Assembly (NCBI GenBank): GCA_947493335.1
Contig: CANLQO010000002.1
Span: 558,001-622,000 of the forward strand
Reading direction: 5' to 3'
DNA from: an uncultured Paracoccaceae bacterium
Lineage (GTDB): Bacteria; Pseudomonadota; Alphaproteobacteria; Rhodobacterales; Rhodobacteraceae
DNA length: 64,000 bases
Numbering within the stretch: position 1 is the stretch's first letter; each line of letters begins with the position of its first letter. The notes beneath the pieces are model-generated. The model saw nothing but the letters and a program-made list of their open reading frames with translations, made no database searches and was not told the DNA's origin. This document shows positions 1 to 64,000 of this stretch, in pieces. The translations under genes were made by a program, and so were the position numbers.

Positions 1-745
1 AGGTCTTTGTCTGATCCGCAAATACATCATGGATGGCTAAGGAAAGGTTGGCCTCAACACCTGTGAACGCGATTTTCAGGGCATCTTCGCGCTGCGCGTC
101 GCCCGACAGGTCGAAAAGATCTGCTATTGCTGCCGGATCAACAGGCCTGGCAAAAAACTTTCGTTGTCCGGCAATTTCAGCCAGGAGCTTGTCAAATTCT
201 GCACCAGAGAAGTGGCGCATCAGGTCGTGTACGATGGCGCGATGAGGTCCCTGTGCCATGGCATCGGCGACTTCGGTACGCAAAAGGACCGCTGCGCGTT
301 CCTCCATTTCCTGAAATTGGGGGCTAACGCCTGCCTCGAGCGGGAAACGGCGTAGGATGCTGGCGCAGAAAGAATGAATTGTCTGAATTTTCAGACCGCC
401 GGGCGTTTCGATCGCACTGGCAAAAAGCGTGCGCGCGGCGGACAGGCGTTGGGCGTCTAGCGTGCCTGCGACGCCAAGGTCGGCAAGTTGATCGCGCAGG
501 GTCGCATCATCCTTCATTGCCCAGGCCCCCAGCCGTTGAAACAGGCGGTTTTGCATCTCGGAGGCGGCGGCCTTGGTGTAAGTCAGGCAAAGAATGTTCT
601 GGGGTGACGTTCCATTCAGCAAAAGTCGCGCAACCCGGTCGGTCAACACGCGTGTCTTGCCCGAGCCCGCGTTGGCGGTCAGCCATGTTGAGGCCGAAGG
701 ATCAGCCGCGGTCACTTGCCGTTGGGTGGCGTCGTCCCGGATCAT
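1..745 (-). CDS. addA: AddA helicase-nuclease subunit, N-terminal part (runs off the window)
   Basis: This is the N-terminal 248 residues of the AddA subunit of the AddAB (RecBCD-like) enzyme that processes double-strand DNA breaks for recombination. The gene reads leftward and its C-terminal helicase and nuclease parts lie outside the window. Residues 24-31 read ANAGSGKT, the UvrD/Rep superfamily I Walker A motif, followed by the ILCLTYTKAA motif typical of this helicase family. The ATG at 745 overlaps the TGA of addB in an ATGA arrangement, which fixes the start and implies translational coupling. Assignment is strong because addB lies directly upstream in the same operon. Confidence 0.93.
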   Translation of the reverse strand, partial: MIRDDATQRQVTAADPSASTWLTANAGSGKTRVLTDRVARLLLNGTSPQNILCLTYTKAAASEMQNRLFQRLGAWAMKDDATLRDQLADLGVAGTLDAQRLSAARTLFASAIETPGGLKIQTIHSFCASILRRFPLEAGVSPQFQEMEERAAVLLRTEVADAMAQGPHRAIVHDLMRHFSGAEFDKLLAEIAGQRKFFARPVDPAAIADLFDLSGDAQREDALKIAFTGVEANLSLAIHDVFADQTKT

Positions 746-3660
746 GTCAGATCCTCTGGCGCTGCTGCGTCGCTGATGTCCCATTCGCCGAACCGCGAAA
801 GATGGTCGTAGTCGCTGGGGTCGTTGACCGAGAACATCGCCATGCGTGCGGTATAGCCCCGCTGGGGCTGCTGCCACCTTTGCAGAAGCGTCGCAAAATT
901 GGCCCAGACGGTATCGGCGGGGTGATCCTTGAGCGGCGCGGGCGTCACCTTTGTTTCCTTGGATATCCCCAGAAAACTTGCCCCTGCGACAGGCATCGGG
1001 CCAAGCGCGGCAAAGGCGCCGCGTTCGACCATCGCGGCCTCAAGCAAAAGCTGCTTGTCAAAATTTTCCTGCTGCAGCTTCGAAGGTACGGCACCGGTCT
1101 TGTAGTCGTATATCAGCACCTCGCCCGTGCCGGTCACATCAAAGCGGTCTGCTTTGCAGGTCAGGGTCACACCGGTTTTCGCGACTTCGGCTTCACCCCA
1201 ACCTTCGGCCAGCTTGAACGTGGCGTTGCTTTGCCGGGTGGCCTCGTCATTCAGAAAGAATGGCGCAACCTGTTCCATCCGGGCCATCCATTGCAGTCGC
1301 ACGGCAGGCCAAGGGCAACGGGTCTCAAGTTGCTGCGCTGCAATCTGAAGCAACCGGGTCAGCGCCGCCGGGTCGCTGGCATCGTGCCGTTCAGAGATGA
1401 AGAGTTCGAGGATCTTGTGCACAATCTCGCCCCGCAGCGGCGCATCTGCGCTGGGCTGGAGCGGGTCAAGGCGATTGAGCCGTAACACCTTGCGGGCGTA
1501 GATTGCATAGGGGTCGCGGATCAGGGTTTTGACCTGCGTGACAGAAATTTCGGTCGGGCGCGTTGCAACGGGCGGGCGAGGCGAGGGGCGCAATGCGCGC
1601 GGCACATCTTTCGCCGGTTGGGCCAACTTTTCGGCCATCGCGAGCCAATGCTGTCCCCGCGCCCGCATCGCGGCAAGGGCGGCGGTACCGTTTTGGTCGG
1701 GCAGGCCGTCCAGCAAGTTCGTCAATCGGTTCACCCAGCGCGATGGGACGGTTTCGGCGTCGGCAGAGCGTTTCGCGCGCGTCATCCAGACTTCTTTGCC
1801 CGCGGCGGCCTGTTGATAGTCGTGCGCTGACAGGCCGATGCGCCGTTCTGGCAACAAAAGACCGGCGGACAATCGCATCTGCCGGTTGAGCCAGGGATCC
1901 GGGCTTGGCGCTTCGGGCCAGATACCGTCATTCATGCCGCCAAGGATCACCAGATCAGCGCCGCCAACCCGGGCCTCAAGCGTGCCCCAGAACAGGATGC
2001 CGGGATGGCCCAGATCGCGGTCGCGAACCGTTCCACCACTGAGGACAGAACCAAAAAGCGCGACATAATCGGCCACTGAGAGGACGCCCCCCGCGTCCGC
2101 ATCACGCGCGATCGTGTCACAAACAGCGCGCGCCTCGCGCCCTTCCTTTTCGTCCCAAAGCTTGCCGGTTCCTGCCAGATGACCTGCTGCAAGCCGCTCT
2201 GCCAATTCAACGTGCCGCGCAAGTTGTTCGGACAGGGGCGCGTCGGTCGCTGTTTCTGCCTCTGTCAGGATATTGCCGATCCATTGGGCCCAATTGGTCG
2301 CATCATCATCGGTTTTTGCGTCCGTCTGCGCCCAGTCGGACAAGTCCTGAGCAGACAGGAACGGCGGGCCGTAACGGCGCAGCTTCATTTCAAGCCGCCG
2401 CGTCCGTAGGAGGTGCGCGTTGCGCCCTTCACCGCTATGCGTCAGCGGGTGTTTCAGGAGCACCAGCAGGGCCTCTGCCGTTGGTGTTTTGCCCAATACG
2501 TCCGCGACATGCCGCAGCAATCTGCCCGATGCTGTCAGAGCAAGAGGAAGGCCTGCGCTGTCATCAGGAACGATGTTCCAGCGATCGAGCGCGGCCGCAA
2601 CTTGCCGGGTCAGGTTACGGTCTGGCGTGATTAGCGCCGCAGTCTGGCCATCCTGAGCGGCCTGGCGCAGGCGCAGGGCGATCGTTTCGGCCTCGGCACG
2701 GGGGCTCTCGGCCTCAACCAGTGTCAGGGGATCGGTCGGCGGGATCAGATCACCCAACGCGGGACCTTCACTGCGCCATGCGTGGGTCACCGGTGCTGGA
2801 CGCAATGAAAGCGAGATGAGGCGGTTGCGCGGAGAGTCCGGTTGCCGCGACCAAGGGGCGACTTGATCCGGTGACATGTTGAGGCCGTCCAGCAAGCGTC
2901 GGTAGCGAAATTGCGGATGGTCTTCTGCTGTGAGCGGATCAGCCAGCGCGTCCCAATAGCGTGGCAATTCGGGGTCGAACCCCGGCAAGATCAATGCGCC
3001 CTGAGGCAATCGCGCGACGGCCTGCATGAAGACCTGTGTCGCACCACGGGATCCAGTTGATCCGGCAACAATCACAGGGTGCTCTGGTGGCGCATCTTGC
3101 CATTGTCGCGCCAGAAGTTCGGCGATCAGTCGCAACCGCGCTTGCGCATCCGGTGGCTGGTCACCGGTGTCAAAGAAGGGTCGAAGAATGTTCAGAAATT
3201 GCAGCGCACGTTGCCAGTGGCCGGATTGGTCGGTGACATCCAGATTGCTGAGCGCATCGGGTGACACGCCTTCGCCATGCATTTCCTCCATCAGTTTTGC
3301 AAGGCTGTCGGACAAGTCATAAAGTGCAGCGCGCGGGGCCAGATCCGGTTGGTTTTCCAGCAGCGCGGCCACGAATTGCGAAAGTTCCAACCGCCGTCGC
3401 AGCGGCGAAACGGGGGGCGGAATACCGGCTTGCGTGGCTTCAAAGCCAAGGTCGGTGACCAGACGCACTTGCGGCAATAGCCGTGGCGGCCCCGCATCAA
3501 AAAGGCTGCGGATGCGGCGCTGCATCCGGGTGGTGTTCACGTAGATCACGGCGCCCGACAGATCATCGGCGCGAGCGCTTAGCCCTGCAACCAGATCAGC
3601 GGCGAAATCGGCGCCGGGTGCCGTGCCAAAGACGCGGGGGTGCTTGGCGGGATCAAACAT
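742..3660 (-). CDS. addB: AddB, double-strand break repair nuclease subunit
   Basis: The protein has 972 residues, the usual size for alphaproteobacterial AddB. It partners AddA in resecting double-strand breaks before RecA loading. The N-terminal part is helicase-like but I see no intact GxGKT motif, as expected for a subunit with a scaffolding or Chi-recognition role. Near the C-terminus (about residues 865-895) KADRF followed by IYDYKTG fits the PD-(D/E)XK nuclease core. The stop overlaps the addA start, and the start overlaps the end of the nucleotidyltransferase gene by 8 bases, so the genes form one operon. Confidence 0.93.
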   Translation of the reverse strand: MFDPAKHPRVFGTAPGADFAADLVAGLSARADDLSGAVIYVNTTRMQRRIRSLFDAGPPRLLPQVRLVTDLGFEATQAGIPPPVSPLRRRLELSQFVAALLENQPDLAPRAALYDLSDSLAKLMEEMHGEGVSPDALSNLDVTDQSGHWQRALQFLNILRPFFDTGDQPPDAQARLRLIAELLARQWQDAPPEHPVIVAGSTGSRGATQVFMQAVARLPQGALILPGFDPELPRYWDALADPLTAEDHPQFRYRRLLDGLNMSPDQVAPWSRQPDSPRNRLISLSLRPAPVTHAWRSEGPALGDLIPPTDPLTLVEAESPRAEAETIALRLRQAAQDGQTAALITPDRNLTRQVAAALDRWNIVPDDSAGLPLALTASGRLLRHVADVLGKTPTAEALLVLLKHPLTHSGEGRNAHLLRTRRLEMKLRRYGPPFLSAQDLSDWAQTDAKTDDDATNWAQWIGNILTEAETATDAPLSEQLARHVELAERLAAGHLAGTGKLWDEKEGREARAVCDTIARDADAGGVLSVADYVALFGSVLSGGTVRDRDLGHPGILFWGTLEARVGGADLVILGGMNDGIWPEAPSPDPWLNRQMRLSAGLLLPERRIGLSAHDYQQAAAGKEVWMTRAKRSADAETVPSRWVNRLTNLLDGLPDQNGTAALAAMRARGQHWLAMAEKLAQPAKDVPRALRPSPRPPVATRPTEISVTQVKTLIRDPYAIYARKVLRLNRLDPLQPSADAPLRGEIVHKILELFISERHDASDPAALTRLLQIAAQQLETRCPWPAVRLQWMARMEQVAPFFLNDEATRQSNATFKLAEGWGEAEVAKTGVTLTCKADRFDVTGTGEVLIYDYKTGAVPSKLQQENFDKQLLLEAAMVERGAFAALGPMPVAGASFLGISKETKVTPAPLKDHPADTVWANFATLLQRWQQPQRGYTARMAMFSVNDPSDYDHLSRFGEWDISDAAAPEDLT

Positions 3661-4333
3661 GGGTTTTCAGCATTGCTTCTGCCAATGCGATGCTATCCGG
3701 CTTTCCGACATCGCACCAATGGCCGGGGTATTCGACTCCAAAAAGGCCAGCGTTCCTAGCGACGCGGTCCCACAAGACGTTCATGGAAAAAGTGTCTTCC
3801 GGGATTGCATGCAAACCGTCCGTGCGGGTCAGTTGTAACCCCGAATAAACCGCACCGGGTCCGCGGGTCAGTTGTCCATCTGCCCCTCGTAGAAAATCAC
3901 CCTGTCCGGGATGCCCTATGACGCGGTCCTGAGGGACGACCAGCAGCAAAGACTGCATGCCGTCGCGCCAAGCCGCGCAAAGAAGATCGATGGGATTGGG
4001 GCCGCACCAGACCGCATCGGTGTTCAGCGTCAGCACAGGGTCACCGCCCAACATCGGCAAGGCGTTTCGAAGTCCGCCCCCGGTATCAAGGAGCGCCGCA
4101 CTTTCATCTGAAAAAATCACGTCCTGCCCAGCCAAGTGATCGCGGATCATGCTGCCCTTGTAGTGCAGATTGACGACGCGACGATCCACGCACGGGCTGC
4201 GGGTCAGATCAAGCGCATGGTCCAGCAGGGTCCGGCCCGCCACCTTGATCAAGGGCTTGGGCCTGTCGTCCGTGAGAGGTGCCATACGGGTACCCAGCCC
4301 CGCCGCGAACAATAGGATCGGAAAAGTCGTCAT
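3653..4333 (-). CDS. murU: Sugar-1-phosphate nucleotidyltransferase, probably MurNAc-1-P uridylyltransferase (MurU-like)
   Basis: This 226-residue protein begins with the nucleotidyltransferase signature LLFAAGLGTRM followed by RPKPL, which binds the NTP and the metal. Known MurU enzymes make UDP-MurNAc from MurNAc-1-phosphate in the recycling route that bypasses de novo MurA. The neighbouring kinase gene (AmgK type) produces that substrate, so the pair supports MurU rather than a generic mannose-1-phosphate guanylyltransferase. I chose the ATG at 4333 because the protein starts immediately before the conserved motif and the ATG overlaps the kinase stop (4 bases). A longer frame upstream of it lies inside the kinase gene and has no family features. 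Confidence 0.82.
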   Translation of the reverse strand: MTTFPILLFAAGLGTRMAPLTDDRPKPLIKVAGRTLLDHALDLTRSPCVDRRVVNLHYKGSMIRDHLAGQDVIFSDESAALLDTGGGLRNALPMLGGDPVLTLNTDAVWCGPNPIDLLCAAWRDGMQSLLLVVPQDRVIGHPGQGDFLRGADGQLTRGPGAVYSGLQLTRTDGLHAIPEDTFSMNVLWDRVARNAGLFGVEYPGHWCDVGKPDSIALAEAMLKTHV

Positions 4334-5265
4334 GCAAAGCCAGCCTGATCGGGTGGAGGCAGGTTTGCAATCACCGTTTGCCGCAAATCCGAAAGGGCCG
4401 GATGTGCAAGGTCGGCCAAAAGGTTTTGCCAGACCCGTTGCATCAAGGCGCGATATTTTGGCTTCCCGCCGTCGTTGATCAGCCGCGCAAAGACACCGAG
4501 AATGCGCAAGTTGCGTTGCGCCCCAAGGCAAGCGAGCTTAGACGTGAAGGTCCCCGGATCAAGACCTGTCGCGGCGCAATAATGTGCCGTCATGGCCTGA
4601 ACAACGTTGTCTGGCACGACCCGCCGGACATCGCGCAGCAAAGAAGCAAGGTCATACCCATCGGGCGCAACAAAGGCATCCTGAAAATCAAGAAGCCCGA
4701 TTAGATGTCCAGAGGCTTCATTAGGGCGCCAGATCAGATTCTCGACATGAAAGTCCCGCAGCGCGAGCGTTTCAGGCTGCGGTGCGTGGTGTTCAAAACT
4801 GGCACGGACAGCTTCGGCAAGCGCATCACCATCTGCGGACTGCGCGTAATGTGAAGCTGTGATGCGCACCATTTCACCGGCCATATCGGGCGTCAGGCGC
4901 GGAAGGTCCGGCATCGCGCAACGACGCAAGGCGATCAGAACATCAACCGCGGCACGATAAAGCTGCATTGGATCGCCGCCTTGATCGAGCGCCGTGGCAA
5001 GATCTATCGCGCCCAGGTCCGAGAGTACAAGAACCGGGCCCTGTCTGTGCAAAACGGCGGGCGCGCAAAAACCATTGTCAGCCAAGTGTTCAGCGATTGC
5101 GCAAAAGGGTTCGGTCAGTACCTGCCCACTGTGCATGACGATCACCCGGTGACCATCGGGACCGGTGAGCCGCGCGTAAGATCTATCAGAAGCGTCGCCG
5201 GTTATCGCCGCGATATGCCAATTGGCCCATGGCGTTCCGGTCAGGAAGCTTGCGAAATCAACCAT
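4330..5265 (-). CDS. amgK: Aminoglycoside phosphotransferase-fold kinase, probably cell-wall amino sugar kinase AmgK
   Basis: The 311-residue protein has the APH kinase fold. The catalytic loop reads LRDFHVENLIW (the family's HxxxxN pattern) and is followed by LLDFQDA, whose Asp binds magnesium. AmgK phosphorylates the anomeric carbon of N-acetylmuramate and N-acetylglucosamine for peptidoglycan recycling, and the MurU-like gene follows directly. The start at 5265 overlaps the tsaE stop by 8 bases. The order tsaE-amgK-murU-addB-addA is common in alphaproteobacteria. Substrate assignment rests on this context; the APH fold alone would not tell the sugar. Confidence 0.82.
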   Translation of the reverse strand: MVDFASFLTGTPWANWHIAAITGDASDRSYARLTGPDGHRVIVMHSGQVLTEPFCAIAEHLADNGFCAPAVLHRQGPVLVLSDLGAIDLATALDQGGDPMQLYRAAVDVLIALRRCAMPDLPRLTPDMAGEMVRITASHYAQSADGDALAEAVRASFEHHAPQPETLALRDFHVENLIWRPNEASGHLIGLLDFQDAFVAPDGYDLASLLRDVRRVVPDNVVQAMTAHYCAATGLDPGTFTSKLACLGAQRNLRILGVFARLINDGGKPKYRALMQRVWQNLLADLAHPALSDLRQTVIANLPPPDQAGFA

Positions 5266-5725
5266 GAAGCCGGTCCAGCCGCATTGCCCAATTGCCGGGC
5301 ATTGTCACGGTCACCGAATGGGCGGGCACTCCTGCCTCAAACGCCATCGAAAGCGCGTTTTGGGGGGCCAGATCACCCAGGCGGTCAGGCCATTCGATCA
5401 GGCAAATGGCTGCGGCAAATGCGTCTTCCAGACCCAGTTCAAGCACCTCTTGAGGGTCTGTCAGGCGATAAAGATCACAATGCCAGATTTCGGCGTCAGG
5501 GGTTTCGTAGGTTTGCACCAACGTGAAAGTGGGCGAAGGGACATCTTCGTTGGGGCCCATGCGGCTACGGATCAGGGCGCGTGCAAAGGCTGATTTTCCA
5601 GCGCCGATCTCGCCTGACAGCAACACCGTGTCACCGGGTTGCAGAACATCCGATATGGCGGCGGCGAGCCGTGCGGTCGCCGCTTCGTCGGGGAGTTGGA
5701 TCAAACGGCAAGTCGCGGCAGGCAT
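5258..5725 (-). CDS. tsaE: TsaE, ATPase for tRNA t6A37 modification
   Basis: TsaE is a small P-loop ATPase that works with TsaB and TsaD to put threonylcarbamoyl on A37 of ANN-decoding tRNAs. The 155-residue protein has the P-loop GEIGAGKS at about residues 40-47 and the family sequence SPTFTLVQTYE, followed by WHCDLYRL. Its partner tsaD lies about 13 kb away in this same window. It sits between the PAS-domain gene and amgK and is read leftward with them; the gap to the PAS gene is only 40 bases. Confidence 0.93.
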   Translation of the reverse strand: MPAATCRLIQLPDEAATARLAAAISDVLQPGDTVLLSGEIGAGKSAFARALIRSRMGPNEDVPSPTFTLVQTYETPDAEIWHCDLYRLTDPQEVLELGLEDAFAAAICLIEWPDRLGDLAPQNALSMAFEAGVPAHSVTVTMPGNWAMRLDRLHG

Positions 5726-5765
5726 GAGGGCAGAGTAAATCGCCCACCGTCCGCTGCAAGCCCAA

Positions 5766-7370
5766 TCAGCGTTTGGCGAGCTTGGCGGAATGCGCCTTGG
5801 AGGTCAGGGGCGCCAGCACCCGTTCGGTCGGTTTTGTGATCTCGAACCGAACCATCGTCCGTCGTCCGGCGAGTGGCTGCGCATGGCATTTCGCGTGACG
5901 GCCATCCAAAAGCGTGACGCGATCTGAAAACGGCTCTCGCCGACCACTGGTGGCGGCGAAATCTTCGAGACGCGGCCAGATCGGCGAGGGCAGGCTGGCG
6001 TCACGCCAGGTGTGCATCGCGTCTTTAAGGTTGTGCGTTTGCAGCACCTCTTCTTCGTCGATTTCCCACAAGGTGCGGTAAGCCTCATTCGTCATGACAA
6101 GCGTATTGGCATTGGAAAAAACGGCGATCGCATCGGGAATCGTGTCGAGAACGGCCTGAGACGTCTCTATTTCAGTTCGGAAATGTCGGGTAAGCGAAAC
6201 CTCTGCACTGATATCTTCAAAGAGGAACGCAAGGGCACCATCTGGATGTGGCCTGCCGGTGACCCGAAAGGTTTGCCCATCGGGCAGGTCCCAGTTTTCA
6301 CAATATGTGCCCTCCTTTGCCTCAGCTTCGAGCCGGGTAAACTGCTCTCTCCAATTGGTGTAGTCTTTGGGTTCGGGGAGGCGTCGCAGGTCGCGCATCC
6401 GGTTGAGCATCATATCAAGTGTCGGGCGGGTGCTGAGAAATTCGAAAGGCAGACCCACCATGTCGAGCAGGGCGGGATTGAACATGGTGAGTTTGCGATT
6501 TTCATCAAAGATCGCCAGTCCGGTAGACAGTTGGGCGAATGTCTTGCTGAGGGTTTGCAAAAACTCGCGCTTTGCATTCTCGGCCCGCACAACCGCATTG
6601 GCATCGGCGGCAAAATGCACAATTCCGTCCGTCACCGGCATGCTTGTGACGTCAAACCAATGTTCGGATTTCTCACCGTTCAATTGCAGGGACACGCGAT
6701 TGAAACTGGCTTGCCCATCCTCGCCCGGATTGACGTTGAGATCAGCAAAGAGGCGCTTGCCAGGCCAGACCTGTCCGGCAATCTCTGCGTCATCCGCGCA
6801 GCGGTCCGAATAGTTCAGATAGGCGCGATTGGCCCAGGTCAATCGGCGTTGTTCGTCCTCGCGCCAGATCAGTTGCGGCGCGGAATTGGTCAGATTGCGC
6901 AGAAGTGCGAGTTCTTCGCCAAAGGCAGTTCGGGCAAGTGCCGCATAATGCAAATCGACATCGTCACCATCTTGCGCGCCCAGTATGATCCGCTTGAGGC
7001 CGGATTGATGCGTCAGCGTCAGCATCAAGGGTGTCCCGTTCAAGGGCGTGATCTTGTGTGTTTCGCCGGGTGGCAAGTCATCAAAATCAGCGGCAAGGTC
7101 GGGAAAGTCTTTCTGCAGCAAAAGCAAAAGTGCGTCGCGTTCAGAAAGGCCTTCGGGCCGGTCGGTAATCAGTTGTGCCGCCCCGGGTGTGGCGTCAATC
7201 AATTCGTGACCCTCAAACAGAAACACGGGTTGCGAAGACGGCCGTCCGGCCAGAGACAAGCGCGTGTTGGGCGCAGGCCAATAGCGTGACAGCCCCGCAT
7301 AGATAAGCCCCGCCGACAACAGCGCCGACAAGGTCGCTGCGACGTAAACAGTCCAACCTAATTCGATCAT
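5766..7370 (-). CDS. Membrane-anchored PAS-domain protein in the divL position, no kinase domain
   Basis: The 534-residue protein starts with one membrane segment (about residues 5-28) and then carries several PAS-like segments, the last two of the PAS_7 type (around NSAPQLIWREDEQRR, GLAIFDENRKLTMFNPALLD and DAIAVFSNANTLVMTN). It ends at an alanine/lysine-rich tail with no HisKA or HATPase domain. In Caulobacter the gene in this position upstream of tsaE is, as I recall, divL, which encodes a PAS-rich cell-cycle pseudokinase. This protein may be a shortened DivL relative; that is inference from position and PAS content. A TTAA-N7-TTAA box lies 44 bases upstream of its start. Confidence 0.8.
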   Translation of the reverse strand: MIELGWTVYVAATLSALLSAGLIYAGLSRYWPAPNTRLSLAGRPSSQPVFLFEGHELIDATPGAAQLITDRPEGLSERDALLLLLQKDFPDLAADFDDLPPGETHKITPLNGTPLMLTLTHQSGLKRIILGAQDGDDVDLHYAALARTAFGEELALLRNLTNSAPQLIWREDEQRRLTWANRAYLNYSDRCADDAEIAGQVWPGKRLFADLNVNPGEDGQASFNRVSLQLNGEKSEHWFDVTSMPVTDGIVHFAADANAVVRAENAKREFLQTLSKTFAQLSTGLAIFDENRKLTMFNPALLDMVGLPFEFLSTRPTLDMMLNRMRDLRRLPEPKDYTNWREQFTRLEAEAKEGTYCENWDLPDGQTFRVTGRPHPDGALAFLFEDISAEVSLTRHFRTEIETSQAVLDTIPDAIAVFSNANTLVMTNEAYRTLWEIDEEEVLQTHNLKDAMHTWRDASLPSPIWPRLEDFAATSGRREPFSDRVTLLDGRHAKCHAQPLAGRRTMVRFEITKPTERVLAPLTSKAHSAKLAKR

Positions 7371-7413
7371 GGTAAATCCCAGCTCAAGTTGTCTTGAGGA
7401 TCGGTTAAAATGC

Positions 7414-7428
7414 TTAACGGCGGGTTAA
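7414..7428. promoter_or_regulatory. CtrA-type box TTAA-N7-TTAA upstream of the PAS-tsaE-addA operon
   Basis: The bases read TTAACGGCGGGTTAA, an exact TTAA-N7-TTAA match to the CtrA consensus of alphaproteobacteria and also a palindrome. A third TTAA lies at 7405-7408. The box is 44 bases upstream of the PAS gene start on the minus strand and just beyond the regB stop, so it most probably belongs to the PAS operon. No binding has been shown here. Confidence 0.6.
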
Positions 7429-7435
7429 GGCGGAC

Positions 7436-8866
7436 TTAGCTGATGATCGGCTGGTTTTGACCAAGCGCACCTTTTCCGGGCTGCGCGGTGCGGTCCAGAA
7501 GAATGCGGTCCCAAACAACACTGACGATAGCACCGCCCGTCGCCTGCCCGGCCCAGCCCGCGTGTCCGTGGCGACGGCCATTTGCAAAATTCAGCTTGGC
7601 GCCGGACCTTTCCAGCAAGGTTTTGGCAATAAAAAGGCCCAGCCCCATGCCCTCATAGCCCGGCCGTCGCGCGCCATCGATGCTTCCTCTTCGACGGCGG
7701 ACAAACGGGTCGCCGATGCGACCGATCACGGATTGCGGGAACCCGTGGCCATCATCAGAGATCTGAATCGTGATCTGATCTGCGGTCCATGTCGCCGAAA
7801 TCTCGACTTTGCTGTCGGCGAAATCGACAGCGTTTTGCATCAGGTTCCGCAAGCCGTGAATGATTTCCGGGCGTCTTGTAATGGTGGGTTGCAAATCATC
7901 GCTTTCTTCATCGACACCAATGAAAAACGCGACCTGTTTGCCGCGCCCGAGATGCGGTTCTGCGGCCTCGCGCACCACCGTTTCAAGCGGCGCGGTACGC
8001 AGGTGCAGGTCGTCCTTTCCGGCCCTCCCCATAGAGTGCAGAATATCGCGGCACCGTTCGGCCTGCTCGCGGATCAATGCGGCATCTTCCAGAAGCTCGG
8101 GCTGCGCCTCCAATTCTTCGATCAACTCACTGCTGACCAGCTTGATTGTCGCCAACGGCGTGCCGAGTTCATGGGCCGCCGCCGCGACAACGCCCCCCAG
8201 ATCGGTCAGCTTCTGTTCACGAGCCAGGGCAAGCTGTGTCGCAAGCAGGGCCTCACCCATCGTGTGCATTTCATTGGTGACCTGTCGTGCATAGATCGCC
8301 AGAAAAACGACACCAATGACCAAGGCGACCCAAAAGCCGAACTGAAACAGCGCAGGCAACATGAGCACATCACCGGTCGCCGTTTCGATCGGAATACTGA
8401 AGCGATACAAAAGCGACGTGAGCGCAATCGCTAGAATGCCTAACACGACCGTACTGGACAGGTGCAACACGGTCGCTGCAATGGTCACGGGCGCCAGCAA
8501 AAGCACCGCGAATGGGTTTGATAACCCGCCTGTCAGATAGAGCAAAACGCTAAGCTGAATAACGTCGAAGCTAAGGATGAAGGACGCTTCACGCTCCGAC
8601 AGGCGCTTGTTTTCTGGATAGAGGAAACTGAAGAAAAGATTGGCCAGAACAGACGCAAGGATGGTCAGTGCGGCTGCGCCGACCTCAATCTGGAGACCAT
8701 AAACCCGGACGGCCACAAAAATTGCGACGATCTGGCCGCAGATGGCGAACCAGCGCAATAACACAAGTGTGCGCAGTCGCACCCAGTTGCTGCGCTCGCG
8801 CTCTTGCAGGACATCGTGTATTTCTGAGGGCATTCCGGTCCTTGGGGCTGCGACACGCTGTTCCAT
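7436..8866 (-). CDS. regB: RegB/PrrB redox-sensing histidine kinase
   Basis: This 476-residue kinase has about six membrane segments in its first 195 residues. Residues 113-119 read GGLSNPF, the RegB heptapeptide linked to ubiquinone sensing. The H-box has His232 in AAAAHELGTPL, and Cys272 lies exactly 40 residues later, matching the H225/C265 spacing of the redox-active cysteine in Rhodobacter capsulatus RegB. A HATPase domain follows. RegB phosphorylates RegA, whose gene lies just beyond senC on the other strand. The divergent promoter region to senC is only 52 bases. Confidence 0.96.
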   Translation of the reverse strand: MEQRVAAPRTGMPSEIHDVLQERERSNWVRLRTLVLLRWFAICGQIVAIFVAVRVYGLQIEVGAAALTILASVLANLFFSFLYPENKRLSEREASFILSFDVIQLSVLLYLTGGLSNPFAVLLLAPVTIAATVLHLSSTVVLGILAIALTSLLYRFSIPIETATGDVLMLPALFQFGFWVALVIGVVFLAIYARQVTNEMHTMGEALLATQLALAREQKLTDLGGVVAAAAHELGTPLATIKLVSSELIEELEAQPELLEDAALIREQAERCRDILHSMGRAGKDDLHLRTAPLETVVREAAEPHLGRGKQVAFFIGVDEESDDLQPTITRRPEIIHGLRNLMQNAVDFADSKVEISATWTADQITIQISDDGHGFPQSVIGRIGDPFVRRRRGSIDGARRPGYEGMGLGLFIAKTLLERSGAKLNFANGRRHGHAGWAGQATGGAIVSVVWDRILLDRTAQPGKGALGQNQPIIS

Positions 8867-8918
8867 TGTTAAAGCCCGCTCTTTCCGGGATCAATGCGAC
8901 CAATTGAAAGGATGCCAG

Positions 8919-9518
8919 ATGATCAAAGTGGTTGCGGCCGCGGCAAGTGTGGCTGTTTTGGCGGTGTTGGGCGGAACGTACCTGTTGACGCAGCGACCCC
9001 CCGCAGGCTGTGGCGGCGGCGTGGTTGCCGGGGGCGACTTTGGCGGACCCTTCACGTTGGTCAACGGGGCAGGGCAGACGGTAACGGATCAGGATGTCAT
9101 TACCGAACCAAGCCTGATCTATTTCGGGTATACCTTTTGCCCTGACGTTTGCCCGATTGATAATGCCCGGAACGCAGCCGCCGTGGATATTTTGGCCGAA
9201 CAGGGGATCGACGCCACGCCGATCTTTATCACCATTGATCCTGCGCGCGACACGCCCGAGGTTGTCGGCGACTACATCCAGAACTTTCATCCGGAGATGA
9301 TTGGTCTGACGGGAAGTGACGCGCAGATCGATGCAGCCGCCAAGGCCTATCGGGTCGTCTATAGCCGCGGTGACGATGATCCTGACTACTACCTGATGAA
9401 CCACTCCGTTTTTACCTATTTCGTCACGCCAGAAGACGGTTTCGTTGACTTTTTTCGCCGCGATGCAGGGCCGGACGCGGTCGCCGAGCGCGTGGCCTGT
9501 CATGCCGCGCAAAGCTGA
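8919..9518 (+). CDS. senC: SenC/PrrC, SCO1-family copper chaperone
   Basis: SCO1/SenC proteins bind copper and help assemble cytochrome oxidase; in Rhodobacter, SenC/PrrC is linked to the RegBA system. The 199-residue protein has one N-terminal membrane anchor and a thioredoxin-like fold with the copper motif FCPDVCP, plus the distal conserved His in YLMNHS. I chose the ATG at 8919 because GAAAGG lies upstream and the protein then starts with the membrane anchor. It diverges from regB and precedes regA, the classic regB-senC-regA order. Confidence 0.94.
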   Translation: MIKVVAAAASVAVLAVLGGTYLLTQRPPAGCGGGVVAGGDFGGPFTLVNGAGQTVTDQDVITEPSLIYFGYTFCPDVCPIDNARNAAAVDILAEQGIDATPIFITIDPARDTPEVVGDYIQNFHPEMIGLTGSDAQIDAAAKAYRVVYSRGDDDPDYYLMNHSVFTYFVTPEDGFVDFFRRDAGPDAVAERVACHAAQS

Positions 9519-9576
9519 GATTTGACCACAGGGCCCGGCACCCTAAATCAGCCGTATGGAACAAGGGATCTCGAGA

Positions 9577-10128
9577 ATGGATACCGAAACGCTAGATCTG
9601 GGCCCCGACAACACCTTGTTGTTGGTTGATGATGACGAGGCATTTGTGAAGCGTCTGGGTAAGGCAATGGAAAAGCGCGGCTTTTCCGTTGAAATGGCGG
9701 AATCTGTAACGGCCGGCAAAGCGATCGCGACGGCCCGGCCCCCGGCCTATGCCGTGGTTGATCTGCGGCTAGAGGATGGCAACGGCCTGGATGTCGTCGA
9801 AGTGCTGCGCGAGCGGAGACCGGAAAGCCGGATTGTGGTGCTGACAGGCTACGGTGCGATTGCGACAGCCGTTGCAGCCGTCAAGATTGGCGCAACCGAC
9901 TATCTTGCTAAGCCAGCCGATGCGCGGGATGTGACGAATGCGCTTTTGGCACGCACAGATACGTTGCCGCCGCCGCCAGAAAACCCAATGAGTGCGGATC
10001 GTGTCCGCTGGGAACATATTCAGCGCGTTTATGAGCTATGTGACCGCAATGTCAGCGAAACGGCCCGGCGGCTGAACATGCACCGACGGACCCTACAGCG
10101 CATTTTGGCCAAACGCAGCCCGCGCTAG
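9577..10128 (+). CDS. regA: RegA/PrrA global redox response regulator
   Basis: RegA is the response regulator of the RegBA pair that controls photosynthesis, respiration and carbon or nitrogen fixation genes in this group. The receiver domain has the acidic DDDE cluster and the phosphorylated Asp62 in VDLRLEDGN, followed by the four-proline linker PPPPENP and a C-terminal Fis-type helix-turn-helix with ETARRLNMHRRTLQRIL. These segments are the near-invariant RegA sequence. I prefer the ATG at 9577 (183 residues) because AAGGGA lies 8 bases upstream; an ATG at 9556 would add seven residues. The stop shares CTAG with the convergent LysR gene. Confidence 0.95.
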   Translation: MDTETLDLGPDNTLLLVDDDEAFVKRLGKAMEKRGFSVEMAESVTAGKAIATARPPAYAVVDLRLEDGNGLDVVEVLRERRPESRIVVLTGYGAIATAVAAVKIGATDYLAKPADARDVTNALLARTDTLPPPPENPMSADRVRWEHIQRVYELCDRNVSETARRLNMHRRTLQRILAKRSPR

Positions 10129-10994
10129 GCGGCAGATTTCAACCAATCCACGAACAACTTGAGCCGGGGTGACGGCATCCCCGGTCGGGTTACAAGGTAG
10201 TAGCCCAGCCCGGTCTGCGGTGCGGTCAGGACGCCTTTTAACGCGCCTCTTGTCAGATCGTCTTGAACCAAGGCCTTTGATACAATCGCAAGACCGGCTC
10301 CAGCACGGGCGGCAGACAGCACCATGCTGAGCGTTGGCAGCTCTTTTGTTTGACAACATGCCGGGTCCAGCCCTTCGGCATGCGCCCAGACCCGGGTCTC
10401 TCGATGGACGGTTTCAAAGAGCCATGGCAAATCCTGCAGTTCGCTCAGGTTTTGCGGGTTGCGGTCGCCAATCAGATCGGGCGCGCCGACAACCACGTAA
10501 TCAGCAGAGGCAAGAAGCGTCGCTTTCACGCCGGGCCACGTGCCCCGGCCGTAGCGGACCGCCAGATCAATCCCGTCACGACGTAAATCCGAAAGCTCCA
10601 TGGTTGGGGTGACAGTGATGGTGACGTCGGGGTGCATCGCCCAAAACGCACCCATGCGCGGCATCAGCCAGTTTTCAGCAAAGCTGGGTGTGACGGAGAT
10701 CGAAATCGGAGCCTCTGTCGCATCAGCCATGACGTCCCGAACGCTGGCGATGACCTGCTCGAACCCGGACGTGAGGTTTGGCAAAAGCTGCGCCCCCTGA
10801 GGCGTCAGCATCATGCCGCGACCATCGCGGACCAGCAACGTACATCCCATGAAATCCTCGACCGTGCGCAGGTGCTGAGCAATGGCAGCATGCGTTACAT
10901 TCAGCTCAGCCGCGGCTTTGGTCAGCGATCCTGTACGGCCTGCCGCCTCGACCGCGCGCAAGGCTGGCAAAGAGGGAACGGTGCGCCAATCCAT
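10125..10994 (-). CDS. LysR-family transcriptional regulator (GcvA-like)
   Basis: The 289-residue protein has the GcvA-type N-terminus SLPALRAVEAAGRTGSLTKAA, a winged helix-turn-helix, and the usual C-terminal inducer-binding domain. Its target and ligand are unknown. It diverges from a 54-residue gene at 11091, and an AGTT-C-AACT palindrome lies just upstream, so that small gene and its own promoter are the first candidate targets. It ends tail to tail with regA in a 4-base overlap, which places it between regA and ahcY where Rhodobacter capsulatus has hvrA. Confidence 0.88.
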   Translation of the reverse strand: MDWRTVPSLPALRAVEAAGRTGSLTKAAAELNVTHAAIAQHLRTVEDFMGCTLLVRDGRGMMLTPQGAQLLPNLTSGFEQVIASVRDVMADATEAPISISVTPSFAENWLMPRMGAFWAMHPDVTITVTPTMELSDLRRDGIDLAVRYGRGTWPGVKATLLASADYVVVGAPDLIGDRNPQNLSELQDLPWLFETVHRETRVWAHAEGLDPACCQTKELPTLSMVLSAARAGAGLAIVSKALVQDDLTRGALKGVLTAPQTGLGYYLVTRPGMPSPRLKLFVDWLKSAA

Positions 10995-11000
10995 TATGAA

Positions 11001-11009
11001 AGTTCAACT
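11001..11009. promoter_or_regulatory. Candidate LysR site AGTT-C-AACT
   Basis: A perfect 9-base inverted repeat, AGTTCAACT, lies 7 bases upstream of the LysR start at 10994 and about 80 bases before the small gene at 11091. The same core recurs at the LysR/pcaC divergent region near 43.3 kb. Assignment as an operator is inference from symmetry and place. Confidence 0.35.
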
Positions 11010-11090
11010 AACATATGTGAATTCTTCCTGAGTCGCATGGGTCCTGTAAACCCCTTATTTGTTGATCATGACAAACGGAAAGGAAATCCC

Positions 11091-11255
11091 ATGCTTTCAA
11101 TTTTCGCATCAGCATTTCAAACTGCTACTCGTCAGGATCGTTGGGACGCGCCCAGCTACTGGACAGCGCACCGGACGCCCCAGACCCGCAGGCAGGCCAA
11201 GCAGATCGAGGCAGAGCGCAAGCTGGCGCAATTGCGCAATATCGGGATGTGGTGA
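11091..11255 (+). CDS. Small basic protein of unknown function (54 residues)
   Basis: I do not recognise this protein. It starts at ATG 11091 behind a good ribosome binding site (AAAGGAAA) and reads a basic, Arg/Gln-rich helix-forming chain that ends QLRNIGMW. The size and the Trp/Arg content recall small DUF1127-type proteins, but the match is not close enough to claim. It is divergent from a LysR gene and ends 2 bases before the convergent GNAT gene. The clear ribosome binding site and the tidy packing argue that it is real. Confidence 0.6.
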   Translation: MLSIFASAFQTATRQDRWDAPSYWTAHRTPQTRRQAKQIEAERKLAQLRNIGMW

Positions 11256-11257
11256 GG

Positions 11258-11749
11258 TTAAAGGTCAAACCTTTTGCGGATGCGGTCGACCTTTGTCCCA
11301 TCGGCCAAAGGAACCGCATCGAGACGATCATAATCGCGAAATCCCATCGCGGTGTAATAGCCCAGCCCGCTTTCGTTATCGGCCCGGATCGTGGCGTCAA
11401 TCGTCACGATCCCTGTGCCCTGAGCTGCGGCCACCGTCGCCGCGAAAAGTGCTTTGCCAATCCCGCGTCCGCCCATCCCTTCCGCAACGAAAGAGGCGAT
11501 CATGGCCCAATTTGCGGGCATGGCACCACGGGCAGGATCGGGGTATTCAAGGGATTGAAAGCCCGCGACCTCGTCATCAACAACGGCGACATGCGTGCTT
11601 ATTCCCAACTGCGCTTCAACATAATGCTGGCGCATCTTCTCATGATCGAAGGGCTGCTGATGCGCCGTCGTGCCGCCCTTGGCGATTATGGCATTGAGGA
11701 GGGCGACCATCTGCGGGATATCGCGCGGCTCTACCCGTCTGACGATCAT
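11258..11749 (-). CDS. GNAT-family N-acetyltransferase
   Basis: The 163-residue protein has the GNAT fold: N-terminal VRRVEPRDIPQMVALLN, and the acetyl-CoA pyrophosphate-binding segment GGRGIGKALFAA near residues 96-107, followed by IDATIRADNESGLGYYTAMGF, the usual motif B. It resembles phosphinothricin/methionine-sulfoximine acetyltransferase-like proteins, but the substrate cannot be read from sequence. Its start overlaps the stop of the HD-domain gene in an ATGA, so the two are co-transcribed. Confidence 0.88.
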   Translation of the reverse strand: MIVRRVEPRDIPQMVALLNAIIAKGGTTAHQQPFDHEKMRQHYVEAQLGISTHVAVVDDEVAGFQSLEYPDPARGAMPANWAMIASFVAEGMGGRGIGKALFAATVAAAQGTGIVTIDATIRADNESGLGYYTAMGFRDYDRLDAVPLADGTKVDRIRKRFDL

Positions 11750-12339
11750 AACAGTGCCAACAATGCATTGTGGCGTTCAGTATAATCGAGACGAACCTCA
11801 AGCGGTGGGCGCAGACGGATTTCAAGCGATCCCGCCAGCGTCGGGTCTTGTTTGCCAAAAAACTTGTCGGCTTCGGCCTTTGTGAATCCCGCGATCTGGA
11901 TGGCCTCCAACCATGCGGATAACTTGTCGGCCTTCTTGATCTGCCGTTTCACAGTCGCCGGAATTTGTGCGGGCAGGCCAAAGCGCAGATGGATCGCGGC
12001 CGTCAAACGGTCGTCCAGCACGCCATATCCGGGGCCAACGGCGGCTTTGACCGGGCTGATCATGTCGCCGATGACATATTCAGGCGCATCGTGCAGCAGC
12101 GCCGCCAATTGCCACTTGATCGGCGCCGACGGATTCTGGGCGCGAAAAATCTGTTCGACCAATAGCGAGTGTTCGGCGACCGAATAGGCAAAATCACCTT
12201 TAGTCTGCCCATTCCAGCGCGCAACAAAGGCCAGACCGTGGGCGATATCTTCAATCTCGATATCCACGGGTGTGGGGTCCAGCAGATCAAGCCTGCGACC
12301 CGATAACATGCGCTGCCAGGCGCGGGGTTGTTTTGCCAT
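11746..12339 (-). CDS. HD-domain hydrolase (YfbR-like 5'-nucleotidase family)
   Basis: The 197-residue protein carries the metal-binding HD signature: a first His in VAEHSLLVEQI and the His-Asp pair in LAALLHDAPEYVIGD, spaced as in YfbR-type deoxynucleotidases. It starts with RMLSGRRLDLLDP, common in alphaproteobacterial members of the family. Likely role is hydrolysis of nucleotides or related phosphates. It precedes the GNAT gene with a 4-base overlap. Exact substrate is not visible. Confidence 0.85.
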   Translation of the reverse strand: MAKQPRAWQRMLSGRRLDLLDPTPVDIEIEDIAHGLAFVARWNGQTKGDFAYSVAEHSLLVEQIFRAQNPSAPIKWQLAALLHDAPEYVIGDMISPVKAAVGPGYGVLDDRLTAAIHLRFGLPAQIPATVKRQIKKADKLSAWLEAIQIAGFTKAEADKFFGKQDPTLAGSLEIRLRPPLEVRLDYTERHNALLALL

Positions 12340-12474
12340 AACCGTTTGATGCCTTGGAATAATCGCGGGGTCAAAGGGGCGTTAGCAATCTTTTCGTCTT
12401 TTTGTTCCATGCTGAACCGACAGGGAGGCCAAATTGTCCGCGCGGAAAACCGCGCCCGAAATGGGAGCCTCGAA

Positions 12475-12780
12475 ATGGCCCGACGTCAAATATGTGCAGC
12501 ATTTGCTGTAACTCTCTTCGGTCTGACGACCGCCGCACAGGCGCAACAGACCTGCCTGACACGCGATGTGATTGTCCAGAAATTGGGCGAAGGATATTCC
12601 GAACGGCTGGTTGGCCGCGGTCTTCAGGGTGAGGCGCGCCTGTTTGAGGTGTTCATGAGTCAGGACGGCGCAAGCTGGACCATCATCCAAAGCTTTCCTA
12701 CTGGTATGTCCTGTATCATGGCAGCCGGCACCCATTGGCAGCAGGATGACATTGCCGCCGTTTTTGCGGCAGAAGGCTAA
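12475..12780 (+). CDS. Small secreted protein of unknown function
   Basis: This 101-residue protein has an N-terminal signal peptide (MARRQICAAF then a hydrophobic stretch, cleavage probably after AQA near residue 23). The mature part of about 78 residues contains two cysteines (CLTRD and SCIMAAG) that could form a disulfide. I do not recognise a function, though the type is common in Rhodobacteraceae. The ATG at 12475 was chosen because a purine-rich GGGAG lies upstream and the signal peptide begins there. The stop overlaps that of the convergent methyltransferase gene by 4 bases. Confidence 0.75.
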   Translation: MARRQICAAFAVTLFGLTTAAQAQQTCLTRDVIVQKLGEGYSERLVGRGLQGEARLFEVFMSQDGASWTIIQSFPTGMSCIMAAGTHWQQDDIAAVFAAEG

Positions 12781-13529
12781 CCAGCCTTGCGCAAGAAGAT
12801 ATGGAATTGCGGCTGTAAGGATGGCGGCATCAGCCAATTGTAGAACATCCACAACCGCGCCAGAACCATCTTGTTGCCGTGATAGGCGGCACCGGTTGTC
12901 ATGAAATAACTGCAGTCCTGATAGCGCGTCGCCGGAAAATACCGCCGAATGGTTCCGCGCGTATTCAGCAAATAGGTAGTGGGGAAAACGTCTTCTGCCT
13001 TGCGCTGGGGCGCAAGTTTGGAAAGCACGCCGACATGCAGGCTATTTGGCACCATCCGCGTGACGATCCCGGTCAGACCCCATTTGTTTGGCGTACCGGC
13101 GCAGATCCAACCCCCGGGGCGCAGGATGCGGTCAAGCTCGGCCATGTAAAACGCCGGGTCGGCCACATGTTCAAACACCATCCATGAAAAGATCACGTCA
13201 AAGCTGTCGTCGTCGAACGGCAGCGGTGCCCCGACATCGGCATGGTGGCGGTCCTCGGTATCGGGGTTTTGCAGGACGACGGGATCAACATCAAAGGCCG
13301 CAAACCGCGCGACCCGACCGGTCAGATCAGTGTGGACCCGCGCGCCTTCGCTTTCACCATAGCTGAACCGCCCACGGCCTGCGCCGAAGTCCAGCACGTG
13401 GGCGTCTTTTGGCAGGATGGATGCGAGCCGTGTGAAAAAGGCGACACGCCCGTTCGCATGATGATATCCACCGGCGTCGAATTCGGGGTAAATCCGCCTT
13501 AAGAAGTCGCTCACGTTCTGAAATCCCAC
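12777..13529 (-). CDS. Class I SAM-dependent methyltransferase
   Basis: The 250-residue protein has the SAM-binding motif [12 protein letters not shown] at about residues 41-51, an acidic motif II in AAFDVDP, and later [17 protein letters not shown], the Methyltransf_11-type motif. Such proteins methylate small molecules, lipids or quinone-like compounds; the acceptor is not visible. It diverges from ahcY, which clears S-adenosylhomocysteine, the product of methyltransferases. That is suggestive, but divergent position alone does not prove a link. Confidence 0.85.
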
Positions 13530-13641
13530 AGTCTCTCTCGACCGCTCTTATCGCGAATGGTGGGGTGACAAAAGGTTTCTTGTCCGAGGCGCCTTTCTTT
13601 TGTATGCGCAACGGAAATTCAAACGAACCCAGGACAAGAAA

Positions 13642-15030
13642 ATGGCCAAAGACTACGTTGTGAAAGACATTGCGCTTGCTGCCTTTGGCCGCAAGGAACT
13701 GGATATCGCAGAAACGGAAATGCCGGGCCTGATGGCCTGCCGCGAAGAGTTTGGCGCAAGCAAGCCTCTGAAAGGCGCACGCATCGTCGGGTCACTTCAC
13801 ATGACCATCCAGACCGCCGTGTTGATCGAAACACTGGTAGAACTTGGCGCCGATGTGCGCTGGGCGTCGTGCAACATCTTTTCAACCCAGGACCATGCCG
13901 CCGCCGCGATCGCAGAGGCGGGCGTACCCGTCTTTGCTATCAAGGGCCAAAGCCTGGAAGAACATTGGGACTATCTGGACAAGTCCTTCATGTTCCCCGA
14001 AGGCGCGAACATGATCCTGGATGATGGCGGCGACGCGACGCTTTATGTGCTGCTTGGCGCACGCATGGAGGCGGGCGAAGACGTGCTGGCCGTCCCGACC
14101 TCGGAAGAGGAAGAGGTCATCAAAAAGCAAATCCAAAAGCGGATGGCCGAAAGCCCCGGTTGGTTCACCAAGACAAAAGCCGACATCCAGGGCGTGTCTG
14201 AGGAAACCACAACGGGTGTGCACCGTCTTTATGATCTGCACAAGAACGGCCAACTGCCGTTCCCAGCGATAAACGTCAACGACTCTGTCACCAAGTCGAA
14301 ATTCGACAACAAATACGGCTGCAAGGAATCGCTGGTTGACGGTATCCGCCGCGCTACCGACACGATGATGGCCGGTAAGGTCGCGGTGGTTTGCGGTTAT
14401 GGTGATGTGGGCAAAGGATCTGCTGCGTCGCTTGCCGGTGCCGGTGCCCGCGTGAAAGTGACCGAAGTCGACCCGATCTGCGCGCTTCAGGCCGCGATGG
14501 ACGGATTTGAAGTGGTCGTGCTTGAGGATGTGCTTGATTCTGCGGACGTTTTCATCACGACCACCGGCAACAAGGACGTCATCCGCATTGAGCATATGCG
14601 CGAGATGAAGGACATGGCGATCGTCGGCAACATTGGTCACTTCGACAACGAAATTCAGGTTGCGGCGCTGAAGAACCACAAGTGGACCAACATCAAGGAA
14701 CAGGTCGACATGATCGAGATGCCTTCGGGCAACCGTCTGATCCTCTTGTCCGAAGGTCGTCTGCTGAACCTTGGCAATGCCACGGGTCATCCGTCTTTTG
14801 TGATGTCTGCTTCATTCACCAATCAGGTGCTGGCGCAGATTGAGCTTTGGACAAAGGGTGATGAATACCAGCCCGGTGTCTACATTCTGCCAAAGCATCT
14901 GGACGAAAAAGTCGCACGACTGCACCTTGGACGGATCGGCGTCAAATTGACCGAGCTGAAGAAGGATCAGGCGGACTATATCGGCGTCACGGTCGAGGGC
15001 CCTTACAAGCCAGAGCACTACCGCTACTGA
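13642..15030 (+). CDS. ahcY: Adenosylhomocysteinase (SAH hydrolase)
   Basis: AhcY reversibly splits S-adenosylhomocysteine into adenosine and homocysteine using tightly bound NAD. The 462-residue protein includes [33 protein letters not shown], the NAD-binding [10 protein letters not shown] and the C-terminal KPEHYRY, all hallmarks. The ATG at 13642 follows AGGACAAG. In Rhodobacter capsulatus ahcY sits close to regA and hvrA; here several genes separate them. I do not recognise an SAH or SAM-SAH riboswitch in the 112-base leader. The extensin-like gene follows with no gap. Confidence 0.97.
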
Positions 15031-15780
15031 GTGGCGGGCAGGTTGCCCAGCCGACCCAAAACGACAGGCCGCGCGGTGCTTCGCGCGGTCTTTGTGTTTG
15101 TTGTGATCTTCGGCGGGATTCTGGGTGGTGCCGCGATCCTGCATCCCGACACACCCCTGCCTGATCACTGGAACCCGTTGCGCCCTTTGCAGGTGGCAGC
15201 ACCTGTGACGCCGCTGACGGATTGGAAACTTTCCCAGACGGCTGCGAATCCGCAGGCTTGCCTGGTGGCCCTGAAGCAAGCTGCGCGGATATCTTCCCAA
15301 ACCGAATTCGCGACCGATAACCCCAATTGCGGCGTGGAGGTCCCGGTCACCTTGTCCCACATAGGTGGCGCGTCGCTTGGCACATTGGAAACTGCCTGCG
15401 CGACGGCCCTGCGTCTGGCCATGTGGGAACGACACGGTGTCCAGCCCGCTGCGCGGGCCGCATTTGGCGCAGACGTGACCGAAATCCTTGACCAAGGCAG
15501 CTACAATTGTCGCCCGATGCGCACCACGTCCGGCAACAGTACCCGGTGGAGCACCCATGCCACCGCAGATGCCATCGATGTGCGCGGTTTTCGCCTAACG
15601 GGCGGGGACACGGTGATCCTTTTGCGCGATTGGGACGGTGTGGGGAACAAGGGCGCATTCCTGCGGAATGTCCATCAAGCATCCTGCCGTTGGTTCAAAA
15701 CCACGCTGGGGCCGGACTACAACGCGCTGCACGCGGACCACTTTCATCTGCAATCACGCGGCTGGGGGACGTGCCGCTGA
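15031..15780 (+). CDS. Extensin-like C-terminal domain protein
   Basis: The protein has 249 residues: an N-terminal membrane segment (about residues 18-37) and then the extensin-like C-terminal domain, recognised from NCGVEVPVTL, CRPMRTTSGNSTRWSTHATADAIDV and the C-terminal DHFHLQSRGWGTCR. The His/Asp residues in THATADAIDV and HADHFH resemble the zinc site of LAS-type peptidases, so a periplasmic peptidoglycan or peptide hydrolase activity is plausible but unproven. Translation starts at a GTG that directly follows the ahcY stop. Confidence 0.82.
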   Translation: MAGRLPSRPKTTGRAVLRAVFVFVVIFGGILGGAAILHPDTPLPDHWNPLRPLQVAAPVTPLTDWKLSQTAANPQACLVALKQAARISSQTEFATDNPNCGVEVPVTLSHIGGASLGTLETACATALRLAMWERHGVQPAARAAFGADVTEILDQGSYNCRPMRTTSGNSTRWSTHATADAIDVRGFRLTGGDTVILLRDWDGVGNKGAFLRNVHQASCRWFKTTLGPDYNALHADHFHLQSRGWGTCR

Positions 15781-15916
15781 TCCGCCGACCGGATTTTTCC
15801 CCGCTGTTTTTGCTTGTTCCAACAGGCCACCTGTTATTACCTTGCCGCAACGCCTCGCATGGGTGGGGTGAAAAGGGTCATTTCTGGCCAAAACACAAAC
15901 GACGGGGACAGCCATA

Positions 15917-16258
15917 ATGGGCAAAAGAGACGAGTGGATCGCAAAGTACGCCGACGATCTGAGCAACAAATGCGGCATGACGCCAGACATGGATCTGCTG
16001 ACCAAGGTGACGATCGGCTGCGGCCCTTCGATTTACAATGCGGACGCATCAACGGTTGCAGGCAGCCAGGAATCCGAGCTTGAGACCGTCAAGAACAACT
16101 TCCTGATCAAGAAGCTGGGTCTGTCAGACGGGCCAGAGCTGATGGATGCGATCAACAAAGTCATCGAAGTCTATGGCAAGTCCGAGCGCAACAAGTACCG
16201 CGCCGTTGTCTACTACATGCTGACCAAGCATTTCGGCAAAGAAAGTGTCTACGGCTAA
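15917..16258 (+). CDS. DUF2853 family protein
   Basis: A 113-residue cytosolic protein matching the DUF2853 family, with MGKRDEWIAKYADDL at the start, ELETVKNNFLIKKLGL in the middle and RAVVYYMLTKHFGKE near the end. Function is unknown; a structure of a family member is all-helical. It stands alone between the extensin-like gene and a hairpin terminator that it shares with the convergent DUF1761 gene. Confidence 0.82.
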   Translation: MGKRDEWIAKYADDLSNKCGMTPDMDLLTKVTIGCGPSIYNADASTVAGSQESELETVKNNFLIKKLGLSDGPELMDAINKVIEVYGKSERNKYRAVVYYMLTKHFGKESVYG

Positions 16259-16280
16259 GCCCAGACACCGGAATTGGAAA

Positions 16281-16307
16281 CGCCCGCTGATATCAGCGGG
16301 CGTTTTT
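16281..16307. terminator. Rho-independent terminator after the DUF2853 gene
   Basis: CGCCCGCTGA pairs with TCAGCGGGCG around a two-base AT loop (16281-16302), followed by five T residues on the plus strand. It lies 22 bases past the DUF2853 stop and 5 bases before the convergent DUF1761 gene ends. It is the only strong intrinsic terminator I see in the window. Confidence 0.85.
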
Positions 16308-16311
16308 CGTT

Positions 16312-16704
16312 TCAGAACAGCGTCAGCACGATGCCGATGACAGTGGCGGCCAGCACCGCATAGCCGCTGTCAATCACCGCCAGCTTCCACGGGCGATTGG
16401 AATAGCCGGTGTTGATGAAGATCCACGGGCTGATAAAGAAAAGACCCACGCCAAGACCCGACACAAGGCCTTTGCCGATGCTGTCGATACCTGACAATGC
16501 AAAGGTGTGCCGCATCATGCCCGCGACAAGCAGGATCATTACAAACGACACAATATAGGGCGTCGGGCCATCATTGACGGGCTTTCCGTCTTCGCCGATC
16601 TCTATGTCAGCCGCTTCCATCCAGGGCTTGGACAAGGCCATGTAGTAGGCCGCGCCGGCCGCAAAAGCGGCAACAGCGGCAAGAATAACGCTCAAGAATC
16701 CCAT
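16312..16704 (-). CDS. DUF1761 family membrane protein
   Basis: The 130-residue protein has four predicted membrane segments (about residues 3-22, 50-65, 80-98 and 110-128) and the DUF1761 features AAYYMALSKPWM near the start and PWIFINTGYSNRPWKLAVIDSGYA toward the end. Function is unknown. It is read toward the hairpin terminator at 16281-16307. Confidence 0.8.
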   Translation of the reverse strand: MGFLSVILAAVAAFAAGAAYYMALSKPWMEAADIEIGEDGKPVNDGPTPYIVSFVMILLVAGMMRHTFALSGIDSIGKGLVSGLGVGLFFISPWIFINTGYSNRPWKLAVIDSGYAVLAATVIGIVLTLF

Positions 16705-16756
16705 GATTTTCCCTTCCTGTTGGCTGGGTCAAGTATAGGCGGGCGCTAACAACTTG

Positions 16757-17182
16757 CTATGGTTTTGTTTCTCCAAGCTCACAGAGGATTGCCCATTCCG
16801 CATCGGTTACAGGCTGCACGGACAACCGGGAGTTTTTGACAAGCACCATGTCCGATAGCCGCGGATCGGCTTTGATCGTTTCCAGGCTGACGGGTTTGAC
16901 AAAGGGGCGCACGGCCCGGACATCCACGCATTCCCAACGGTCATCATCCGTCGTGCTGTCCGGATGGGCGAGGGCGGAGACCTCGACAATCCCCACGACC
17001 TCTAGCCCCGACCGAGAATGGTAGAAGAACCCTGTTTCACCCAGCGCCATGGCGCGCATGTTGTTGCGTGCCTGATAATTGCGCACGCCGTCCCATTCCT
17101 CGCCCGCCCCGCCCTTTGCCACAAGGTCATCCCAGCCAAAGACGTCTGGTTCGGATTTGAAAAGCCAATGTGCCATGGTCAT
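16757..17182 (-). CDS. EVE-domain protein (thymocyte nuclear protein 1-like)
   Basis: The 141-residue protein is a single EVE domain, a PUA-like fold that binds modified bases in nucleic acids. Evidence is [17 protein letters not shown] at the start, [14 protein letters not shown], and GETGFFYHS. The ATG at 17182 overlaps the gpsA stop in an ATGA, supporting that start rather than the second ATG two codons later. It is the last gene of the tsaD-gpsA-EVE operon. Confidence 0.88.
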
Positions 17183-18138
17183 TCCTCTTTCAATGGACGC
17201 GAAAGCAGTGTCTGCAAAGCGGTTTTGACATCTATTTCGCGGTGCGCAAGCCGTGCAACGATTGCTGTCACCGGCAGGTCAAGTCCCAGATCAAGCGCCA
17301 GTTTCGACACTGCCTTGGCGGTTGCTGCACCTTCAACCGTGGTGGATTTATCAAAATCCTCGCCTGCCCCAAGCGCCAGACCAAAACGGTAGTTGCGCGA
17401 CAAATTAGACGTGCAGGTCAGCGCCAAATCACCAAGACCCGAAAGGCCTGCCAGCGTGGCAGGCTCTGCGCCCAGATGGTCGGCAATCCGCTGCATTTCG
17501 GAAAAGCCACGTGTCAGCAACGCGGCGCGCGCGCTGTCCCCCAGACCCGCACCAATCGCAACGCCGCAACCAATCGCAATGACGTTCTTGAGCGCACCAC
17601 CAAGCTCTGCTCCGATCACATCCGTCGTGGTGTAGAGCCGCAGGTTCGAGGTCGACAGCCATTGCTGCAGCATCTTGCCTGCCGCTTCATCCGCGCAGGC
17701 GAGCGTCAATCCCGTCGGCAACCCCCGCGCAATATCATCTGCGAAGGATGGCCCGGTCAGCATGGCAGGTGTTGCGGTCGGAATGATCTCGCGGATCGAG
17801 GCCGTTGGCCCGGTGAGCGTGCCAAGGTCGATACCTTTACAACATGCGACAAGATACTTGCCTGCAAAGCCCGCAGCGTTTTCAGTCAAGAACCCGCGCA
17901 ATGTCTGGGTCGGTGTTGCCAAAAGGATGGTGTCGCAGCCAAAAAGCTGCGTGATATCACCCGTCGCCACCAAAGGCGCCGGCAGGGTCACACCGGGCAG
18001 GCGCGGGTTGTCGCGCGTGTCTTGCATGGCTGTCGCAGCCTCTGCATTGCGCGCCCAAAGGGTCACCGGGCGGCCGTCGCGCGCCAAGGACACCGCCAAA
18101 GCCGTGCCAAAAGCGCCAGCGCCTGCAATTCCGATCAT
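17179..18138 (-). CDS. gpsA: Glycerol-3-phosphate dehydrogenase [NAD(P)+]
   Basis: GpsA reduces dihydroxyacetone phosphate to sn-glycerol-3-phosphate for phospholipid synthesis. The 319-residue protein opens with the Rossmann motif [11 protein letters not shown], and has LACCKGID and [14 protein letters not shown], whose Lys is catalytic. The ATG at 18138 overlaps the tsaD stop (ATGA) and starts directly at the Rossmann strand, so a longer frame starting inside tsaD was not used. tsaD-gpsA order is common in alphaproteobacteria. Confidence 0.95.
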
Positions 18139-19211
18139 GCCTTTGCCCCCTTCTTTCCTGATCCCAACATGGCGGGGGTCTTGTCGTCCAGTGGCCATCT
18201 TGGCCGCGCTGAAAGTTTCAGATCATCCAACTGCCCGGCCTGCATCCGTAGTCCACCTGCATAGGCGATCATCGCCGCATTGTCGGTGCATAGGGCCAGC
18301 GGTGGGGCGCTGAAAATCACACCACGATCTGCGCACAAGGTTTCAAGCCGTGCCCGGATTTCCGAATTGGCGGCAACCCCGCCCGCAATCGCGAAAGATG
18401 GTTGCGCGGGCGAAAGCGACATATACTCTGTCAACGCTCGATCGGTCTTTTCGGTCAGAACATCAGCGATGGCACGCTGAAACGCCGCCGCCAAATCGGC
18501 CTGATCGCCCTTTGTCAGACCCTGATTTTCCACAATCACGCCGTCGCGCGCCCGGATCATTGCGGTCTTGAGGCCCGAAAAGCTCATGTCGCAGCCGGGC
18601 CGGTCCATCAGCGGGCGCGGCAGTTTGAACCGGGTGGCGTCACCTGTCGCTGCGGCGTCTTGCACCGCGGGGCCCCCGGGTTGGCCCAAACCAAGGATAC
18701 GGGCGGTTTTATCAAATGCTTCGCCCGGCGCGTCGTCGATCGTACCGCCAATACGCGTGAATTGATCATGGCCGTGCGCGATCAGGAACTGGCAGTGACC
18801 CCCAGAGACCAGCAGCATCAGGTACGGGAACTGAACGCTTTTAAGCAACATCGGCGTCAGCGCATGCCCTGCCAGATGGTTCACGCCGATCAGCGGCTTA
18901 CCTGTGGCGGCTGCCAGCCCTTTGGCACACATGACGCCCGACAAGACGCCGCCAATCAGCCCCGGGCCCGCTGTCACGGCGATCCCATCGATATCATCAA
19001 GGGTGATGCCTGCGACATCTAACGCTTCTTCAACGCAATGATCGATCTTTTCGGCATGCGCGCGCGCGGCGATCTCTGGCACCACACCGCCAAAGTCCGC
19101 GTGAAGCGCGGTTTGGCCATAGACGATTGACGACATGACGTTGGTCCCACGCACAACGGCGGCAGCGGTGTCATCGCAACTGCTTTCGATGCCAAGTATT
19201 GTGAGCGTCAT
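18135..19211 (-). CDS. tsaD: TsaD, tRNA threonylcarbamoyladenosine synthase catalytic subunit
   Basis: TsaD transfers threonylcarbamoyl from TC-AMP to A37 of tRNA. The 358-residue protein has the ASKHA-fold signature [15 protein letters not shown] at the start, the metal-binding histidines in [11 protein letters not shown], and SGGHCQFL, all typical. The ATG at 19211 is the first in line with the conserved N-terminus. It diverges from hemD and forms an operon with gpsA and the EVE gene. tsaE, its partner, is at 5.3-5.7 kb. Confidence 0.96.
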
Positions 19212-19300
19212 ATCGGGCCTTACCTTGCACAGGGTGGGTTGGCAGGTAACACTGAGAGGCCGTTCAAACAATGGCGGCGGGAAGGTTACGACAAAGCGCA

Positions 19301-20002
19301 ATGACACCGGTTCTATTGATCTCGCGCCCTTTTGCAGCGGCAGAGCGCTTTGGCAAAGCAGTCATGGCCGCGCTGGATGAGGATGTGCCGATTGTCATCT
19401 CTCCCGCGTTTGAAGTGGTGCCGCTAGACGTCGCATCTGTGCCGGCCCACTCCCAAGTGATCTTTACGTCGGCCAACGGGGTCGAGCAGGCGGCGCGTCT
19501 TGGCCTGCCGCATGGAACTGCATGGTGTGTCGGTGACAAGACCGCTGCAGCCGCACGTGACATCGGTTTTGACGCCATTTCTGCGGGTGGCTCCGCAGAT
19601 GATCTGGTTGAGCTTCTCAAAGAGCGCCGACCGCAGGGGGCGTTGTTGCACGTCGCTGGCGTCCACACACGCGGCGACATCAGGGCTCGGCTGAATTCGG
19701 CTGGCGTGAATTGCATCTCTCTGACGGCCTATGACCAACGTCTTTTGCAGCCCAACACGGCAGTGATTGCAGCCGCACGGGGAACAAACCCCATTGTTGC
19801 CCCTGTCTTTTCGCCCAGATCGGCCCATATCCTAGGGGGGTTGGACTGGACGCCCCCGGTACATGCGATTGCGATCAGCCATCAAGTGGCCGACTGCGTC
19901 ACGGATCTGGGGTGCGATACGGTCGTGACGGCGCAACACCCGTCCGAGGGGGCGATGATCGACGCAACAACTGCGACGCTTCGCACCATTTTGGACCGGT
20001 GA
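19301..20002 (+). CDS. hemD: Uroporphyrinogen-III synthase
   Basis: HemD closes and inverts the D ring of hydroxymethylbilane to make uroporphyrinogen III. The family is poorly conserved in sequence; support comes from [20 protein letters not shown] at the start, [26 protein letters not shown], and from position between tsaD and the Mic60/hemY genes, the standard alphaproteobacterial order. I use the ATG at 19301 (233 residues); an ATG at 19271 would add ten residues but has no visible ribosome binding site. Confidence 0.88.
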
Positions 20003-20085
20003 GGTGGCTTGAGGGTCCGACCGGGCCGGGATAACGTAAGCCTTGCGCCTTTGGGCGGCGCGGCTGTCATGAAAAGGGTGTGGAC

Positions 20086-21303
20086 GTGGCAAAAGAACCT
20101 GCAAAATCGCGAAAGCCGCGGAAAAGCACAAAGGCAAAAGCCGAAGAGGTTGTGACCGAAGCGGTCGAAACCAATGCAAGCCCTGACGCGGACGTTATCA
20201 GCGAAGAAACGCCTGATGCCCCTCCGGTTGAAGAGTCGATTGAAGAGGCTGTCCCAACGCCTGAAGAGTCGCCGGAGCCCGTTGAAGACGTCGCACAAGA
20301 ATCGCCGCAAACCCCTGTGTCAGAGCCTGTAAGGCCCGAACCGCCCCGTCAGAGCGTGTTCATCCCGATGCTTTTGGGAGGATTACTTGCCGGGGGAATT
20401 GGATATGGCGTGGCTTATCTGCAGTACGCAGATCAGCAAGCCGCCGAGCCTGCTGCGACCGCCCAAGACATCGCTGACCTGCGCGAAGAACTTGCCGCCT
20501 TGCCAGCCCCCACCGACACCAGCGACCTTGCCGCCGCGATCACCGGACTCACCGATACAACCGCGCGAATCGACAGCGACCTCGCAGCACTCGCGGAACG
20601 TGTTGCCACGGTTGAGCGTCAGCCCAGCGGTGACGGTACGTTGCCGCAGACCGCTGTTGATGCGTTCGAGGCTGACATGCAGGCCCTGCGCGATCAAGTT
20701 GCAGCGCAGCAGGCAGAGCTTGCCGCGGTGGCCGACCAAACCGCTGCCCGGTTGGAATCAACCCGCGCGGAGGCTGTCGCCATTGAGCAAAACGCGGTTG
20801 AAGCCGCCCGTGCCGCGACTGCCAAAGCCTCTCTTGCCCGCGTTCAGGGCGCATTGGAAAGCGGTGCGCCGTTTGGCGGCTTGTTGGGAGAGCTGGAATC
20901 GGCCCTCGGTGAACCCGCACCAGCGGCCATCGCTGCCGTTGCCGAAGGCACGGCGACGCTTGGCAGCCTGCAATCGGACTTCCCCGCAGCCGCGCGGCAG
21001 GCTCTTTCGGATGCCCGTGCCGAAGGTGTCGATGGCGAAGAGACGTCTGGCTTTGGCGCATTCCTGCGCAATCAGCTTGATGTCCGATCTGTCGCCCCGA
21101 AAGAGGGTGATGGCGTCGATGCAATCTTGTCACGTGCCGAAGGTGCGCTGCGCGAGGGCCGCCTGAACGACGCATTGTCAGAGATTGGAACCCTGCCAGA
21201 AATCGCGCGTGCTGCGATGTCGGACTGGCTTGCCAAGGCAGAGGCGCGCGCCGCCGCCATTGACGCCGCTGACACTCTTTCAAATTCATTGTCTGCTAAC
21301 TGA
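20086..21303 (+). CDS. Mitofilin/Mic60-family inner membrane protein
   Basis: This protein of 405 residues fits the alphaproteobacterial Mic60 homologues known from heme gene clusters. It has a Lys-rich N-terminus, a Pro/Glu-rich stretch, one membrane segment (about residues 88-108, FIPMLLGGLLAGGIGYGVAY), a long Ala/Glu/Gln-rich coiled coil and a C-terminal mitofilin-like region (DAILSRAEGALREGRLNDALSEI). Mic60 shapes intracytoplasmic or cristae membranes. Start choice is between GTG at 20080 and GTG at 20086; GAAAAGG at 20071-20077 has proper spacing only for 20086. It lies between hemD and hemY. Confidence 0.85.
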   Translation: MAKEPAKSRKPRKSTKAKAEEVVTEAVETNASPDADVISEETPDAPPVEESIEEAVPTPEESPEPVEDVAQESPQTPVSEPVRPEPPRQSVFIPMLLGGLLAGGIGYGVAYLQYADQQAAEPAATAQDIADLREELAALPAPTDTSDLAAAITGLTDTTARIDSDLAALAERVATVERQPSGDGTLPQTAVDAFEADMQALRDQVAAQQAELAAVADQTAARLESTRAEAVAIEQNAVEAARAATAKASLARVQGALESGAPFGGLLGELESALGEPAPAAIAAVAEGTATLGSLQSDFPAAARQALSDARAEGVDGEETSGFGAFLRNQLDVRSVAPKEGDGVDAILSRAEGALREGRLNDALSEIGTLPEIARAAMSDWLAKAEARAAAIDAADTLSNSLSAN

Positions 21304-21314
21304 AGGCCGCTGTA

Positions 21315-22772
21315 ATGCTATTGTCCCTTATCAAGATTATCGCCTTCATCGTCATCGTCACCGCGCTGACTTACGGCGCCATGCAACTGATGACCGTTGA
21401 CGGCGGCGCGATTATTTCGGTTGCCGGGGTTGAAATGACCTTGTCGCCCCTGCAGCTCGTTTTCGGCTTTGTGGCGCTTGTTGTGCTGGTCTGGCTGTTC
21501 CTGAAATTGATGGCTTTTTTGATTGCGACATACCATTTCCTGAATGGGGATGAGACCGCGATTTCGCGTTATTTTGACCGCAACCGAGAGCGTAAGGGTT
21601 TTGAGGCGTTGTCCGAAGGAATGATGGCGCTTGCCTCGGGAGAGGGGCACCTGGCACTGACCAAGGCGCAACGGGCCAAGAAATACCTGAACGCCCCGGA
21701 GCTGACGACGCTTCTGACCGCACAAGCGGCTGAAATGACCGGAGACAAGCGGCAGGCCGAAGAAAGCTACAAGGCGCTTTTGGAATCCGGCCAGACCCGG
21801 TTCGTTGGTGTGCGCGGCTTGATGAAACAAAAGCTGCTGGCAGGCGATACTGACACGGCAATGGCGCTGGCCAAAAAGGCTTTTGCGCTCAAGCCGAAGC
21901 ATGAAGAGACGCAGGATGTGCTGCTGAAACTGCAGGCCGAGAAAGAGGATTGGGCAGGCGCCCGCGAAACACTGGGTGCCAAGCTCAAGGCGGGTAACCT
22001 GCCGCGTGACGTCCACAAGCGACGTGATGCCGTGCTGGCCTTGTCCGAAGCCAAGGACATCATGGAAGATGGCCAGTCGATCGAGGCGCGCGAAGCTGCA
22101 ATTAATGCCAATCGCCTGTCACCCGATTTGATCCCGGCCGCAGTGATGGCGGCGCGCGGCTACATTGCGCAAGACAAGCCAAAATATGCCTCTCGCGTGC
22201 TCAGCAAGGCATGGGGTGCACAGCCGCACCCCGATCTTGCCGCCGCATTTGCCGAGATCGCACCAAACGAGACCGCGACCGCCCGGCTCAAGCGGTTCGT
22301 GACATTGACCAAGCAGAACCCGGACAACCCCGAAACCAAAATGTTGCTGGCTGAACTGCATATCGCCGCAGAGGATTTCCCTGCCGCCAAGCGCGCTTTG
22401 GGCGACTTGGTGAATGATGATCCCACCTCGCGCGGTCTGACCCTGATGGCTGCCATCGAACGTGGCAGCGGCGCGGATGACGCCGTCGTACGTGGTTGGC
22501 TGACCCGCGCCCTGACTGCGCCGCGCGGTGCGCAATGGATCTGCGACAATTGCCAGCACATTCATACCGAATGGGCGCCCGTCTGCGCCAATTGCGCCTC
22601 CTTTGACACACTGGGATGGAAGCGCCCACCTGCGGGTGAGGTCGCGATGCCGGTCGGAACTGAAATGCTGCCTTTGATCGTTGGCCAAAGCCCAGCGACA
22701 GATGTGGTGGTTGTTGAAGACGACGCAAATGCAGATGTACCCGAAGCTGAAATCGTCGAAGAGGCAAAATAG
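21315..22772 (+). CDS. hemY: HemY-family membrane TPR protein with C-terminal zinc-ribbon-like motif
   Basis: The 485-residue protein has the HemY_N region: two membrane segments (about residues 5-25 and 40-68) followed by DETAISRYFDRNRERKGFEALSEG. The rest is TPR-like helical repeats. Near the C-terminus four cysteines (410, 413, 424, 427; CDNC and CANC) form a rubredoxin or zinc-ribbon-like knuckle, then an acidic tail. The name comes from its link to heme operons; it is not the protoporphyrinogen oxidase also called HemY. It is the last gene of hemD-Mic60-hemY, 11 bases after the Mic60 stop. Confidence 0.88.
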   Translation: MLLSLIKIIAFIVIVTALTYGAMQLMTVDGGAIISVAGVEMTLSPLQLVFGFVALVVLVWLFLKLMAFLIATYHFLNGDETAISRYFDRNRERKGFEALSEGMMALASGEGHLALTKAQRAKKYLNAPELTTLLTAQAAEMTGDKRQAEESYKALLESGQTRFVGVRGLMKQKLLAGDTDTAMALAKKAFALKPKHEETQDVLLKLQAEKEDWAGARETLGAKLKAGNLPRDVHKRRDAVLALSEAKDIMEDGQSIEAREAAINANRLSPDLIPAAVMAARGYIAQDKPKYASRVLSKAWGAQPHPDLAAAFAEIAPNETATARLKRFVTLTKQNPDNPETKMLLAELHIAAEDFPAAKRALGDLVNDDPTSRGLTLMAAIERGSGADDAVVRGWLTRALTAPRGAQWICDNCQHIHTEWAPVCANCASFDTLGWKRPPAGEVAMPVGTEMLPLIVGQSPATDVVVVEDDANADVPEAEIVEEAK

Positions 22773-22815
22773 GTCTTTTCGCAGCTTGGGCGTGGTGCTA
22801 TCTCGCCCGTGGTTG

Positions 22816-22891
22816 GCCGCTGTAGCTCAGCTGGTAGAGCACGTCATTCGTAATGATGGGGTCGTAGGTTCAAGTCCTATCAGCGGCACCA
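22816..22891 (+). tRNA. tRNA-Thr (anticodon CGU)
   Basis: The 76-base sequence folds as a standard tRNA: acceptor GCCGCTG pairs with CAGCGGC (22881-22887), D-arm with AGCTCAGCTGGTAGAGC, anticodon loop TTCGTAA giving CGU, T-arm GGTTCAAGTCC. The terminal CCA is encoded in the DNA. It reads ACG codons. Confidence 0.96.
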
Positions 22892-22932
22892 CCCCTTTCC
22901 AGAATTCTCGGATGAACACGGTCCGAGACGGA

Positions 22933-23499
22933 TCAGGCCGCCTTTAGGTGTTCTTGCAACAGCGCCAGAGTGGCTGTCCGGATCGTCGCAAGGCGGCGGC
23001 GTAGAACGTCAATATCGTCCACACCATATTTGGCGTTCAGACTGCCGGAATAGAAAAAATCAATCAGGTCATCCAGATTGTCGGGCACAGTCTGAAGCTC
23101 TGCAGTGAACATCTCGCGCAGCACGCCATTCCAGCTCGCATCCATGACCGATAACTCTTCGGAGGCGGCGCTGTGCATGCCTTCCAGCAATTCCGCCCAA
23201 TCCGGCGCGGCGCGCACCGCCTCGAACCAGGTCAAGGGACCCATCCGCGCAAATGTTTCCAACTTTGTTGGCAGGTCAGGGTCATCGGCCCAGGCTGCCT
23301 GAATCGCGGTCAGCGATTCTTCACCAAATTGGCGCACAACGGCCCGCAGGACGTCTTCTTTGTTCTGGAACGTATTGTAGACGGTCTGCCGCGCCACGCC
23401 CGCCTCGGCCGCGATGTCGTTCATCGTGGTTTTGCCATAGCCGTAGCGGGCAAACCGGGCATGAGCGGCCCTGACAATGCTGATGGTCTTATCGTTCAT
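22933..23499 (-). CDS. TetR/AcrR-family regulator, probable repressor of the IorAB-type operon
   Basis: The 188-residue protein has a TetR N-terminal helix-turn-helix: AHARFARYGYGKTTMNDIAAEAGV, then RQTVYNTFQNKEDVL. The C-terminal ligand domain is unassigned. I chose ATG 23499, which begins just before the DNA-binding domain; the open frame upstream runs through the promoter region. It diverges from iorA with an 81-base gap that holds GACA/TGTC half-sites, so control of the neighbouring oxidoreductase is likely. Confidence 0.9.
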   Translation of the reverse strand: MNDKTISIVRAAHARFARYGYGKTTMNDIAAEAGVARQTVYNTFQNKEDVLRAVVRQFGEESLTAIQAAWADDPDLPTKLETFARMGPLTWFEAVRAAPDWAELLEGMHSAASEELSVMDASWNGVLREMFTAELQTVPDNLDDLIDFFYSGSLNAKYGVDDIDVLRRRLATIRTATLALLQEHLKAA

Positions 23500-23508
23500 A
23501 AATTCGAT

Positions 23509-23559
23509 TTGACAAAAACTCGTTGAGATGTCAATTAGACACAAATTGCCTATTTGTCC
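23509..23559. promoter_or_regulatory. Candidate TetR operators between the TetR gene and iorA
   Basis: Two inverted arrangements lie in the divergent gap: TTGACA (23509-23514) with TGTCAA (23529-23534), and ACAAAT (23541-23546) with ATTTGT (23552-23557), the latter flanked by GACA and TGTC half-sites. Repeated GACA/TGTC symmetry beside a TetR gene suggests its operators. Inference from symmetry only. Confidence 0.5.
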
Positions 23560-23580
23560 AAAAACATGAGGAGAGGCCCC

Positions 23581-24042
23581 ATGCGACTGACGGTAAACGG
23601 CCAAGCGCGCGAAGTCGACGTCGAAGATGACATGCCGCTTTTGTGGGTCTTGCGGGATGAACTTGGCCTGACCGGGACAAAGTATGGCTGCGGGATCGCC
23701 CAATGTGGTGCCTGCACGGTTCACATGGACGGGCTGGCAGTCCGTAGCTGTCAGGTTGCCGCCGCCACGGCCGACGGCGCCGACATCGTGACGATCGAGG
23801 GGCTCGGCACACCAGAGGCATTGCATGCGGTGCAAGCGGCGTGGGTTGAACATCAGGTCGCGCAATGCGGGTACTGTCAATCAGGCCAGATCATGCAAGC
23901 CGCGTCGCTTCTTAATCTGAACCCCACGCCAACCGACGACGACATCGACATCGTGATGAGCGGCAATCTTTGCCGCTGCGGCACCTATCCGCGTATTCGC
24001 GCCGCAGTCAAAACTGCTGCCGTCAAGATGCAGGGGGCGTAA
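23581..24042 (+). CDS. iorA: [2Fe-2S] subunit of a molybdenum hydroxylase (isoquinoline 1-oxidoreductase alpha type)
   Basis: The 153-residue protein has the two [2Fe-2S] cluster motifs of xanthine oxidase-family small subunits: a plant-type set in [17 protein letters not shown] and a second in [11 protein letters not shown] with [11 protein letters not shown]. It passes electrons from the molybdenum subunit. I chose ATG 23581 because AGGAGAGG lies just upstream. It has no export signal, whereas its partner has a Tat signal, so it probably leaves the cytoplasm as a passenger. The large-subunit gene follows after 3 bases. Confidence 0.9.
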
Positions 24043-24045
24043 GCA

Positions 24046-26289
24046 ATGGGACGTCTTCGTACGATCGGTCGCCGCAGTTTTCTGATCGGCTCTGCCGCAG
24101 TTCTGGGTGGCGTTGCATTCGGCGTTTACCGTGCCAATCGCCCATTCGAAAACCCCAACCTTGCCGACCTGCCGGAAGGTGCGGCAAGTTTTAATCCGTG
24201 GGTCATTATCGACAGCGACAAGATCACGCTGATCGCGCCGCACGCAGACAAGGGCCAGGGCGTCTTCTCCGCGCAGGCGGCTTTGATCGCAGAAGAACTC
24301 GATGTTGAACTCGACCAGGTCGAGATCAGCTTCGGCGTGCCGGATCAGGCCTATTTCAACACGGCGTTTGCCGATGCCGCAGTGCCGTTCCCGCAATATG
24401 ACTTCAGCGACATGGCCGAAGGAGCACGCGGGTTTGTCGGTGGTACGCTCCGCGCGTTTCTGCCGATCATGGGCACGGGCGGTTCCAGCGCCATGCCTGA
24501 CAGCTATGACAAGTTGCGCCATGCTGGTGCGGTGGCCCGCGAAACACTGAAAGCCGCCGCTGCCCAGCAATCAGGCATCCCGACAGCGGAGCTAAAGACC
24601 GAAGCGGGCGCGGTCATCTTGCCCGATGGAACGTCGCTGGCCTATACCGCACTGGCCGGAGTTGCCGGACAGATCAAGCCCGTTACGGACGTGACGCTTA
24701 AGGATCCGTCAGACTGGCGGCTTCTTGGCAAACCGATGCAGCGCGTCGACATGGCTGCCAAATCCACTGGCACCCAAAACTACGGCATCGATCACCAGAT
24801 GGACGGGCTTTTGCACGCCACGATCAAGGTCAATCCGCGACAAGGCGGGGTGATGAATGGCTATGACGACAGCGCCGCAAGAAACATGAGGGGCGTGATC
24901 GACATTATCGAGATCACCGGCGGTGTTGCGGTTGTGGCCGATAACACCTGGCGCGCGATCCAGGCCGCCAACGGCATTGAATTTGATTGGGGCCCTGCGC
25001 CATACCCGGCCGAACAAGCGGACCATTGGGACGTGCTGTCGAACAGCTTCACCAGTGAGAAGCTCAATGCCGAGGCCCGTGTCGTTGGTGACGTTGATGC
25101 GGCCCCTGGCGAAGCCGTGACGGCAGAATATCGCTCTCCTTACGTGGCGCATGCGCCGTTAGAGCCGTTGAATGCAACCGTTCTTGTGACGGACGAACGC
25201 GTCGATATCTGGACCGGGCATCAGGTCCAGATGATGCTTGAAACAGTCGTGGCCGACATCACCGGGCACGCCGCTGAGAATGTGCACCTGCACAACATGT
25301 TTATGGGCGGCAGCTTTGGGCACCGGTTGGAATTTGACTTTGTCAAACAGGCAGCCGAAATCGCCAACAGCATGCGCGGCACGCCGGTCAAAATGACCTA
25401 TTCACGCGAAGAGGACTTTGCCCACGATTTCCCTCGCCACATCACAATGGGGCGCGGCACGGGCAGACATAAGGACGGGCAAGTCACATCTTTGGATGTT
25501 GAGATTGCGGCACAATCGGTGCTGACGTCTCAGATGTCCCGCCTGGGGATCAGTCTGCCCGGCCCAGATGTGCAATTGCACGAAGGTGCGTGGGACGTCC
25601 CAAACCTCAATCTTCCAAACATACGCGTGCGATCCTACAAGGAAACCGGGCTGGCGCCCGTGTCATCATGGCGCTCTGTGGGGGCCGCCCCCAACAGCTT
25701 TGTCTATGACACGTTGCTTGACGAAACGATCCATGCGGCCGGCGCCGATCCCTTGCTGGAACGGATCCGACTGATGGGGCACGACGTTTCTGTCAAGGTT
25801 CTCGAAACCGTGGGTGAGATGTGTAATTGGTCCGGCCATGATCTGGGCGATGGACGGGGTCGCGGCGTCGCTTACGCCTTTTCCTTTGGTGTGCCTGTGG
25901 CAACCGTGGTCGAGGTGAGCCAAGGCGATGCAGGCATCAAGCTTGAAGAGGTCTGGATCGCCGCTGATGTCGGGACTGTCATTGATCCCGTAAACCTTGA
26001 AAACCTTGCTTTCGGCGGCACGATCTGGGGACTTGGTCACGCCATCAATTCCGAGATCACCTATGCCGACGGCATGGCCCAGCAAACCAACTATCATGCC
26101 CACGAAGGCATGCGGATGTACCAAACACCAAAGATGCACTTCACCGCGCTGGAAAATACGCCCAAGATCAAGGGCTTCGGTGAACCACCGGTGCCTCCCG
26201 CTGCACCCGCGCTGGGCAATGCGATCTTTGCAGCGACTGGCAAGCGGCTGCGCGAAATGCCCTTCCACAAATTCATCGATTTTGTTTAG
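24046..26289 (+). CDS. iorB: Molybdopterin-binding large subunit (isoquinoline 1-oxidoreductase beta type), Tat-exported
   Basis: The 747-residue protein belongs to the IorB/AldH branch of the xanthine dehydrogenase family, which uses a cytosine-dinucleotide molybdopterin cofactor to hydroxylate N-heterocycles or oxidise aldehydes. It starts with a Tat signal (GRRSFLIGSAAVLGGVAF). Family segments include PHADKGQGVFSAQAALIAEEL, FMGGSFGHRLEFDFVKQA and, near the C-terminus, GFGEPPVPPAAPALGNAIFAATGKR, whose Glu is the probable catalytic base. Substrate cannot be told. The following cytochrome is a likely electron acceptor. No maturation chaperone (XdhC type) is in the window. Confidence 0.88.
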   Translation: MGRLRTIGRRSFLIGSAAVLGGVAFGVYRANRPFENPNLADLPEGAASFNPWVIIDSDKITLIAPHADKGQGVFSAQAALIAEELDVELDQVEISFGVPDQAYFNTAFADAAVPFPQYDFSDMAEGARGFVGGTLRAFLPIMGTGGSSAMPDSYDKLRHAGAVARETLKAAAAQQSGIPTAELKTEAGAVILPDGTSLAYTALAGVAGQIKPVTDVTLKDPSDWRLLGKPMQRVDMAAKSTGTQNYGIDHQMDGLLHATIKVNPRQGGVMNGYDDSAARNMRGVIDIIEITGGVAVVADNTWRAIQAANGIEFDWGPAPYPAEQADHWDVLSNSFTSEKLNAEARVVGDVDAAPGEAVTAEYRSPYVAHAPLEPLNATVLVTDERVDIWTGHQVQMMLETVVADITGHAAENVHLHNMFMGGSFGHRLEFDFVKQAAEIANSMRGTPVKMTYSREEDFAHDFPRHITMGRGTGRHKDGQVTSLDVEIAAQSVLTSQMSRLGISLPGPDVQLHEGAWDVPNLNLPNIRVRSYKETGLAPVSSWRSVGAAPNSFVYDTLLDETIHAAGADPLLERIRLMGHDVSVKVLETVGEMCNWSGHDLGDGRGRGVAYAFSFGVPVATVVEVSQGDAGIKLEEVWIAADVGTVIDPVNLENLAFGGTIWGLGHAINSEITYADGMAQQTNYHAHEGMRMYQTPKMHFTALENTPKIKGFGEPPVPPAAPALGNAIFAATGKRLREMPFHKFIDFV

Positions 26290-26299
26290 GGGACCAGAG

Positions 26300-26917
26300 A
26301 TGAAAACGATTGGTCTGGCTGTAGTTGCCGCTGCACTCTTCGCTGCCCCTGTATTTGCTGCGGGGGAAAACGTCATCATTGATCCGCCCGCCGAAGGCTC
26401 TGTTTCGGTAGAAGACGGCCTTTCGGCATGGGCCCGCGTCTATGAGGTCGCCTCTCATCCGCGGTGCTCGAATTGCCATGTCGGCAGTGACAACCGCCCG
26501 ATGTGGTCTGGACCCAGCTATGGCAAGACGCGCCCGCATGGGATGAATATCAATGCAGGCGACAGCCGCATCGGGGTTGAGACGATCCAGTGCAGCACCT
26601 GCCACAGCTATCGCGAGGGGCTGAATGATACCCCCCACGCCGCCCCGCAGGTCGCGATGAACTGGCAACTGGCCCCGGTCGAGGCTGAATGGTTCGGCAA
26701 ATCTTCTGTCGAGGTGTGCAATCAACTTCGTGACCCCGATCGCAATGGTGGTCGCGACTATCTGGAGACCGCAAGCCATCTGGACCACGACCTGATCCTG
26801 CATTGGGCCTGGAACCCCGGCGGCGGCCGCGAACCGGCCCCCTATGATCTGCAAAGCCACGTCAATGACGTGTTGGCCTGGGGCGTCGCTGGCACCCCTT
26901 GTCCCGACGATGAATGA
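26300..26917 (+). CDS. Periplasmic di-heme c-type cytochrome
   Basis: The 205-residue protein has a Sec signal peptide (hydrophobic stretch to VFAAG, cleavage near residue 21) and two heme c sites, CSNCH and CSTCH. Two more cysteines (VEVCNQL and GTPCPDD) could form a disulfide. It starts 10 bases after iorB and probably carries electrons from the exported molybdenum enzyme to the respiratory chain. I do not recognise a more specific family. The ATG at 26300 begins the signal peptide and follows a GGGGACCAGAG purine-rich site. Confidence 0.85.
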   Translation: MKTIGLAVVAAALFAAPVFAAGENVIIDPPAEGSVSVEDGLSAWARVYEVASHPRCSNCHVGSDNRPMWSGPSYGKTRPHGMNINAGDSRIGVETIQCSTCHSYREGLNDTPHAAPQVAMNWQLAPVEAEWFGKSSVEVCNQLRDPDRNGGRDYLETASHLDHDLILHWAWNPGGGREPAPYDLQSHVNDVLAWGVAGTPCPDDE

Positions 26918-26924
26918 GGCACCC

Positions 26925-27275
26925 ATGAAAACTCTGCTTCAAGGTCCATACCAGTGGGCAATTCCTTTTCTGCTTCTCAGTGCGGCGCTGCACATCGTCG
27001 CCCCGTTGATCAGCGGCTTTGTCGTTGAGGCATTAGTTCTCGCGCTGGTTGGTGTAGTCTACGGTATCTGTGCTTTCGGCCTGTCGCGGGGCATGCGCTG
27101 GCTGGCGCACGTAATGTATCTGGTCCTATTCCTAGGTGGCATTTTTGCCTTGGGGAACATCTGGTCAGTGGGCCCGGTCCCGGGCTGGATCTATTTAGGT
27201 ATCGTCATTGCTAACGCGCTTGCGGTTCTGGCTCTTTTTGGTGCGCTTTGGCGCGCGCCGCCTGCAGCCAACTGA
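26925..27275 (+). CDS. Small membrane protein, unknown function
   Basis: The 116-residue protein is almost entirely hydrophobic with four membrane segments (roughly residues 10-28, 30-48, 54-74 and 84-108). No motif is recognised. ATG 26925 is favoured by GAGG six bases upstream; an ATG at 26910 would overlap the cytochrome stop. It is the last gene of the iorA-iorB-cytochrome run, so it may anchor or support that electron chain; that is inference from position. Confidence 0.65.
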   Translation: MKTLLQGPYQWAIPFLLLSAALHIVAPLISGFVVEALVLALVGVVYGICAFGLSRGMRWLAHVMYLVLFLGGIFALGNIWSVGPVPGWIYLGIVIANALAVLALFGALWRAPPAAN

Positions 27276-27325
27276 CACGGTTTTTGGCTATTTTGTCGAT
27301 TGCCGGGATGCCCTAGGCTGCGGCC

Positions 27326-27997
27326 ATGAATGTTTTGATCATCGAGGATGACGCCGAGATCGGTGATTATCTGATGCGTGGACTGCGCGAGGCTGGATGG
27401 GACCCCGTGCTGCGCACCGATCCACAGCAAGGCATCCTTGATGTCTCGACCCGCGACTTTGATGTCATTGTTCTGGACCGGATGCTGCCCGGCATGGACG
27501 GTGTTGATGCACTGCGACTGCTGCGCGGCGCTGGGATCAAAACTCCGGTGTTGGTGCTAACCGCGCGCACCAGCATTGATGACCGGGTGGAGGGATTGGA
27601 GGCGGGCGCCGATGATTACCTGATCAAGCCCTTCGCCATGTCAGAGCTTTTGGCCCGGCTTAAGATCATTGCCCGCCGTCCGGCGCGCGCTGCACCCGAA
27701 ACTGATCTTGTGATTGGCGATCTGACACTTGATCGCGTCCGCAGGCAGGCGCGCCGGGGCGAGGTATTGCTGGACCTTTCACCACTGGAATTCCGCCTGC
27801 TTGAATACCTGATGCTGCATCAGGGACAGGTCGTGACCCGTACGATCCTTCTGGAAAAGGTCTGGGGCTACCGCTTTGATCCCAAAACCAGCCTTGTCCA
27901 AACTCACCTGAGCCGCCTGCGCACGAAGGTAGATAAACCCTTCAAGTCAGAGCTTATCCGCACGATCAGAGGACAGGGCTATGTCATCGGCACGTAA
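27326..27997 (+). CDS. OmpR-family response regulator
   Basis: The 223-residue protein has a receiver domain with acidic IIEDDAE, phosphoacceptor Asp51 in VLDRMLPGMDG and Lys in DDYLIKPF, followed by a winged-helix domain (LSPLEFRLLEYLMLHQGQVVTR, then TKVDKPF and IRTIRGQGYVIG). It overlaps the histidine kinase gene by 17 bases. The pair lies between the molybdenum enzyme operon and the DUF1800/DUF1501 pair; which it controls is not evident. Confidence 0.92.
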   Translation: MNVLIIEDDAEIGDYLMRGLREAGWDPVLRTDPQQGILDVSTRDFDVIVLDRMLPGMDGVDALRLLRGAGIKTPVLVLTARTSIDDRVEGLEAGADDYLIKPFAMSELLARLKIIARRPARAAPETDLVIGDLTLDRVRRQARRGEVLLDLSPLEFRLLEYLMLHQGQVVTRTILLEKVWGYRFDPKTSLVQTHLSRLRTKVDKPFKSELIRTIRGQGYVIGT

Positions 27998-29372
27998 CAA
28001 CACATTAGGATCAACAGTCTTTCAGCAGACGCTTGTGTCCAGTGCCGCCTTCGTACTGGTCAGTCTAGCGCTTTTGTGGGTGATCTGCGGTGGGATGATC
28101 TGGCAGATTGACCGCAACCAGATCGCCGACATCGAAGAAACGATGACCTACGCTGAAGACGTCTATTACGGGCGCGGCTTGGACGCTCTGATTGATGAAG
28201 AAATTCGCGACGACACAGACGTGATCTGGTCGGATGACTTTATCTTTGAACTGCTTGAGCAAGAACAGCTTTTGTGGACCTTACGCAACGCGGACTATGA
28301 TCCCGTGGCCGGTTTCCCGGGTCTGCATGCAGAGTTCGGGTTCAGCATCGTTGGTTTGGACCATCCTGAAATCCGGCAATCGGTGCGGGCGTTGTCCCGC
28401 CAACTACGCGGCGGTGACCGGCTGACCATCGCCGCGTTCCTGCCAGAGGCGCGCGCCAACATCGTTGCCTTCGCGCAATGGGGGTCGCTTGCGCTTTTGC
28501 TGATCGTCCTGCCTTTGGCGCTGATCACCGGGTATGTCCTCAGCCAGCGGGTCTTTCAACGGATCGAAGGGATTTCTGCGACTGCAAGCGCCGTTGCATC
28601 AGGTGAGATGACAACGCGCGTCGCGCAATCACCACGGCATGATGAATTCGACCGTCTGGGCGGCAGCATCAACCAGATGCTTGATCAAGTTGAAGATTTG
28701 AACCGGTCGATTGAGGATGTGTCTGTGGGGGTCGCTCATGACCTGCGCACACCGCTCACCAATATTGGTGGGCGGCTCGAACTCATCCGACGCGACCGGT
28801 CCGATCCGCAGGCCGTTGAAACCCATGTTGATGCGGCAGAGGCCGCGCAAGATCAGCTGATGCGGGTCTTTGACGCCCTGCTGCGACTGGGTGAGGTGAA
28901 GGCGGGCCAGCGGAAATCGGCCTTTGCGCCCGTCGATTTGTCAGCACTCGTCGCTGATCTTGCCGACACGTTTGCGCCCGTCTTCGCTGATGCCGACAAA
29001 CACCTGACCGTGCAGGTCCAATCCGGCCTTCAGATCGAGGGTGATCAGGAATTGCTTCAGCAGTTGATCGCCAATCTGCTGGAAAATGCGGTCGAACATA
29101 GCCGTGACGCAGCGCAGGCCTTTGTGACACTCGAACGGGCAGATGGGCGCATAGTTTTGAAGATCGGCGATGATGGCCCCGGTATTTCCCCGTTGCATCG
29201 CGATCGCATATTCGAACGTTTCTTCCGGGCCGACGCCAGCCGTGGGACTGCCGGAAATGGACTTGGACTAAGCCTTGTGCAGGCCATTGCGGCGCTGCAT
29301 CAGGCAGAGTTGGCGCTTGCACCAGATATCAAAGGTGCGGTGTTCTCGGTGCTCTTTTTGCCCAGAACCTGA
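27981..29372 (+). CDS. Sensor histidine kinase with HAMP domain
   Basis: The 463-residue protein has two membrane segments (about 18-40 and 165-187) bounding a periplasmic sensor region of about 125 residues. A HAMP linker follows, then HisKA with His253 in VGVAHDLRTPLT and a HATPase with LLENAVEHS, KIGDDGPGI and GNGLGLSLVQAI. It is the cognate partner of the overlapping OmpR-type regulator. The signal is unknown. Confidence 0.92.
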   Translation: MSSARNNTLGSTVFQQTLVSSAAFVLVSLALLWVICGGMIWQIDRNQIADIEETMTYAEDVYYGRGLDALIDEEIRDDTDVIWSDDFIFELLEQEQLLWTLRNADYDPVAGFPGLHAEFGFSIVGLDHPEIRQSVRALSRQLRGGDRLTIAAFLPEARANIVAFAQWGSLALLLIVLPLALITGYVLSQRVFQRIEGISATASAVASGEMTTRVAQSPRHDEFDRLGGSINQMLDQVEDLNRSIEDVSVGVAHDLRTPLTNIGGRLELIRRDRSDPQAVETHVDAAEAAQDQLMRVFDALLRLGEVKAGQRKSAFAPVDLSALVADLADTFAPVFADADKHLTVQVQSGLQIEGDQELLQQLIANLLENAVEHSRDAAQAFVTLERADGRIVLKIGDDGPGISPLHRDRIFERFFRADASRGTAGNGLGLSLVQAIAALHQAELALAPDIKGAVFSVLFLPRT

Positions 29373-29485
29373 ACCATACAAAATCGTATGAATGCGGCCC
29401 CCAACCTGTAAAACGCAGGCGGGTTTTGGCGTGCTATCCCCGATCTGCGCGGCCCGGAGCGGCTAGTCAGATCAAAGAGGACGCC

Positions 29486-31573
29486 ATGAAATTCAAAAGA
29501 TACCTCGTTGCAACACTGCTTTTGGGCACGATCGCTGGCCCTGTCACCGCCGGTCCCGACGCCATGACTGCAAAAGACGCGCGGCACTTGATTGCCCGCA
29601 CCGGATTTGGCGCGGCTCCGGCCGAGGTCAATGCCATGATCGGCCTTTCCTATGCCGAAGGGGTCGCCCGGATCATCGGCGGATTGCGTACGACCCCGAA
29701 GCGCCCCATGCCAGCCTGGACCGATCAGTGGGACTATCCTGCGGACCTGATCTGGACCCTCGGTCAAACCCAGACCGATCTGTTCTACACCGCGCGGTGG
29801 GAAGAGATGCATGAGCTTTCGGCGTGGTGGATCGCGGAAATGGTGGCAACGCCGTCCCCGCTGACAGAGCGCCTTGTTCTTTTCTGGAGCGACCATTTCG
29901 CCAACGGTTTCGAAGCACATGAGAAAAGCCAATGGCTCGCCCGGCAAAACCGCTTTCTTCGGACGCATGCCGCCGGCAACTTCGCGGCGCTGGCACAGGG
30001 TATGCTGCACGATCCGGCCGTGTTGGAATACCTCGACAATGGCAGCAATATCGCTGCTGCCCCCAACGAAAATCTGGGCCGCGAGTTTCTGGAGCTTTTC
30101 ACGCTGGGCGAAGGGCGCGGATATGATCAAAACGATGTCCGTGCGGCCTCTGCCATGTTGACAGGTTTGACCATTGCAGACGAAGGGCGGCCGGAAACCA
30201 CGTTCAATCGCGACGATCATGACGGCGGGCCCAAAACAATCTTTGGGCAGACCGGGCGTTTTGGCCCCGCTGATTTGACACCTCTGACGCTGCACAATCC
30301 CGCGTTTGGGCCCTATATCGTCGAAAAGCTTTGGCGCGCCTTGATCTCGGACCAGCCCGACCCGGCAGAGGTGACGCGGCTGACAAAGCTTTGGAAACAC
30401 AACAACCTCGAACTGCGGCCTCTGCTGACGGCGCTTTTGCTGACAGATGCCTTTTGGGCGGAGGAGAACCGCGGTCGTCTGGTCAAAAGCCCGATGGAGT
30501 TGTTGGTCGGAACGACCCGGACGCTGGGACTTGAGCGCGCTGATGCACGCGATCTGATCTGGATGGCCGAAGACCTTGATCAGATACTGTTCCAGCCGCC
30601 AAACGTCGGAGGCTGGCCCGAAGGCACTGCCTGGATCAACGACGCTACGGCCCTGGCCCGGGCGACGACGTTGACACACCTGTTGTCCTTCGAAGATGAC
30701 GATCATCAGAATCCGGGCGGTCTGATGATGTCCGCCCCAACCAAACCGAAACCGGTCGCGGTCGGGCCAAGCGACCTGCGCGTCGGGCAAGTCTTTGCCA
30801 CTTATGTGGAAATACGCGACCCCGGCCATGGTTTTGGCGGTCACTTCACCCTTTTTGATCTGGGATTTTACGGGCAGGACTGGCGGTCCTTGCCGGTCTG
30901 GCTCGAACATCACCCAGAAGACGTCTATACCAGCCTGTCTATATATATCGGCGATTGTGCGCCCTCTTGTCTGTCCAGCCTGCCGCCGCTGGATGACGAC
31001 CCCCACTGGGTCGAAATTGAGACCGATGCGCTTTTGTCGGAAGAGACGTTACATGTAAGCAAGGAAGATGCGGCTTTCCTGCGCGCCCTCGGTGGGCATC
31101 TGCCAGACCTGATTGCCCAAACCGGAAATCAAATTCCGTTTCGCGCCATCCCTTCCGAGCCTGAACATGTTCCTGCCGATCTTGCGCGATTTGTCGTCGC
31201 AGCGATCCACCTTTCGGATGCTGTGCAGTCGTCCATTGGTGGCACTACCGGGCGCTTAGTCGCGGCCCAAAGCGCGCCGGGCGTCATCGGTGTGCCCGGT
31301 GACGGGGCGATTGCTGACGTCGCCGCAATGGAGGCTTACATGGACGCAACCGATGCCGCGCGCAGGCAGCCTTTGCGGCCTGCTCATGCCCACAGCAGCG
31401 CGCAAGACTGGTTGAACGCTTTGCCCGGCACCGGACCCCAAAGTGTTCGTGCTGCCGACATGTTGCTTGCCGTGCCGCGCCCGGCCGAGGGGCAGCGTGA
31501 CGCGCTTGTTGCCACCGACGCCGAAGCACTCTTGCGGCAGCTCATCCTCTCACCCGCTTATCAGGTCAAATAG
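29486..31573 (+). CDS. Secreted DUF1800 family protein with a large C-terminal insertion
   Basis: The 695-residue protein has a signal peptide (cleavage near TAGPD, residue 24) and the DUF1800 features RHLIARTGFGAAPAEVNAM, RLVLFWSDHFANGF, NENLGREFLELFTLG and PPNVGGWPEGTAWIN (to about residue 390). Family members usually end soon after this; here about 270 further residues follow, before a last segment (LLRQLILSPAYQVK) that looks like the normal DUF1800 end. The inserted part has two close cysteines (CAPSC). ATG 29486 follows AAAGAGG. The DUF1501 gene follows 10 bases later; such pairs are widespread and of unknown function. Confidence 0.85.
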   Translation: MKFKRYLVATLLLGTIAGPVTAGPDAMTAKDARHLIARTGFGAAPAEVNAMIGLSYAEGVARIIGGLRTTPKRPMPAWTDQWDYPADLIWTLGQTQTDLFYTARWEEMHELSAWWIAEMVATPSPLTERLVLFWSDHFANGFEAHEKSQWLARQNRFLRTHAAGNFAALAQGMLHDPAVLEYLDNGSNIAAAPNENLGREFLELFTLGEGRGYDQNDVRAASAMLTGLTIADEGRPETTFNRDDHDGGPKTIFGQTGRFGPADLTPLTLHNPAFGPYIVEKLWRALISDQPDPAEVTRLTKLWKHNNLELRPLLTALLLTDAFWAEENRGRLVKSPMELLVGTTRTLGLERADARDLIWMAEDLDQILFQPPNVGGWPEGTAWINDATALARATTLTHLLSFEDDDHQNPGGLMMSAPTKPKPVAVGPSDLRVGQVFATYVEIRDPGHGFGGHFTLFDLGFYGQDWRSLPVWLEHHPEDVYTSLSIYIGDCAPSCLSSLPPLDDDPHWVEIETDALLSEETLHVSKEDAAFLRALGGHLPDLIAQTGNQIPFRAIPSEPEHVPADLARFVVAAIHLSDAVQSSIGGTTGRLVAAQSAPGVIGVPGDGAIADVAAMEAYMDATDAARRQPLRPAHAHSSAQDWLNALPGTGPQSVRAADMLLAVPRPAEGQRDALVATDAEALLRQLILSPAYQVK

Positions 31574-31583
31574 GAGAATTCCG

Positions 31584-32777
31584 ATGACATATTCGACCCT
31601 TTCGCGCCGTCGCTTCATGTCGGCCATTGGCTGTGGTCTGGCAGGTTTGCCATTGGTCTCTGCCCCCGGATTTGCGCAGACCACCGGGTCTGGTGACGGT
31701 AACATCCTGATCCTGATCGAGCTTTCGGGCGGCAATGATGGTCTGAACACGGTCATTCCGGTGACCGATTCAGCCTATCGCGCTTTGCGTCCAACCATCG
31801 GGATCGCGGCACAGGACGCCTTGTCGCTCGATGCTGACACCGCGCTTCACCCCTCACTACGCCCGCTTGCGGATATTTGGGAAGACGGGGCGCTAAAGAT
31901 TGTCGAAGGTGTTGGATATCCGGAACCCAACCGCTCGCACTTTCGGTCCATCGAAATCTGGAATGCGGGGCTGGGGGCTGATAGCTTGTCGCGTCGCGGC
32001 TGGATTTCCAACGCCTTTGCGGCCCCAGATCTTCATAACGATCTTGACGCCCAAGGACTGGTTCTGGGCGGAGATATGGGACCGTTGAGCGGGGCAGGTC
32101 GATTTGGTGCGATCCGAGACGAAGACGCGTTTCTTGAAACACTTGCCAATTTGCCGGGCCAACCCCACGCAGTACGCCCCAAAACCGTGCAAAGCCCGCT
32201 CGCGCATGTGCTAGCGACATATGAGAATGCGCAAATCACCGGCGACGCGATCCGACGCAAACTTGCGGCGTCGCAGCCCCGTCAATGGGATTTTCCATTT
32301 ACCAGTTTGGGCGAGCAGTTGCGCACTGCGGCGCGGCTCCTTGATGCGGGCGTGCAGGTGCCGGTGCTGAAGGTGGTGCAGGATGGTTATGACACCCATG
32401 ATGCGCAGCCCTACATCCACGCCGAACTGCTGACCGAACTGTCAGAGGCGATTTCCGCCTTCGCCCGCGCGATGCAGCAGATGGGTCTTTGGGACCGGAT
32501 CACGTTGATGACATATTCCGAATTTGGACGCACCGCGCGGGAAAACGGCTCTGCCGGAACGGACCATGGCACTGCGGCACCGGTGCTGGCGTTGGGTGGG
32601 GCTGTCGCGGGTGGGCTTTCGGGCCGAAAACCTGATCTGACCGCGCTGGTCGATGACGATCTGGCACACACTACCGATTACCGCCAGGTCTATGCCGCTG
32701 TGATGCAGGACCTCTGGCAAATCTCACCGAACTCCGATCTCTCTTTTGCAGGGCCACCCATCACGCTTTTGCGTTAG
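31584..32777 (+). CDS. DUF1501 family protein, Tat-exported
   Basis: The 397-residue protein begins with a Tat signal (LSRRRFMSAIGCGLAGLPLVSA) and contains the DUF1501 (alkaline-phosphatase-like fold) features LILIELSGGNDGLNTVIP, PNRSHFRSIEIWNAG, QDGYDTHD and MTYSEFGRTARENGSAGTDHG. The Asp, His and Glu in these motifs are probable metal ligands. Start ATG 31584 follows TAGGAGAA. It is paired with the DUF1800 gene, both exported, suggesting a two-part periplasmic or extracellular system whose activity is not known. Confidence 0.87.
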   Translation: MTYSTLSRRRFMSAIGCGLAGLPLVSAPGFAQTTGSGDGNILILIELSGGNDGLNTVIPVTDSAYRALRPTIGIAAQDALSLDADTALHPSLRPLADIWEDGALKIVEGVGYPEPNRSHFRSIEIWNAGLGADSLSRRGWISNAFAAPDLHNDLDAQGLVLGGDMGPLSGAGRFGAIRDEDAFLETLANLPGQPHAVRPKTVQSPLAHVLATYENAQITGDAIRRKLAASQPRQWDFPFTSLGEQLRTAARLLDAGVQVPVLKVVQDGYDTHDAQPYIHAELLTELSEAISAFARAMQQMGLWDRITLMTYSEFGRTARENGSAGTDHGTAAPVLALGGAVAGGLSGRKPDLTALVDDDLAHTTDYRQVYAAVMQDLWQISPNSDLSFAGPPITLLR

Positions 32778-32826
32778 ACCCGGCTCCCTTTCCCGGCGCT
32801 ATGCCATCGGCTAGGCTTTGCCATGA

Positions 32827-35204
<2,378 letters not shown>

Positions 35205-35502
35205 TTGGGCATCCTTTGCGCAGGGTCGGTTTGCCATCATCCAAAGGCCAACCGACCACTGCAAGTGAAAACTGGCTTACACTCATATGCGCATGGAAAG
35301 TCCGGTGCCGTAGCATCCTGACGCGGGATTTCGCGCGGCCAAAACACAAAAAGCACGGCCTCGAAAGTCCTGTACGCGGCAGGTCAGAAAACTTTCCAAC
35401 TGACCCAAAAACTTCTATACGGGCGCAGGTCAATTTTCTTGCGAACTGATTGAGGTAAAGCCTGACGATACGCTCCATACGTCTTCCAAACCACTTATTT
35501 CG
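35205..35502. other. Divergent intergenic region kynU / GT2 gene
   Basis: These 298 bases separate kynU from the first clear start codon of the glycosyltransferase. I see no convincing coding region or strong hairpin. The glycosyltransferase reading frame is open from 35404 but holds no ATG, GTG or TTG before 35503. Promoters for both genes must lie here. Confidence 0.5.
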
Positions 35503-36468
35503 GTGGTTGTGCCGTGTTTCAATGAAGAGGAAGTTTTGGGGCAAACACTTGAAGAGCTTCAAAATTTTGCCAAGGGGCTGTCCGGCTACCGGGTCGAGTA
35601 CATCTTTGTGGACGACGGAAGCAAGGACGGGACGCTCCGCATTTTGCGGGATGCATCCCAAAACGATGCGACAATTTGCGTTCTGAGTTTTGCGCGTAAC
35701 TTTGGACATCAGATTGCCGTTACTGCGGGGATCGATGCCGCAGCTGGTGAAGCCGTGGCTTTGATAGATGCTGATCTGCAAGATCCGCCCGATGTACTGG
35801 CCGAGATGATCAAGCACTGGGAAGACGGGGTTGAGGTCGTATATGCAGTGCGCGCCAGCCGCGAAGGCGAAAGCGCCTTCAAGGTCTCAACCGCCCGATG
35901 GTTCTACCGCATCCTGAACCGGCTGTCAGAAACGCCACTCCCCTTGGACACCGGCGACTTTCGCCTGATGGACCGTAAGGTGGTCGACATCCTCAAAGAG
36001 ATGCCGGAACGGCACCGCTTTGTGCGTGGTCTTGTCGCCTGGGTCGGATTCCGGCAAATGGCATTGCCCTATCACCGTAAGAAACGCGCTGCCGGGACAT
36101 CGAAATACCCGTTGCGCAAGATGCTTCGCTTCGCGACCGACGGGATTCTGTCTTTCTCGTCTAAGCCACTGCAAATCGCGACAAGCATGGGGCTGGCTGC
36201 GGCATTTCTAGCGCTTTTGGGGATCATCTACGCCTTTGTCTTGCGTTTGCTCACCAATACCTGGGTCGAAGGTTGGACTGCGCTCATGATCGCGGTTCTT
36301 TTCCTTGGCGGGGTGCAATTGATTTCCCTGGGGATCATCGGCGAATATATCGGCCGGATTTATGAGGAAACCAAACGCCGCCCGCTTTACATCGTGCGGG
36401 ATCGGATCGGATTTGACATGAAAACCATGGTCGAGCGATCACCAGAGAGCGTTCATGAACGTTCGTAA
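35503..36468 (+). CDS. GT2-family polyprenyl-phosphate glycosyltransferase (DPM1/ArnC/GtrB-like), start uncertain
   Basis: The protein (321 residues from GTG 35503) has the GT-A core: VVPCFNEEEVL, EYIFVDDGSKDGT, ALIDADLQDPP with the metal-binding DAD, then two C-terminal membrane segments (about residues 229-255 and 262-285). Such enzymes load a sugar on undecaprenyl phosphate at the inner face of the membrane. The GTG start is unusually close to the first core strand; residues KPLIS just upstream in frame look like part of that strand, so real translation may begin upstream at a non-standard codon such as CTG 35446 or ATT 35449. It overlaps the next gene by 14 bases. Confidence 0.85.
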   Translation: MVVPCFNEEEVLGQTLEELQNFAKGLSGYRVEYIFVDDGSKDGTLRILRDASQNDATICVLSFARNFGHQIAVTAGIDAAAGEAVALIDADLQDPPDVLAEMIKHWEDGVEVVYAVRASREGESAFKVSTARWFYRILNRLSETPLPLDTGDFRLMDRKVVDILKEMPERHRFVRGLVAWVGFRQMALPYHRKKRAAGTSKYPLRKMLRFATDGILSFSSKPLQIATSMGLAAAFLALLGIIYAFVLRLLTNTWVEGWTALMIAVLFLGGVQLISLGIIGEYIGRIYEETKRRPLYIVRDRIGFDMKTMVERSPESVHERS

Positions 36469-37468
36469 AGGGCTAAGTCTTTTCGTTGGGTTTGCGGTTT
36501 CAGGTGTGTTTGTCTGGATGATATTCCGCACACTGCCATTTGGCGAATTTCTGGCAACTCTGAAGAGTGCACGGATCTCATGGGCTGGGCTCGCTGTGGG
36601 TTTCTTTGTCTTGGGCTATGTGTGTCGGATTTGGCGTTGGCGGCTTATGTTGGTGCAATTCAATCCGGGGCTAAGCTGGGGACGCTGTTCGGTGCCGTTC
36701 ATGGCGTCCATCGCGGCCAACAATGTACTGCCTTTTCGTGCGGGAGATATTTTGCGAGGTGTGGCTTTCGGCAACTGGCTTGGCATTCCGACAGCGCGCG
36801 TTCTTGCAACTTTGCTGGTGGAACGTTTGCTTGATCTGCTTTCCCTCATCATCGCGCTTGCGGTCGCGTTGGCGTTGTTCGGGGCCGGTGAAACCGATGT
36901 TCAGGCTCTTTTGGGGTGGAGCGCGGGCGCCTTCGCCCTGATTGCCGCCACTATTGCATTTGCATTGCTTTTTCCCGGCCTCTTTCAGCCTCCGCTTCTT
37001 ATCTTGATACGCCTCTTACCAGGGCGTGATGGCGGCCTGTCTGAGAAAATTGAGGCTCAGGTGACGCGCGTCTTCCAGACTCTGTCGTCACTTGCGCATC
37101 GGGCCCGTATGGCAACTTTGATCTTTTGGTCACTGCTGGCGTGGTTCTTTGAAGCTTGCGTCTTTTACGCCGCCGCACGCGCGCTGCCGGATATCGCCGC
37201 ACCGATCGCCGCCTGGATCGCGATGCCGGTTGGAACAATGTCCACCATGTTGCCCTCGACACCGGGATACATCGGGACGTTCCATTACTTCGTGATGCAG
37301 GCCACAGAAGCACTCGGGAACGCTGAGGTTGCGGCGGCCGCGTTTGCGTTTCTTGTGCATTTGCTTTTGTTCATACCCGCCACGCTGTGGGGCGGTATTT
37401 GTTTTGTCTATTGGGTATTCACCCGGCAAAGCGGACCCGGTTCCATCGGAAAAGCGACGACACTTTAG
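36455..37468 (+). CDS. LPG_synthase_TM/UPF0104 flippase-like membrane protein
   Basis: The 337-residue protein has about eight membrane segments and the family signature motifs RIWRWRLML, SIAANNVLPFRAGDILRG and LLVERLLDLLSL, as in MprF-type flippase domains and AglD. It probably moves or handles a lipid-linked sugar made by the preceding glycosyltransferase, whose gene it overlaps by 14 bases. The exact lipid is not visible. A weak hairpin (AGGCCT, 37476-37491) follows without a T run. Confidence 0.83.
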   Translation: MNVRKGLSLFVGFAVSGVFVWMIFRTLPFGEFLATLKSARISWAGLAVGFFVLGYVCRIWRWRLMLVQFNPGLSWGRCSVPFMASIAANNVLPFRAGDILRGVAFGNWLGIPTARVLATLLVERLLDLLSLIIALAVALALFGAGETDVQALLGWSAGAFALIAATIAFALLFPGLFQPPLLILIRLLPGRDGGLSEKIEAQVTRVFQTLSSLAHRARMATLIFWSLLAWFFEACVFYAAARALPDIAAPIAAWIAMPVGTMSTMLPSTPGYIGTFHYFVMQATEALGNAEVAAAAFAFLVHLLLFIPATLWGGICFVYWVFTRQSGPGSIGKATTL

Positions 37469-37529
37469 ATCATGAAGGCCTTTTCAGGCCTGAAGCACCA
37501 TTCCATTTTCGTCACATTTTCTTACATAA

Positions 37530-37544
37530 ATAGTTATAAACTAT
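37530..37544. promoter_or_regulatory. Palindrome ATAGTT-ATA-AACTAT upstream of the SDH-like operon
   Basis: A perfect 15-base inverted repeat in an AT-rich stretch, 68 bases before the GTG of the SdhB-like gene. It contains T-N11-A, the LysR-box pattern, with half-sites AGTT/AACT like those at the LysR site 43320-43332. It is a candidate operator for the LysR encoded at the far end of this operon. Confidence 0.45.
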
Positions 37545-37611
37545 CGGATTTGGTTAGCAAACACGTTGATGTATGCAAGAGCGGACAAGAAGCCGATTCA
37601 AAGAGGCGACG

Positions 37612-38349
37612 GTGGGATCAACGGACAACATGCGGCTAGAGGTGACTGTCCGCCGGAGTGACGCCGATGGCGGGTACGACCAGATCTTCAAGGTGCCTGC
37701 CTACGCCCATCAGACAGTTCTTGATGTTGTGTCATGGATCCAGCAGTACAGCGATCCGACGCTAACCTATCGGTTTGCCTGCCGCGTCGGGATGTGCGGT
37801 AGTTGCGCCATGATGGTGAACGGTGCACCGCGCTGGACCTGTCGAACACATGTCAACAAAGTGCTGAATGGCGACAGACTGCATATCGCGCCGCTGCGGA
37901 ATCTGCCTGTCGTCAAAGATCTTGTCGTCGATATGGACCCATTCTTTGACAAATGGATTGCAGCCGAGGGCTTGCATCATCCGACCAGGACCCGACATGA
38001 CCCGATCGTTTCAATTGATCCTGAGAACCCGCAGCGTGGTGAAGCCAATGCCGGAATCGAATGTATCAATTGCTCGGTTTGTTACGCGGCCTGTGACACG
38101 GTTGCGGGTAATTCCGATTATCTGGGTCCGGCCGCCTTGCTGCGTGCCTGGACCGTTTTCAATGACGAAAAGAACGCTGGCAAACAGGATATCCTGGATG
38201 CCGTCTCGGGCAGTTCAGGCTGCCATAATTGCCATTCCATGGGCAGCTGCTCCCACTTCTGTCCCAACGCGCTTAATCCCATGACTGCAATCGCGGGGCT
38301 GAAACGGGAAACCGCGAAAACCATCTTCAGGCGGCGCAAGGATGCTTGA
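37612..38349 (+). CDS. SdhB/FrdB-like iron-sulfur subunit
   Basis: The protein (245 residues) has the three cluster motifs of complex II iron-sulfur subunits: [2Fe-2S] CRVGMCGSC followed by a distant C in PRWTC, [4Fe-4S] CINCSVCYAAC, and the last set CHNCHSMGSCSHFCPNALNP. It carries electrons between the flavoprotein and the membrane subunits. I prefer GTG 37612, with AAGAGG five bases upstream; ATG 37573 and ATG 37630 are alternatives. It heads a run of six overlapping genes. It is a paralogue type, not the usual sdhCDAB order. Confidence 0.88.
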   Translation: MGSTDNMRLEVTVRRSDADGGYDQIFKVPAYAHQTVLDVVSWIQQYSDPTLTYRFACRVGMCGSCAMMVNGAPRWTCRTHVNKVLNGDRLHIAPLRNLPVVKDLVVDMDPFFDKWIAAEGLHHPTRTRHDPIVSIDPENPQRGEANAGIECINCSVCYAACDTVAGNSDYLGPAALLRAWTVFNDEKNAGKQDILDAVSGSSGCHNCHSMGSCSHFCPNALNPMTAIAGLKRETAKTIFRRRKDA

Positions 38350-38674
38350 TCTCAGGCTCTATATGGCACAGCGCATCAGTGCGATGGTGATGATCCCGCT
38401 TGTGTTGGGTCATATCGCGGTGATGATCTATGCAATACAGGGCGGACTTAGCTCCGCTGAAATCCTGTCCCGGACGCAGGGGTCAGCCTTTTGGTTTCTG
38501 TTCTACGGAGTTTTCGTGGTTGCGGTTTCGGTTCATGCCGCGATTGGTTTGCGGGTCATTGTTCATGAATGGCTGGGCCTGCGAGGCATCGCCCTGTCGC
38601 TCCTGACCTGGACGATCTGCTTGGTCCTTTTTGTCATGGGCGCGCGCGCCGTGATGGCCGTGACGTTGCTGTGA
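38342..38674 (+). CDS. Complex II-like membrane anchor subunit (SdhC/FrdC-like)
   Basis: The 110-residue protein has three membrane segments (about residues 12-32, 50-74 and 82-106). MAQRISAMVMIPLVLGHIAVM and VHAAIGLRVIVHEWLG carry histidines in positions typical for heme b binding and Arg/Ser near the quinone site in complex II anchors. It overlaps the iron-sulfur subunit gene by 8 bases and the next anchor gene by 4. Confidence 0.83.
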   Translation: MLDLRLYMAQRISAMVMIPLVLGHIAVMIYAIQGGLSSAEILSRTQGSAFWFLFYGVFVVAVSVHAAIGLRVIVHEWLGLRGIALSLLTWTICLVLFVMGARAVMAVTLL

Positions 38675-39012
38675 TACGTCCGTCCCGCTCTCACCCCTTG
38701 TGGCTGGCGTTTGTTCTGCATCGCCTATCCGGTCTTGCGTTGGCCTTGTTCCTGCCTGCCCACTTCTGGCTTTTGTCCTTGGCGTTGACCCAGCCGCAGC
38801 GGCTTGATCACATGCTGAGTTTTGCAGAAAGCCCCGTGGTCAAGATTGCGGAATTCGGTCTGGTCTTCCTGCTTTCTGTCCACATCTTCGGCGGATTGCG
38901 CCTGTTGGCGCTGGAGTTTCTGCCATGGAGCAATCGACAAAAATCGCTCGCTGCGGGTGCCATCGGCATCTCGCTACTCTTGTCCGGTCTCTTCTTGCTG
39001 CGGGCGATTTGA
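38671..39012 (+). CDS. Complex II-like membrane anchor subunit (SdhD/FrdD-like)
   Basis: The 113-residue protein has three membrane segments. VLHRLSGLALALFLPAHFWLL contains the H-R-x-S-G pattern of cytochrome b556 subunits, and LLSVHIFGGLRLLALE gives a second conserved His and the GxR motif. Translation starts at GTG 38671, overlapping the previous stop (GTGA). With the preceding gene it completes a membrane-bound complex II-like enzyme. The flavoprotein gene starts 3 bases later. Confidence 0.83.
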   Translation: MIRPSRSHPLWLAFVLHRLSGLALALFLPAHFWLLSLALTQPQRLDHMLSFAESPVVKIAEFGLVFLLSVHIFGGLRLLALEFLPWSNRQKSLAAGAIGISLLLSGLFLLRAI

Positions 39013-39015
39013 CCC

Positions 39016-40779
39016 ATGAACCTGACCCAGAACATCGACAGACATGACACGGACATCCTCATTTTGGGCACCGGTGGCGCTGGGCTCTTCGCCGCCCTTC
39101 ATGCCCAACAATCCGCCCCTCCGGGAACCAGAATAACGATCGCTGTCAAAGGGCTGGTCGGCAAATGCGGCTGCACCCGCATGGTTCAAGGTGGATACAA
39201 CGTTGCACTGGGCGGCGGTGACACAGTCGAACGTCACTTCATGGACACGATCCAGGGCGGAAAGTGGATGCCTAATCAGGACATGGCATGGCGTCTTTGC
39301 GAACAGGCGGTGGTCCGGGTTCAAGAGCTCGAGAATGAGATCGGATGCTTCTTTGACCGAAATCCTGATGGAACCCTGCATCAAAAGGCATTTGCCGGAC
39401 AAACGGCGGATCGCACCGTGCATAAGGGCGACCTGACCGGGATTGAGATCATCAACCGCCTGATGGAGCAGGTCCTGTCCCGCCCAATTGAAAAGTTGCA
39501 GGAACACCGTGCCATCGGTTTGATCCCGACCCAGGACGGGTCAGCGCTGGCCGGTGTGCTGATGATCGATATGCGCACAGGCAAGTTCCGGTTTGTCCGG
39601 GCCAAGGCGGTGCTGATGGCGACCGGTGGTGGCCCGACCATGTACAAATATCACACGCCTTCCGGCGACAAGACGATGGATGGTCTGGCCATGGCCCTGC
39701 GTGCAGGATTGGCCCTGCGCGACATGGAAATGGTGCAATTCCATCCAACCGGGCTTTTGGCGGGCCATCACACCCGTATGACCGGCACTGTGCTGGAAGA
39801 GGGACTGCGTGGTGCGGGCGGGCAACTTATCAGCCACGCGGGCCAGCGCTTCATGTTCGACTATGACGATTTGGGCGAACGCGCCACGCGTGATGTCGTC
39901 AGCCGCGGCATCTACGCCGAGATGCGCAAGAACAACAATCCAGAGCAAGAAGGCGTCTTTATCTCAATGGCGCATCTGGGTCCTGACAACGTCCGCCGGA
40001 AATTCAAGGGAATGGTCGATCGCTGCGCCGACAGCGGATTTGATCTGGCGGCCGGAAAAGTCGAAGTCGTTCCGACCGCGCATTATTTCATGGGTGGTGT
40101 CGTCGTTGATGTCGATACACGAACCGCGATGGAGGGCCTTTACGTCGCGGGCGAGGACGCGGGCGGTGCTCATGGTTCTAACAGGTTGGGGGGAAATGGG
40201 GTTGCAAACTCCACCGTCTATGGCGGCGTTGCAGGGGATACCATGGGCGCTGACATTCGCAAAATGGGCGCCCTGCGCGAACCCGATGAGGACGCCCTGA
40301 CAGCCGAGGTGGCCCGCGCCTGTCATCCGTTTGGCAAGTCACCGGCACCACTTCAGCCGCTTCGCCAAAAGCTGCAAGAGGTGATGTGGGAAGATGTCGG
40401 CGTCATGCGCACGCAATCCGGATTAGAGCGTGGCCTGACCCGCATCGCGGAAGTATCGGACGAATTGATGGAACTTGGCGTGGCTGCAGACAACTTGGCC
40501 TTTAACCTGACCTGGCACGACTGGCTGAACATGCGGTCGCTTTGCGACGTCTCGGTGGCCATAACCAAGGCCGGGCTTTCCCGCGAAAACTCGCGCGGCG
40601 CGCACTTTCGCGAAGATTTCCCCATGCCCGGTGATCTGGACGCATCATATTTCACCATCGCAACCCTGCAAAGCGGCACTGTCGCGGTGTCGCGGGAAGC
40701 CGTCGAATTTTCCATCGTCCGGCCAGGAGAAAGCATTCTGTCGGCAGATGAACCAGACACATTGGTAGGACAATCATGA
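39016..40779 (+). CDS. SdhA/FrdA-like flavoprotein lacking the covalent FAD histidine
   Basis: The 587-residue protein is a complex II-type flavoprotein: FAD-binding ILILGTGGAGLFAALHA, VLMATGGG and AGEDAGGAHGSNRLGGN. Four catalytic positions match Escherichia coli FrdA: His243 (QFHPTG), Arg292 (ATRDVVSR), His356 (PTAHYFMGG) and Arg390 (SNRLGG). The segment that normally reads RSHT with the covalent FAD histidine reads CGCT here, so Cys53 replaces it. Family knowledge predicts noncovalent FAD and poor succinate oxidation. Substrate could be fumarate or a related dicarboxylate. Its stop overlaps the hydro-lyase alpha gene (ATGA). Confidence 0.88.
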   Translation: MNLTQNIDRHDTDILILGTGGAGLFAALHAQQSAPPGTRITIAVKGLVGKCGCTRMVQGGYNVALGGGDTVERHFMDTIQGGKWMPNQDMAWRLCEQAVVRVQELENEIGCFFDRNPDGTLHQKAFAGQTADRTVHKGDLTGIEIINRLMEQVLSRPIEKLQEHRAIGLIPTQDGSALAGVLMIDMRTGKFRFVRAKAVLMATGGGPTMYKYHTPSGDKTMDGLAMALRAGLALRDMEMVQFHPTGLLAGHHTRMTGTVLEEGLRGAGGQLISHAGQRFMFDYDDLGERATRDVVSRGIYAEMRKNNNPEQEGVFISMAHLGPDNVRRKFKGMVDRCADSGFDLAAGKVEVVPTAHYFMGGVVVDVDTRTAMEGLYVAGEDAGGAHGSNRLGGNGVANSTVYGGVAGDTMGADIRKMGALREPDEDALTAEVARACHPFGKSPAPLQPLRQKLQEVMWEDVGVMRTQSGLERGLTRIAEVSDELMELGVAADNLAFNLTWHDWLNMRSLCDVSVAITKAGLSRENSRGAHFREDFPMPGDLDASYFTIATLQSGTVAVSREAVEFSIVRPGESILSADEPDTLVGQS

Positions 40780-41735
40780 TTGCAATCGACCTGATCCAGC
40801 AGACCGCGGAACAATTGATGGACAAAGCAGCCATCGAGATTCCCGATGATTACCTGACCGGTCTTCAGGCCGCTGCAGCAACCGAAGAGGGGGATTTGTC
40901 CTCATTCGTGCTGCAGGCGATGTTGGACAATTACACCGCCGCCAAAGAGGATCGCCGCGCGATGTGTGGCGACACCGGCGTGCCCCGATGGTTCGTGAAA
41001 ATGGGCAACGCGGCGCAGATCGAAGGTGGCATGTGCGCGTTGGAAACGGCGCTTCGTCGTGCGACGGCGCGTGCCACCAACGGGGTGCCCTTGCGCCCGA
41101 ACCGCGTACATCCGCTTTGGCGCACGGATCACAACAACAATGTCGGCATCGGTGCGCCCGAGATCGAATATGGGTTCGAGCCGGAGGGTGACTGGATTGA
41201 TCTGATTACGGTGCACAAGGGCGGGCTTTTTGGCACCGACTACCGGATGCTTTTTCCATCCGACGGGATCGAAGGGATCAAACGGTTCTACCTCGATTGC
41301 CTTGTGGCTTTTGGCAAGCGGGGTTTGGCCTGTCAGCCAGCGATCATCGGGATCGGCCTCGGTGGCTCCAAAGACACCTGCATGGTTCTGGGCAAACGTG
41401 CCGCGACCCTGCGGACGGTTGGCAGTCGCAATTCTGATCCAAAGATTGCGGCCCTCGAGGAGGAATTCAAAGAATTGGGAAATTCTATCGGCATGGGTGC
41501 GATGGGATTTGTCGGCAAAAACATGGTCATCGATTGCAACATCGAAGTCGGCTATTGCCACACGGGTGGTATGCAAATGTCGGTTCACGCCTTCTGCCTC
41601 AGCTCGCGCCGTGCTGTCGCACGGCTTTGGCCTGATGGGCGGGTCGCCTTCCGCACTGATCCGGACTGGTTCACACCTTACCAACGCCGCGAGACCGTTG
41701 ACTGGTCACCGCAAGAACAGGAAGCCACAGCATGA
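40776..41735 (+). CDS. Class I fumarase/L-tartrate dehydratase-type alpha subunit
   Basis: The 319-residue protein is the [4Fe-4S] subunit of a two-subunit class I hydro-lyase (fumarase, L-tartrate dehydratase or mesaconase types). Cluster cysteines are Cys64 in MCGDTGVP, the one in GLGGSKDTC, and that in EVGYCHTGGM. KNMVIDCNIE is also conserved. The enzyme adds or removes water at an oxygen-sensitive cluster. Substrate cannot be told from sequence. The gene overlaps the flavoprotein gene and the beta-subunit gene by 4 bases each. Confidence 0.88.
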   Translation: MIAIDLIQQTAEQLMDKAAIEIPDDYLTGLQAAAATEEGDLSSFVLQAMLDNYTAAKEDRRAMCGDTGVPRWFVKMGNAAQIEGGMCALETALRRATARATNGVPLRPNRVHPLWRTDHNNNVGIGAPEIEYGFEPEGDWIDLITVHKGGLFGTDYRMLFPSDGIEGIKRFYLDCLVAFGKRGLACQPAIIGIGLGGSKDTCMVLGKRAATLRTVGSRNSDPKIAALEEEFKELGNSIGMGAMGFVGKNMVIDCNIEVGYCHTGGMQMSVHAFCLSSRRAVARLWPDGRVAFRTDPDWFTPYQRRETVDWSPQEQEATA

Positions 41736-42400
41736 AGCCGCGCGAGGTCCGCCTGTCCACCACGCCGACACCAGAAGAGATCGCCAATCTGCGCCTCGGC
41801 GATATCGTCTATCTGGACGGCCTGCTCTACACCGCCCGCGAAGGCGTCTATATGCGTGCCCTTGAGGATAAGGCCAACATCCCGATGGAACTCGCTTCGG
41901 CCTCTGCGGCCAACTTCCACTGCTCTCCTGCCGCAACGATCCGGGAAGACGGGAGCTTCGACATGGGGGCCGTCACCGCGACAGCTTCGTTTCGCTTTGC
42001 CAAGTGGCTGCCGGACTGGATGGCCAAGACCGGAGCCAAACTGATCATCGGAAAAGGCGGCATGTCGTCCAAGGACTACAAGGCCTATTTTGTGCCGAAC
42101 GGTGCGGTCTACTTGTCAACGGTCGGCTATGGAACCGGCGCACTTTTGGGGCGCGGAGTTGAAGCTGTTGAGGCCGTGCACTGGCACGAGGAACTGGGAC
42201 TTGCGCAGGCGATGTGGGTCATCAGGTGCAACCGGATGGGACCATTTATCGTGGCCTCTGATCTTGACGGAAATTGCCTTTTCGAACGTGAAAACGCGCA
42301 AATCAGCAAGAACCTCGATCGTGTCTACGTTGGTACCAAACCTGCAGTATTGAAACGTTTTGGCGAGACCGACGACCGCAACGACGAAGTCATCGGTTAG
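41732..42400 (+). CDS. Class I fumarase/L-tartrate dehydratase-type beta subunit
   Basis: The 222-residue protein matches the C-terminal half of class I fumarases and TtdB: LRLGDIVYLDGLLYTAREGVY, IGKGGMSSKDY and the LGRGVEAVEAVHW region, which bind the substrate carboxylates. It completes the hydro-lyase with the preceding gene. Its stop overlaps by 4 bases that of the convergent LysR gene, so the six-gene SDH/hydro-lyase operon abuts its candidate regulator. Confidence 0.88.
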   Translation: MKPREVRLSTTPTPEEIANLRLGDIVYLDGLLYTAREGVYMRALEDKANIPMELASASAANFHCSPAATIREDGSFDMGAVTATASFRFAKWLPDWMAKTGAKLIIGKGGMSSKDYKAYFVPNGAVYLSTVGYGTGALLGRGVEAVEAVHWHEELGLAQAMWVIRCNRMGPFIVASDLDGNCLFERENAQISKNLDRVYVGTKPAVLKRFGETDDRNDEVIG

Positions 42401-43296
42401 CCGGATGGATCAATCTGGAGCCGCCCAATTGTGACTGCCTCAAGCAGCGTCGTATGCAATATTTCAAGGATACGGGTTCTTGGATTGTCCGACCGATAGA
42501 TCAGAACAAGCTTTCGGCTTGGCGCATCAGCACCAAGGGAAATGCGTTTGATCGGAACGGGGTTTGGGCTTTTGACGCAGGTTCGCGGTACAATGGAAAC
42601 ACCAAGATTTGCCGCCACCATGCTCGAAATTGCCTCTAGGCTTTCCAACTCCATCGTTTCGTCGACCCGCAGGTTCATCGATTGAAACCAGTTTTCGATC
42701 AACTGCCCCACAACGGCGCTGCGATTGAACCGAATGAACGGGTTCTCCGTCATCAATTTAAGTGGATCGTCGCTCGTCGTCTGCGGGGCCGCCAACAATT
42801 CAAGAGGTTCTTCAGCCAAGAACTTCGCTGTGATTTGCGCAGGCAAAGACGGCGGTTCCGAAATCACGGCCGCATCCAGACGACCCCGCTCGATCTCGGC
42901 CAAAAGCGGCAGCGTCAGGCCCGGATTGACGCGCACGTGCAAGTGGTCGAGCTTCCGCTTCAATAGATTGATCGTCAGCGGCATAAGCCCGGTCAGTGTT
43001 GTCGGCAAAGCACCCAAGGAGATTTCGCCGCGCAGCCCTTTGTCCCCCAGAATGGATGGCACCATGTCGTCATAAGCGCCAACAACGTCTTTGGCCTTGG
43101 CAACGAAGGCGCGACCGATCGGGGTCAGTTCCGGCGTCCGCTTCGTCCGATCAAATAGGATCACGTCAAACGCAGCCTCAAGTGTGCGCATTTGTTGGCT
43201 GACCGCCGCATGGGTGACATGAATGTCTTCTGCTGCGGCACTGAAAGTCCGGTTCTTTTCGACCGCGATCAGGGTTCTGAGCATGCGAATTGACAT
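42397..43296 (-). CDS. LysR-family regulator between the SDH-like and pca operons
   Basis: The 299-residue protein has a LysR helix-turn-helix (MLRTLIAVEKNRTFSAAAEDIHVTHAAVSQQMRTL) and a standard effector domain. It is not the PcaQ type, whose N-terminus is different. It diverges from pcaC, with a TAAGTTCAACTTA palindrome 24 bases upstream of its own start, so it likely controls pcaCHGB and itself. It ends in a 4-base overlap with the hydro-lyase beta gene. Candidate effectors are protocatechuate, carboxymuconate or beta-ketoadipate; this is inference. Confidence 0.88.
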   Translation of the reverse strand: MSIRMLRTLIAVEKNRTFSAAAEDIHVTHAAVSQQMRTLEAAFDVILFDRTKRTPELTPIGRAFVAKAKDVVGAYDDMVPSILGDKGLRGEISLGALPTTLTGLMPLTINLLKRKLDHLHVRVNPGLTLPLLAEIERGRLDAAVISEPPSLPAQITAKFLAEEPLELLAAPQTTSDDPLKLMTENPFIRFNRSAVVGQLIENWFQSMNLRVDETMELESLEAISSMVAANLGVSIVPRTCVKSPNPVPIKRISLGADAPSRKLVLIYRSDNPRTRILEILHTTLLEAVTIGRLQIDPSG

Positions 43297-43319
43297 TGGC
43301 TGTGCCTACATTGGATTCA

Positions 43320-43332
43320 TAAGTTCAACTTA
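43320..43332. promoter_or_regulatory. LysR-type operator TAAGTT-C-AACTTA in the LysR/pcaC promoter region
   Basis: A perfect 13-base palindrome with the T-N11-A LysR-box form, 24 bases upstream of the LysR start. A further half-site TAAGTT is at 43362-43367, as expected for an activation site closer to pcaC. Symmetry and place strongly suggest binding of the neighbouring LysR protein; not tested. Confidence 0.65.
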
Positions 43333-43476
43333 CGCTATCTGCACCGAATTGTGCAGAATGGTAAGTTCCCATGTATGACATGAAAATCGTCGCTCAATTC
43401 AGCATTTAAAGATATTTACGCAACAGCGGCGCAGCCGAGGGCCGCCAATCGCGGCATGATACGCAGGAGATAGCGG

Positions 43477-43854
43477 ATGACAGACAAGTACGACATCGGC
43501 ATGACTGTCAGGCGGTCAGTTCTGGGTGATGCACATGTTGATCGGGCAGAGGCTCAGAAAACCTCGCTCGATGATCCGTTTCAGACACTGATCACCGAGG
43601 CGGCTTGGGGCACCGTTTGGGCCAGCGACCGCATCAGTCTGCGAGAACGCTCGATGATCACGCTCGCGCTTTTGGCGGCGACTGGAAACTTTAATGAGAT
43701 CCCCATGCATATCCGCGCAACGGCGCAAACGGGTGCCAGCAAGGAAGATGTGCTTGAGGCCTTTCAGCATGTCGCCATCTACGCGGGCGTCCCGCGTGCC
43801 AACCATGCGCTGAAACTGGCCAAGGCAACCTATGCGGAAATGGAACAAGGCTGA
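43477..43854 (+). CDS. pcaC: 4-carboxymuconolactone decarboxylase
   Basis: PcaC decarboxylates gamma-carboxymuconolactone to beta-ketoadipate enol-lactone. The 125-residue protein has the AhpD-like fold, with FQTLITEAAWGTVWA, RERSMITLALLAATGN and the C-terminal HVAIYAGVPRANHALKLA, as in Acinetobacter and Pseudomonas PcaC. A good ribosome binding site (CAGGAGAT) precedes ATG 43477. First gene of pcaCHGB; pcaD, whose enzyme uses the product, is not in the window. Confidence 0.93.
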   Translation: MTDKYDIGMTVRRSVLGDAHVDRAEAQKTSLDDPFQTLITEAAWGTVWASDRISLRERSMITLALLAATGNFNEIPMHIRATAQTGASKEDVLEAFQHVAIYAGVPRANHALKLAKATYAEMEQG

Positions 43855-43897
43855 CCCGGACACCGGGCTCATCAGACGGCAAAGGACCTTTCTGAAA

Positions 43898-44626
43898 ATG
43901 CAGACCCCAGGTGATTTTTATCGGCGGGACCGCGACTGGCATCCGCCAGCTTGTGCGCCTGAATACAAGTCAAGCATCACCCGGTCACCGCGCTATCGCC
44001 TTGTTGCGATGCCGCACTCGCTCAGCGAAACAACCGGTCCCGTTTTTGGGCATAATGATATCGACCCAATGGACAGGGATCTGATCACGAACTTCGCGCA
44101 AACCGGCGCCGCGCCGATTGGTGAGCGTATCATTCTCCATGGTCAGGTTCTGGATCAGAATTGTCGTCCGGTGCCAAGAACGCTGATCGAAATCTGGCAG
44201 GCCAACGCAGGCGGGCGCTATCGCCATCGCAATGATCACTATTTTGCGCCGATTGATCCAAACTTTGGTGGCTGCGGACGCACATTGACCGACGAAAATG
44301 GTTTTTACACATTCCACACCGTGAAACCCGGCGCCTATCCGTGGCCGAATTTCGACAACAGCTGGCGACCGGCCCATATCCACTTCTCCCTCTTTGGTGA
44401 AGCTTATGCCCAGCGCCTGATAACCCAGTGCTATTTTGAGGGCGATCCGTTGATCAACCTTTGCCCGATCGTGCAGGCGATCCCGGACCCCAATGGCGTC
44501 GACATGCTTGTCGCCAAGCTCGACATGGACACGACCATCCCCTTTGACAGCATTGCCTACCGGTTCGACATCGTCTTGCGGGGCCGCCACGCGACCCCGT
44601 TTGAGAGCCGACCGGAGGGGAATTGA
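43898..44626 (+). CDS. pcaH: Protocatechuate 3,4-dioxygenase beta subunit
   Basis: PcaH carries the active-site Fe(III) of the intradiol dioxygenase that opens protocatechuate to 3-carboxy-cis,cis-muconate. The 242-residue protein has all four iron ligands at the same numbers as Pseudomonas putida: Tyr108, Tyr147, His160 and His162. LIEIWQANAGGRYRH and RPAHIHFSLFG are typical. ATG 43898 follows AAAGGA; the frame upstream overlaps pcaC. The stop overlaps the pcaG start (TGATG). Confidence 0.96.
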   Translation: MQTPGDFYRRDRDWHPPACAPEYKSSITRSPRYRLVAMPHSLSETTGPVFGHNDIDPMDRDLITNFAQTGAAPIGERIILHGQVLDQNCRPVPRTLIEIWQANAGGRYRHRNDHYFAPIDPNFGGCGRTLTDENGFYTFHTVKPGAYPWPNFDNSWRPAHIHFSLFGEAYAQRLITQCYFEGDPLINLCPIVQAIPDPNGVDMLVAKLDMDTTIPFDSIAYRFDIVLRGRHATPFESRPEGN

Positions 44627-45246
44627 TGACAAATGCCCCGCGCACCCTCAAGGAAACACCGTCTCAGACGGCTGGTCCCTATCTTCACATCGGGCTTACA
44701 CCAGCCGCAACGGGCTTAGAGATCTCCGATCGACAACTTGGCACCGACATTGCAGGTCCGCATGCCAACGGAACCCGCATTCGTATCGAGGGTCTGATCC
44801 TTGATGGCACCGGAACGCCGATGACGGACGCTCTGTTGGAAATCTGGCAGGCGAATGGTGAAGGCATCTATGCCCACCCCGATGATGGCCGCCCAGTCGA
44901 AGATGGTTTCCGGGGGTGGGGCCGCGTCACTACTGATTTTGAAACCGGCGAATGGGGCTTTGATACCATTAAACCGGGACAATCGCGTGGTCCCGATGGC
45001 GGCCTGCAAGCGCCGCATATCAATGCGTGGGTTGTCGCACGCGGCATCAACCTGGGCCTGCACACTCGGATCTATTTTGATGATGAACCGCAGGCCAATG
45101 CGACCGATCCTGTCCTCAACCTGATCGAAGATGAACGCCGCCAGAAGACCTTGATCGCGAAACGAACCGACCGCGCCGGTCAGGTGGTCTATCGGTTTGA
45201 TATCCGCCTGCAAAGCGAAGACGAAACCGTCTTCTTTGACATATAG
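44626..45246 (+). CDS. pcaG: Protocatechuate 3,4-dioxygenase alpha subunit
   Basis: The 206-residue protein is the non-catalytic alpha subunit: TPSQTAGPYLHIGL at the start, LLEIWQANGEGIYAHP, and RIYFDDEPQANATDPVL near the end. It lacks the four iron ligands as a set, as expected. The ATG at 44626 has GGAGGGG six bases upstream and overlaps the pcaH stop by one base; TTG 44623 would be a weaker choice. PcaG and PcaH form an (alpha-beta) oligomer in the cytoplasm. Confidence 0.95.
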   Translation: MTNAPRTLKETPSQTAGPYLHIGLTPAATGLEISDRQLGTDIAGPHANGTRIRIEGLILDGTGTPMTDALLEIWQANGEGIYAHPDDGRPVEDGFRGWGRVTTDFETGEWGFDTIKPGQSRGPDGGLQAPHINAWVVARGINLGLHTRIYFDDEPQANATDPVLNLIEDERRQKTLIAKRTDRAGQVVYRFDIRLQSEDETVFFDI

Positions 45247-45328
45247 CGCCGCTTGCATCCTACTGCGGCCGCATATCCAAGACTGCCAAACCGCGTCAAA
45301 CCGCACCGCAGCACCAAAGGACAATGAC

Positions 45329-46402
45329 ATGGTGACCGACCCATTCACTCATCCTTGGCTTAGCGCCTCGTTTGCTGATCCGGGTACCGCGTCCGCCTTT
45401 GACGCGGCCAACGTCATGGCGCACATGCTGAATGTTGAGGCAACTTATGCAGAGGCGCTGGGCGCGGTCGGGCAAATTGATCCGCAATTAGCAGCCGACG
45501 TTGCAGGTCGGATCAGGGACTTTGTGCCGGACCTTCAGGGTTTGAAGGCAGGTGCAGGTCGTGACGGTCTGGTAGTGCCGACCCTTGTGGCTCAGCTTCG
45601 CGCGGCATTGCCCGAAACGCACCATGTCGGCCTGCACAAAGGCATGACCTCTCAGGATGTGATTGATACGGCTTTGGTCCTGACACTGAGATCGGCAACT
45701 GAGACCCTTCGCGCCGGGCTAATGGGCCTGAAATCCGCGCTGCAATTACTGTCGAAGACGCATGGCGCATCCGAACTGACGGGCCGCACCCGAATGCAGG
45801 CCGCCCTTCCCATCACAGCACACGACCGCATCGACAGTTGGTTGCAGCCGCTGGATGCACATCTGTTGCGACTTCATGATATCTCACCCCGCCTTTTTGC
45901 GCTGCAATTGGGTGGCCCAGTTGGCAATCGCGCCAGCCTAGGCCCGAATGCCGCGCAGATCGCGACGGCGATGGCAAATGCTCTGGGCCTTACTGAACCC
46001 GGTGCCGCTTGGCACAACGACCGCAGCACAATTGTGGACTACGCCGGTTGGTTGTCGCTGGTGTCTGGTCATCTGGGCAAGTTCGGACAGGATATCACCC
46101 TGATGGCCCAGCAAGGCATTGATGAGATCGCCCTTTCAGGTGGTGGCGGGTCGTCCGCGATGCCGCACAAACAAAACCCGGTTCTGGCTGAAACCCTCGT
46201 AACCCTCGCACGCTTTAACGCGACACAGGTGGCGGGGATGCATCATGCCCTGATCCACGAACAAGAAAGGTCCGGCGCAGCTTGGTCACTCGAATGGATG
46301 ATCCTGCCGAACATGGTGCAGACAACAGGACGCGGCCTTTCAATCGCGATGTCGGTTTGTGAAAGCATTCAGCGTATCGGGCACGCTGACCCCGATGCGT
46401 AA
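45329..46402 (+). CDS. pcaB: 3-carboxy-cis,cis-muconate cycloisomerase (short form)
   Basis: PcaB converts 3-carboxymuconate to gamma-carboxymuconolactone. It belongs to the fumarase/aspartase superfamily, shown by GLHKGMTSQDVIDTALVLTL, QLGGPVGNRASLG and the signature SGGGGSSAMPHKQNPVLAE. At 357 residues it lacks the C-terminal domain of the roughly 450-residue Pseudomonas enzyme, which is usual for alphaproteobacterial PcaB. ATG 45329 follows AAAGGA. It is the last pca gene here, 82 bases after pcaG. Confidence 0.93.
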   Translation: MVTDPFTHPWLSASFADPGTASAFDAANVMAHMLNVEATYAEALGAVGQIDPQLAADVAGRIRDFVPDLQGLKAGAGRDGLVVPTLVAQLRAALPETHHVGLHKGMTSQDVIDTALVLTLRSATETLRAGLMGLKSALQLLSKTHGASELTGRTRMQAALPITAHDRIDSWLQPLDAHLLRLHDISPRLFALQLGGPVGNRASLGPNAAQIATAMANALGLTEPGAAWHNDRSTIVDYAGWLSLVSGHLGKFGQDITLMAQQGIDEIALSGGGGSSAMPHKQNPVLAETLVTLARFNATQVAGMHHALIHEQERSGAAWSLEWMILPNMVQTTGRGLSIAMSVCESIQRIGHADPDA

Positions 46403-46459
46403 ACATTCATGTCACATGTGGCAGTGCAGCTTAAACGACCCCTGTTGCGGCTGGACGGA

Positions 46460-47047
46460 TCAGCCACATCTCTGCGTCAGCAGCTCCACCGCCGCATCGA
46501 ACCGGGAAACGTCCATCGCGGTCCGCGCCGCAAGGTGCGCACCTTCCAGCAATGCAAGCGCGGCGCTGGCTTCCTTTTCAGGGTCCGCAACATTTGCGAC
46601 CGACCCATCACTCATTGCGCGCTCGAAAGCGGCGGCAAGCCAGCCAATCATTGCTTTGCGGTAGGCAGCGATCCGCGCCATTACTTCTTCCGGCAGGCTT
46701 TCGCGACTTGTCGAGAATGACACACACAGGCACACAGCCTCACCCTCATGAAGCGCACGCCGATAATGTGCGACAATGGCCATCAGACGTTCGCTAGCCG
46801 TGTCGCAACGTTCGTCAATCTCGCGACAAACGCGTTGCATTCCCGCAGCATAGCGTTCGATTAGCGCGACGGACAGATCCGATTTCGCCGGGAAGTAATA
46901 GTGGATAGAGGCTTTGCGGATCCCAACGGTTTTTGCCAGATCGGCATAACTAAATCCGTCCCAACCACGTTTGCGTGCCGCGTATTCGGCGCGGTCCAGC
47001 AGCTCTGTTTTTGTGTCTCTTGGTGTGTTCTGGCTAGGTCGTGGCAA
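46460..47047 (-). CDS. TetR-family regulator (TTG start)
   Basis: The 195-residue protein has the TetR DNA-binding domain: KTELLDRAEYAARKRGWDGFSYADLAKTVGIRKASIHYYFPAKSDL. The C-terminal part (LMAIVAHYRRALHEGEAVCLCVSFS) is TetR_C-like. I place the start at TTG 47047, which has GGAGG nine bases upstream and begins just before the DNA-binding domain; earlier ATGs lie inside the amine oxidase gene. It is the last gene of a cupin-amine oxidase-TetR operon, and a palindrome upstream of that operon is its likely operator. Confidence 0.85.
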   Translation of the reverse strand: MPRPSQNTPRDTKTELLDRAEYAARKRGWDGFSYADLAKTVGIRKASIHYYFPAKSDLSVALIERYAAGMQRVCREIDERCDTASERLMAIVAHYRRALHEGEAVCLCVSFSTSRESLPEEVMARIAAYRKAMIGWLAAAFERAMSDGSVANVADPEKEASAALALLEGAHLAARTAMDVSRFDAAVELLTQRCG

Positions 47048-48098
47048 ACCGCAGTTCCTCCAGCGCATTTTCGGCAGCTTCCAGGGCGCCTTCCAGATAG
47101 CCCCCAAACTGCGGGGCGACCTCTGTGCCCGCAAAAATCAGACGTCCCTCCCAAAGACGCGAGAGCGGTTGGGGCAAGCCATATTGCGGATGCGAATACA
47201 GTGGCCGGTGGTCTGCCGCGGTCGCAGTGAAACGATCAAGGGCCCAATCCTTGATCTGCAATGATCTTGGCTGCGCTGCGGCCTCTCCGAACAACCGCAC
47301 CAATTGCTGCAACACGCCCGCCTTGAGCGTTTCAGCGTCTTTGCGGTGGCTTGCGGGGACGCCGACAAAACCGAAGAGTGCGTATAATCCCTCACCTTCT
47401 GGCGTGGCATCGTGCACCTCGATTAGTGGACCGAACCGGCTCATGGCATCTCCGGACAGTCCAGCCTCTCGCCAGAATGGGTGTTCATAAATCGCCAAGG
47501 CCTTGGCTTGTCCCGCCATCCATGTCGCGACGTTCGCCATCGCGGCATGGGCATCCGGGGTGAGATCGGGGGAAAAGACCATCAGGTCGGCTATCCGAGG
47601 CGGCAGCGCCAGAACGACACGTTGGCCGGTAAACGTACGGCCGTCGGATGCGAAAGCCGTTACCCCTTGATCGGTTTTGCCCAGTTTTGTGATTTCGGTG
47701 CTGGTCTTGATCTGCTTGGGGTCGATTTGATTGCGCAGTCCGTCGATTAGTCTGCCCATCCCGCCGCTCAAACGGAATGACCCTTGCATCGACGCATATC
47801 CGCGCCCCCGCTGCACTTGCCCATGCTCATCTTCGAACAAAATCTCACCCACGGAGTGCTGTTCGAAAGTTGACAGTCCGAGCTTGGCGATCTGCGCAGC
47901 GATGCGTGGTTGGCCGGGCCAGAACCATGCGGGCCCCATGTCAAACGCGGACCGACCATCGACGTGAGACAGAATGCGCCCGCCTAACCGATCACGGGCT
48001 TCGATCAAAAGAAATGCGCGCCCCTGCGCCGACAATGCCGCAGCAAGGCTCAGGCCAGAAAGCCCACCGCCGATAATCAGAACGTCCGTATCACTCAT
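47034..48098 (-). CDS. FAD-dependent amine oxidase-family protein
   Basis: The 354-residue protein has an N-terminal Rossmann FAD motif (VLIIGGGLSGLSLAAAL), then EARDRLGGRI, and the C-terminal FAD segment RLIFAGTEVAPQFGGYLEGALEAAENA of the monoamine oxidase family. It is shorter than typical monoamine oxidases (about 450 residues). Substrate unknown; the family includes amine oxidases, phytoene desaturase-like and other flavoproteins. It overlaps the TetR gene by 14 bases and follows the cupin gene after 55 bases. Confidence 0.85.
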   Translation of the reverse strand: MSDTDVLIIGGGLSGLSLAAALSAQGRAFLLIEARDRLGGRILSHVDGRSAFDMGPAWFWPGQPRIAAQIAKLGLSTFEQHSVGEILFEDEHGQVQRGRGYASMQGSFRLSGGMGRLIDGLRNQIDPKQIKTSTEITKLGKTDQGVTAFASDGRTFTGQRVVLALPPRIADLMVFSPDLTPDAHAAMANVATWMAGQAKALAIYEHPFWREAGLSGDAMSRFGPLIEVHDATPEGEGLYALFGFVGVPASHRKDAETLKAGVLQQLVRLFGEAAAQPRSLQIKDWALDRFTATAADHRPLYSHPQYGLPQPLSRLWEGRLIFAGTEVAPQFGGYLEGALEAAENALEELRFATT

Positions 48099-48153
48099 GC
48101 CGAACTGCTCCGGTCTGCGACGGCCGTTTCAATCGCTCTATCTGCACCACTGT

Positions 48154-48822
48154 CTAGATCGCAGGCGCTTGCGCAAACGGAAGGTGCCCGGTTTTCATCC
48201 AGACCTTTGCCCCGTCTTGCCCCGCCTGTGCCGTCAGGTGCGCACCTTCTGGCAGACGAAGCCAGGCGCCCTTGGCAAGTTCATCGCCTTCAACAGTTAT
48301 GGTGCCATCCAACACCAACAGCTCAATCCCGCCGGTCGCGTCCGAGCTATAGTCAGCGTCCGCGTCCAATTGCAGGTAGCTCACGATTTCGCGGTCGTCC
48401 TGATGCAGAACCGCACTCGCGACCCCATCGACCGCATCGCCAAGTTCATCTGCCATGGTTTTCCGGAACTGTGTGCGATCTTCCATATCAAATTGCCAAA
48501 GCTTCACGAAGATGACACAGCCTTCGTCCGACCCCGGCGTATGTGATGTTGTCGGTGGGTTGCGCACATAGGTGCCTGCCGGAAAATTGCCGTGTTCGTC
48601 CTGAAACACCCCATCAAGCACGATGAACTCCTCGCCGCCCGTATGTGTGTGGGCCGAAAACTTGCTTCCCGGGGCATAGCGCACGATCGTTGTAGCGCGC
48701 GCGACTTCGCCACCGATCCTGTCCAACATGCGTCGATCCACGCCCTTCATCGGCGAGGGTTGCCAGTCAATCTGTTCTGAATGCATCACAACACGCTTGG
48801 AAAAGTCCGCATTGAGTTCCAT
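48154..48822 (-). CDS. Double-cupin protein, ChrR C-terminal type
   Basis: The 222-residue protein contains two cupin halves. The first is of the ChrR type: [42 protein letters not shown], with zinc-ligand candidates His, His, Glu and a later His. It lacks the N-terminal zinc anti-sigma domain of true ChrR, so it is not an anti-sigma factor. AAGGGG precedes ATG 48822. It is the first gene of the cupin-amine oxidase-TetR operon. Function unknown; ChrR cupins respond to singlet oxygen or peroxides, so an oxidant-linked role is possible. Confidence 0.82.
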
Positions 48823-48872
48823 GAAATACCCCTTTTCACATGCGCCAAGATCACGGGTTGCGCACGTGATAT

Positions 48873-48888
48873 TCTACCTACTGGTAGA
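48873..48888. promoter_or_regulatory. Palindromic operator TCTACC-TACT-GGTAGA upstream of the cupin operon
   Basis: A perfect 6+6 inverted repeat with a 4-base spacer, 51 bases upstream of the cupin start. CTACC-N4-GGTAG is a common TetR operator form, and the operon ends with a TetR gene, so autorepression is the simplest reading. Inference from symmetry and place. Confidence 0.65.
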
Positions 48889-49010
48889 TAGAAAAGCTGT
48901 CAACGGGACCCTAACGGATCGCGTGTGGGACCAATTTCGCCTTCCTTTGACAGAATCGAAACTAAAGTCCTAAATCTCCGCATTCACAGTATGCCAGAAA
49001 GAACATCACG

Positions 49011-49985
49011 TTGCCCCGCACCACCGCCAAGAAAGACCTAAGTCTGAAGGGTCTCGATCTCTTTCAAATCTGCGCGCAAAAAGGGTCCTTGCAGGCAGCC
49101 GCAAAGGAAACGGGTCTTACGATCAGCACGATTTCGCACCACTTGCGAAATCTGGAGGATCACCTTGGCATCGAACTTTTCAATCACGCGCGTCGTCCGA
49201 TGGTGCTGACCCCGAAAGGTCACGTCTTCTTGCGCAACATCGACGAAGCACTCTTTTTGATCCGCAAGGCCAAGGCCGAGGCGTCCGCCGGAACTCTGGC
49301 CGAGTCGAGCCACCTCCGGATTGGCACCATCGAAGACTTTGACAGCGATATCATCCCGGAAATCGCGGTGTTCCTGTCGCAGCACATGCCCGGCTGCGAT
49401 TTTGTGTATCAAACCGAATCCAGCCACACGATCATCGAACTTTTGCGCAATCGGCATCTGGACCTTGGGATCACCTCAACACCACACGACCACTTGCGGG
49501 ACCTTCAGGATCGTCCACTTTTGCGGGATCCGTTTGTCGTCGTGATGCCCCGCCAATCGCAGGCCTCTCTCGCAGATGTTGTCAGTGGACGCAGCGACCT
49601 GCCGTTCCTGAAGTTTTCCAGCAATCTATTCATCGCCCGCCAGATCGAATCGCAATTGCGTCGGCTTGGGTTCGCATCAAAATCAAGTTTTGAATGCAGC
49701 AACAATCAGACATTGATGTCAATGGTCGCCGCCGGTGCAGGCTGGACGATCACCACACCTTTGCTGTTCGCACGGGCAAAACGGTTCCAATCCAAGCTGG
49801 TCATGCATCAGTTTCCGGGCAAAAGCTTTTCACGCACACTGTCCATCATCTCAACACCTGATTGTTCAAGGTCCGTGCTGGATCTTATTGACGCAAAGAT
49901 GCGCACATTGATCACGCAATACGCGATCGCCCAGCAGATTGGTGAAAATCCATGGCTCGCCGACCGGTTTCAGCTGATTGAATAG
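49011..49985 (+). CDS. LysR-family regulator next to MttB/dimethylglycine dehydrogenase-like genes
   Basis: The 324-residue protein has a LysR helix-turn-helix (LDLFQICAQKGSLQAAAKETGLTISTISHHLRNLE) and an effector domain (SHLRIGTIEDFDSDIIPEIA onward). Translation appears to start at TTG 49011, with a weak purine-rich site upstream; no in-frame ATG precedes the DNA-binding domain. It is convergent with the MttB-family gene. It probably controls the MttB gene and the divergent FAD/GcvT gene, but direct evidence is lacking. Confidence 0.83.
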   Translation: MPRTTAKKDLSLKGLDLFQICAQKGSLQAAAKETGLTISTISHHLRNLEDHLGIELFNHARRPMVLTPKGHVFLRNIDEALFLIRKAKAEASAGTLAESSHLRIGTIEDFDSDIIPEIAVFLSQHMPGCDFVYQTESSHTIIELLRNRHLDLGITSTPHDHLRDLQDRPLLRDPFVVVMPRQSQASLADVVSGRSDLPFLKFSSNLFIARQIESQLRRLGFASKSSFECSNNQTLMSMVAAGAGWTITTPLLFARAKRFQSKLVMHQFPGKSFSRTLSIISTPDCSRSVLDLIDAKMRTLITQYAIAQQIGENPWLADRFQLIE

Positions 49986-50018
49986 CGTCGATGTCCTGCA
50001 TGCACAGTGCCGTGCTGC

Positions 50019-51542
50019 TTAGGGATGCAAGATGTTGAACCGCGCGCGGATTTCCTGTTCCTGCTCCTCGCTCAAATATTGGGGTTGGTGATCTTTCAAG
50101 ATTTCCTGCGCGCGCTCTTTTGCCCGGCTCCATGCATCTGGCGCTCCCTTTTTGGCCCAAGTTCTGGGTTCCTCGCGGTCCGCCAGCGACGGGTAGAAAT
50201 AGTCGCGCTCCATTGCGGCAAAGGTGTGCTGACCTCCAAGGAAATGGCCCTCTCCCAAAACCGCATCGCAAATGGCATCGAAGCCCAGGTTGTCCTCTGA
50301 TACCTCTATGCCGCGCAACGCGCGATAGGTGTGAGAGTGCATTTCATCATCAAGAACGAAAGCCTCGAAACTCACACCCAGCAGTGACGCTGTCATGCCA
50401 GAGCTTTCGTAGATCAGATTGCCCCCGGCCAGCCCTGCCGCCATGGAGGTGATGCCCTTCTCCATGCCGTATTGAGCGTCAATCGCCTTGGCGTCGGTCA
50501 TGGAACAGGCCACTCCAGACGGAAGGCCCAGCCAGTTTGACAGTTGCGCAGACGCGGCATTCAGCACTGCCGTTTCCCCGCTGCCGCCCGAAAAAGCACC
50601 TGTTCGCAAATCGATCACCAGTGGCCAGTTTGAAAATACCATTGGAAAACCGGGTTGGATCGCATGCACCATCAACAAACTGGCCAAAGTTTCGGCCAGG
50701 GACTGCGCCAGAAAACCGGCGAGCGTCGCCGGTGCGGTGGCCCCGGCCTGAGCGGCCGTAATGCAGGACATCGGAATGTTGTGACGAATACATTCATAAA
50801 CCACATCAACGGCGTCTTCGCCGTAGCGCATCGGTGAAATCACCGGGCTGATGTGCGCCTTCATAAACGGGCGCTTGGCAAACGCGCCCGGCCCCCCGGC
50901 GGCAATATCCAGCATCTCGACAATCGGCCCCACGTGTTCGGCCAAAGTAAAGGATGTGGCCGTCGGCTTTGTGGTGTTCTTCAGCAGCGCAAAGACGGTG
51001 TTCACATCAAGGTCGAAATTGTCTGGCACATCTGTCGCAACGCAGCACCGGGTGTACCAACTGACGTTGGCCAAAGTGTCTTGCAAGCGCGTCAGATCGT
51101 GCAGGTCCTTCAGTGTCGAGGGCCGATAAAGACCGCTTTCCATATCAAGCGTCTGAACCGCCGCGCCGCCGGTGCCGAAATAGACCTTGTTGCCCCCAAC
51201 TTCGATGGATCGATCCGGATCGCGCCCATGAAGCACAAACGTCCTTGCGGCCTGATCAATGGCCTCCTCGACCAAGGCGGGCGGAAACAGAAAGCGTCCC
51301 TTGCCGTCATCAATGGCCCCAATAGCCAGCAGATCCTTTTGCAGCCGCGCGGGTACTTCGCCGACGCCAAGCTTTTCCAGAAGATCCAATGCCGTATCGT
51401 AGATCCGTCTTAGATCCGTGTCGCTTAACGGCTTGTAGGAACCTCCAATCTGTCCGGGTGGGCACGGGTCAAAAGCGGGCTTTGCCGCGCGTCTTTCCAG
51501 TCGTTCAAGGCGACCGCTCCGTTTGCCTCTTCGGCTTGCCAT
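50019..51542 (-). CDS. MttB-superfamily methyltransferase without pyrrolysine
   Basis: The 507-residue protein belongs to the trimethylamine methyltransferase (MttB/MtgB) superfamily, shown by LSDTDLRRIYDTALDLLEKLGVGEVP, TLKDLHDLTRLQDTLANVSWY and the C-terminal AICDAVLGEGHFLGGQHT. There is no in-frame UAG, so it is of the non-pyrrolysine type, whose characterised members demethylate glycine betaine, proline betaine or carnitine. No corrinoid protein gene is adjacent. A divergent FAD/GcvT gene suggests that the methyl group, or a partly demethylated product, passes to folate. Substrate unknown. Confidence 0.88.
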   Translation of the reverse strand: MASRRGKRSGRLERLERRAAKPAFDPCPPGQIGGSYKPLSDTDLRRIYDTALDLLEKLGVGEVPARLQKDLLAIGAIDDGKGRFLFPPALVEEAIDQAARTFVLHGRDPDRSIEVGGNKVYFGTGGAAVQTLDMESGLYRPSTLKDLHDLTRLQDTLANVSWYTRCCVATDVPDNFDLDVNTVFALLKNTTKPTATSFTLAEHVGPIVEMLDIAAGGPGAFAKRPFMKAHISPVISPMRYGEDAVDVVYECIRHNIPMSCITAAQAGATAPATLAGFLAQSLAETLASLLMVHAIQPGFPMVFSNWPLVIDLRTGAFSGGSGETAVLNAASAQLSNWLGLPSGVACSMTDAKAIDAQYGMEKGITSMAAGLAGGNLIYESSGMTASLLGVSFEAFVLDDEMHSHTYRALRGIEVSEDNLGFDAICDAVLGEGHFLGGQHTFAAMERDYFYPSLADREEPRTWAKKGAPDAWSRAKERAQEILKDHQPQYLSEEQEQEIRARFNILHP

Positions 51543-51607
51543 GTCCCTCTGTCCTGCCGCCCTGATGCTCTATCGGTACCAAAGAACACTTCCGCGTGGT
51601 CTCAAAC

Positions 51608-51619
51608 AGTCATTTGACT
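51608..51619. promoter_or_regulatory. Palindrome AGTCA-TT-TGACT between the MttB and FAD/GcvT genes
   Basis: A perfect 12-base inverted repeat in the 192-base divergent gap, 66 bases upstream of the MttB start. It is a candidate operator for a shared regulator, perhaps the LysR encoded at 49011. Low certainty. Confidence 0.4.
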
Positions 51620-51734
51620 AATCTCAAAAGATCGAAATTGGCCTTGGATGTTTTCCAACTTGTTGCGCAATGGTTGCATGAACGACCGATTTTTGACCTC
51701 TATTTCGCGTCCCGAAACCGGAGGTTCGACCCAC

Positions 51735-54170
51735 ATGAAAACGCGCACCAAGGCAGTTGTCATCGGCGGCGGTATTGCTGGCTGTTCCACCCTTTATCAC
51801 CTCACGCAGGAAGGCTGGACAGATGTCGTTCTGGTGGAACGCAATGAACTGACAAGCGGCACGACTTGGCACTCTGCCGCGCAGGTCACGAACTTCGGAA
51901 TGAACCAGACAATGGTCGGGCTGAAAACGCATTCGATTAACCTGTACAAGACGCTCTCGGAAAATCCTGAATACCCGATCAATTATCATCATGCCGATGG
52001 CGGCATACGACTGGCCAATACAGAAGCGCAAATGCAAGGCTATCGCCACTTTGCATCCATGGCGCGTGGCATGGGGGTTGCGTTTGAAGTGATCGACGCA
52101 GAGGAGTGCGCGCGCCGCCATCCATTGATCTCGACCAGCAACTTGCTGGGTGGTCTTTGGGACCCTCTCGATGGTGATATTGACCCCGCGCAACTTTGTC
52201 AGGCACTGGCCTTTCACGCCCGCAAAGCCGGGGCAGAAGTCTACCGCAACACGCCCGTCACGGCCCTGACCCAACACAAAGACGACACCTGGACCGTACA
52301 CACAGAAAAGGGCGACATTGCCTGTGATGTCGTCGTCAACGCCTGCGGGTACCGGGTGAACGAAGTGGGTGCGATGATGGGTGTGCATCACCCCGTCGCC
52401 TCGATGGAACATCAGTATTTCCTGACCGAAGATATCCCGGCCATCGCAGAGGCCGGACACCGGATGCCGCTGCTGCGTTGTCCGATCTCGGACTACTACA
52501 GCCGTCAGGAAAAAGGGGGATTGCTGGTCGGGTTCTACGAACAGGACTGCCGGCCATGGGGCATGGATGGCATCGATCCGAACTTTGTAAACGCGCTTTG
52601 CCCGGATGATCTGGACCGGGTGATGGATGTTCTGGCCGGTGCTTTTGAACGCATGCCCGCACTTGAAGACACCGGCATCCGGTCCGTTGTAAACGGTCCG
52701 ATCACCTACACGATTGACGGGGCGCCCCTTGTTGGGCCGATCCCGGGCAAGCGGAACGCATTTTGCATCATTGGCCTGCGGGCGGGCCTTGGCGAAGGCG
52801 GCGGTCACGGCTGGCTTTTGGCGCAACAGATCGTCCATGGCGAAGCTTGCTATGACACATGGTGCATCGATCCGCGCCGCTTTGCCGGTCACGCCAACGT
52901 AGAGCTCACGTCGCTGAAGGCGGTTGAGGATTATCAGAACGAATTCCGATTCCATTTCCCGCACGAACACCGCCCCGCTGGGCGACCGGCCAAGACCACG
53001 CCATTGACACCGATCATGGCAGCCGAGGGGGCGGAATTCACGGTGGTCAACGGTTGGGAACGCGTCGACTACATAAAGCCTGCTCCAGATTTTCATCCCT
53101 CGCTCAGCTTCAATTTTGACGAGACCTTTGATCTTGTCGCGGCCGAGATCAGGAACCTGCAAGACAATGTCGGCCTGTGCGAAGTCAACGGTTTCAACCG
53201 CTTCGAAATCACGGGTTCAGACCGCCATTCATTTCTTGATCGGATGTTTTGCGGCAAGGTCGCCAAACGTACCGGTCGCGTAGGTTTGGGTTACCTGCTT
53301 AACCATCATGGCATGCTAAAGGGCGAGGCCACACTGGCAAATCTGCCTGCTTCTGATCGCGGCCCCGCCCGCATCTGGTACGGCTCCGCCGCGGCCAGTG
53401 AAATGCACGACATGGACTGGCTTCAACAGCATTTGCGACGCGACGAGGATGTGCAAATCCGCAGCATGACAAACGATCAGACGATCCTTGTTCTGGCTGG
53501 ACCCAAAGCACGCGCCGTCCTGTCCGCCTGTTCACGCGGCGACTGGTCGAAAGAGGCGTTCCCTTGGCTTTCTGTCCGGGAATGCTTCATCGGATTTGCG
53601 CCCGCGACCGTCATGGGCGTGAGCTTCTCCGGCGAACTCGCCTACGAAATCCACGTCCCGAATGCCTCCCTCTATGCTGCCTATCTCGCATTGCGCGAAG
53701 CTGGCAAGGATCACGGCTTGAAACTGTTCGGTGCGCGCGCCGTTGACTCCATGCGGATGGAAAAAGGCTTCCTGCATTGGAAGGCGGATATCCTGACGGA
53801 ATTCGACCCCCTCGAAACCGGCCTCGACCGCTTTGTCGCAGTTGAGAAGACCGATTTCATTGGTAAAGCTGCGCTGCAAAAGCGGCTGACCAAAGGACCA
53901 AAGAAAAAGCTTGTGACCCTTGATGTCGATGCCACACATGCCCCGGCGCACGGAGGCGCTTCGTTGATGATCGGTGACAAGGTTGTGGGGACCGTGACCT
54001 CAGGCGACTGGGGTCATCGCACCGAAATGAATTTGGCCTATGCCTTCGTAAACCCGGAGCTGTCAGAGATCGGCACGCGCCTGCAGGTGGACATGTACGG
54101 AGATATGATCACCGCTCAGGTCATCGCGCCGTCGCCCTATGACCCGGCCCACAACTTGATGCGCGGATAA
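51735..54170 (+). CDS. Dimethylglycine/sarcosine dehydrogenase-type FAD protein fused to GcvT domain
   Basis: The 811-residue protein has an N-terminal DAO-type FAD domain (VVIGGGIAGCSTLYHL), covalent-FAD His46 in TSGTTWHSAAQ, an FAO/GcvT middle segment (LCEVNGFNRFEITGSDRH) and a C-terminal aminomethyltransferase barrel. Family members oxidise N-methyl groups of dimethylglycine, sarcosine or related amines and hand the formaldehyde unit to tetrahydrofolate. ATG 51735 follows GGAGG and begins just before the FAD motif. It diverges from the MttB-family gene, so the two likely act on one methylated amine. Confidence 0.9.
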   Translation: MKTRTKAVVIGGGIAGCSTLYHLTQEGWTDVVLVERNELTSGTTWHSAAQVTNFGMNQTMVGLKTHSINLYKTLSENPEYPINYHHADGGIRLANTEAQMQGYRHFASMARGMGVAFEVIDAEECARRHPLISTSNLLGGLWDPLDGDIDPAQLCQALAFHARKAGAEVYRNTPVTALTQHKDDTWTVHTEKGDIACDVVVNACGYRVNEVGAMMGVHHPVASMEHQYFLTEDIPAIAEAGHRMPLLRCPISDYYSRQEKGGLLVGFYEQDCRPWGMDGIDPNFVNALCPDDLDRVMDVLAGAFERMPALEDTGIRSVVNGPITYTIDGAPLVGPIPGKRNAFCIIGLRAGLGEGGGHGWLLAQQIVHGEACYDTWCIDPRRFAGHANVELTSLKAVEDYQNEFRFHFPHEHRPAGRPAKTTPLTPIMAAEGAEFTVVNGWERVDYIKPAPDFHPSLSFNFDETFDLVAAEIRNLQDNVGLCEVNGFNRFEITGSDRHSFLDRMFCGKVAKRTGRVGLGYLLNHHGMLKGEATLANLPASDRGPARIWYGSAAASEMHDMDWLQQHLRRDEDVQIRSMTNDQTILVLAGPKARAVLSACSRGDWSKEAFPWLSVRECFIGFAPATVMGVSFSGELAYEIHVPNASLYAAYLALREAGKDHGLKLFGARAVDSMRMEKGFLHWKADILTEFDPLETGLDRFVAVEKTDFIGKAALQKRLTKGPKKKLVTLDVDATHAPAHGGASLMIGDKVVGTVTSGDWGHRTEMNLAYAFVNPELSEIGTRLQVDMYGDMITAQVIAPSPYDPAHNLMRG

Positions 54171-54214
54171 ACCGCCTTTGGCAAACAAAAGAAGTTGTGC
54201 AAAAACGGGGAAAT

Positions 54215-54300
54215 TGGTGCCCAGGAGAGGACTCGAACCTCCACGTCCATACGGACACCAGCACCTGAAGCTGGCGCGTCTACCATTCCGCCACCTGGGC
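54215..54300 (-). tRNA. tRNA-Leu (anticodon CAG)
   Basis: Read on the minus strand: acceptor GCCCAGG pairs with CCTGGGC, anticodon stem CCAGC/GCTGG with loop TTCAGGT giving CAG, a long variable arm (TGTCCGTATGGACG) typical of class II tRNA, and T-arm GGTTCGAGTCC. CCA is encoded at 54215-54217. Confidence 0.96.
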
Positions 54301-54450
54301 AGGTGTCGTGAAGCGCGATGTAGCGAGGCATAAACGAGGTGTCAACGCGATTCCGCCCATGGTGTGATGAATCTTCTGCACCCGGTTTCGCCTTGTCTGA
54401 CACCGGGGTCGCGGGTAAACCCAAAGCGAAACGTGCAAAGGGGCCAGCCT

Positions 54451-55431
54451 ATGTCCAATCTTGTCACCATCTTCGGTGGATCCGGCTTTGTCGGGCGTTA
54501 CATCACGCGGCGCATGGCCAAGGCCGGATGGCGGGTGCGGGTCGCCGTGCGAAACCCCGATGAATCGCTTTTCGTCAAACCATATGGCGTTGTCGGTCAG
54601 GTTGAACCGGTCTTTTGCAACATCCGCGATGACGACAGCGTCGCCGCCGTCATGGGCGGTGCTGATGTGGTGATTAACTGCGTCGGCGTGCTGGATGAGG
54701 TCGGCAAGAACACCTTTAACGCCGTGCAGGCCGAAGGGGCAGAACGCATCGCCCGCGTCGCAGCGGCCCATGGTGTGGCCCGTATGGTGCATATCTCGGC
54801 CATTGGGGCCGATGCAGAGGCGGACAGCGAATATGCCCGCACCAAGGCCAAGGGTGAAGCTGACGTTTTGGCCCATATGCCCGATGCGATGATCCTGCGG
54901 CCCTCGATCATTTTTGGTCAGGAAGATCAGTTCTTTAATCGCTTTGCCAGTATGTCCCGCTTTGGTCCGGTACTGCCCGTCGCGGGGGCAGAGACACGGT
55001 TCCAACCGGTCTATGTTGATGACGTCGCCGCTGCGGCAGAGATGGGTGCAATGGGCGATGCTGCAGGCATTTTTGAACTCGGCGGGCCAGAGGTTGATAC
55101 CTTCCGGGGCCTGATGCACCGGATGCTGGACGTCGTGCAGCGCCGCCGCCTTGTGCTGAACATGCCGTTCTGGATTGCGCGCATCGTCGCCTCTGTCGGG
55201 GCCGTCGTGCAGTTCTTGTCAATTGGCATCGTGAAGGCACCGCTGACCGCAGATCAGCTGAAGAACCTTGCCGTGGACAACGTGGTGTCAGAAGGGGCCA
55301 GGGGCCTGTCTGATCTGGGCATTCAGCCAACCGCGATGGGGGCTGTTTTGCCGGATTATCTGTGGCGGTTCCGCCCGTCGGGTCAATACGCGGCGATCAA
55401 GGATTCGGCCAAGAACCTGCGCAAGACCTGA
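54451..55431 (+). CDS. NDUFA9-like complex I-associated NAD(P)-binding protein
   Basis: The 326-residue protein is an atypical short-chain dehydrogenase of the NDUFA9 subgroup: VTIFGGSGFVGRYITRRMAKAGWRVRVAVRNP, then HISAIGADAEADSEYARTKAKGE and ILRPSIIFGQEDQFFNRFA. In alphaproteobacteria such proteins are linked to complex I or quinone metabolism. ATG 54451 follows AAAGGGG and begins directly at the Rossmann motif. uppP overlaps its stop by one base. Confidence 0.88.
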   Translation: MSNLVTIFGGSGFVGRYITRRMAKAGWRVRVAVRNPDESLFVKPYGVVGQVEPVFCNIRDDDSVAAVMGGADVVINCVGVLDEVGKNTFNAVQAEGAERIARVAAAHGVARMVHISAIGADAEADSEYARTKAKGEADVLAHMPDAMILRPSIIFGQEDQFFNRFASMSRFGPVLPVAGAETRFQPVYVDDVAAAAEMGAMGDAAGIFELGGPEVDTFRGLMHRMLDVVQRRRLVLNMPFWIARIVASVGAVVQFLSIGIVKAPLTADQLKNLAVDNVVSEGARGLSDLGIQPTAMGAVLPDYLWRFRPSGQYAAIKDSAKNLRKT

Positions 55432-56231
55432 TGGACAGCACGATCATCGCGGGTCTTCTAGGTATTCTGGAGGGCCTGACAGAGTTCATCCCTGTTTCTT
55501 CCACTGGTCACCTGCTGCTTGTGGGTCACTTTCTGGGCTTTGACAGCGCGGGCAATACGTTCGAAGTGGTGATCCAGATCGGTGCCGTCATGGCGCTGGT
55601 TGTGCTTTATTTTCAACGGCTTTGGGGTGCGGTTGCCACGGCTCCCAGTGATCCCGCATCGCGGCGGTTCATCGTTTCGATCATCGTGGCCGCCATCCCA
55701 GCGGTTTTGTTGGGTGTGCTGATGCATGACCTGATCAAGACGGTGTTGTTCGAGACACCAATGCTGATCGCGGTGATGCTGATTATCGGCGGCGTGATCC
55801 TCTTGTTTGTCGACCGCCTGAACCTGCGGGAAGAGCATGGGGATGCCATGCGTCTGCCGGTCAAAACGGCCTTTGGCATCGGGTTGTTTCAATGCCTGTC
55901 GCTGATCCCTGGCACATCACGGTCAGGCTCTACCATTGTCGGCGCCCTGCTTTTGGGTGTCAGCAAACGGGCGGCGGCGGAGTTTTCATTCTTCCTGTCG
56001 ATCCCGATGATGTTCGGTGTCTTTGGGTATGACCTTTATAAGAACCGCGACGTACTGGATTTCAGTGCGATGACCGAGATCGCGATTGGCCTTGTTATGG
56101 CCTTTTTGACAGCGCTGGTCGTCGTGAAATGGGTCCTGAACTATGTCAGCACCCATGGCTATGCCTTGTTCGGCTGGTGGCGAATCGTTGTTGGCGGGCT
56201 CGCCATGACAGCGCTTTTACTGGGTTACTGA
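55431..56231 (+). CDS. uppP: Undecaprenyl-diphosphatase
   Basis: UppP (BacA family) dephosphorylates undecaprenyl pyrophosphate for cell-wall lipid carrier recycling. The 266-residue protein has about eight membrane segments and both catalytic motifs: EGLTEFIPVSSTGHLLL near the start and SLIPGTSRSGSTI in the middle. ATG 55431 overlaps the previous stop by one base (TGATGG), so it is co-transcribed with the NDUFA9-like gene. Confidence 0.94.
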   Translation: MDSTIIAGLLGILEGLTEFIPVSSTGHLLLVGHFLGFDSAGNTFEVVIQIGAVMALVVLYFQRLWGAVATAPSDPASRRFIVSIIVAAIPAVLLGVLMHDLIKTVLFETPMLIAVMLIIGGVILLFVDRLNLREEHGDAMRLPVKTAFGIGLFQCLSLIPGTSRSGSTIVGALLLGVSKRAAAEFSFFLSIPMMFGVFGYDLYKNRDVLDFSAMTEIAIGLVMAFLTALVVVKWVLNYVSTHGYALFGWWRIVVGGLAMTALLLGY

Positions 56232-56233
56232 GC

Positions 56234-56323
56234 ATTTAGGTCAGCATAAGTTACCTAAATTCAGAAAAAATGTGAGCGTGTGATCGCTTGCATCACAATT
56301 TTTCACCATTTAGGTCAGCATAA
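56234..56323. repeat. Two copies of ATTTAGGTCAGCATAA in the gltD promoter region
   Basis: The identical 16-base sequence occurs at 56234-56249 and 56308-56323, 74 bases apart. The first copy also forms an inverted repeat (ATTTAGGT with ACCTAAAT at 56253-56260); the second holds GTCAG-CATAA-CTGAC. The gap between uppP and gltD is AT-rich. This looks like a two-site operator, for example for an Lrp-type regulator of glutamate synthase; regulator not identified. Confidence 0.6.
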
Positions 56324-56392
56324 CTGACTTTTCATCTGGTAAACGACCGATTAAACCGCAATTCTGATCTTCCGAAATGATGGAGTCTGTTG

Positions 56393-57820
56393 ATGGCTGG
56401 CCAAAAGATGCTGAAATTTACAAGCGTTGAGCGGGATATGCCGGAAAAGCGTGCGCCGAATCTACGTCGGACAGATTTCGCAGAGATTTATGCAGAGTAC
56501 GCGACGGCCAAGGCAGAAGAGCAGGCCAGCCGGTGCAGCCAGTGTGGCGTGCCCTATTGCCAGTCGCATTGCCCGTTGCACAACAACATCCCCGACTGGC
56601 TGCGCCTGACCGCAGAGGGCCGCCTGCAAGAGGCCTATGAGGTCAGTCAGGCCACCAATACCTTCCCCGAAATCTGCGGCCGTATCTGCCCGCAAGACCG
56701 GTTGTGCGAAGGCAATTGCGTGATCGAACAATCAGGCCACGGCACGGTCACCATCGGGTCCGTTGAAAAGTACATCACTGACACGGCGTTTGAAGAGGGC
56801 TGGGTCAAGCCCATTCGCCCGCACACCGAGCGCCCCGAAAGCGTTGGGATTATCGGCGCGGGGCCGGGCGGACTGGCGGCGGCGGATATGCTGCGGCGTC
56901 AGGGCGTGCAGGTGACCGTTTATGATCGCTACGATCGCGGCGGCGGCCTGCTCACCTACGGCATCCCCGGCTTCAAGCTGGAGAAAGACATCGTCATGCA
57001 GCGGATGCAGCAACTGGAAGACGGTGGCGTGAAGTTCGTGCTGAATTGCAACGTGGGCGACGACCTGTCATTTGGCGCGATCCGGGGCGAACACGACGCG
57101 GTCCTAATCGCCACAGGTGTCTATAAATCAAGGGATTTGCCTGACGCCGACGCCAGCGGCATTGTCCGCGCGATTGACTACCTGACTGCCAGCAACCGCA
57201 AAAGCTTTGGCGATGAAGTGGCCGAGTTCGACAGCGGAGAGCTGAACGCGCAAGGCAAGAAAGTCGTCGTGATCGGCGGCGGTGATACGGCGATGGACTG
57301 CGTGCGCACAGCCATTCGTCAGGGCGCGGAATCGGTCAAGTGCCTCTACCGCCGCGACAAGGCAAACATGCCCGGATCGCAGCGCGAGGTACAGAACGCC
57401 GAAGAAGAGGGCGTGGAGTTTGTCTGGCTGTCGGCCCCTGCGGGCTTTGAAGGCGATGCTGTCACTGGCGTGAGCGTCCACAAAATGCGGTTGGGACAGC
57501 CCGATGCGTCGGGCCGCCAGTTCCCTGAAGTGATCGAAGGCGCGGACTATGTTGAAGACGCCGATCTGGTGATCAAGGCGCTGGGCTTTGAGCCAGAGGA
57601 TTTGCCGACGCTTTGGGGTGAAGATGCGCTGGAAGTGACCCGCTGGGGCACGATCAAGGCAGACTTTGGCACCGGTAAGACCAACCTTGATGGCGTCTAT
57701 GCCGCAGGGGATATCGTACGTGGCGCATCGCTGGTTGTCTGGGCGATCCGCGACGGGCGCGAGGCGGCAGAGGCCATTCTGGGCTATCTTGCGGGCAGCG
57801 ACGCGGTGGCGGCGGAATGA
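56393..57820 (+). CDS. gltD: Glutamate synthase small subunit
   Basis: GltD supplies electrons from NADPH to GltB for making two glutamates from glutamine and 2-oxoglutarate. The 475-residue protein has N-terminal [4Fe-4S] cysteines in CSQCGVPYCQSHCPLHNNIP and CGRICPQDRLCEGNC, an FAD motif GIIGAGPGGLAAADML and an NADPH motif VVVIGGGDTAMDCVRTA. ATG 56393 follows GGAG. Upstream repeats suggest regulation. A secreted unknown gene and two GFA genes separate it from gltB. Confidence 0.96.
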   Translation: MAGQKMLKFTSVERDMPEKRAPNLRRTDFAEIYAEYATAKAEEQASRCSQCGVPYCQSHCPLHNNIPDWLRLTAEGRLQEAYEVSQATNTFPEICGRICPQDRLCEGNCVIEQSGHGTVTIGSVEKYITDTAFEEGWVKPIRPHTERPESVGIIGAGPGGLAAADMLRRQGVQVTVYDRYDRGGGLLTYGIPGFKLEKDIVMQRMQQLEDGGVKFVLNCNVGDDLSFGAIRGEHDAVLIATGVYKSRDLPDADASGIVRAIDYLTASNRKSFGDEVAEFDSGELNAQGKKVVVIGGGDTAMDCVRTAIRQGAESVKCLYRRDKANMPGSQREVQNAEEEGVEFVWLSAPAGFEGDAVTGVSVHKMRLGQPDASGRQFPEVIEGADYVEDADLVIKALGFEPEDLPTLWGEDALEVTRWGTIKADFGTGKTNLDGVYAAGDIVRGASLVVWAIRDGREAAEAILGYLAGSDAVAAE

Positions 57821-57876
57821 ACCCGTTAACGCCCCGTACACAGAGCATCAGGCCATGCACAAACGATGCACAATCC

Positions 57877-58608
57877 ATGCAGACGAAAGTGTTAAGCCGC
57901 GTTCATCTTAAGGAACGCGTGCTGACCTTTTTCGTTCTGTCGGCGATGACGCTTTGGGCCAGCGACGTGCTGGCGCAGGACACCTTTTCCCTGCCGCAGG
58001 GGTGCGATGCCTATTTGACGGTACAAAGCGCCGATTGTTCGGTCGATCATCACTTTATCTGTGTGGGCGATCCCGAAGGTCATAAGCAACGGGTCAGCCT
58101 GGATGAACAGGGTCTGACCTATCTGGGCATGATCGACGATCAAACTCAGTGGATCCAGTCATTCCATCCCCTGTCGGGGCATTCTGAACGGCTGGAGGAT
58201 TCACCCGCCGACCCGGCCAATCTGGATGAGCTGATCAAGACCGGGCAGGACACTTATGATTTTCGTACCTTGTCGGATGAGGTCGGCACCACGCGGTATG
58301 TCGGACAGGACACGCTGACCGGACGCGAAATCACAATCGACGATATCACGATTGCCGAGACCGAATTCAACATCACCGCCTACGCCGAAGACGGGACCGA
58401 GCTTTGGTCATCCTCTGGCAATGAGTTCATCAGCCGCAACTGGCGCATGTTCCTGTCGGGCACATCGTTCATCAAGACGCCGGGTGACACGTTCGAACGA
58501 GACGGCCGCCCGGTGGAGTTCATCTATCCCGGCGAGCCCGGATTCTTGTCGGCCAATCCCAAGCACGGGTGTGGCGTGGTGATGTCCAGCTTCGAGGTGA
58601 CGCCATGA
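57877..58608 (+). CDS. Secreted protein of unknown function in the glt operon
   Basis: I do not recognise this protein. From ATG 57877 it has 243 residues, with a signal peptide (hydrophobic stretch VLTFFVLSAMTLWASDVLA, cleavage before QD near residue 35). The mature part contains YLTVQSADCSVDHHFICVGDPEGHK and ends HGCGVVMSSFEVTP, with several cysteines. An ATG at 57817 overlapping the gltD stop would lengthen the N-terminus by 20 residues and is a real alternative. Its stop overlaps the first GFA gene (ATGA), so it belongs to the operon. Confidence 0.75.
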   Translation: MQTKVLSRVHLKERVLTFFVLSAMTLWASDVLAQDTFSLPQGCDAYLTVQSADCSVDHHFICVGDPEGHKQRVSLDEQGLTYLGMIDDQTQWIQSFHPLSGHSERLEDSPADPANLDELIKTGQDTYDFRTLSDEVGTTRYVGQDTLTGREITIDDITIAETEFNITAYAEDGTELWSSSGNEFISRNWRMFLSGTSFIKTPGDTFERDGRPVEFIYPGEPGFLSANPKHGCGVVMSSFEVTP

Positions 58609-59021
58609 ACGGGCATTGCATGTGCGGCGCGGTGACGGTTGAGGTCGCGGCGCTTGGGCCGAACATGACGGCGTGTCATTGCGACATGTGCCGCCGCTGG
58701 ACGGGTACCGCGTTTGTAGCGGTGCACGCCAAGGGCGCAGATGTGGTCTGGCAGGGTCCGGTCAAGACGGGCAGCTTTTCGAGCTGGGCCGAGCGTGGCT
58801 GGTGCGACGCCTGCGGATCAACGCTTTTCTATCGGCTCAAGGAGGACGGGTCCTATGGCCTGTCCGCAGGGCTGTTTGATAACGCTGCCAACCACAATCT
58901 GACCGGCGAATACTACGTCGATGAAAAACCCGCCGGTTGGGCGTTCGGCGGAGAGCACACGCGCATGACACGGGCGCAGTCGCTGGCCCATTTCGGTGTG
59001 TCTGAGGAGGACCTGCAATGA
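58605..59021 (+). CDS. GFA-family (glutathione-dependent formaldehyde-activating type) protein
   Basis: The 138-residue protein has the GFA fold with zinc-binding cysteines: GHCMCGAVTVEVAA, ACHCDMCRRWTGT and WCDACGSTLFY. GFA domains were named for glutathione-formaldehyde adduct formation, but most members have no known role. It overlaps both neighbours (ATGA). The tandem second GFA gene suggests duplication or a two-part function. Confidence 0.87.
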   Translation: MNGHCMCGAVTVEVAALGPNMTACHCDMCRRWTGTAFVAVHAKGADVVWQGPVKTGSFSSWAERGWCDACGSTLFYRLKEDGSYGLSAGLFDNAANHNLTGEYYVDEKPAGWAFGGEHTRMTRAQSLAHFGVSEEDLQ

Positions 59022-59449
59022 CCCGCAGAGAGGGCAAATGTCTATGCGGTGCGGTGCAGGTCAAAGGTGACTTTGAAGACGCCGTGACGGCTTGCCATTG
59101 CACCATGTGCCAGACCTGGACGGGCGGCGGGCCGCTTTATGCGATCCGCGTCAAAGACGACTTGCAGGTGACAGGCGAAGACGCCCTGCAGGCCCATCAC
59201 GCCAGCGACTGGGGTGAGCGGGTTTTTTGCAAGGCGTGCGGCACCCATCTGTGGTGGAAGATGCAGGGCAAACCGGTCGCCTTTGTTGCGCCGGGGCTGT
59301 TTGCCGGACAGGGCGGCATGACCCTGACCGAGGAAATTTTTGTAGATCACCGGGCCGGTTGGATCGCGCAGGCCGAAGGCGCCAGCCAAAGCACCGAAGC
59401 CGAAGAAATGGCCAAATTCGAGGCCTATATGAAAGGGCAAAACACATGA
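59018..59449 (+). CDS. GFA-family protein, second copy
   Basis: The 143-residue protein has the same GFA motif set: GKCLCGAVQVKGDF, ACHCTMCQTWTGG and FCKACGTHLWW. It is related to, but clearly diverged from, the preceding GFA protein. Its stop overlaps the gltB start (ATGA), so it is translationally coupled to glutamate synthase. Function unknown. Confidence 0.87.
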   Translation: MTRREGKCLCGAVQVKGDFEDAVTACHCTMCQTWTGGGPLYAIRVKDDLQVTGEDALQAHHASDWGERVFCKACGTHLWWKMQGKPVAFVAPGLFAGQGGMTLTEEIFVDHRAGWIAQAEGASQSTEAEEMAKFEAYMKGQNT

Positions 59450-62400
59450 CCGTTTACGACGAAAACTGGGTTGCCGCCGAGGAAGCAAAGCGCAAGTGGA
59501 TGGCCGAAAATGGCCTGTATCGCGGTGACGATGAACATGCATCCTGCGGGGTGGGTCTTGTGGTGTCGATTGATGGCACGGCCAGTCGCGATGTCGTCGA
59601 CAAGGGGATCAACGCCCTGAAAGCGGTCTGGCACCGGGGCGCTGTGGATGCCGACGGCAAGACCGGCGACGGCGCGGGCATTCACGTGCAGATCCCAGAG
59701 CCCTTCTTTCAGGATCAGATCCGCCGGACCGGGCATGAGCCGATTGAAGGCGAGCGGATCGCCGTTGGCCAGATCTTTCTGCCGCGCACGGATTTCGGCG
59801 CGCAGGAACGCTGCCGGACGATTGTGGAAAGCGAAGTGCTGCGGCTGGGTCACTACATCTATGGCTGGCGCCATGTGCCGGTGAATAACGAAGTGCTGGG
59901 CGAAAAGGCCAACGCCACAAGGCCCGAGATCGAGCAGATCCTGATCCGCTGCGAAAAGGACATGACCGAGGAAGAGTTCGAGCGCGAACTGTACATCATT
60001 CGCCGCCGGATCGAGAAAGCGGCGCAGGGGATTGATCTGTATGTTTGTTCACTGTCGTGCCGGTCGATCATCTACAAGGGCATGATGCTGGCCGAGCAGG
60101 TCGCGGTCTTTTACCCCGATCTGATGGATGCACGGTTTGAGAGCGCTTTTGCGATCTATCACCAGCGCTATTCCACCAACACCTTCCCACAGTGGAGCCT
60201 TGCACAGCCCTTCCGCATGCTGGCCCACAACGGTGAGATCAACACGCTGAAAGGCAACGTCAACTGGATGCGGAGCCATGAGATCCGCATGGCCTCGGGC
60301 GCGTTTGGCGAAATGGCCGAGGATATCAAGCCGATCATCCCGGCAGGTGCCTCGGATTCCTCCGCACTCGACTCGGTTTTTGAGGTTCTGGTCCGGGCGG
60401 GCCGCACGGCGCCGATGGCGAAAACCATGATGGTGCCGGAAAGCTGGTCCAAGCAGGCGGTCGAGATGCCGCAGGCCTGGCAGGACATGTATTCCTATTG
60501 CAACGCCGTGATGGAGCCTTGGGATGGCCCCGCCGCACTGGCCATGACCGATGGTCGCTGGGTCTGTGGCGGGCTGGACCGAAACGGGTTGCGCCCCCTG
60601 CGCTATGTCGTCACCGGCGACGGGCTGCTGGTGGCCGGGTCCGAGGTGGGCATGGTCGCCGTGGACGAGGCGACCGTTGTGGAAAAGGGCGCGTTGGGTC
60701 CGGGGCAGATGATCGCCGTGGATATGAAAAAGGGCCTGCTGTTCCACGACACCGAGATCAAGGACAAGCTGGCCCGCGCGCTGCCGTTTGGAGAGTGGGT
60801 TGAGAAGGTCACGAACCTCAACGACATGCTGCGCGATATCCCGGAGGCGTCGATCTACGAAGGCGCGGAACTGCGCAAGCGACAGGTGGCTGCTGGCTAT
60901 TCAATCGAAGAGCTTGAAACCGTGCTGGCCCCGATGGCCGAGGACGGCAAGGAAATGATCGCCTCGATGGGTGATGACACGCCCTCTGCCGTGCTGTCCA
61001 AAACCTACCGCCCGCTGAGCCATTTCTTCCGCCAGAACTTTAGTCAGGTGACAAACCCGCCGATTGACTCACTCCGCGAAAGCCGGGTGATGAGCCTGAA
61101 GACGCGGTTTGGTAACCTCAAGAACGTGCTGGACGAAGACAGCAGCCAGACCGAAATTCTGGTGCTTGAAAGCCCCTTTGTCGCGAACGCGGAATTCGAC
61201 GAAATGGTCAAGCATTTCGGCGATAGCGTGGTGTTCATCGATTGTACATTTTCCGAAGGGCCGGGCGCACTGTCGCGCGGGTTGCAGCGCATTCGCAACG
61301 AGGCAGAAGACGCCGTGCGTTCCGGTGCCGGGCATATCGTGCTGACCGATCAGCATCAGTCGGCCACACGGGTGCCGATGCCGATGATCCTTGCAACCAG
61401 CGCCGTGCATTCGGGACTGACCAAGAAGGGCCTGCGCACTTTCTGTTCGATCAACGTGCGGTCGGCGGAGTGCATTGATCCGCATTACTTTGCGGTGCTG
61501 ATTGGCTGCGGTGCCACGACGGTCAACGCCTATCTGGCGCAGGACAGTATCGCTGACCGCCTGCGGCGTGGGCTGATTGACGGCAACCTGACCGATGCGT
61601 GCCGTCGGTATCGCGCGGCGATTGACGCGGGCCTGCTGAAAATCATGTCAAAGATGGGGATCAGTGTCTTGTCGTCCTATCGCGGCGGCCTGAATTTTGA
61701 GGCCGTGGGCCTGTCCCGCGCGATGGTCGCCGAATATTTCCCCGGCATGCATTCCCGCATTTCCGGCATCGGCACGAACGGCATTCAGACAAAGCTGGAA
61801 GAGGTGCACGCCAAGGGCTGGAAGCAGGGGCAGGACGTGCTGCCAATTGGTGGTTTCTACAAGGCCCGCCGGTCGGGTGAAAAGCACGCATGGGAAGCGC
61901 AGACCATGCACATGATGCAGGCCGCGTGTAACCGCGCCAGCTATGAGTTGTGGCAGCAATATTCCAAGTCGATGCAGGCGAATCCGCCGATCCATTTGCG
62001 TGATTTGCTGGCGATCAAGCCACTGGGCGCACCGGTGCCGATCGAAGAGGTCGAAAGCATCACAGCGATCCGCAAGCGGTTTGTCACGCCGGGCATGTCA
62101 TTGGGCGCGCTGTCGCCCGAGGCGCACCGGACGTTGTCGATTGCGATGAACCGGATCGGGGCAAAGTCCGATAGCGGCGAAGGTGGCGAAAGCCCGGATG
62201 ATTTCACGCCGGAGCCTAATGGCGACAACGCAAGTGCGAAGATCAAACAGGTCGCCTCTGGCCGGTTTGGGGTGACGGCGGAATATCTGCTGGCCTGTGA
62301 AGAGCTAGAGATCAAAGTGGCACAGGGTGCCAAGCCCGGTGAGGGCGGGCAGTTGCCGGGGATGAAAGTCACCGACCTGATTGCCAAGCTGCGGCATTCG

Positions 62401-63969
62401 ACCAAGGGTGTGACGCTGATCTCACCCCCGCCGCACCACGATATCTATTCGATCGAGGATCTGGCGCAGCTGATCTACGACCTCAAGCAGATCAACCCGC
62501 GTTGCAAGGTGACGGTCAAGCTGGTGGCGTCTAGCGGTGTGGGCACGATTGCCGCCGGTGTCGCCAAGGCGAAGGCCGATATCATCCTGATTTCAGGGCA
62601 TAATGGCGGCACGGGCGCGTCACCCGGCACCTCGATCAAATACGCAGGACTGCCGTGGGAAATGGGCCTGACAGAGGCGCACCAGGTGCTGGCGATGAAC
62701 AACCTGCGCGAGCGGATCACGCTGCGCACCGATGGGGGTTTGCGCACGGGCCGCGACATCGTGATGGCCGCCATGCTGGGGGCCGAGGAATACGGCATCG
62801 GCACCGCCGCGCTGATCGCGATGGGCTGCATTATGGTGCGTCAGTGTCAGTCCAATACCTGCCCTGTCGGCGTGTGTACGCAAGACGAGGCGTTGCGCGA
62901 CAAGTTTACCGGCAATGCGGACAAAGTGGTAAACCTGATTACGTTCTATGCAACCGAAGTGCGCGAAATCCTTGCCAGCATTGGTGCCCGGTCACTGGAT
63001 GAAGTGATTGGCCGCGCTGATCTGCTGGCACAGGTCAGTCGTGGGTCGGCGCATCTGGATGATCTGGATCTGAACCCGCTGTTGATCACCGTCGATGGCG
63101 CGAGCAAGATCAAGTATGACCGCGACCAGCCCCGCAACCCGGTGGACGACACGCTGGATGCGCAGATCGTGAAGGATGCGGACCGCTTCCTGAAAGATGG
63201 CGAGAAGATGCAGTTGGAATATGCGGTGCAGAACACGTTGCGGACCATCGGCACGCGGACCAGCAGCCACATCGTGCAAGAGCACGGGATGCGTAACAAC
63301 CTGCAACCCGACCATCTGACGGTGAAGCTGCGGGGTTCTGCGGGGCAAAGCCTTGGGGCCTTTGCGGTGCATGGGCTGAAGCTGGTGGTGTCCGGTGACG
63401 CCAACGACTACGTCGGCAAGGGGCTGTCGGGCGGCACAATTGTGGTGCGCCCGCAGATGCAAAGCCCGCTGGTGGCAGCTGAGAACACGATCATCGGCAA
63501 CACGGTGCTATACGGCGCGACCGATGGGTATCTGTTTGCGGCGGGCCGGGCAGGCGAACGCTTTGCCGTGCGCAACTCCGGCGCGCAGGTGGTGATTGAG
63601 GGCTGCGGCACCAACGGCTGCGAATACATGACCGGTGGGGTTGCGGTGATCCTTGGTGGGATCGGGGCCAACTTTGGCGCGGGCATGACCGGCGGGATGG
63701 CCTATCTTTATGATCCCAAGGGTGAGGCGCAGGCGCTGATGAACATGGAAACGCTGGTGACCTGCCCGGTCACGGTGGATCACTGGGAGAACCAGTTGGA
63801 GACCCTGATCGAGCAGCATCTGGCCGAAACAGGCAGCCGGTTGGCCGCCGAAATCCTGCAGGACTGGCACGAGACCAAGCAACACTTTGTGCAGGTCTGT
63901 CCAAAGGAAATGCTGGTACATCTGCCCGCGCCGCTAAGCGTGGAAGAGACGGCCATTCCGGCGGAATAG
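59446..63969 (+). CDS. gltB: Glutamate synthase large subunit
   Basis: The 1507-residue protein is GltB. The N-terminal glutamine amidotransferase domain starts at Cys34 (SCGVGLVVSIDG), the nucleophile exposed after removal of a 33-residue propeptide. Then come the central domain, the FMN/synthase domain with the [3Fe-4S] cysteines in GCIMVRQCQSNTCPVGVC, and the C-terminal GXGXG domain (GLSGGTIVVRPQ, GATDGYLFAAGRAGERF). It releases ammonia from glutamine and makes glutamate from 2-oxoglutarate. The ATG at 59446 overlaps the preceding stop. The window ends 31 bases after it with nothing recognised. Confidence 0.97.
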   Translation: MTVYDENWVAAEEAKRKWMAENGLYRGDDEHASCGVGLVVSIDGTASRDVVDKGINALKAVWHRGAVDADGKTGDGAGIHVQIPEPFFQDQIRRTGHEPIEGERIAVGQIFLPRTDFGAQERCRTIVESEVLRLGHYIYGWRHVPVNNEVLGEKANATRPEIEQILIRCEKDMTEEEFERELYIIRRRIEKAAQGIDLYVCSLSCRSIIYKGMMLAEQVAVFYPDLMDARFESAFAIYHQRYSTNTFPQWSLAQPFRMLAHNGEINTLKGNVNWMRSHEIRMASGAFGEMAEDIKPIIPAGASDSSALDSVFEVLVRAGRTAPMAKTMMVPESWSKQAVEMPQAWQDMYSYCNAVMEPWDGPAALAMTDGRWVCGGLDRNGLRPLRYVVTGDGLLVAGSEVGMVAVDEATVVEKGALGPGQMIAVDMKKGLLFHDTEIKDKLARALPFGEWVEKVTNLNDMLRDIPEASIYEGAELRKRQVAAGYSIEELETVLAPMAEDGKEMIASMGDDTPSAVLSKTYRPLSHFFRQNFSQVTNPPIDSLRESRVMSLKTRFGNLKNVLDEDSSQTEILVLESPFVANAEFDEMVKHFGDSVVFIDCTFSEGPGALSRGLQRIRNEAEDAVRSGAGHIVLTDQHQSATRVPMPMILATSAVHSGLTKKGLRTFCSINVRSAECIDPHYFAVLIGCGATTVNAYLAQDSIADRLRRGLIDGNLTDACRRYRAAIDAGLLKIMSKMGISVLSSYRGGLNFEAVGLSRAMVAEYFPGMHSRISGIGTNGIQTKLEEVHAKGWKQGQDVLPIGGFYKARRSGEKHAWEAQTMHMMQAACNRASYELWQQYSKSMQANPPIHLRDLLAIKPLGAPVPIEEVESITAIRKRFVTPGMSLGALSPEAHRTLSIAMNRIGAKSDSGEGGESPDDFTPEPNGDNASAKIKQVASGRFGVTAEYLLACEELEIKVAQGAKPGEGGQLPGMKVTDLIAKLRHSTKGVTLISPPPHHDIYSIEDLAQLIYDLKQINPRCKVTVKLVASSGVGTIAAGVAKAKADIILISGHNGGTGASPGTSIKYAGLPWEMGLTEAHQVLAMNNLRERITLRTDGGLRTGRDIVMAAMLGAEEYGIGTAALIAMGCIMVRQCQSNTCPVGVCTQDEALRDKFTGNADKVVNLITFYATEVREILASIGARSLDEVIGRADLLAQVSRGSAHLDDLDLNPLLITVDGASKIKYDRDQPRNPVDDTLDAQIVKDADRFLKDGEKMQLEYAVQNTLRTIGTRTSSHIVQEHGMRNNLQPDHLTVKLRGSAGQSLGAFAVHGLKLVVSGDANDYVGKGLSGGTIVVRPQMQSPLVAAENTIIGNTVLYGATDGYLFAAGRAGERFAVRNSGAQVVIEGCGTNGCEYMTGGVAVILGGIGANFGAGMTGGMAYLYDPKGEAQALMNMETLVTCPVTVDHWENQLETLIEQHLAETGSRLAAEILQDWHETKQHFVQVCPKEMLVHLPAPLSVEETAIPAE

Positions 63970-64000
63970 ACCGTCGTTCCATGAAAAGATGACGCCCTGT

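Follow-up and report, generated by a model that had tools for sequence, protein, structure and literature searches.

In the flavoproteins of complex II (SdhABCD/FrdABCD), the FAD is linked to a histidine. This covalent bond is tied to succinate oxidation and, as judged from engineered non-covalent forms, raises the potential by ~90-150 mV (PMC9557727). In FrdA, a capping-domain residue, Thr244, twists the substrate, and the proton comes from Arg287 (PMC5773532). Further systems close to the locus described here are the CoM/CoB fumarate reductase TfrA, class I fumarase/TtdAB, and the operons for sulfonate dissimilation with TauE, a SuyZ-type exporter and the sulfolactate route.

The window, which is the whole 64-kb stretch of DNA that was analysed, contains an operon in which genes for SdhB, SdhD, SdhC and a flavoprotein are followed by the alpha and beta genes of a hydro-lyase:

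37573..38349, plus strand: SdhB-like iron-sulfur subunit, 258 aa (TIGR00384 180 bits, cut-off 88)
38342..38674, plus strand: SdhD-like membrane anchor, 110 aa (PF01127 over cut-off; TIGR02968 33.4 bits, below the cut-off of 41.8)
38671..39012, plus strand: SdhC-like cytochrome b556 subunit, 113 aa from the GTG at 38671 (TIGR02970 and PF01127 over cut-off)
39016..40779, plus strand: flavoprotein subunit of 587 aa carrying Cys53 and Glu261 (PF00890 and PF02910 above their cut-offs)
39172..39174, plus strand: Cys53 codon TGC, at the position of the FAD-linking His of SdhA/FrdA (translation and alignment)
39796..39798, plus strand: Glu261 codon, at the position of FrdA Thr244, second family-specific change (family versus outgroup alignment)
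40776..41735, plus strand: class I (4Fe-4S) hydro-lyase alpha subunit, fumarase/TtdA family (TIGR00722 212 bits, cut-off 100.65)
41732..42400, plus strand: class I hydro-lyase beta subunit, TtdB/FumA C-terminal family (PF05683 over cut-off; TIGR00723 112.4 bits, below 145.15)
42397..43296, minus strand: LysR regulator, likely of the SdhBDC-flavoprotein-hydro-lyase operon (relatives flank the operon elsewhere)

The Fe-S cysteines and the SdhC/SdhD anchors are shared with complex II. Cys70, 75, 78, 90, 164, 167, 170, 174, 220, 226 and 230 of SdhB were each invariant in 114/114 homologues, and these 11 residues are presumably the number expected for the 2Fe-2S, 4Fe-4S and 3Fe-4S clusters. His65 of SdhD, in the haem-ligand motif, was kept in all 111 homologues, and in SdhC both Ser20 of the HRLSG quinone motif and His71 were found in 114 of 114; the TIGR02970 score of 61.6 bits (cut-off 52.3) was obtained on the longer SdhC ORF 38569-39012. 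A three-cluster SdhB together with anchors that carry the haem-motif His points to a membrane complex of the SQR type. The flavoprotein itself reached 231 bits for PF00890 and 96 bits for PF02910, and like complex II it has His243, Arg265, Arg292, His356 and Arg390. SdhA/FrdA were the top Foldseek matches of its AlphaFold model (pTM 0.82, mean pLDDT 72.3), with an E of 1.9e-36 to 7d6v and a TM of ~0.8 between the predicted structure and both FrdA and SdhA. The cofactor is absent from this model, and because pLDDT fell below 50 in the two stretches relevant to Cys53 and Glu261 (residues 46-60 and 239-260), only the fold was used and the geometry of the two residues was left aside.

Several features set the locus apart from these systems. 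Its gene order is B-D-C-A, its operon is shared with a hydro-lyase, and the flavoprotein did not reach the cut-off of any listed SdhA, FrdA, TfrA or NadB model (25 of the 30 matching NCBIfam families were listed), TIGR01812 among them with 407.5 bits versus 567.3. Its best NCBIfam score among the families listed was to TfrA (NF004900), although the 459.6 bits are far under the cut-off of 718; since membrane anchors are present in the operon, the complex would be quinone-linked, unlike TfrA. The hydro-lyase resembles class I fumarase/TtdAB as a two-subunit 4Fe-4S enzyme, with the three Cys ligands of its alpha subunit invariant (Cys64 115/115, Cys186 114/114, Cys274 113/113 homologues), alpha over the TIGR00722 cut-off, beta below that of TIGR00723, and an alignment of alpha with the 7xky fumarate hydratase. 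It differs in being a regular partner of a complex II and in scoring under the fumarase and tartrate dehydratase equivalog cut-offs (NF006084 148.8/365, NF004885 200.4/276, NF006082 120.7/264). Alpha is the single PF05681 match in the host genome, which also encodes a canonical SdhA with RSHT and one SdhE.

A sequence-only reading of the window had placed a cysteine where the FAD-linking His is expected, and the alignments bear this out. The local sequence is AVKGLVGK-C51-G52-C53-T54-R55-M56-V57-Q58-G59-G60. The MAFFT outgroup consisted of the 19 best-scoring non-members from a phylum search of 398 genomes and the host genome's own SdhA; its residues 52-55 were taken from MAFFT, as BLAST misplaces gaps there. 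In all 20 outgroup rows the Cys53 column was His (RSH[ST]), and the spacing from Cys53 to QGG equalled that from the outgroup His to QGG. Compared with the outgroup, the family has one additional residue ahead of CGC and an insertion of six residues after HPTG. The same reading had suggested looking whether the cysteine is fixed among homologues. Among 127 distinct family sequences scoring at least 400 bits, 126 have Cys53 and one has a local alignment that does not cover this position; Cys53 is therefore not a chance feature. Cys51 is variable in the same set (100 Cys, 25 Ser, 1 Thr, 1 uncovered). Glu261, which aligns with E. coli FrdA Thr244, was found in 127/127 members, whereas the outgroup column contained Thr in 23 and Ser in 2 of 25 rows. 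His243, Arg292, His356 and Arg390, the catalytic set already described as kept, were each retained in 127/127. Cys53 and Glu261 are a fixed signature of a complex II flavoprotein family.

This family forms a separate clade: in genome searches, members scored at least 522 bits and the next relatives at most 275. In the phylum search of 398 genomes, members scored at least 809 bits and all others 275 or less; the most distant members found, from Rhodococcus and haloarchaea, were at 522-552 bits. On a FastTree tree, which has long branches and from which identical rows were dropped, the split between family and outgroup corresponded to one change; the tree was used solely for this split and for a row count of neighbour genes. 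In a class-level draw, the flavoprotein could be identified in 32/385 genomes at an E of 1e-150 or better. Members occur in roseobacters, Paracoccus, rhizobia, Burkholderiales and some haloarchaea, and 13 of 18 plasmid records annotate the protein as 'FAD-binding protein'. In four genomes (G351, G178, G044 and G194), one in-frame stop lies inside the flavoprotein match, which may reflect a pseudogene or an assembly error.

Gene neighbourhoods were compared for 89 loci, namely 9 plasmid loci (of the 18 records) and 80 named genome loci, the latter being the best 80 of 587 and hence biased toward near kin. Neighbour genes were identified by tblastn with annotated references and counted in the 54 fully flanked loci, while 35/89 loci with short flanks were left out. 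All six operon genes were found by tblastn in 51/54 loci, the exceptions being Rhodococcus and two haloarchaea; in the Rhodococcus locus, Pfam recognises an anchor (PF01127) as well as alpha and beta of the hydro-lyase. A TauE-like gene was located within ~10 kb of the operon in 39/54 loci, or in 32/45 without the 9 plasmid loci, which include the 7 that had supplied the TauE references; the background is 230 matches in 138 Mb, corresponding to 0.033 expected per 20 kb. SorA/SoxC matches and the sulfate exporter YeiH were each found at 7/54 loci. At least one of TauE, YeiH, SorA and SoxC was present in 40/54 loci (48 of 73 tree rows) and none of the four in 14/54. The SoxC equivalog of a Methylobacterium locus scored 607 bits (cut-off 420) and the SorT equivalog of a Pseudomonas locus 667 bits (cut-off 570). 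Among the matches listed for the 32 flavoprotein-bearing class genomes and read by eye, TauE was no more than 15 kb away from the flavoprotein in at least 10 and from the canonical sdhA in at least 2, the host genome being one of the latter (Fisher one-sided p 0.011). On the contig of the flavoprotein, YeiH was found in 0/32 of these genomes, and PF00174 was close to the flavoprotein in 1/32.

Transporters for uptake are also found near the operon. TTT transporter matches were observed in 26/54 loci, and in Roseovarius nubinhibens the TTT genes are directly upstream of sdhB. In Paracoccus onubensis, SdhB, SdhD, SdhC, flavoprotein, alpha and beta are followed on the opposite strand by TauE, LysR, an SsuA_fam-like binding protein (85 bits, below the cut-off of 163.5), a permease and an ATPase, which puts TauE in seventh and the ABC ATPase in eleventh place from SdhB, with more genes beyond. 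Other matches to sulfonate enzymes remained below cut-off: an L-sulfolactate-dehydrogenase-like gene in the haloarchaeal locus L047 (340 bits versus 500), and a TPP enzyme near 15/54 loci with 156-171 bits to sulfoacetaldehyde acetyltransferase models (cut-offs 620-676).

No match to TauE, YeiH or SorA/SoxC was found within the 64-kb window. Its LysR belongs to a single-linkage cluster spanning 62/108 sources and is 50.8% identical to the TauE-adjacent LysR of P. onubensis and 56.2% to that of R. nubinhibens; in other loci this cluster adjoins TauE. In the host genome, neither YeiH nor a PF00174 match of SoxC/SorA strength was found (best 122.8 bits, second 22.1, below the cut-off), and six TauE genes are located outside the window, one of them 8 kb from the canonical sdhA. 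On another contig of the host (L158; G000 contig 6, 103000-112000), molybdopterin, Fe-S and DmsC-like genes lie side by side as a DmsABC/Soe-like set, which may be a sulfite dehydrogenase of the SoeABC type.

From these comparisons, the family is a new form of complex II and probably a sulfonate-linked dehydrogenase. The balance tips slightly towards a four-subunit, membrane-bound, quinone-linked complex II-type dehydrogenase acting on a sulfonated C4 dicarboxylate, most likely 2-sulfosuccinate. With Glu261 in place of Thr, the Arg retained and six residues added after HPTG, the enzyme probably still performs the same redox chemistry but on a different substrate. The SQR-type anchors and the lack of a MenA match above the cut-off speak for oxidation coupled to ubiquinone, and sulfosuccinate fits a desaturase and a fumarase-type hydratase encoded near sulfite genes and TTT or sulfonate-type ABC uptake. 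The suggestion that the enzyme acts on another dicarboxylate is favoured, with Glu261 at the position of the substrate-twisting Thr. The complex would desaturate sulfosuccinate to sulfofumarate, and the electrons would reach ubiquinone by way of FAD, the three Fe-S clusters and haem b. The adjoining 4Fe-4S hydro-lyase would add water at the sulfonated carbon, yielding 2-hydroxy-2-sulfosuccinate. This compound is the bisulfite adduct of oxaloacetate and would collapse to oxaloacetate and sulfite. Sulfite could then be exported by TauE or oxidised by enzymes of the SorT/SoxC/Soe type. Gene order, residues, their conservation and the linkage among relatives are observed, while the substrate, the direction, the site of hydration, the release of sulfite and the flavin state are predicted.

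Sulfonate dissimilation operons share TauE, a YeiH-type exporter, sulfite dehydrogenases and TTT/SsuA-like uptake with neighbourhoods of relatives. They differ in that none of the six genes of the present operon is a known desulfonating enzyme and that the C-S cleavage predicted here would consist of desaturation and hydration. If this is correct, C-S bonds could be cleaved by a respiratory route that needs no oxygenase, and a function would be given to a family mostly annotated as 'FAD-binding protein' in plasmid records. In the open-access literature searched, neither growth or enzyme data on sulfosuccinate degradation nor a gene for the sulfosuccinate step was found; a desulphonation of sulphosuccinate by a Pseudomonas was reportedly described in 1994. 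Mercaptosuccinate degradation was considered and set aside; it uses a dioxygenase, and neither the term 'succinate dehydrogenase' nor 'sulfosuccinate' appears anywhere in the main text of that paper (PMC5373536).

Published expression data link a putatively corresponding cluster to growth on a sulfonate. In Paracoccus wurundjeri grown on sulfofucose, a cluster 3 of 11 locus numbers, MDP0926751-0926761, labelled 'fumarate and tartrate metabolism' and with a TauE homologue as seventh gene, was raised, with nine proteins up, and beyond a possible link to the Krebs cycle the authors propose nothing for its enzymes (PMC12421959). One number is printed there as 0926575 in one place. The position of TauE and the gene count in P. 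onubensis lead us to infer that this operon and cluster 3 are the same; the end of the match at gene eleven is our own reading, since the genes of P. onubensis continue. The sulfofucose route releases sulfite (PMC12421959). As sulfosuccinate is absent from that published route, the induction of cluster 3 may be triggered by sulfite. If the proposed function is correct, it would account for a protein cluster raised in that proteome whose enzymes have no assigned role.

The same induction, on a route that yields sulfite and not sulfosuccinate, would also be consistent with an operon that salvages sulfosuccinate formed when sulfite adds to fumarate in sulfite-making cells. We consider such a repair role improbable, since uptake transporters adjoin the operon, which suggests an external substrate, and nothing on the formation of a sulfite-fumarate adduct in cells was found in the open-access literature searched. 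A thiol- or thioether-substituted succinate, for instance S-(2-succinyl)cysteine or an alkylthiosuccinate, could be desaturated and hydrated, and following the same hemiketal logic the product would split into a thiol and oxaloacetate. The chemistry would be identical to that of the sulfosuccinate route, and an S-methyltransferase-family gene (PF02574) is located between the alpha and beta genes in loci L166 and L167, with an ORF of like start and size at this place in L049. The insert, however, is found at these three loci, and the sulfite dehydrogenases and exporters suit the release of sulfite and not of a thiol, so that a thiosuccinate as the substrate appears to be something of a long shot. 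The strongest competitor, although unlikely in our judgement, is a sulfur-free substituted succinate (methylsuccinate/mesaconate/citramalate or a tricarballylate-like acid), with TauE moving an organic anion. TauE-family proteins may indeed move other anions, the window sits amid aromatic-acid genes, and its lack of sulfite genes, the 14/54 loci without TauE, YeiH, SorA and SoxC, and the near absence of YeiH and PF00174 beside the flavoprotein in the 32 class genomes argue against sulfosuccinate. The TTT transporters, which are of the tricarboxylate type, would suit such acids, and several operons contain a family III CoA-transferase (cluster of 12/108 sources). Family III CoA-transferases feature in citramalate pathways. 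On the other hand, SorT and SoxC equivalogs and YeiH exporters occur across several lineages, and the matched Paracoccus cluster is induced on a sulfonate (PMC12421959).

The sequence-only reading had proposed a fumarate reductase with non-covalent FAD, in line with the replacement of His by Cys and the retained catalytic His/Arg set; homologues with non-covalent FAD are described as active in fumarate reduction alone (PMC9557727). This proposal does not hold up well and is very improbable, the least likely among the readings weighed. The anchors are of the SQR type, with the invariant haem-motif His and the Ser of HRLSG, and a hydro-lyase shares the operon. The equivalent of Thr244 is Glu in every family member. 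In a search of the host genome covering the MenA route, no MenA was found above the cut-off (25.8 bits versus 102.15), and ubiquinol would therefore have to drive fumarate reduction, which is uphill.

By E. coli logic, the potential of non-covalent FAD would be too low for succinate-type oxidation, which argues against a dehydrogenase (PMC9557727); H44S is among the engineered E. coli variants behind the rule of non-covalent FAD (PMC5773532). From the sequences, Cys53 might be either non-ligating or the ligand of an 8-alpha-S-cysteinyl-FAD, and by analogy with the variants, non-covalent FAD is possible. FrdA H44C is likewise reported to bind FAD non-covalently. As this rule stems from engineered proteins, whereas the cysteine is native here and preceded by one additional residue, an S-cysteinyl link is conceivable. 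A dehydrogenase without the His must either rely on a substrate or a protein environment in which a lower potential is tolerated, or bind its FAD covalently through Cys53. Cysteinyl-FAD occurs in other flavoenzymes, and to our knowledge no earlier complex II with a cysteinyl flavin has been described. The full combination of a high-potential sulfosuccinate:ubiquinone oxidoreductase carrying 8-alpha-S-cysteinyl-FAD on Cys53 and C-S cleavage by the hydratase via the bisulfite adduct of oxaloacetate is conceivable, if doubtful. With Cys placed for His by evolution in a quinone-linked enzyme, the family offers a natural test of the purpose of the covalent flavin in complex II.

Some loci deviate from the common arrangement. 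The haloarchaeal plasmids L046 and L047 encode the flavoprotein and the Fe-S subunit with no anchors nearby, and the flavoprotein is adjoined by TauE, two UxaA-family genes and an argininosuccinate-lyase homologue, which in L047 is over the argH cut-off and has 257 bits to XcbC (cut-off 575). In L119, L168 and L172, the flavoprotein gene is preceded by distant hydro-lyase subunits (27-36% identity; alpha alone seen in L172), and UxaA-like and Ldh-type genes lie in the vicinity. The UxaA-like genes of the haloarchaeal and Caballeronia loci were considered as SuyB, which the searches did not support: a PDB search with one of each gave galactarate dehydratase alone, and the NCBIfam matches were solely weak ones to galactarate dehydratase. 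The S-methyltransferase-family insert, of the homocysteine type, is at 12089-13003 in L166 and was recognised by sequence likeness in L167, the two loci being from the same genus (genomes G736 and G734). The family III CoA-transferase lies between alpha and beta in roseobacter loci, at 12687-13862 in L052 (PF02515) and, by sequence likeness, in L054, L066, L069 and L077. In the window, aromatic-acid genes flank the operon region at 32839-34014 and 43477-46402, comprising an FAD hydroxylase read by eye as PobA, pcaC by TIGR02425, and dioxygenase and cycloisomerase ORFs by eye. A gene of the mandelate racemase/muconate lactonizing family, with matches in 8/89 loci including L039 (12398-13537), is found next to the operon and could racemise an alpha-sulfo acid.
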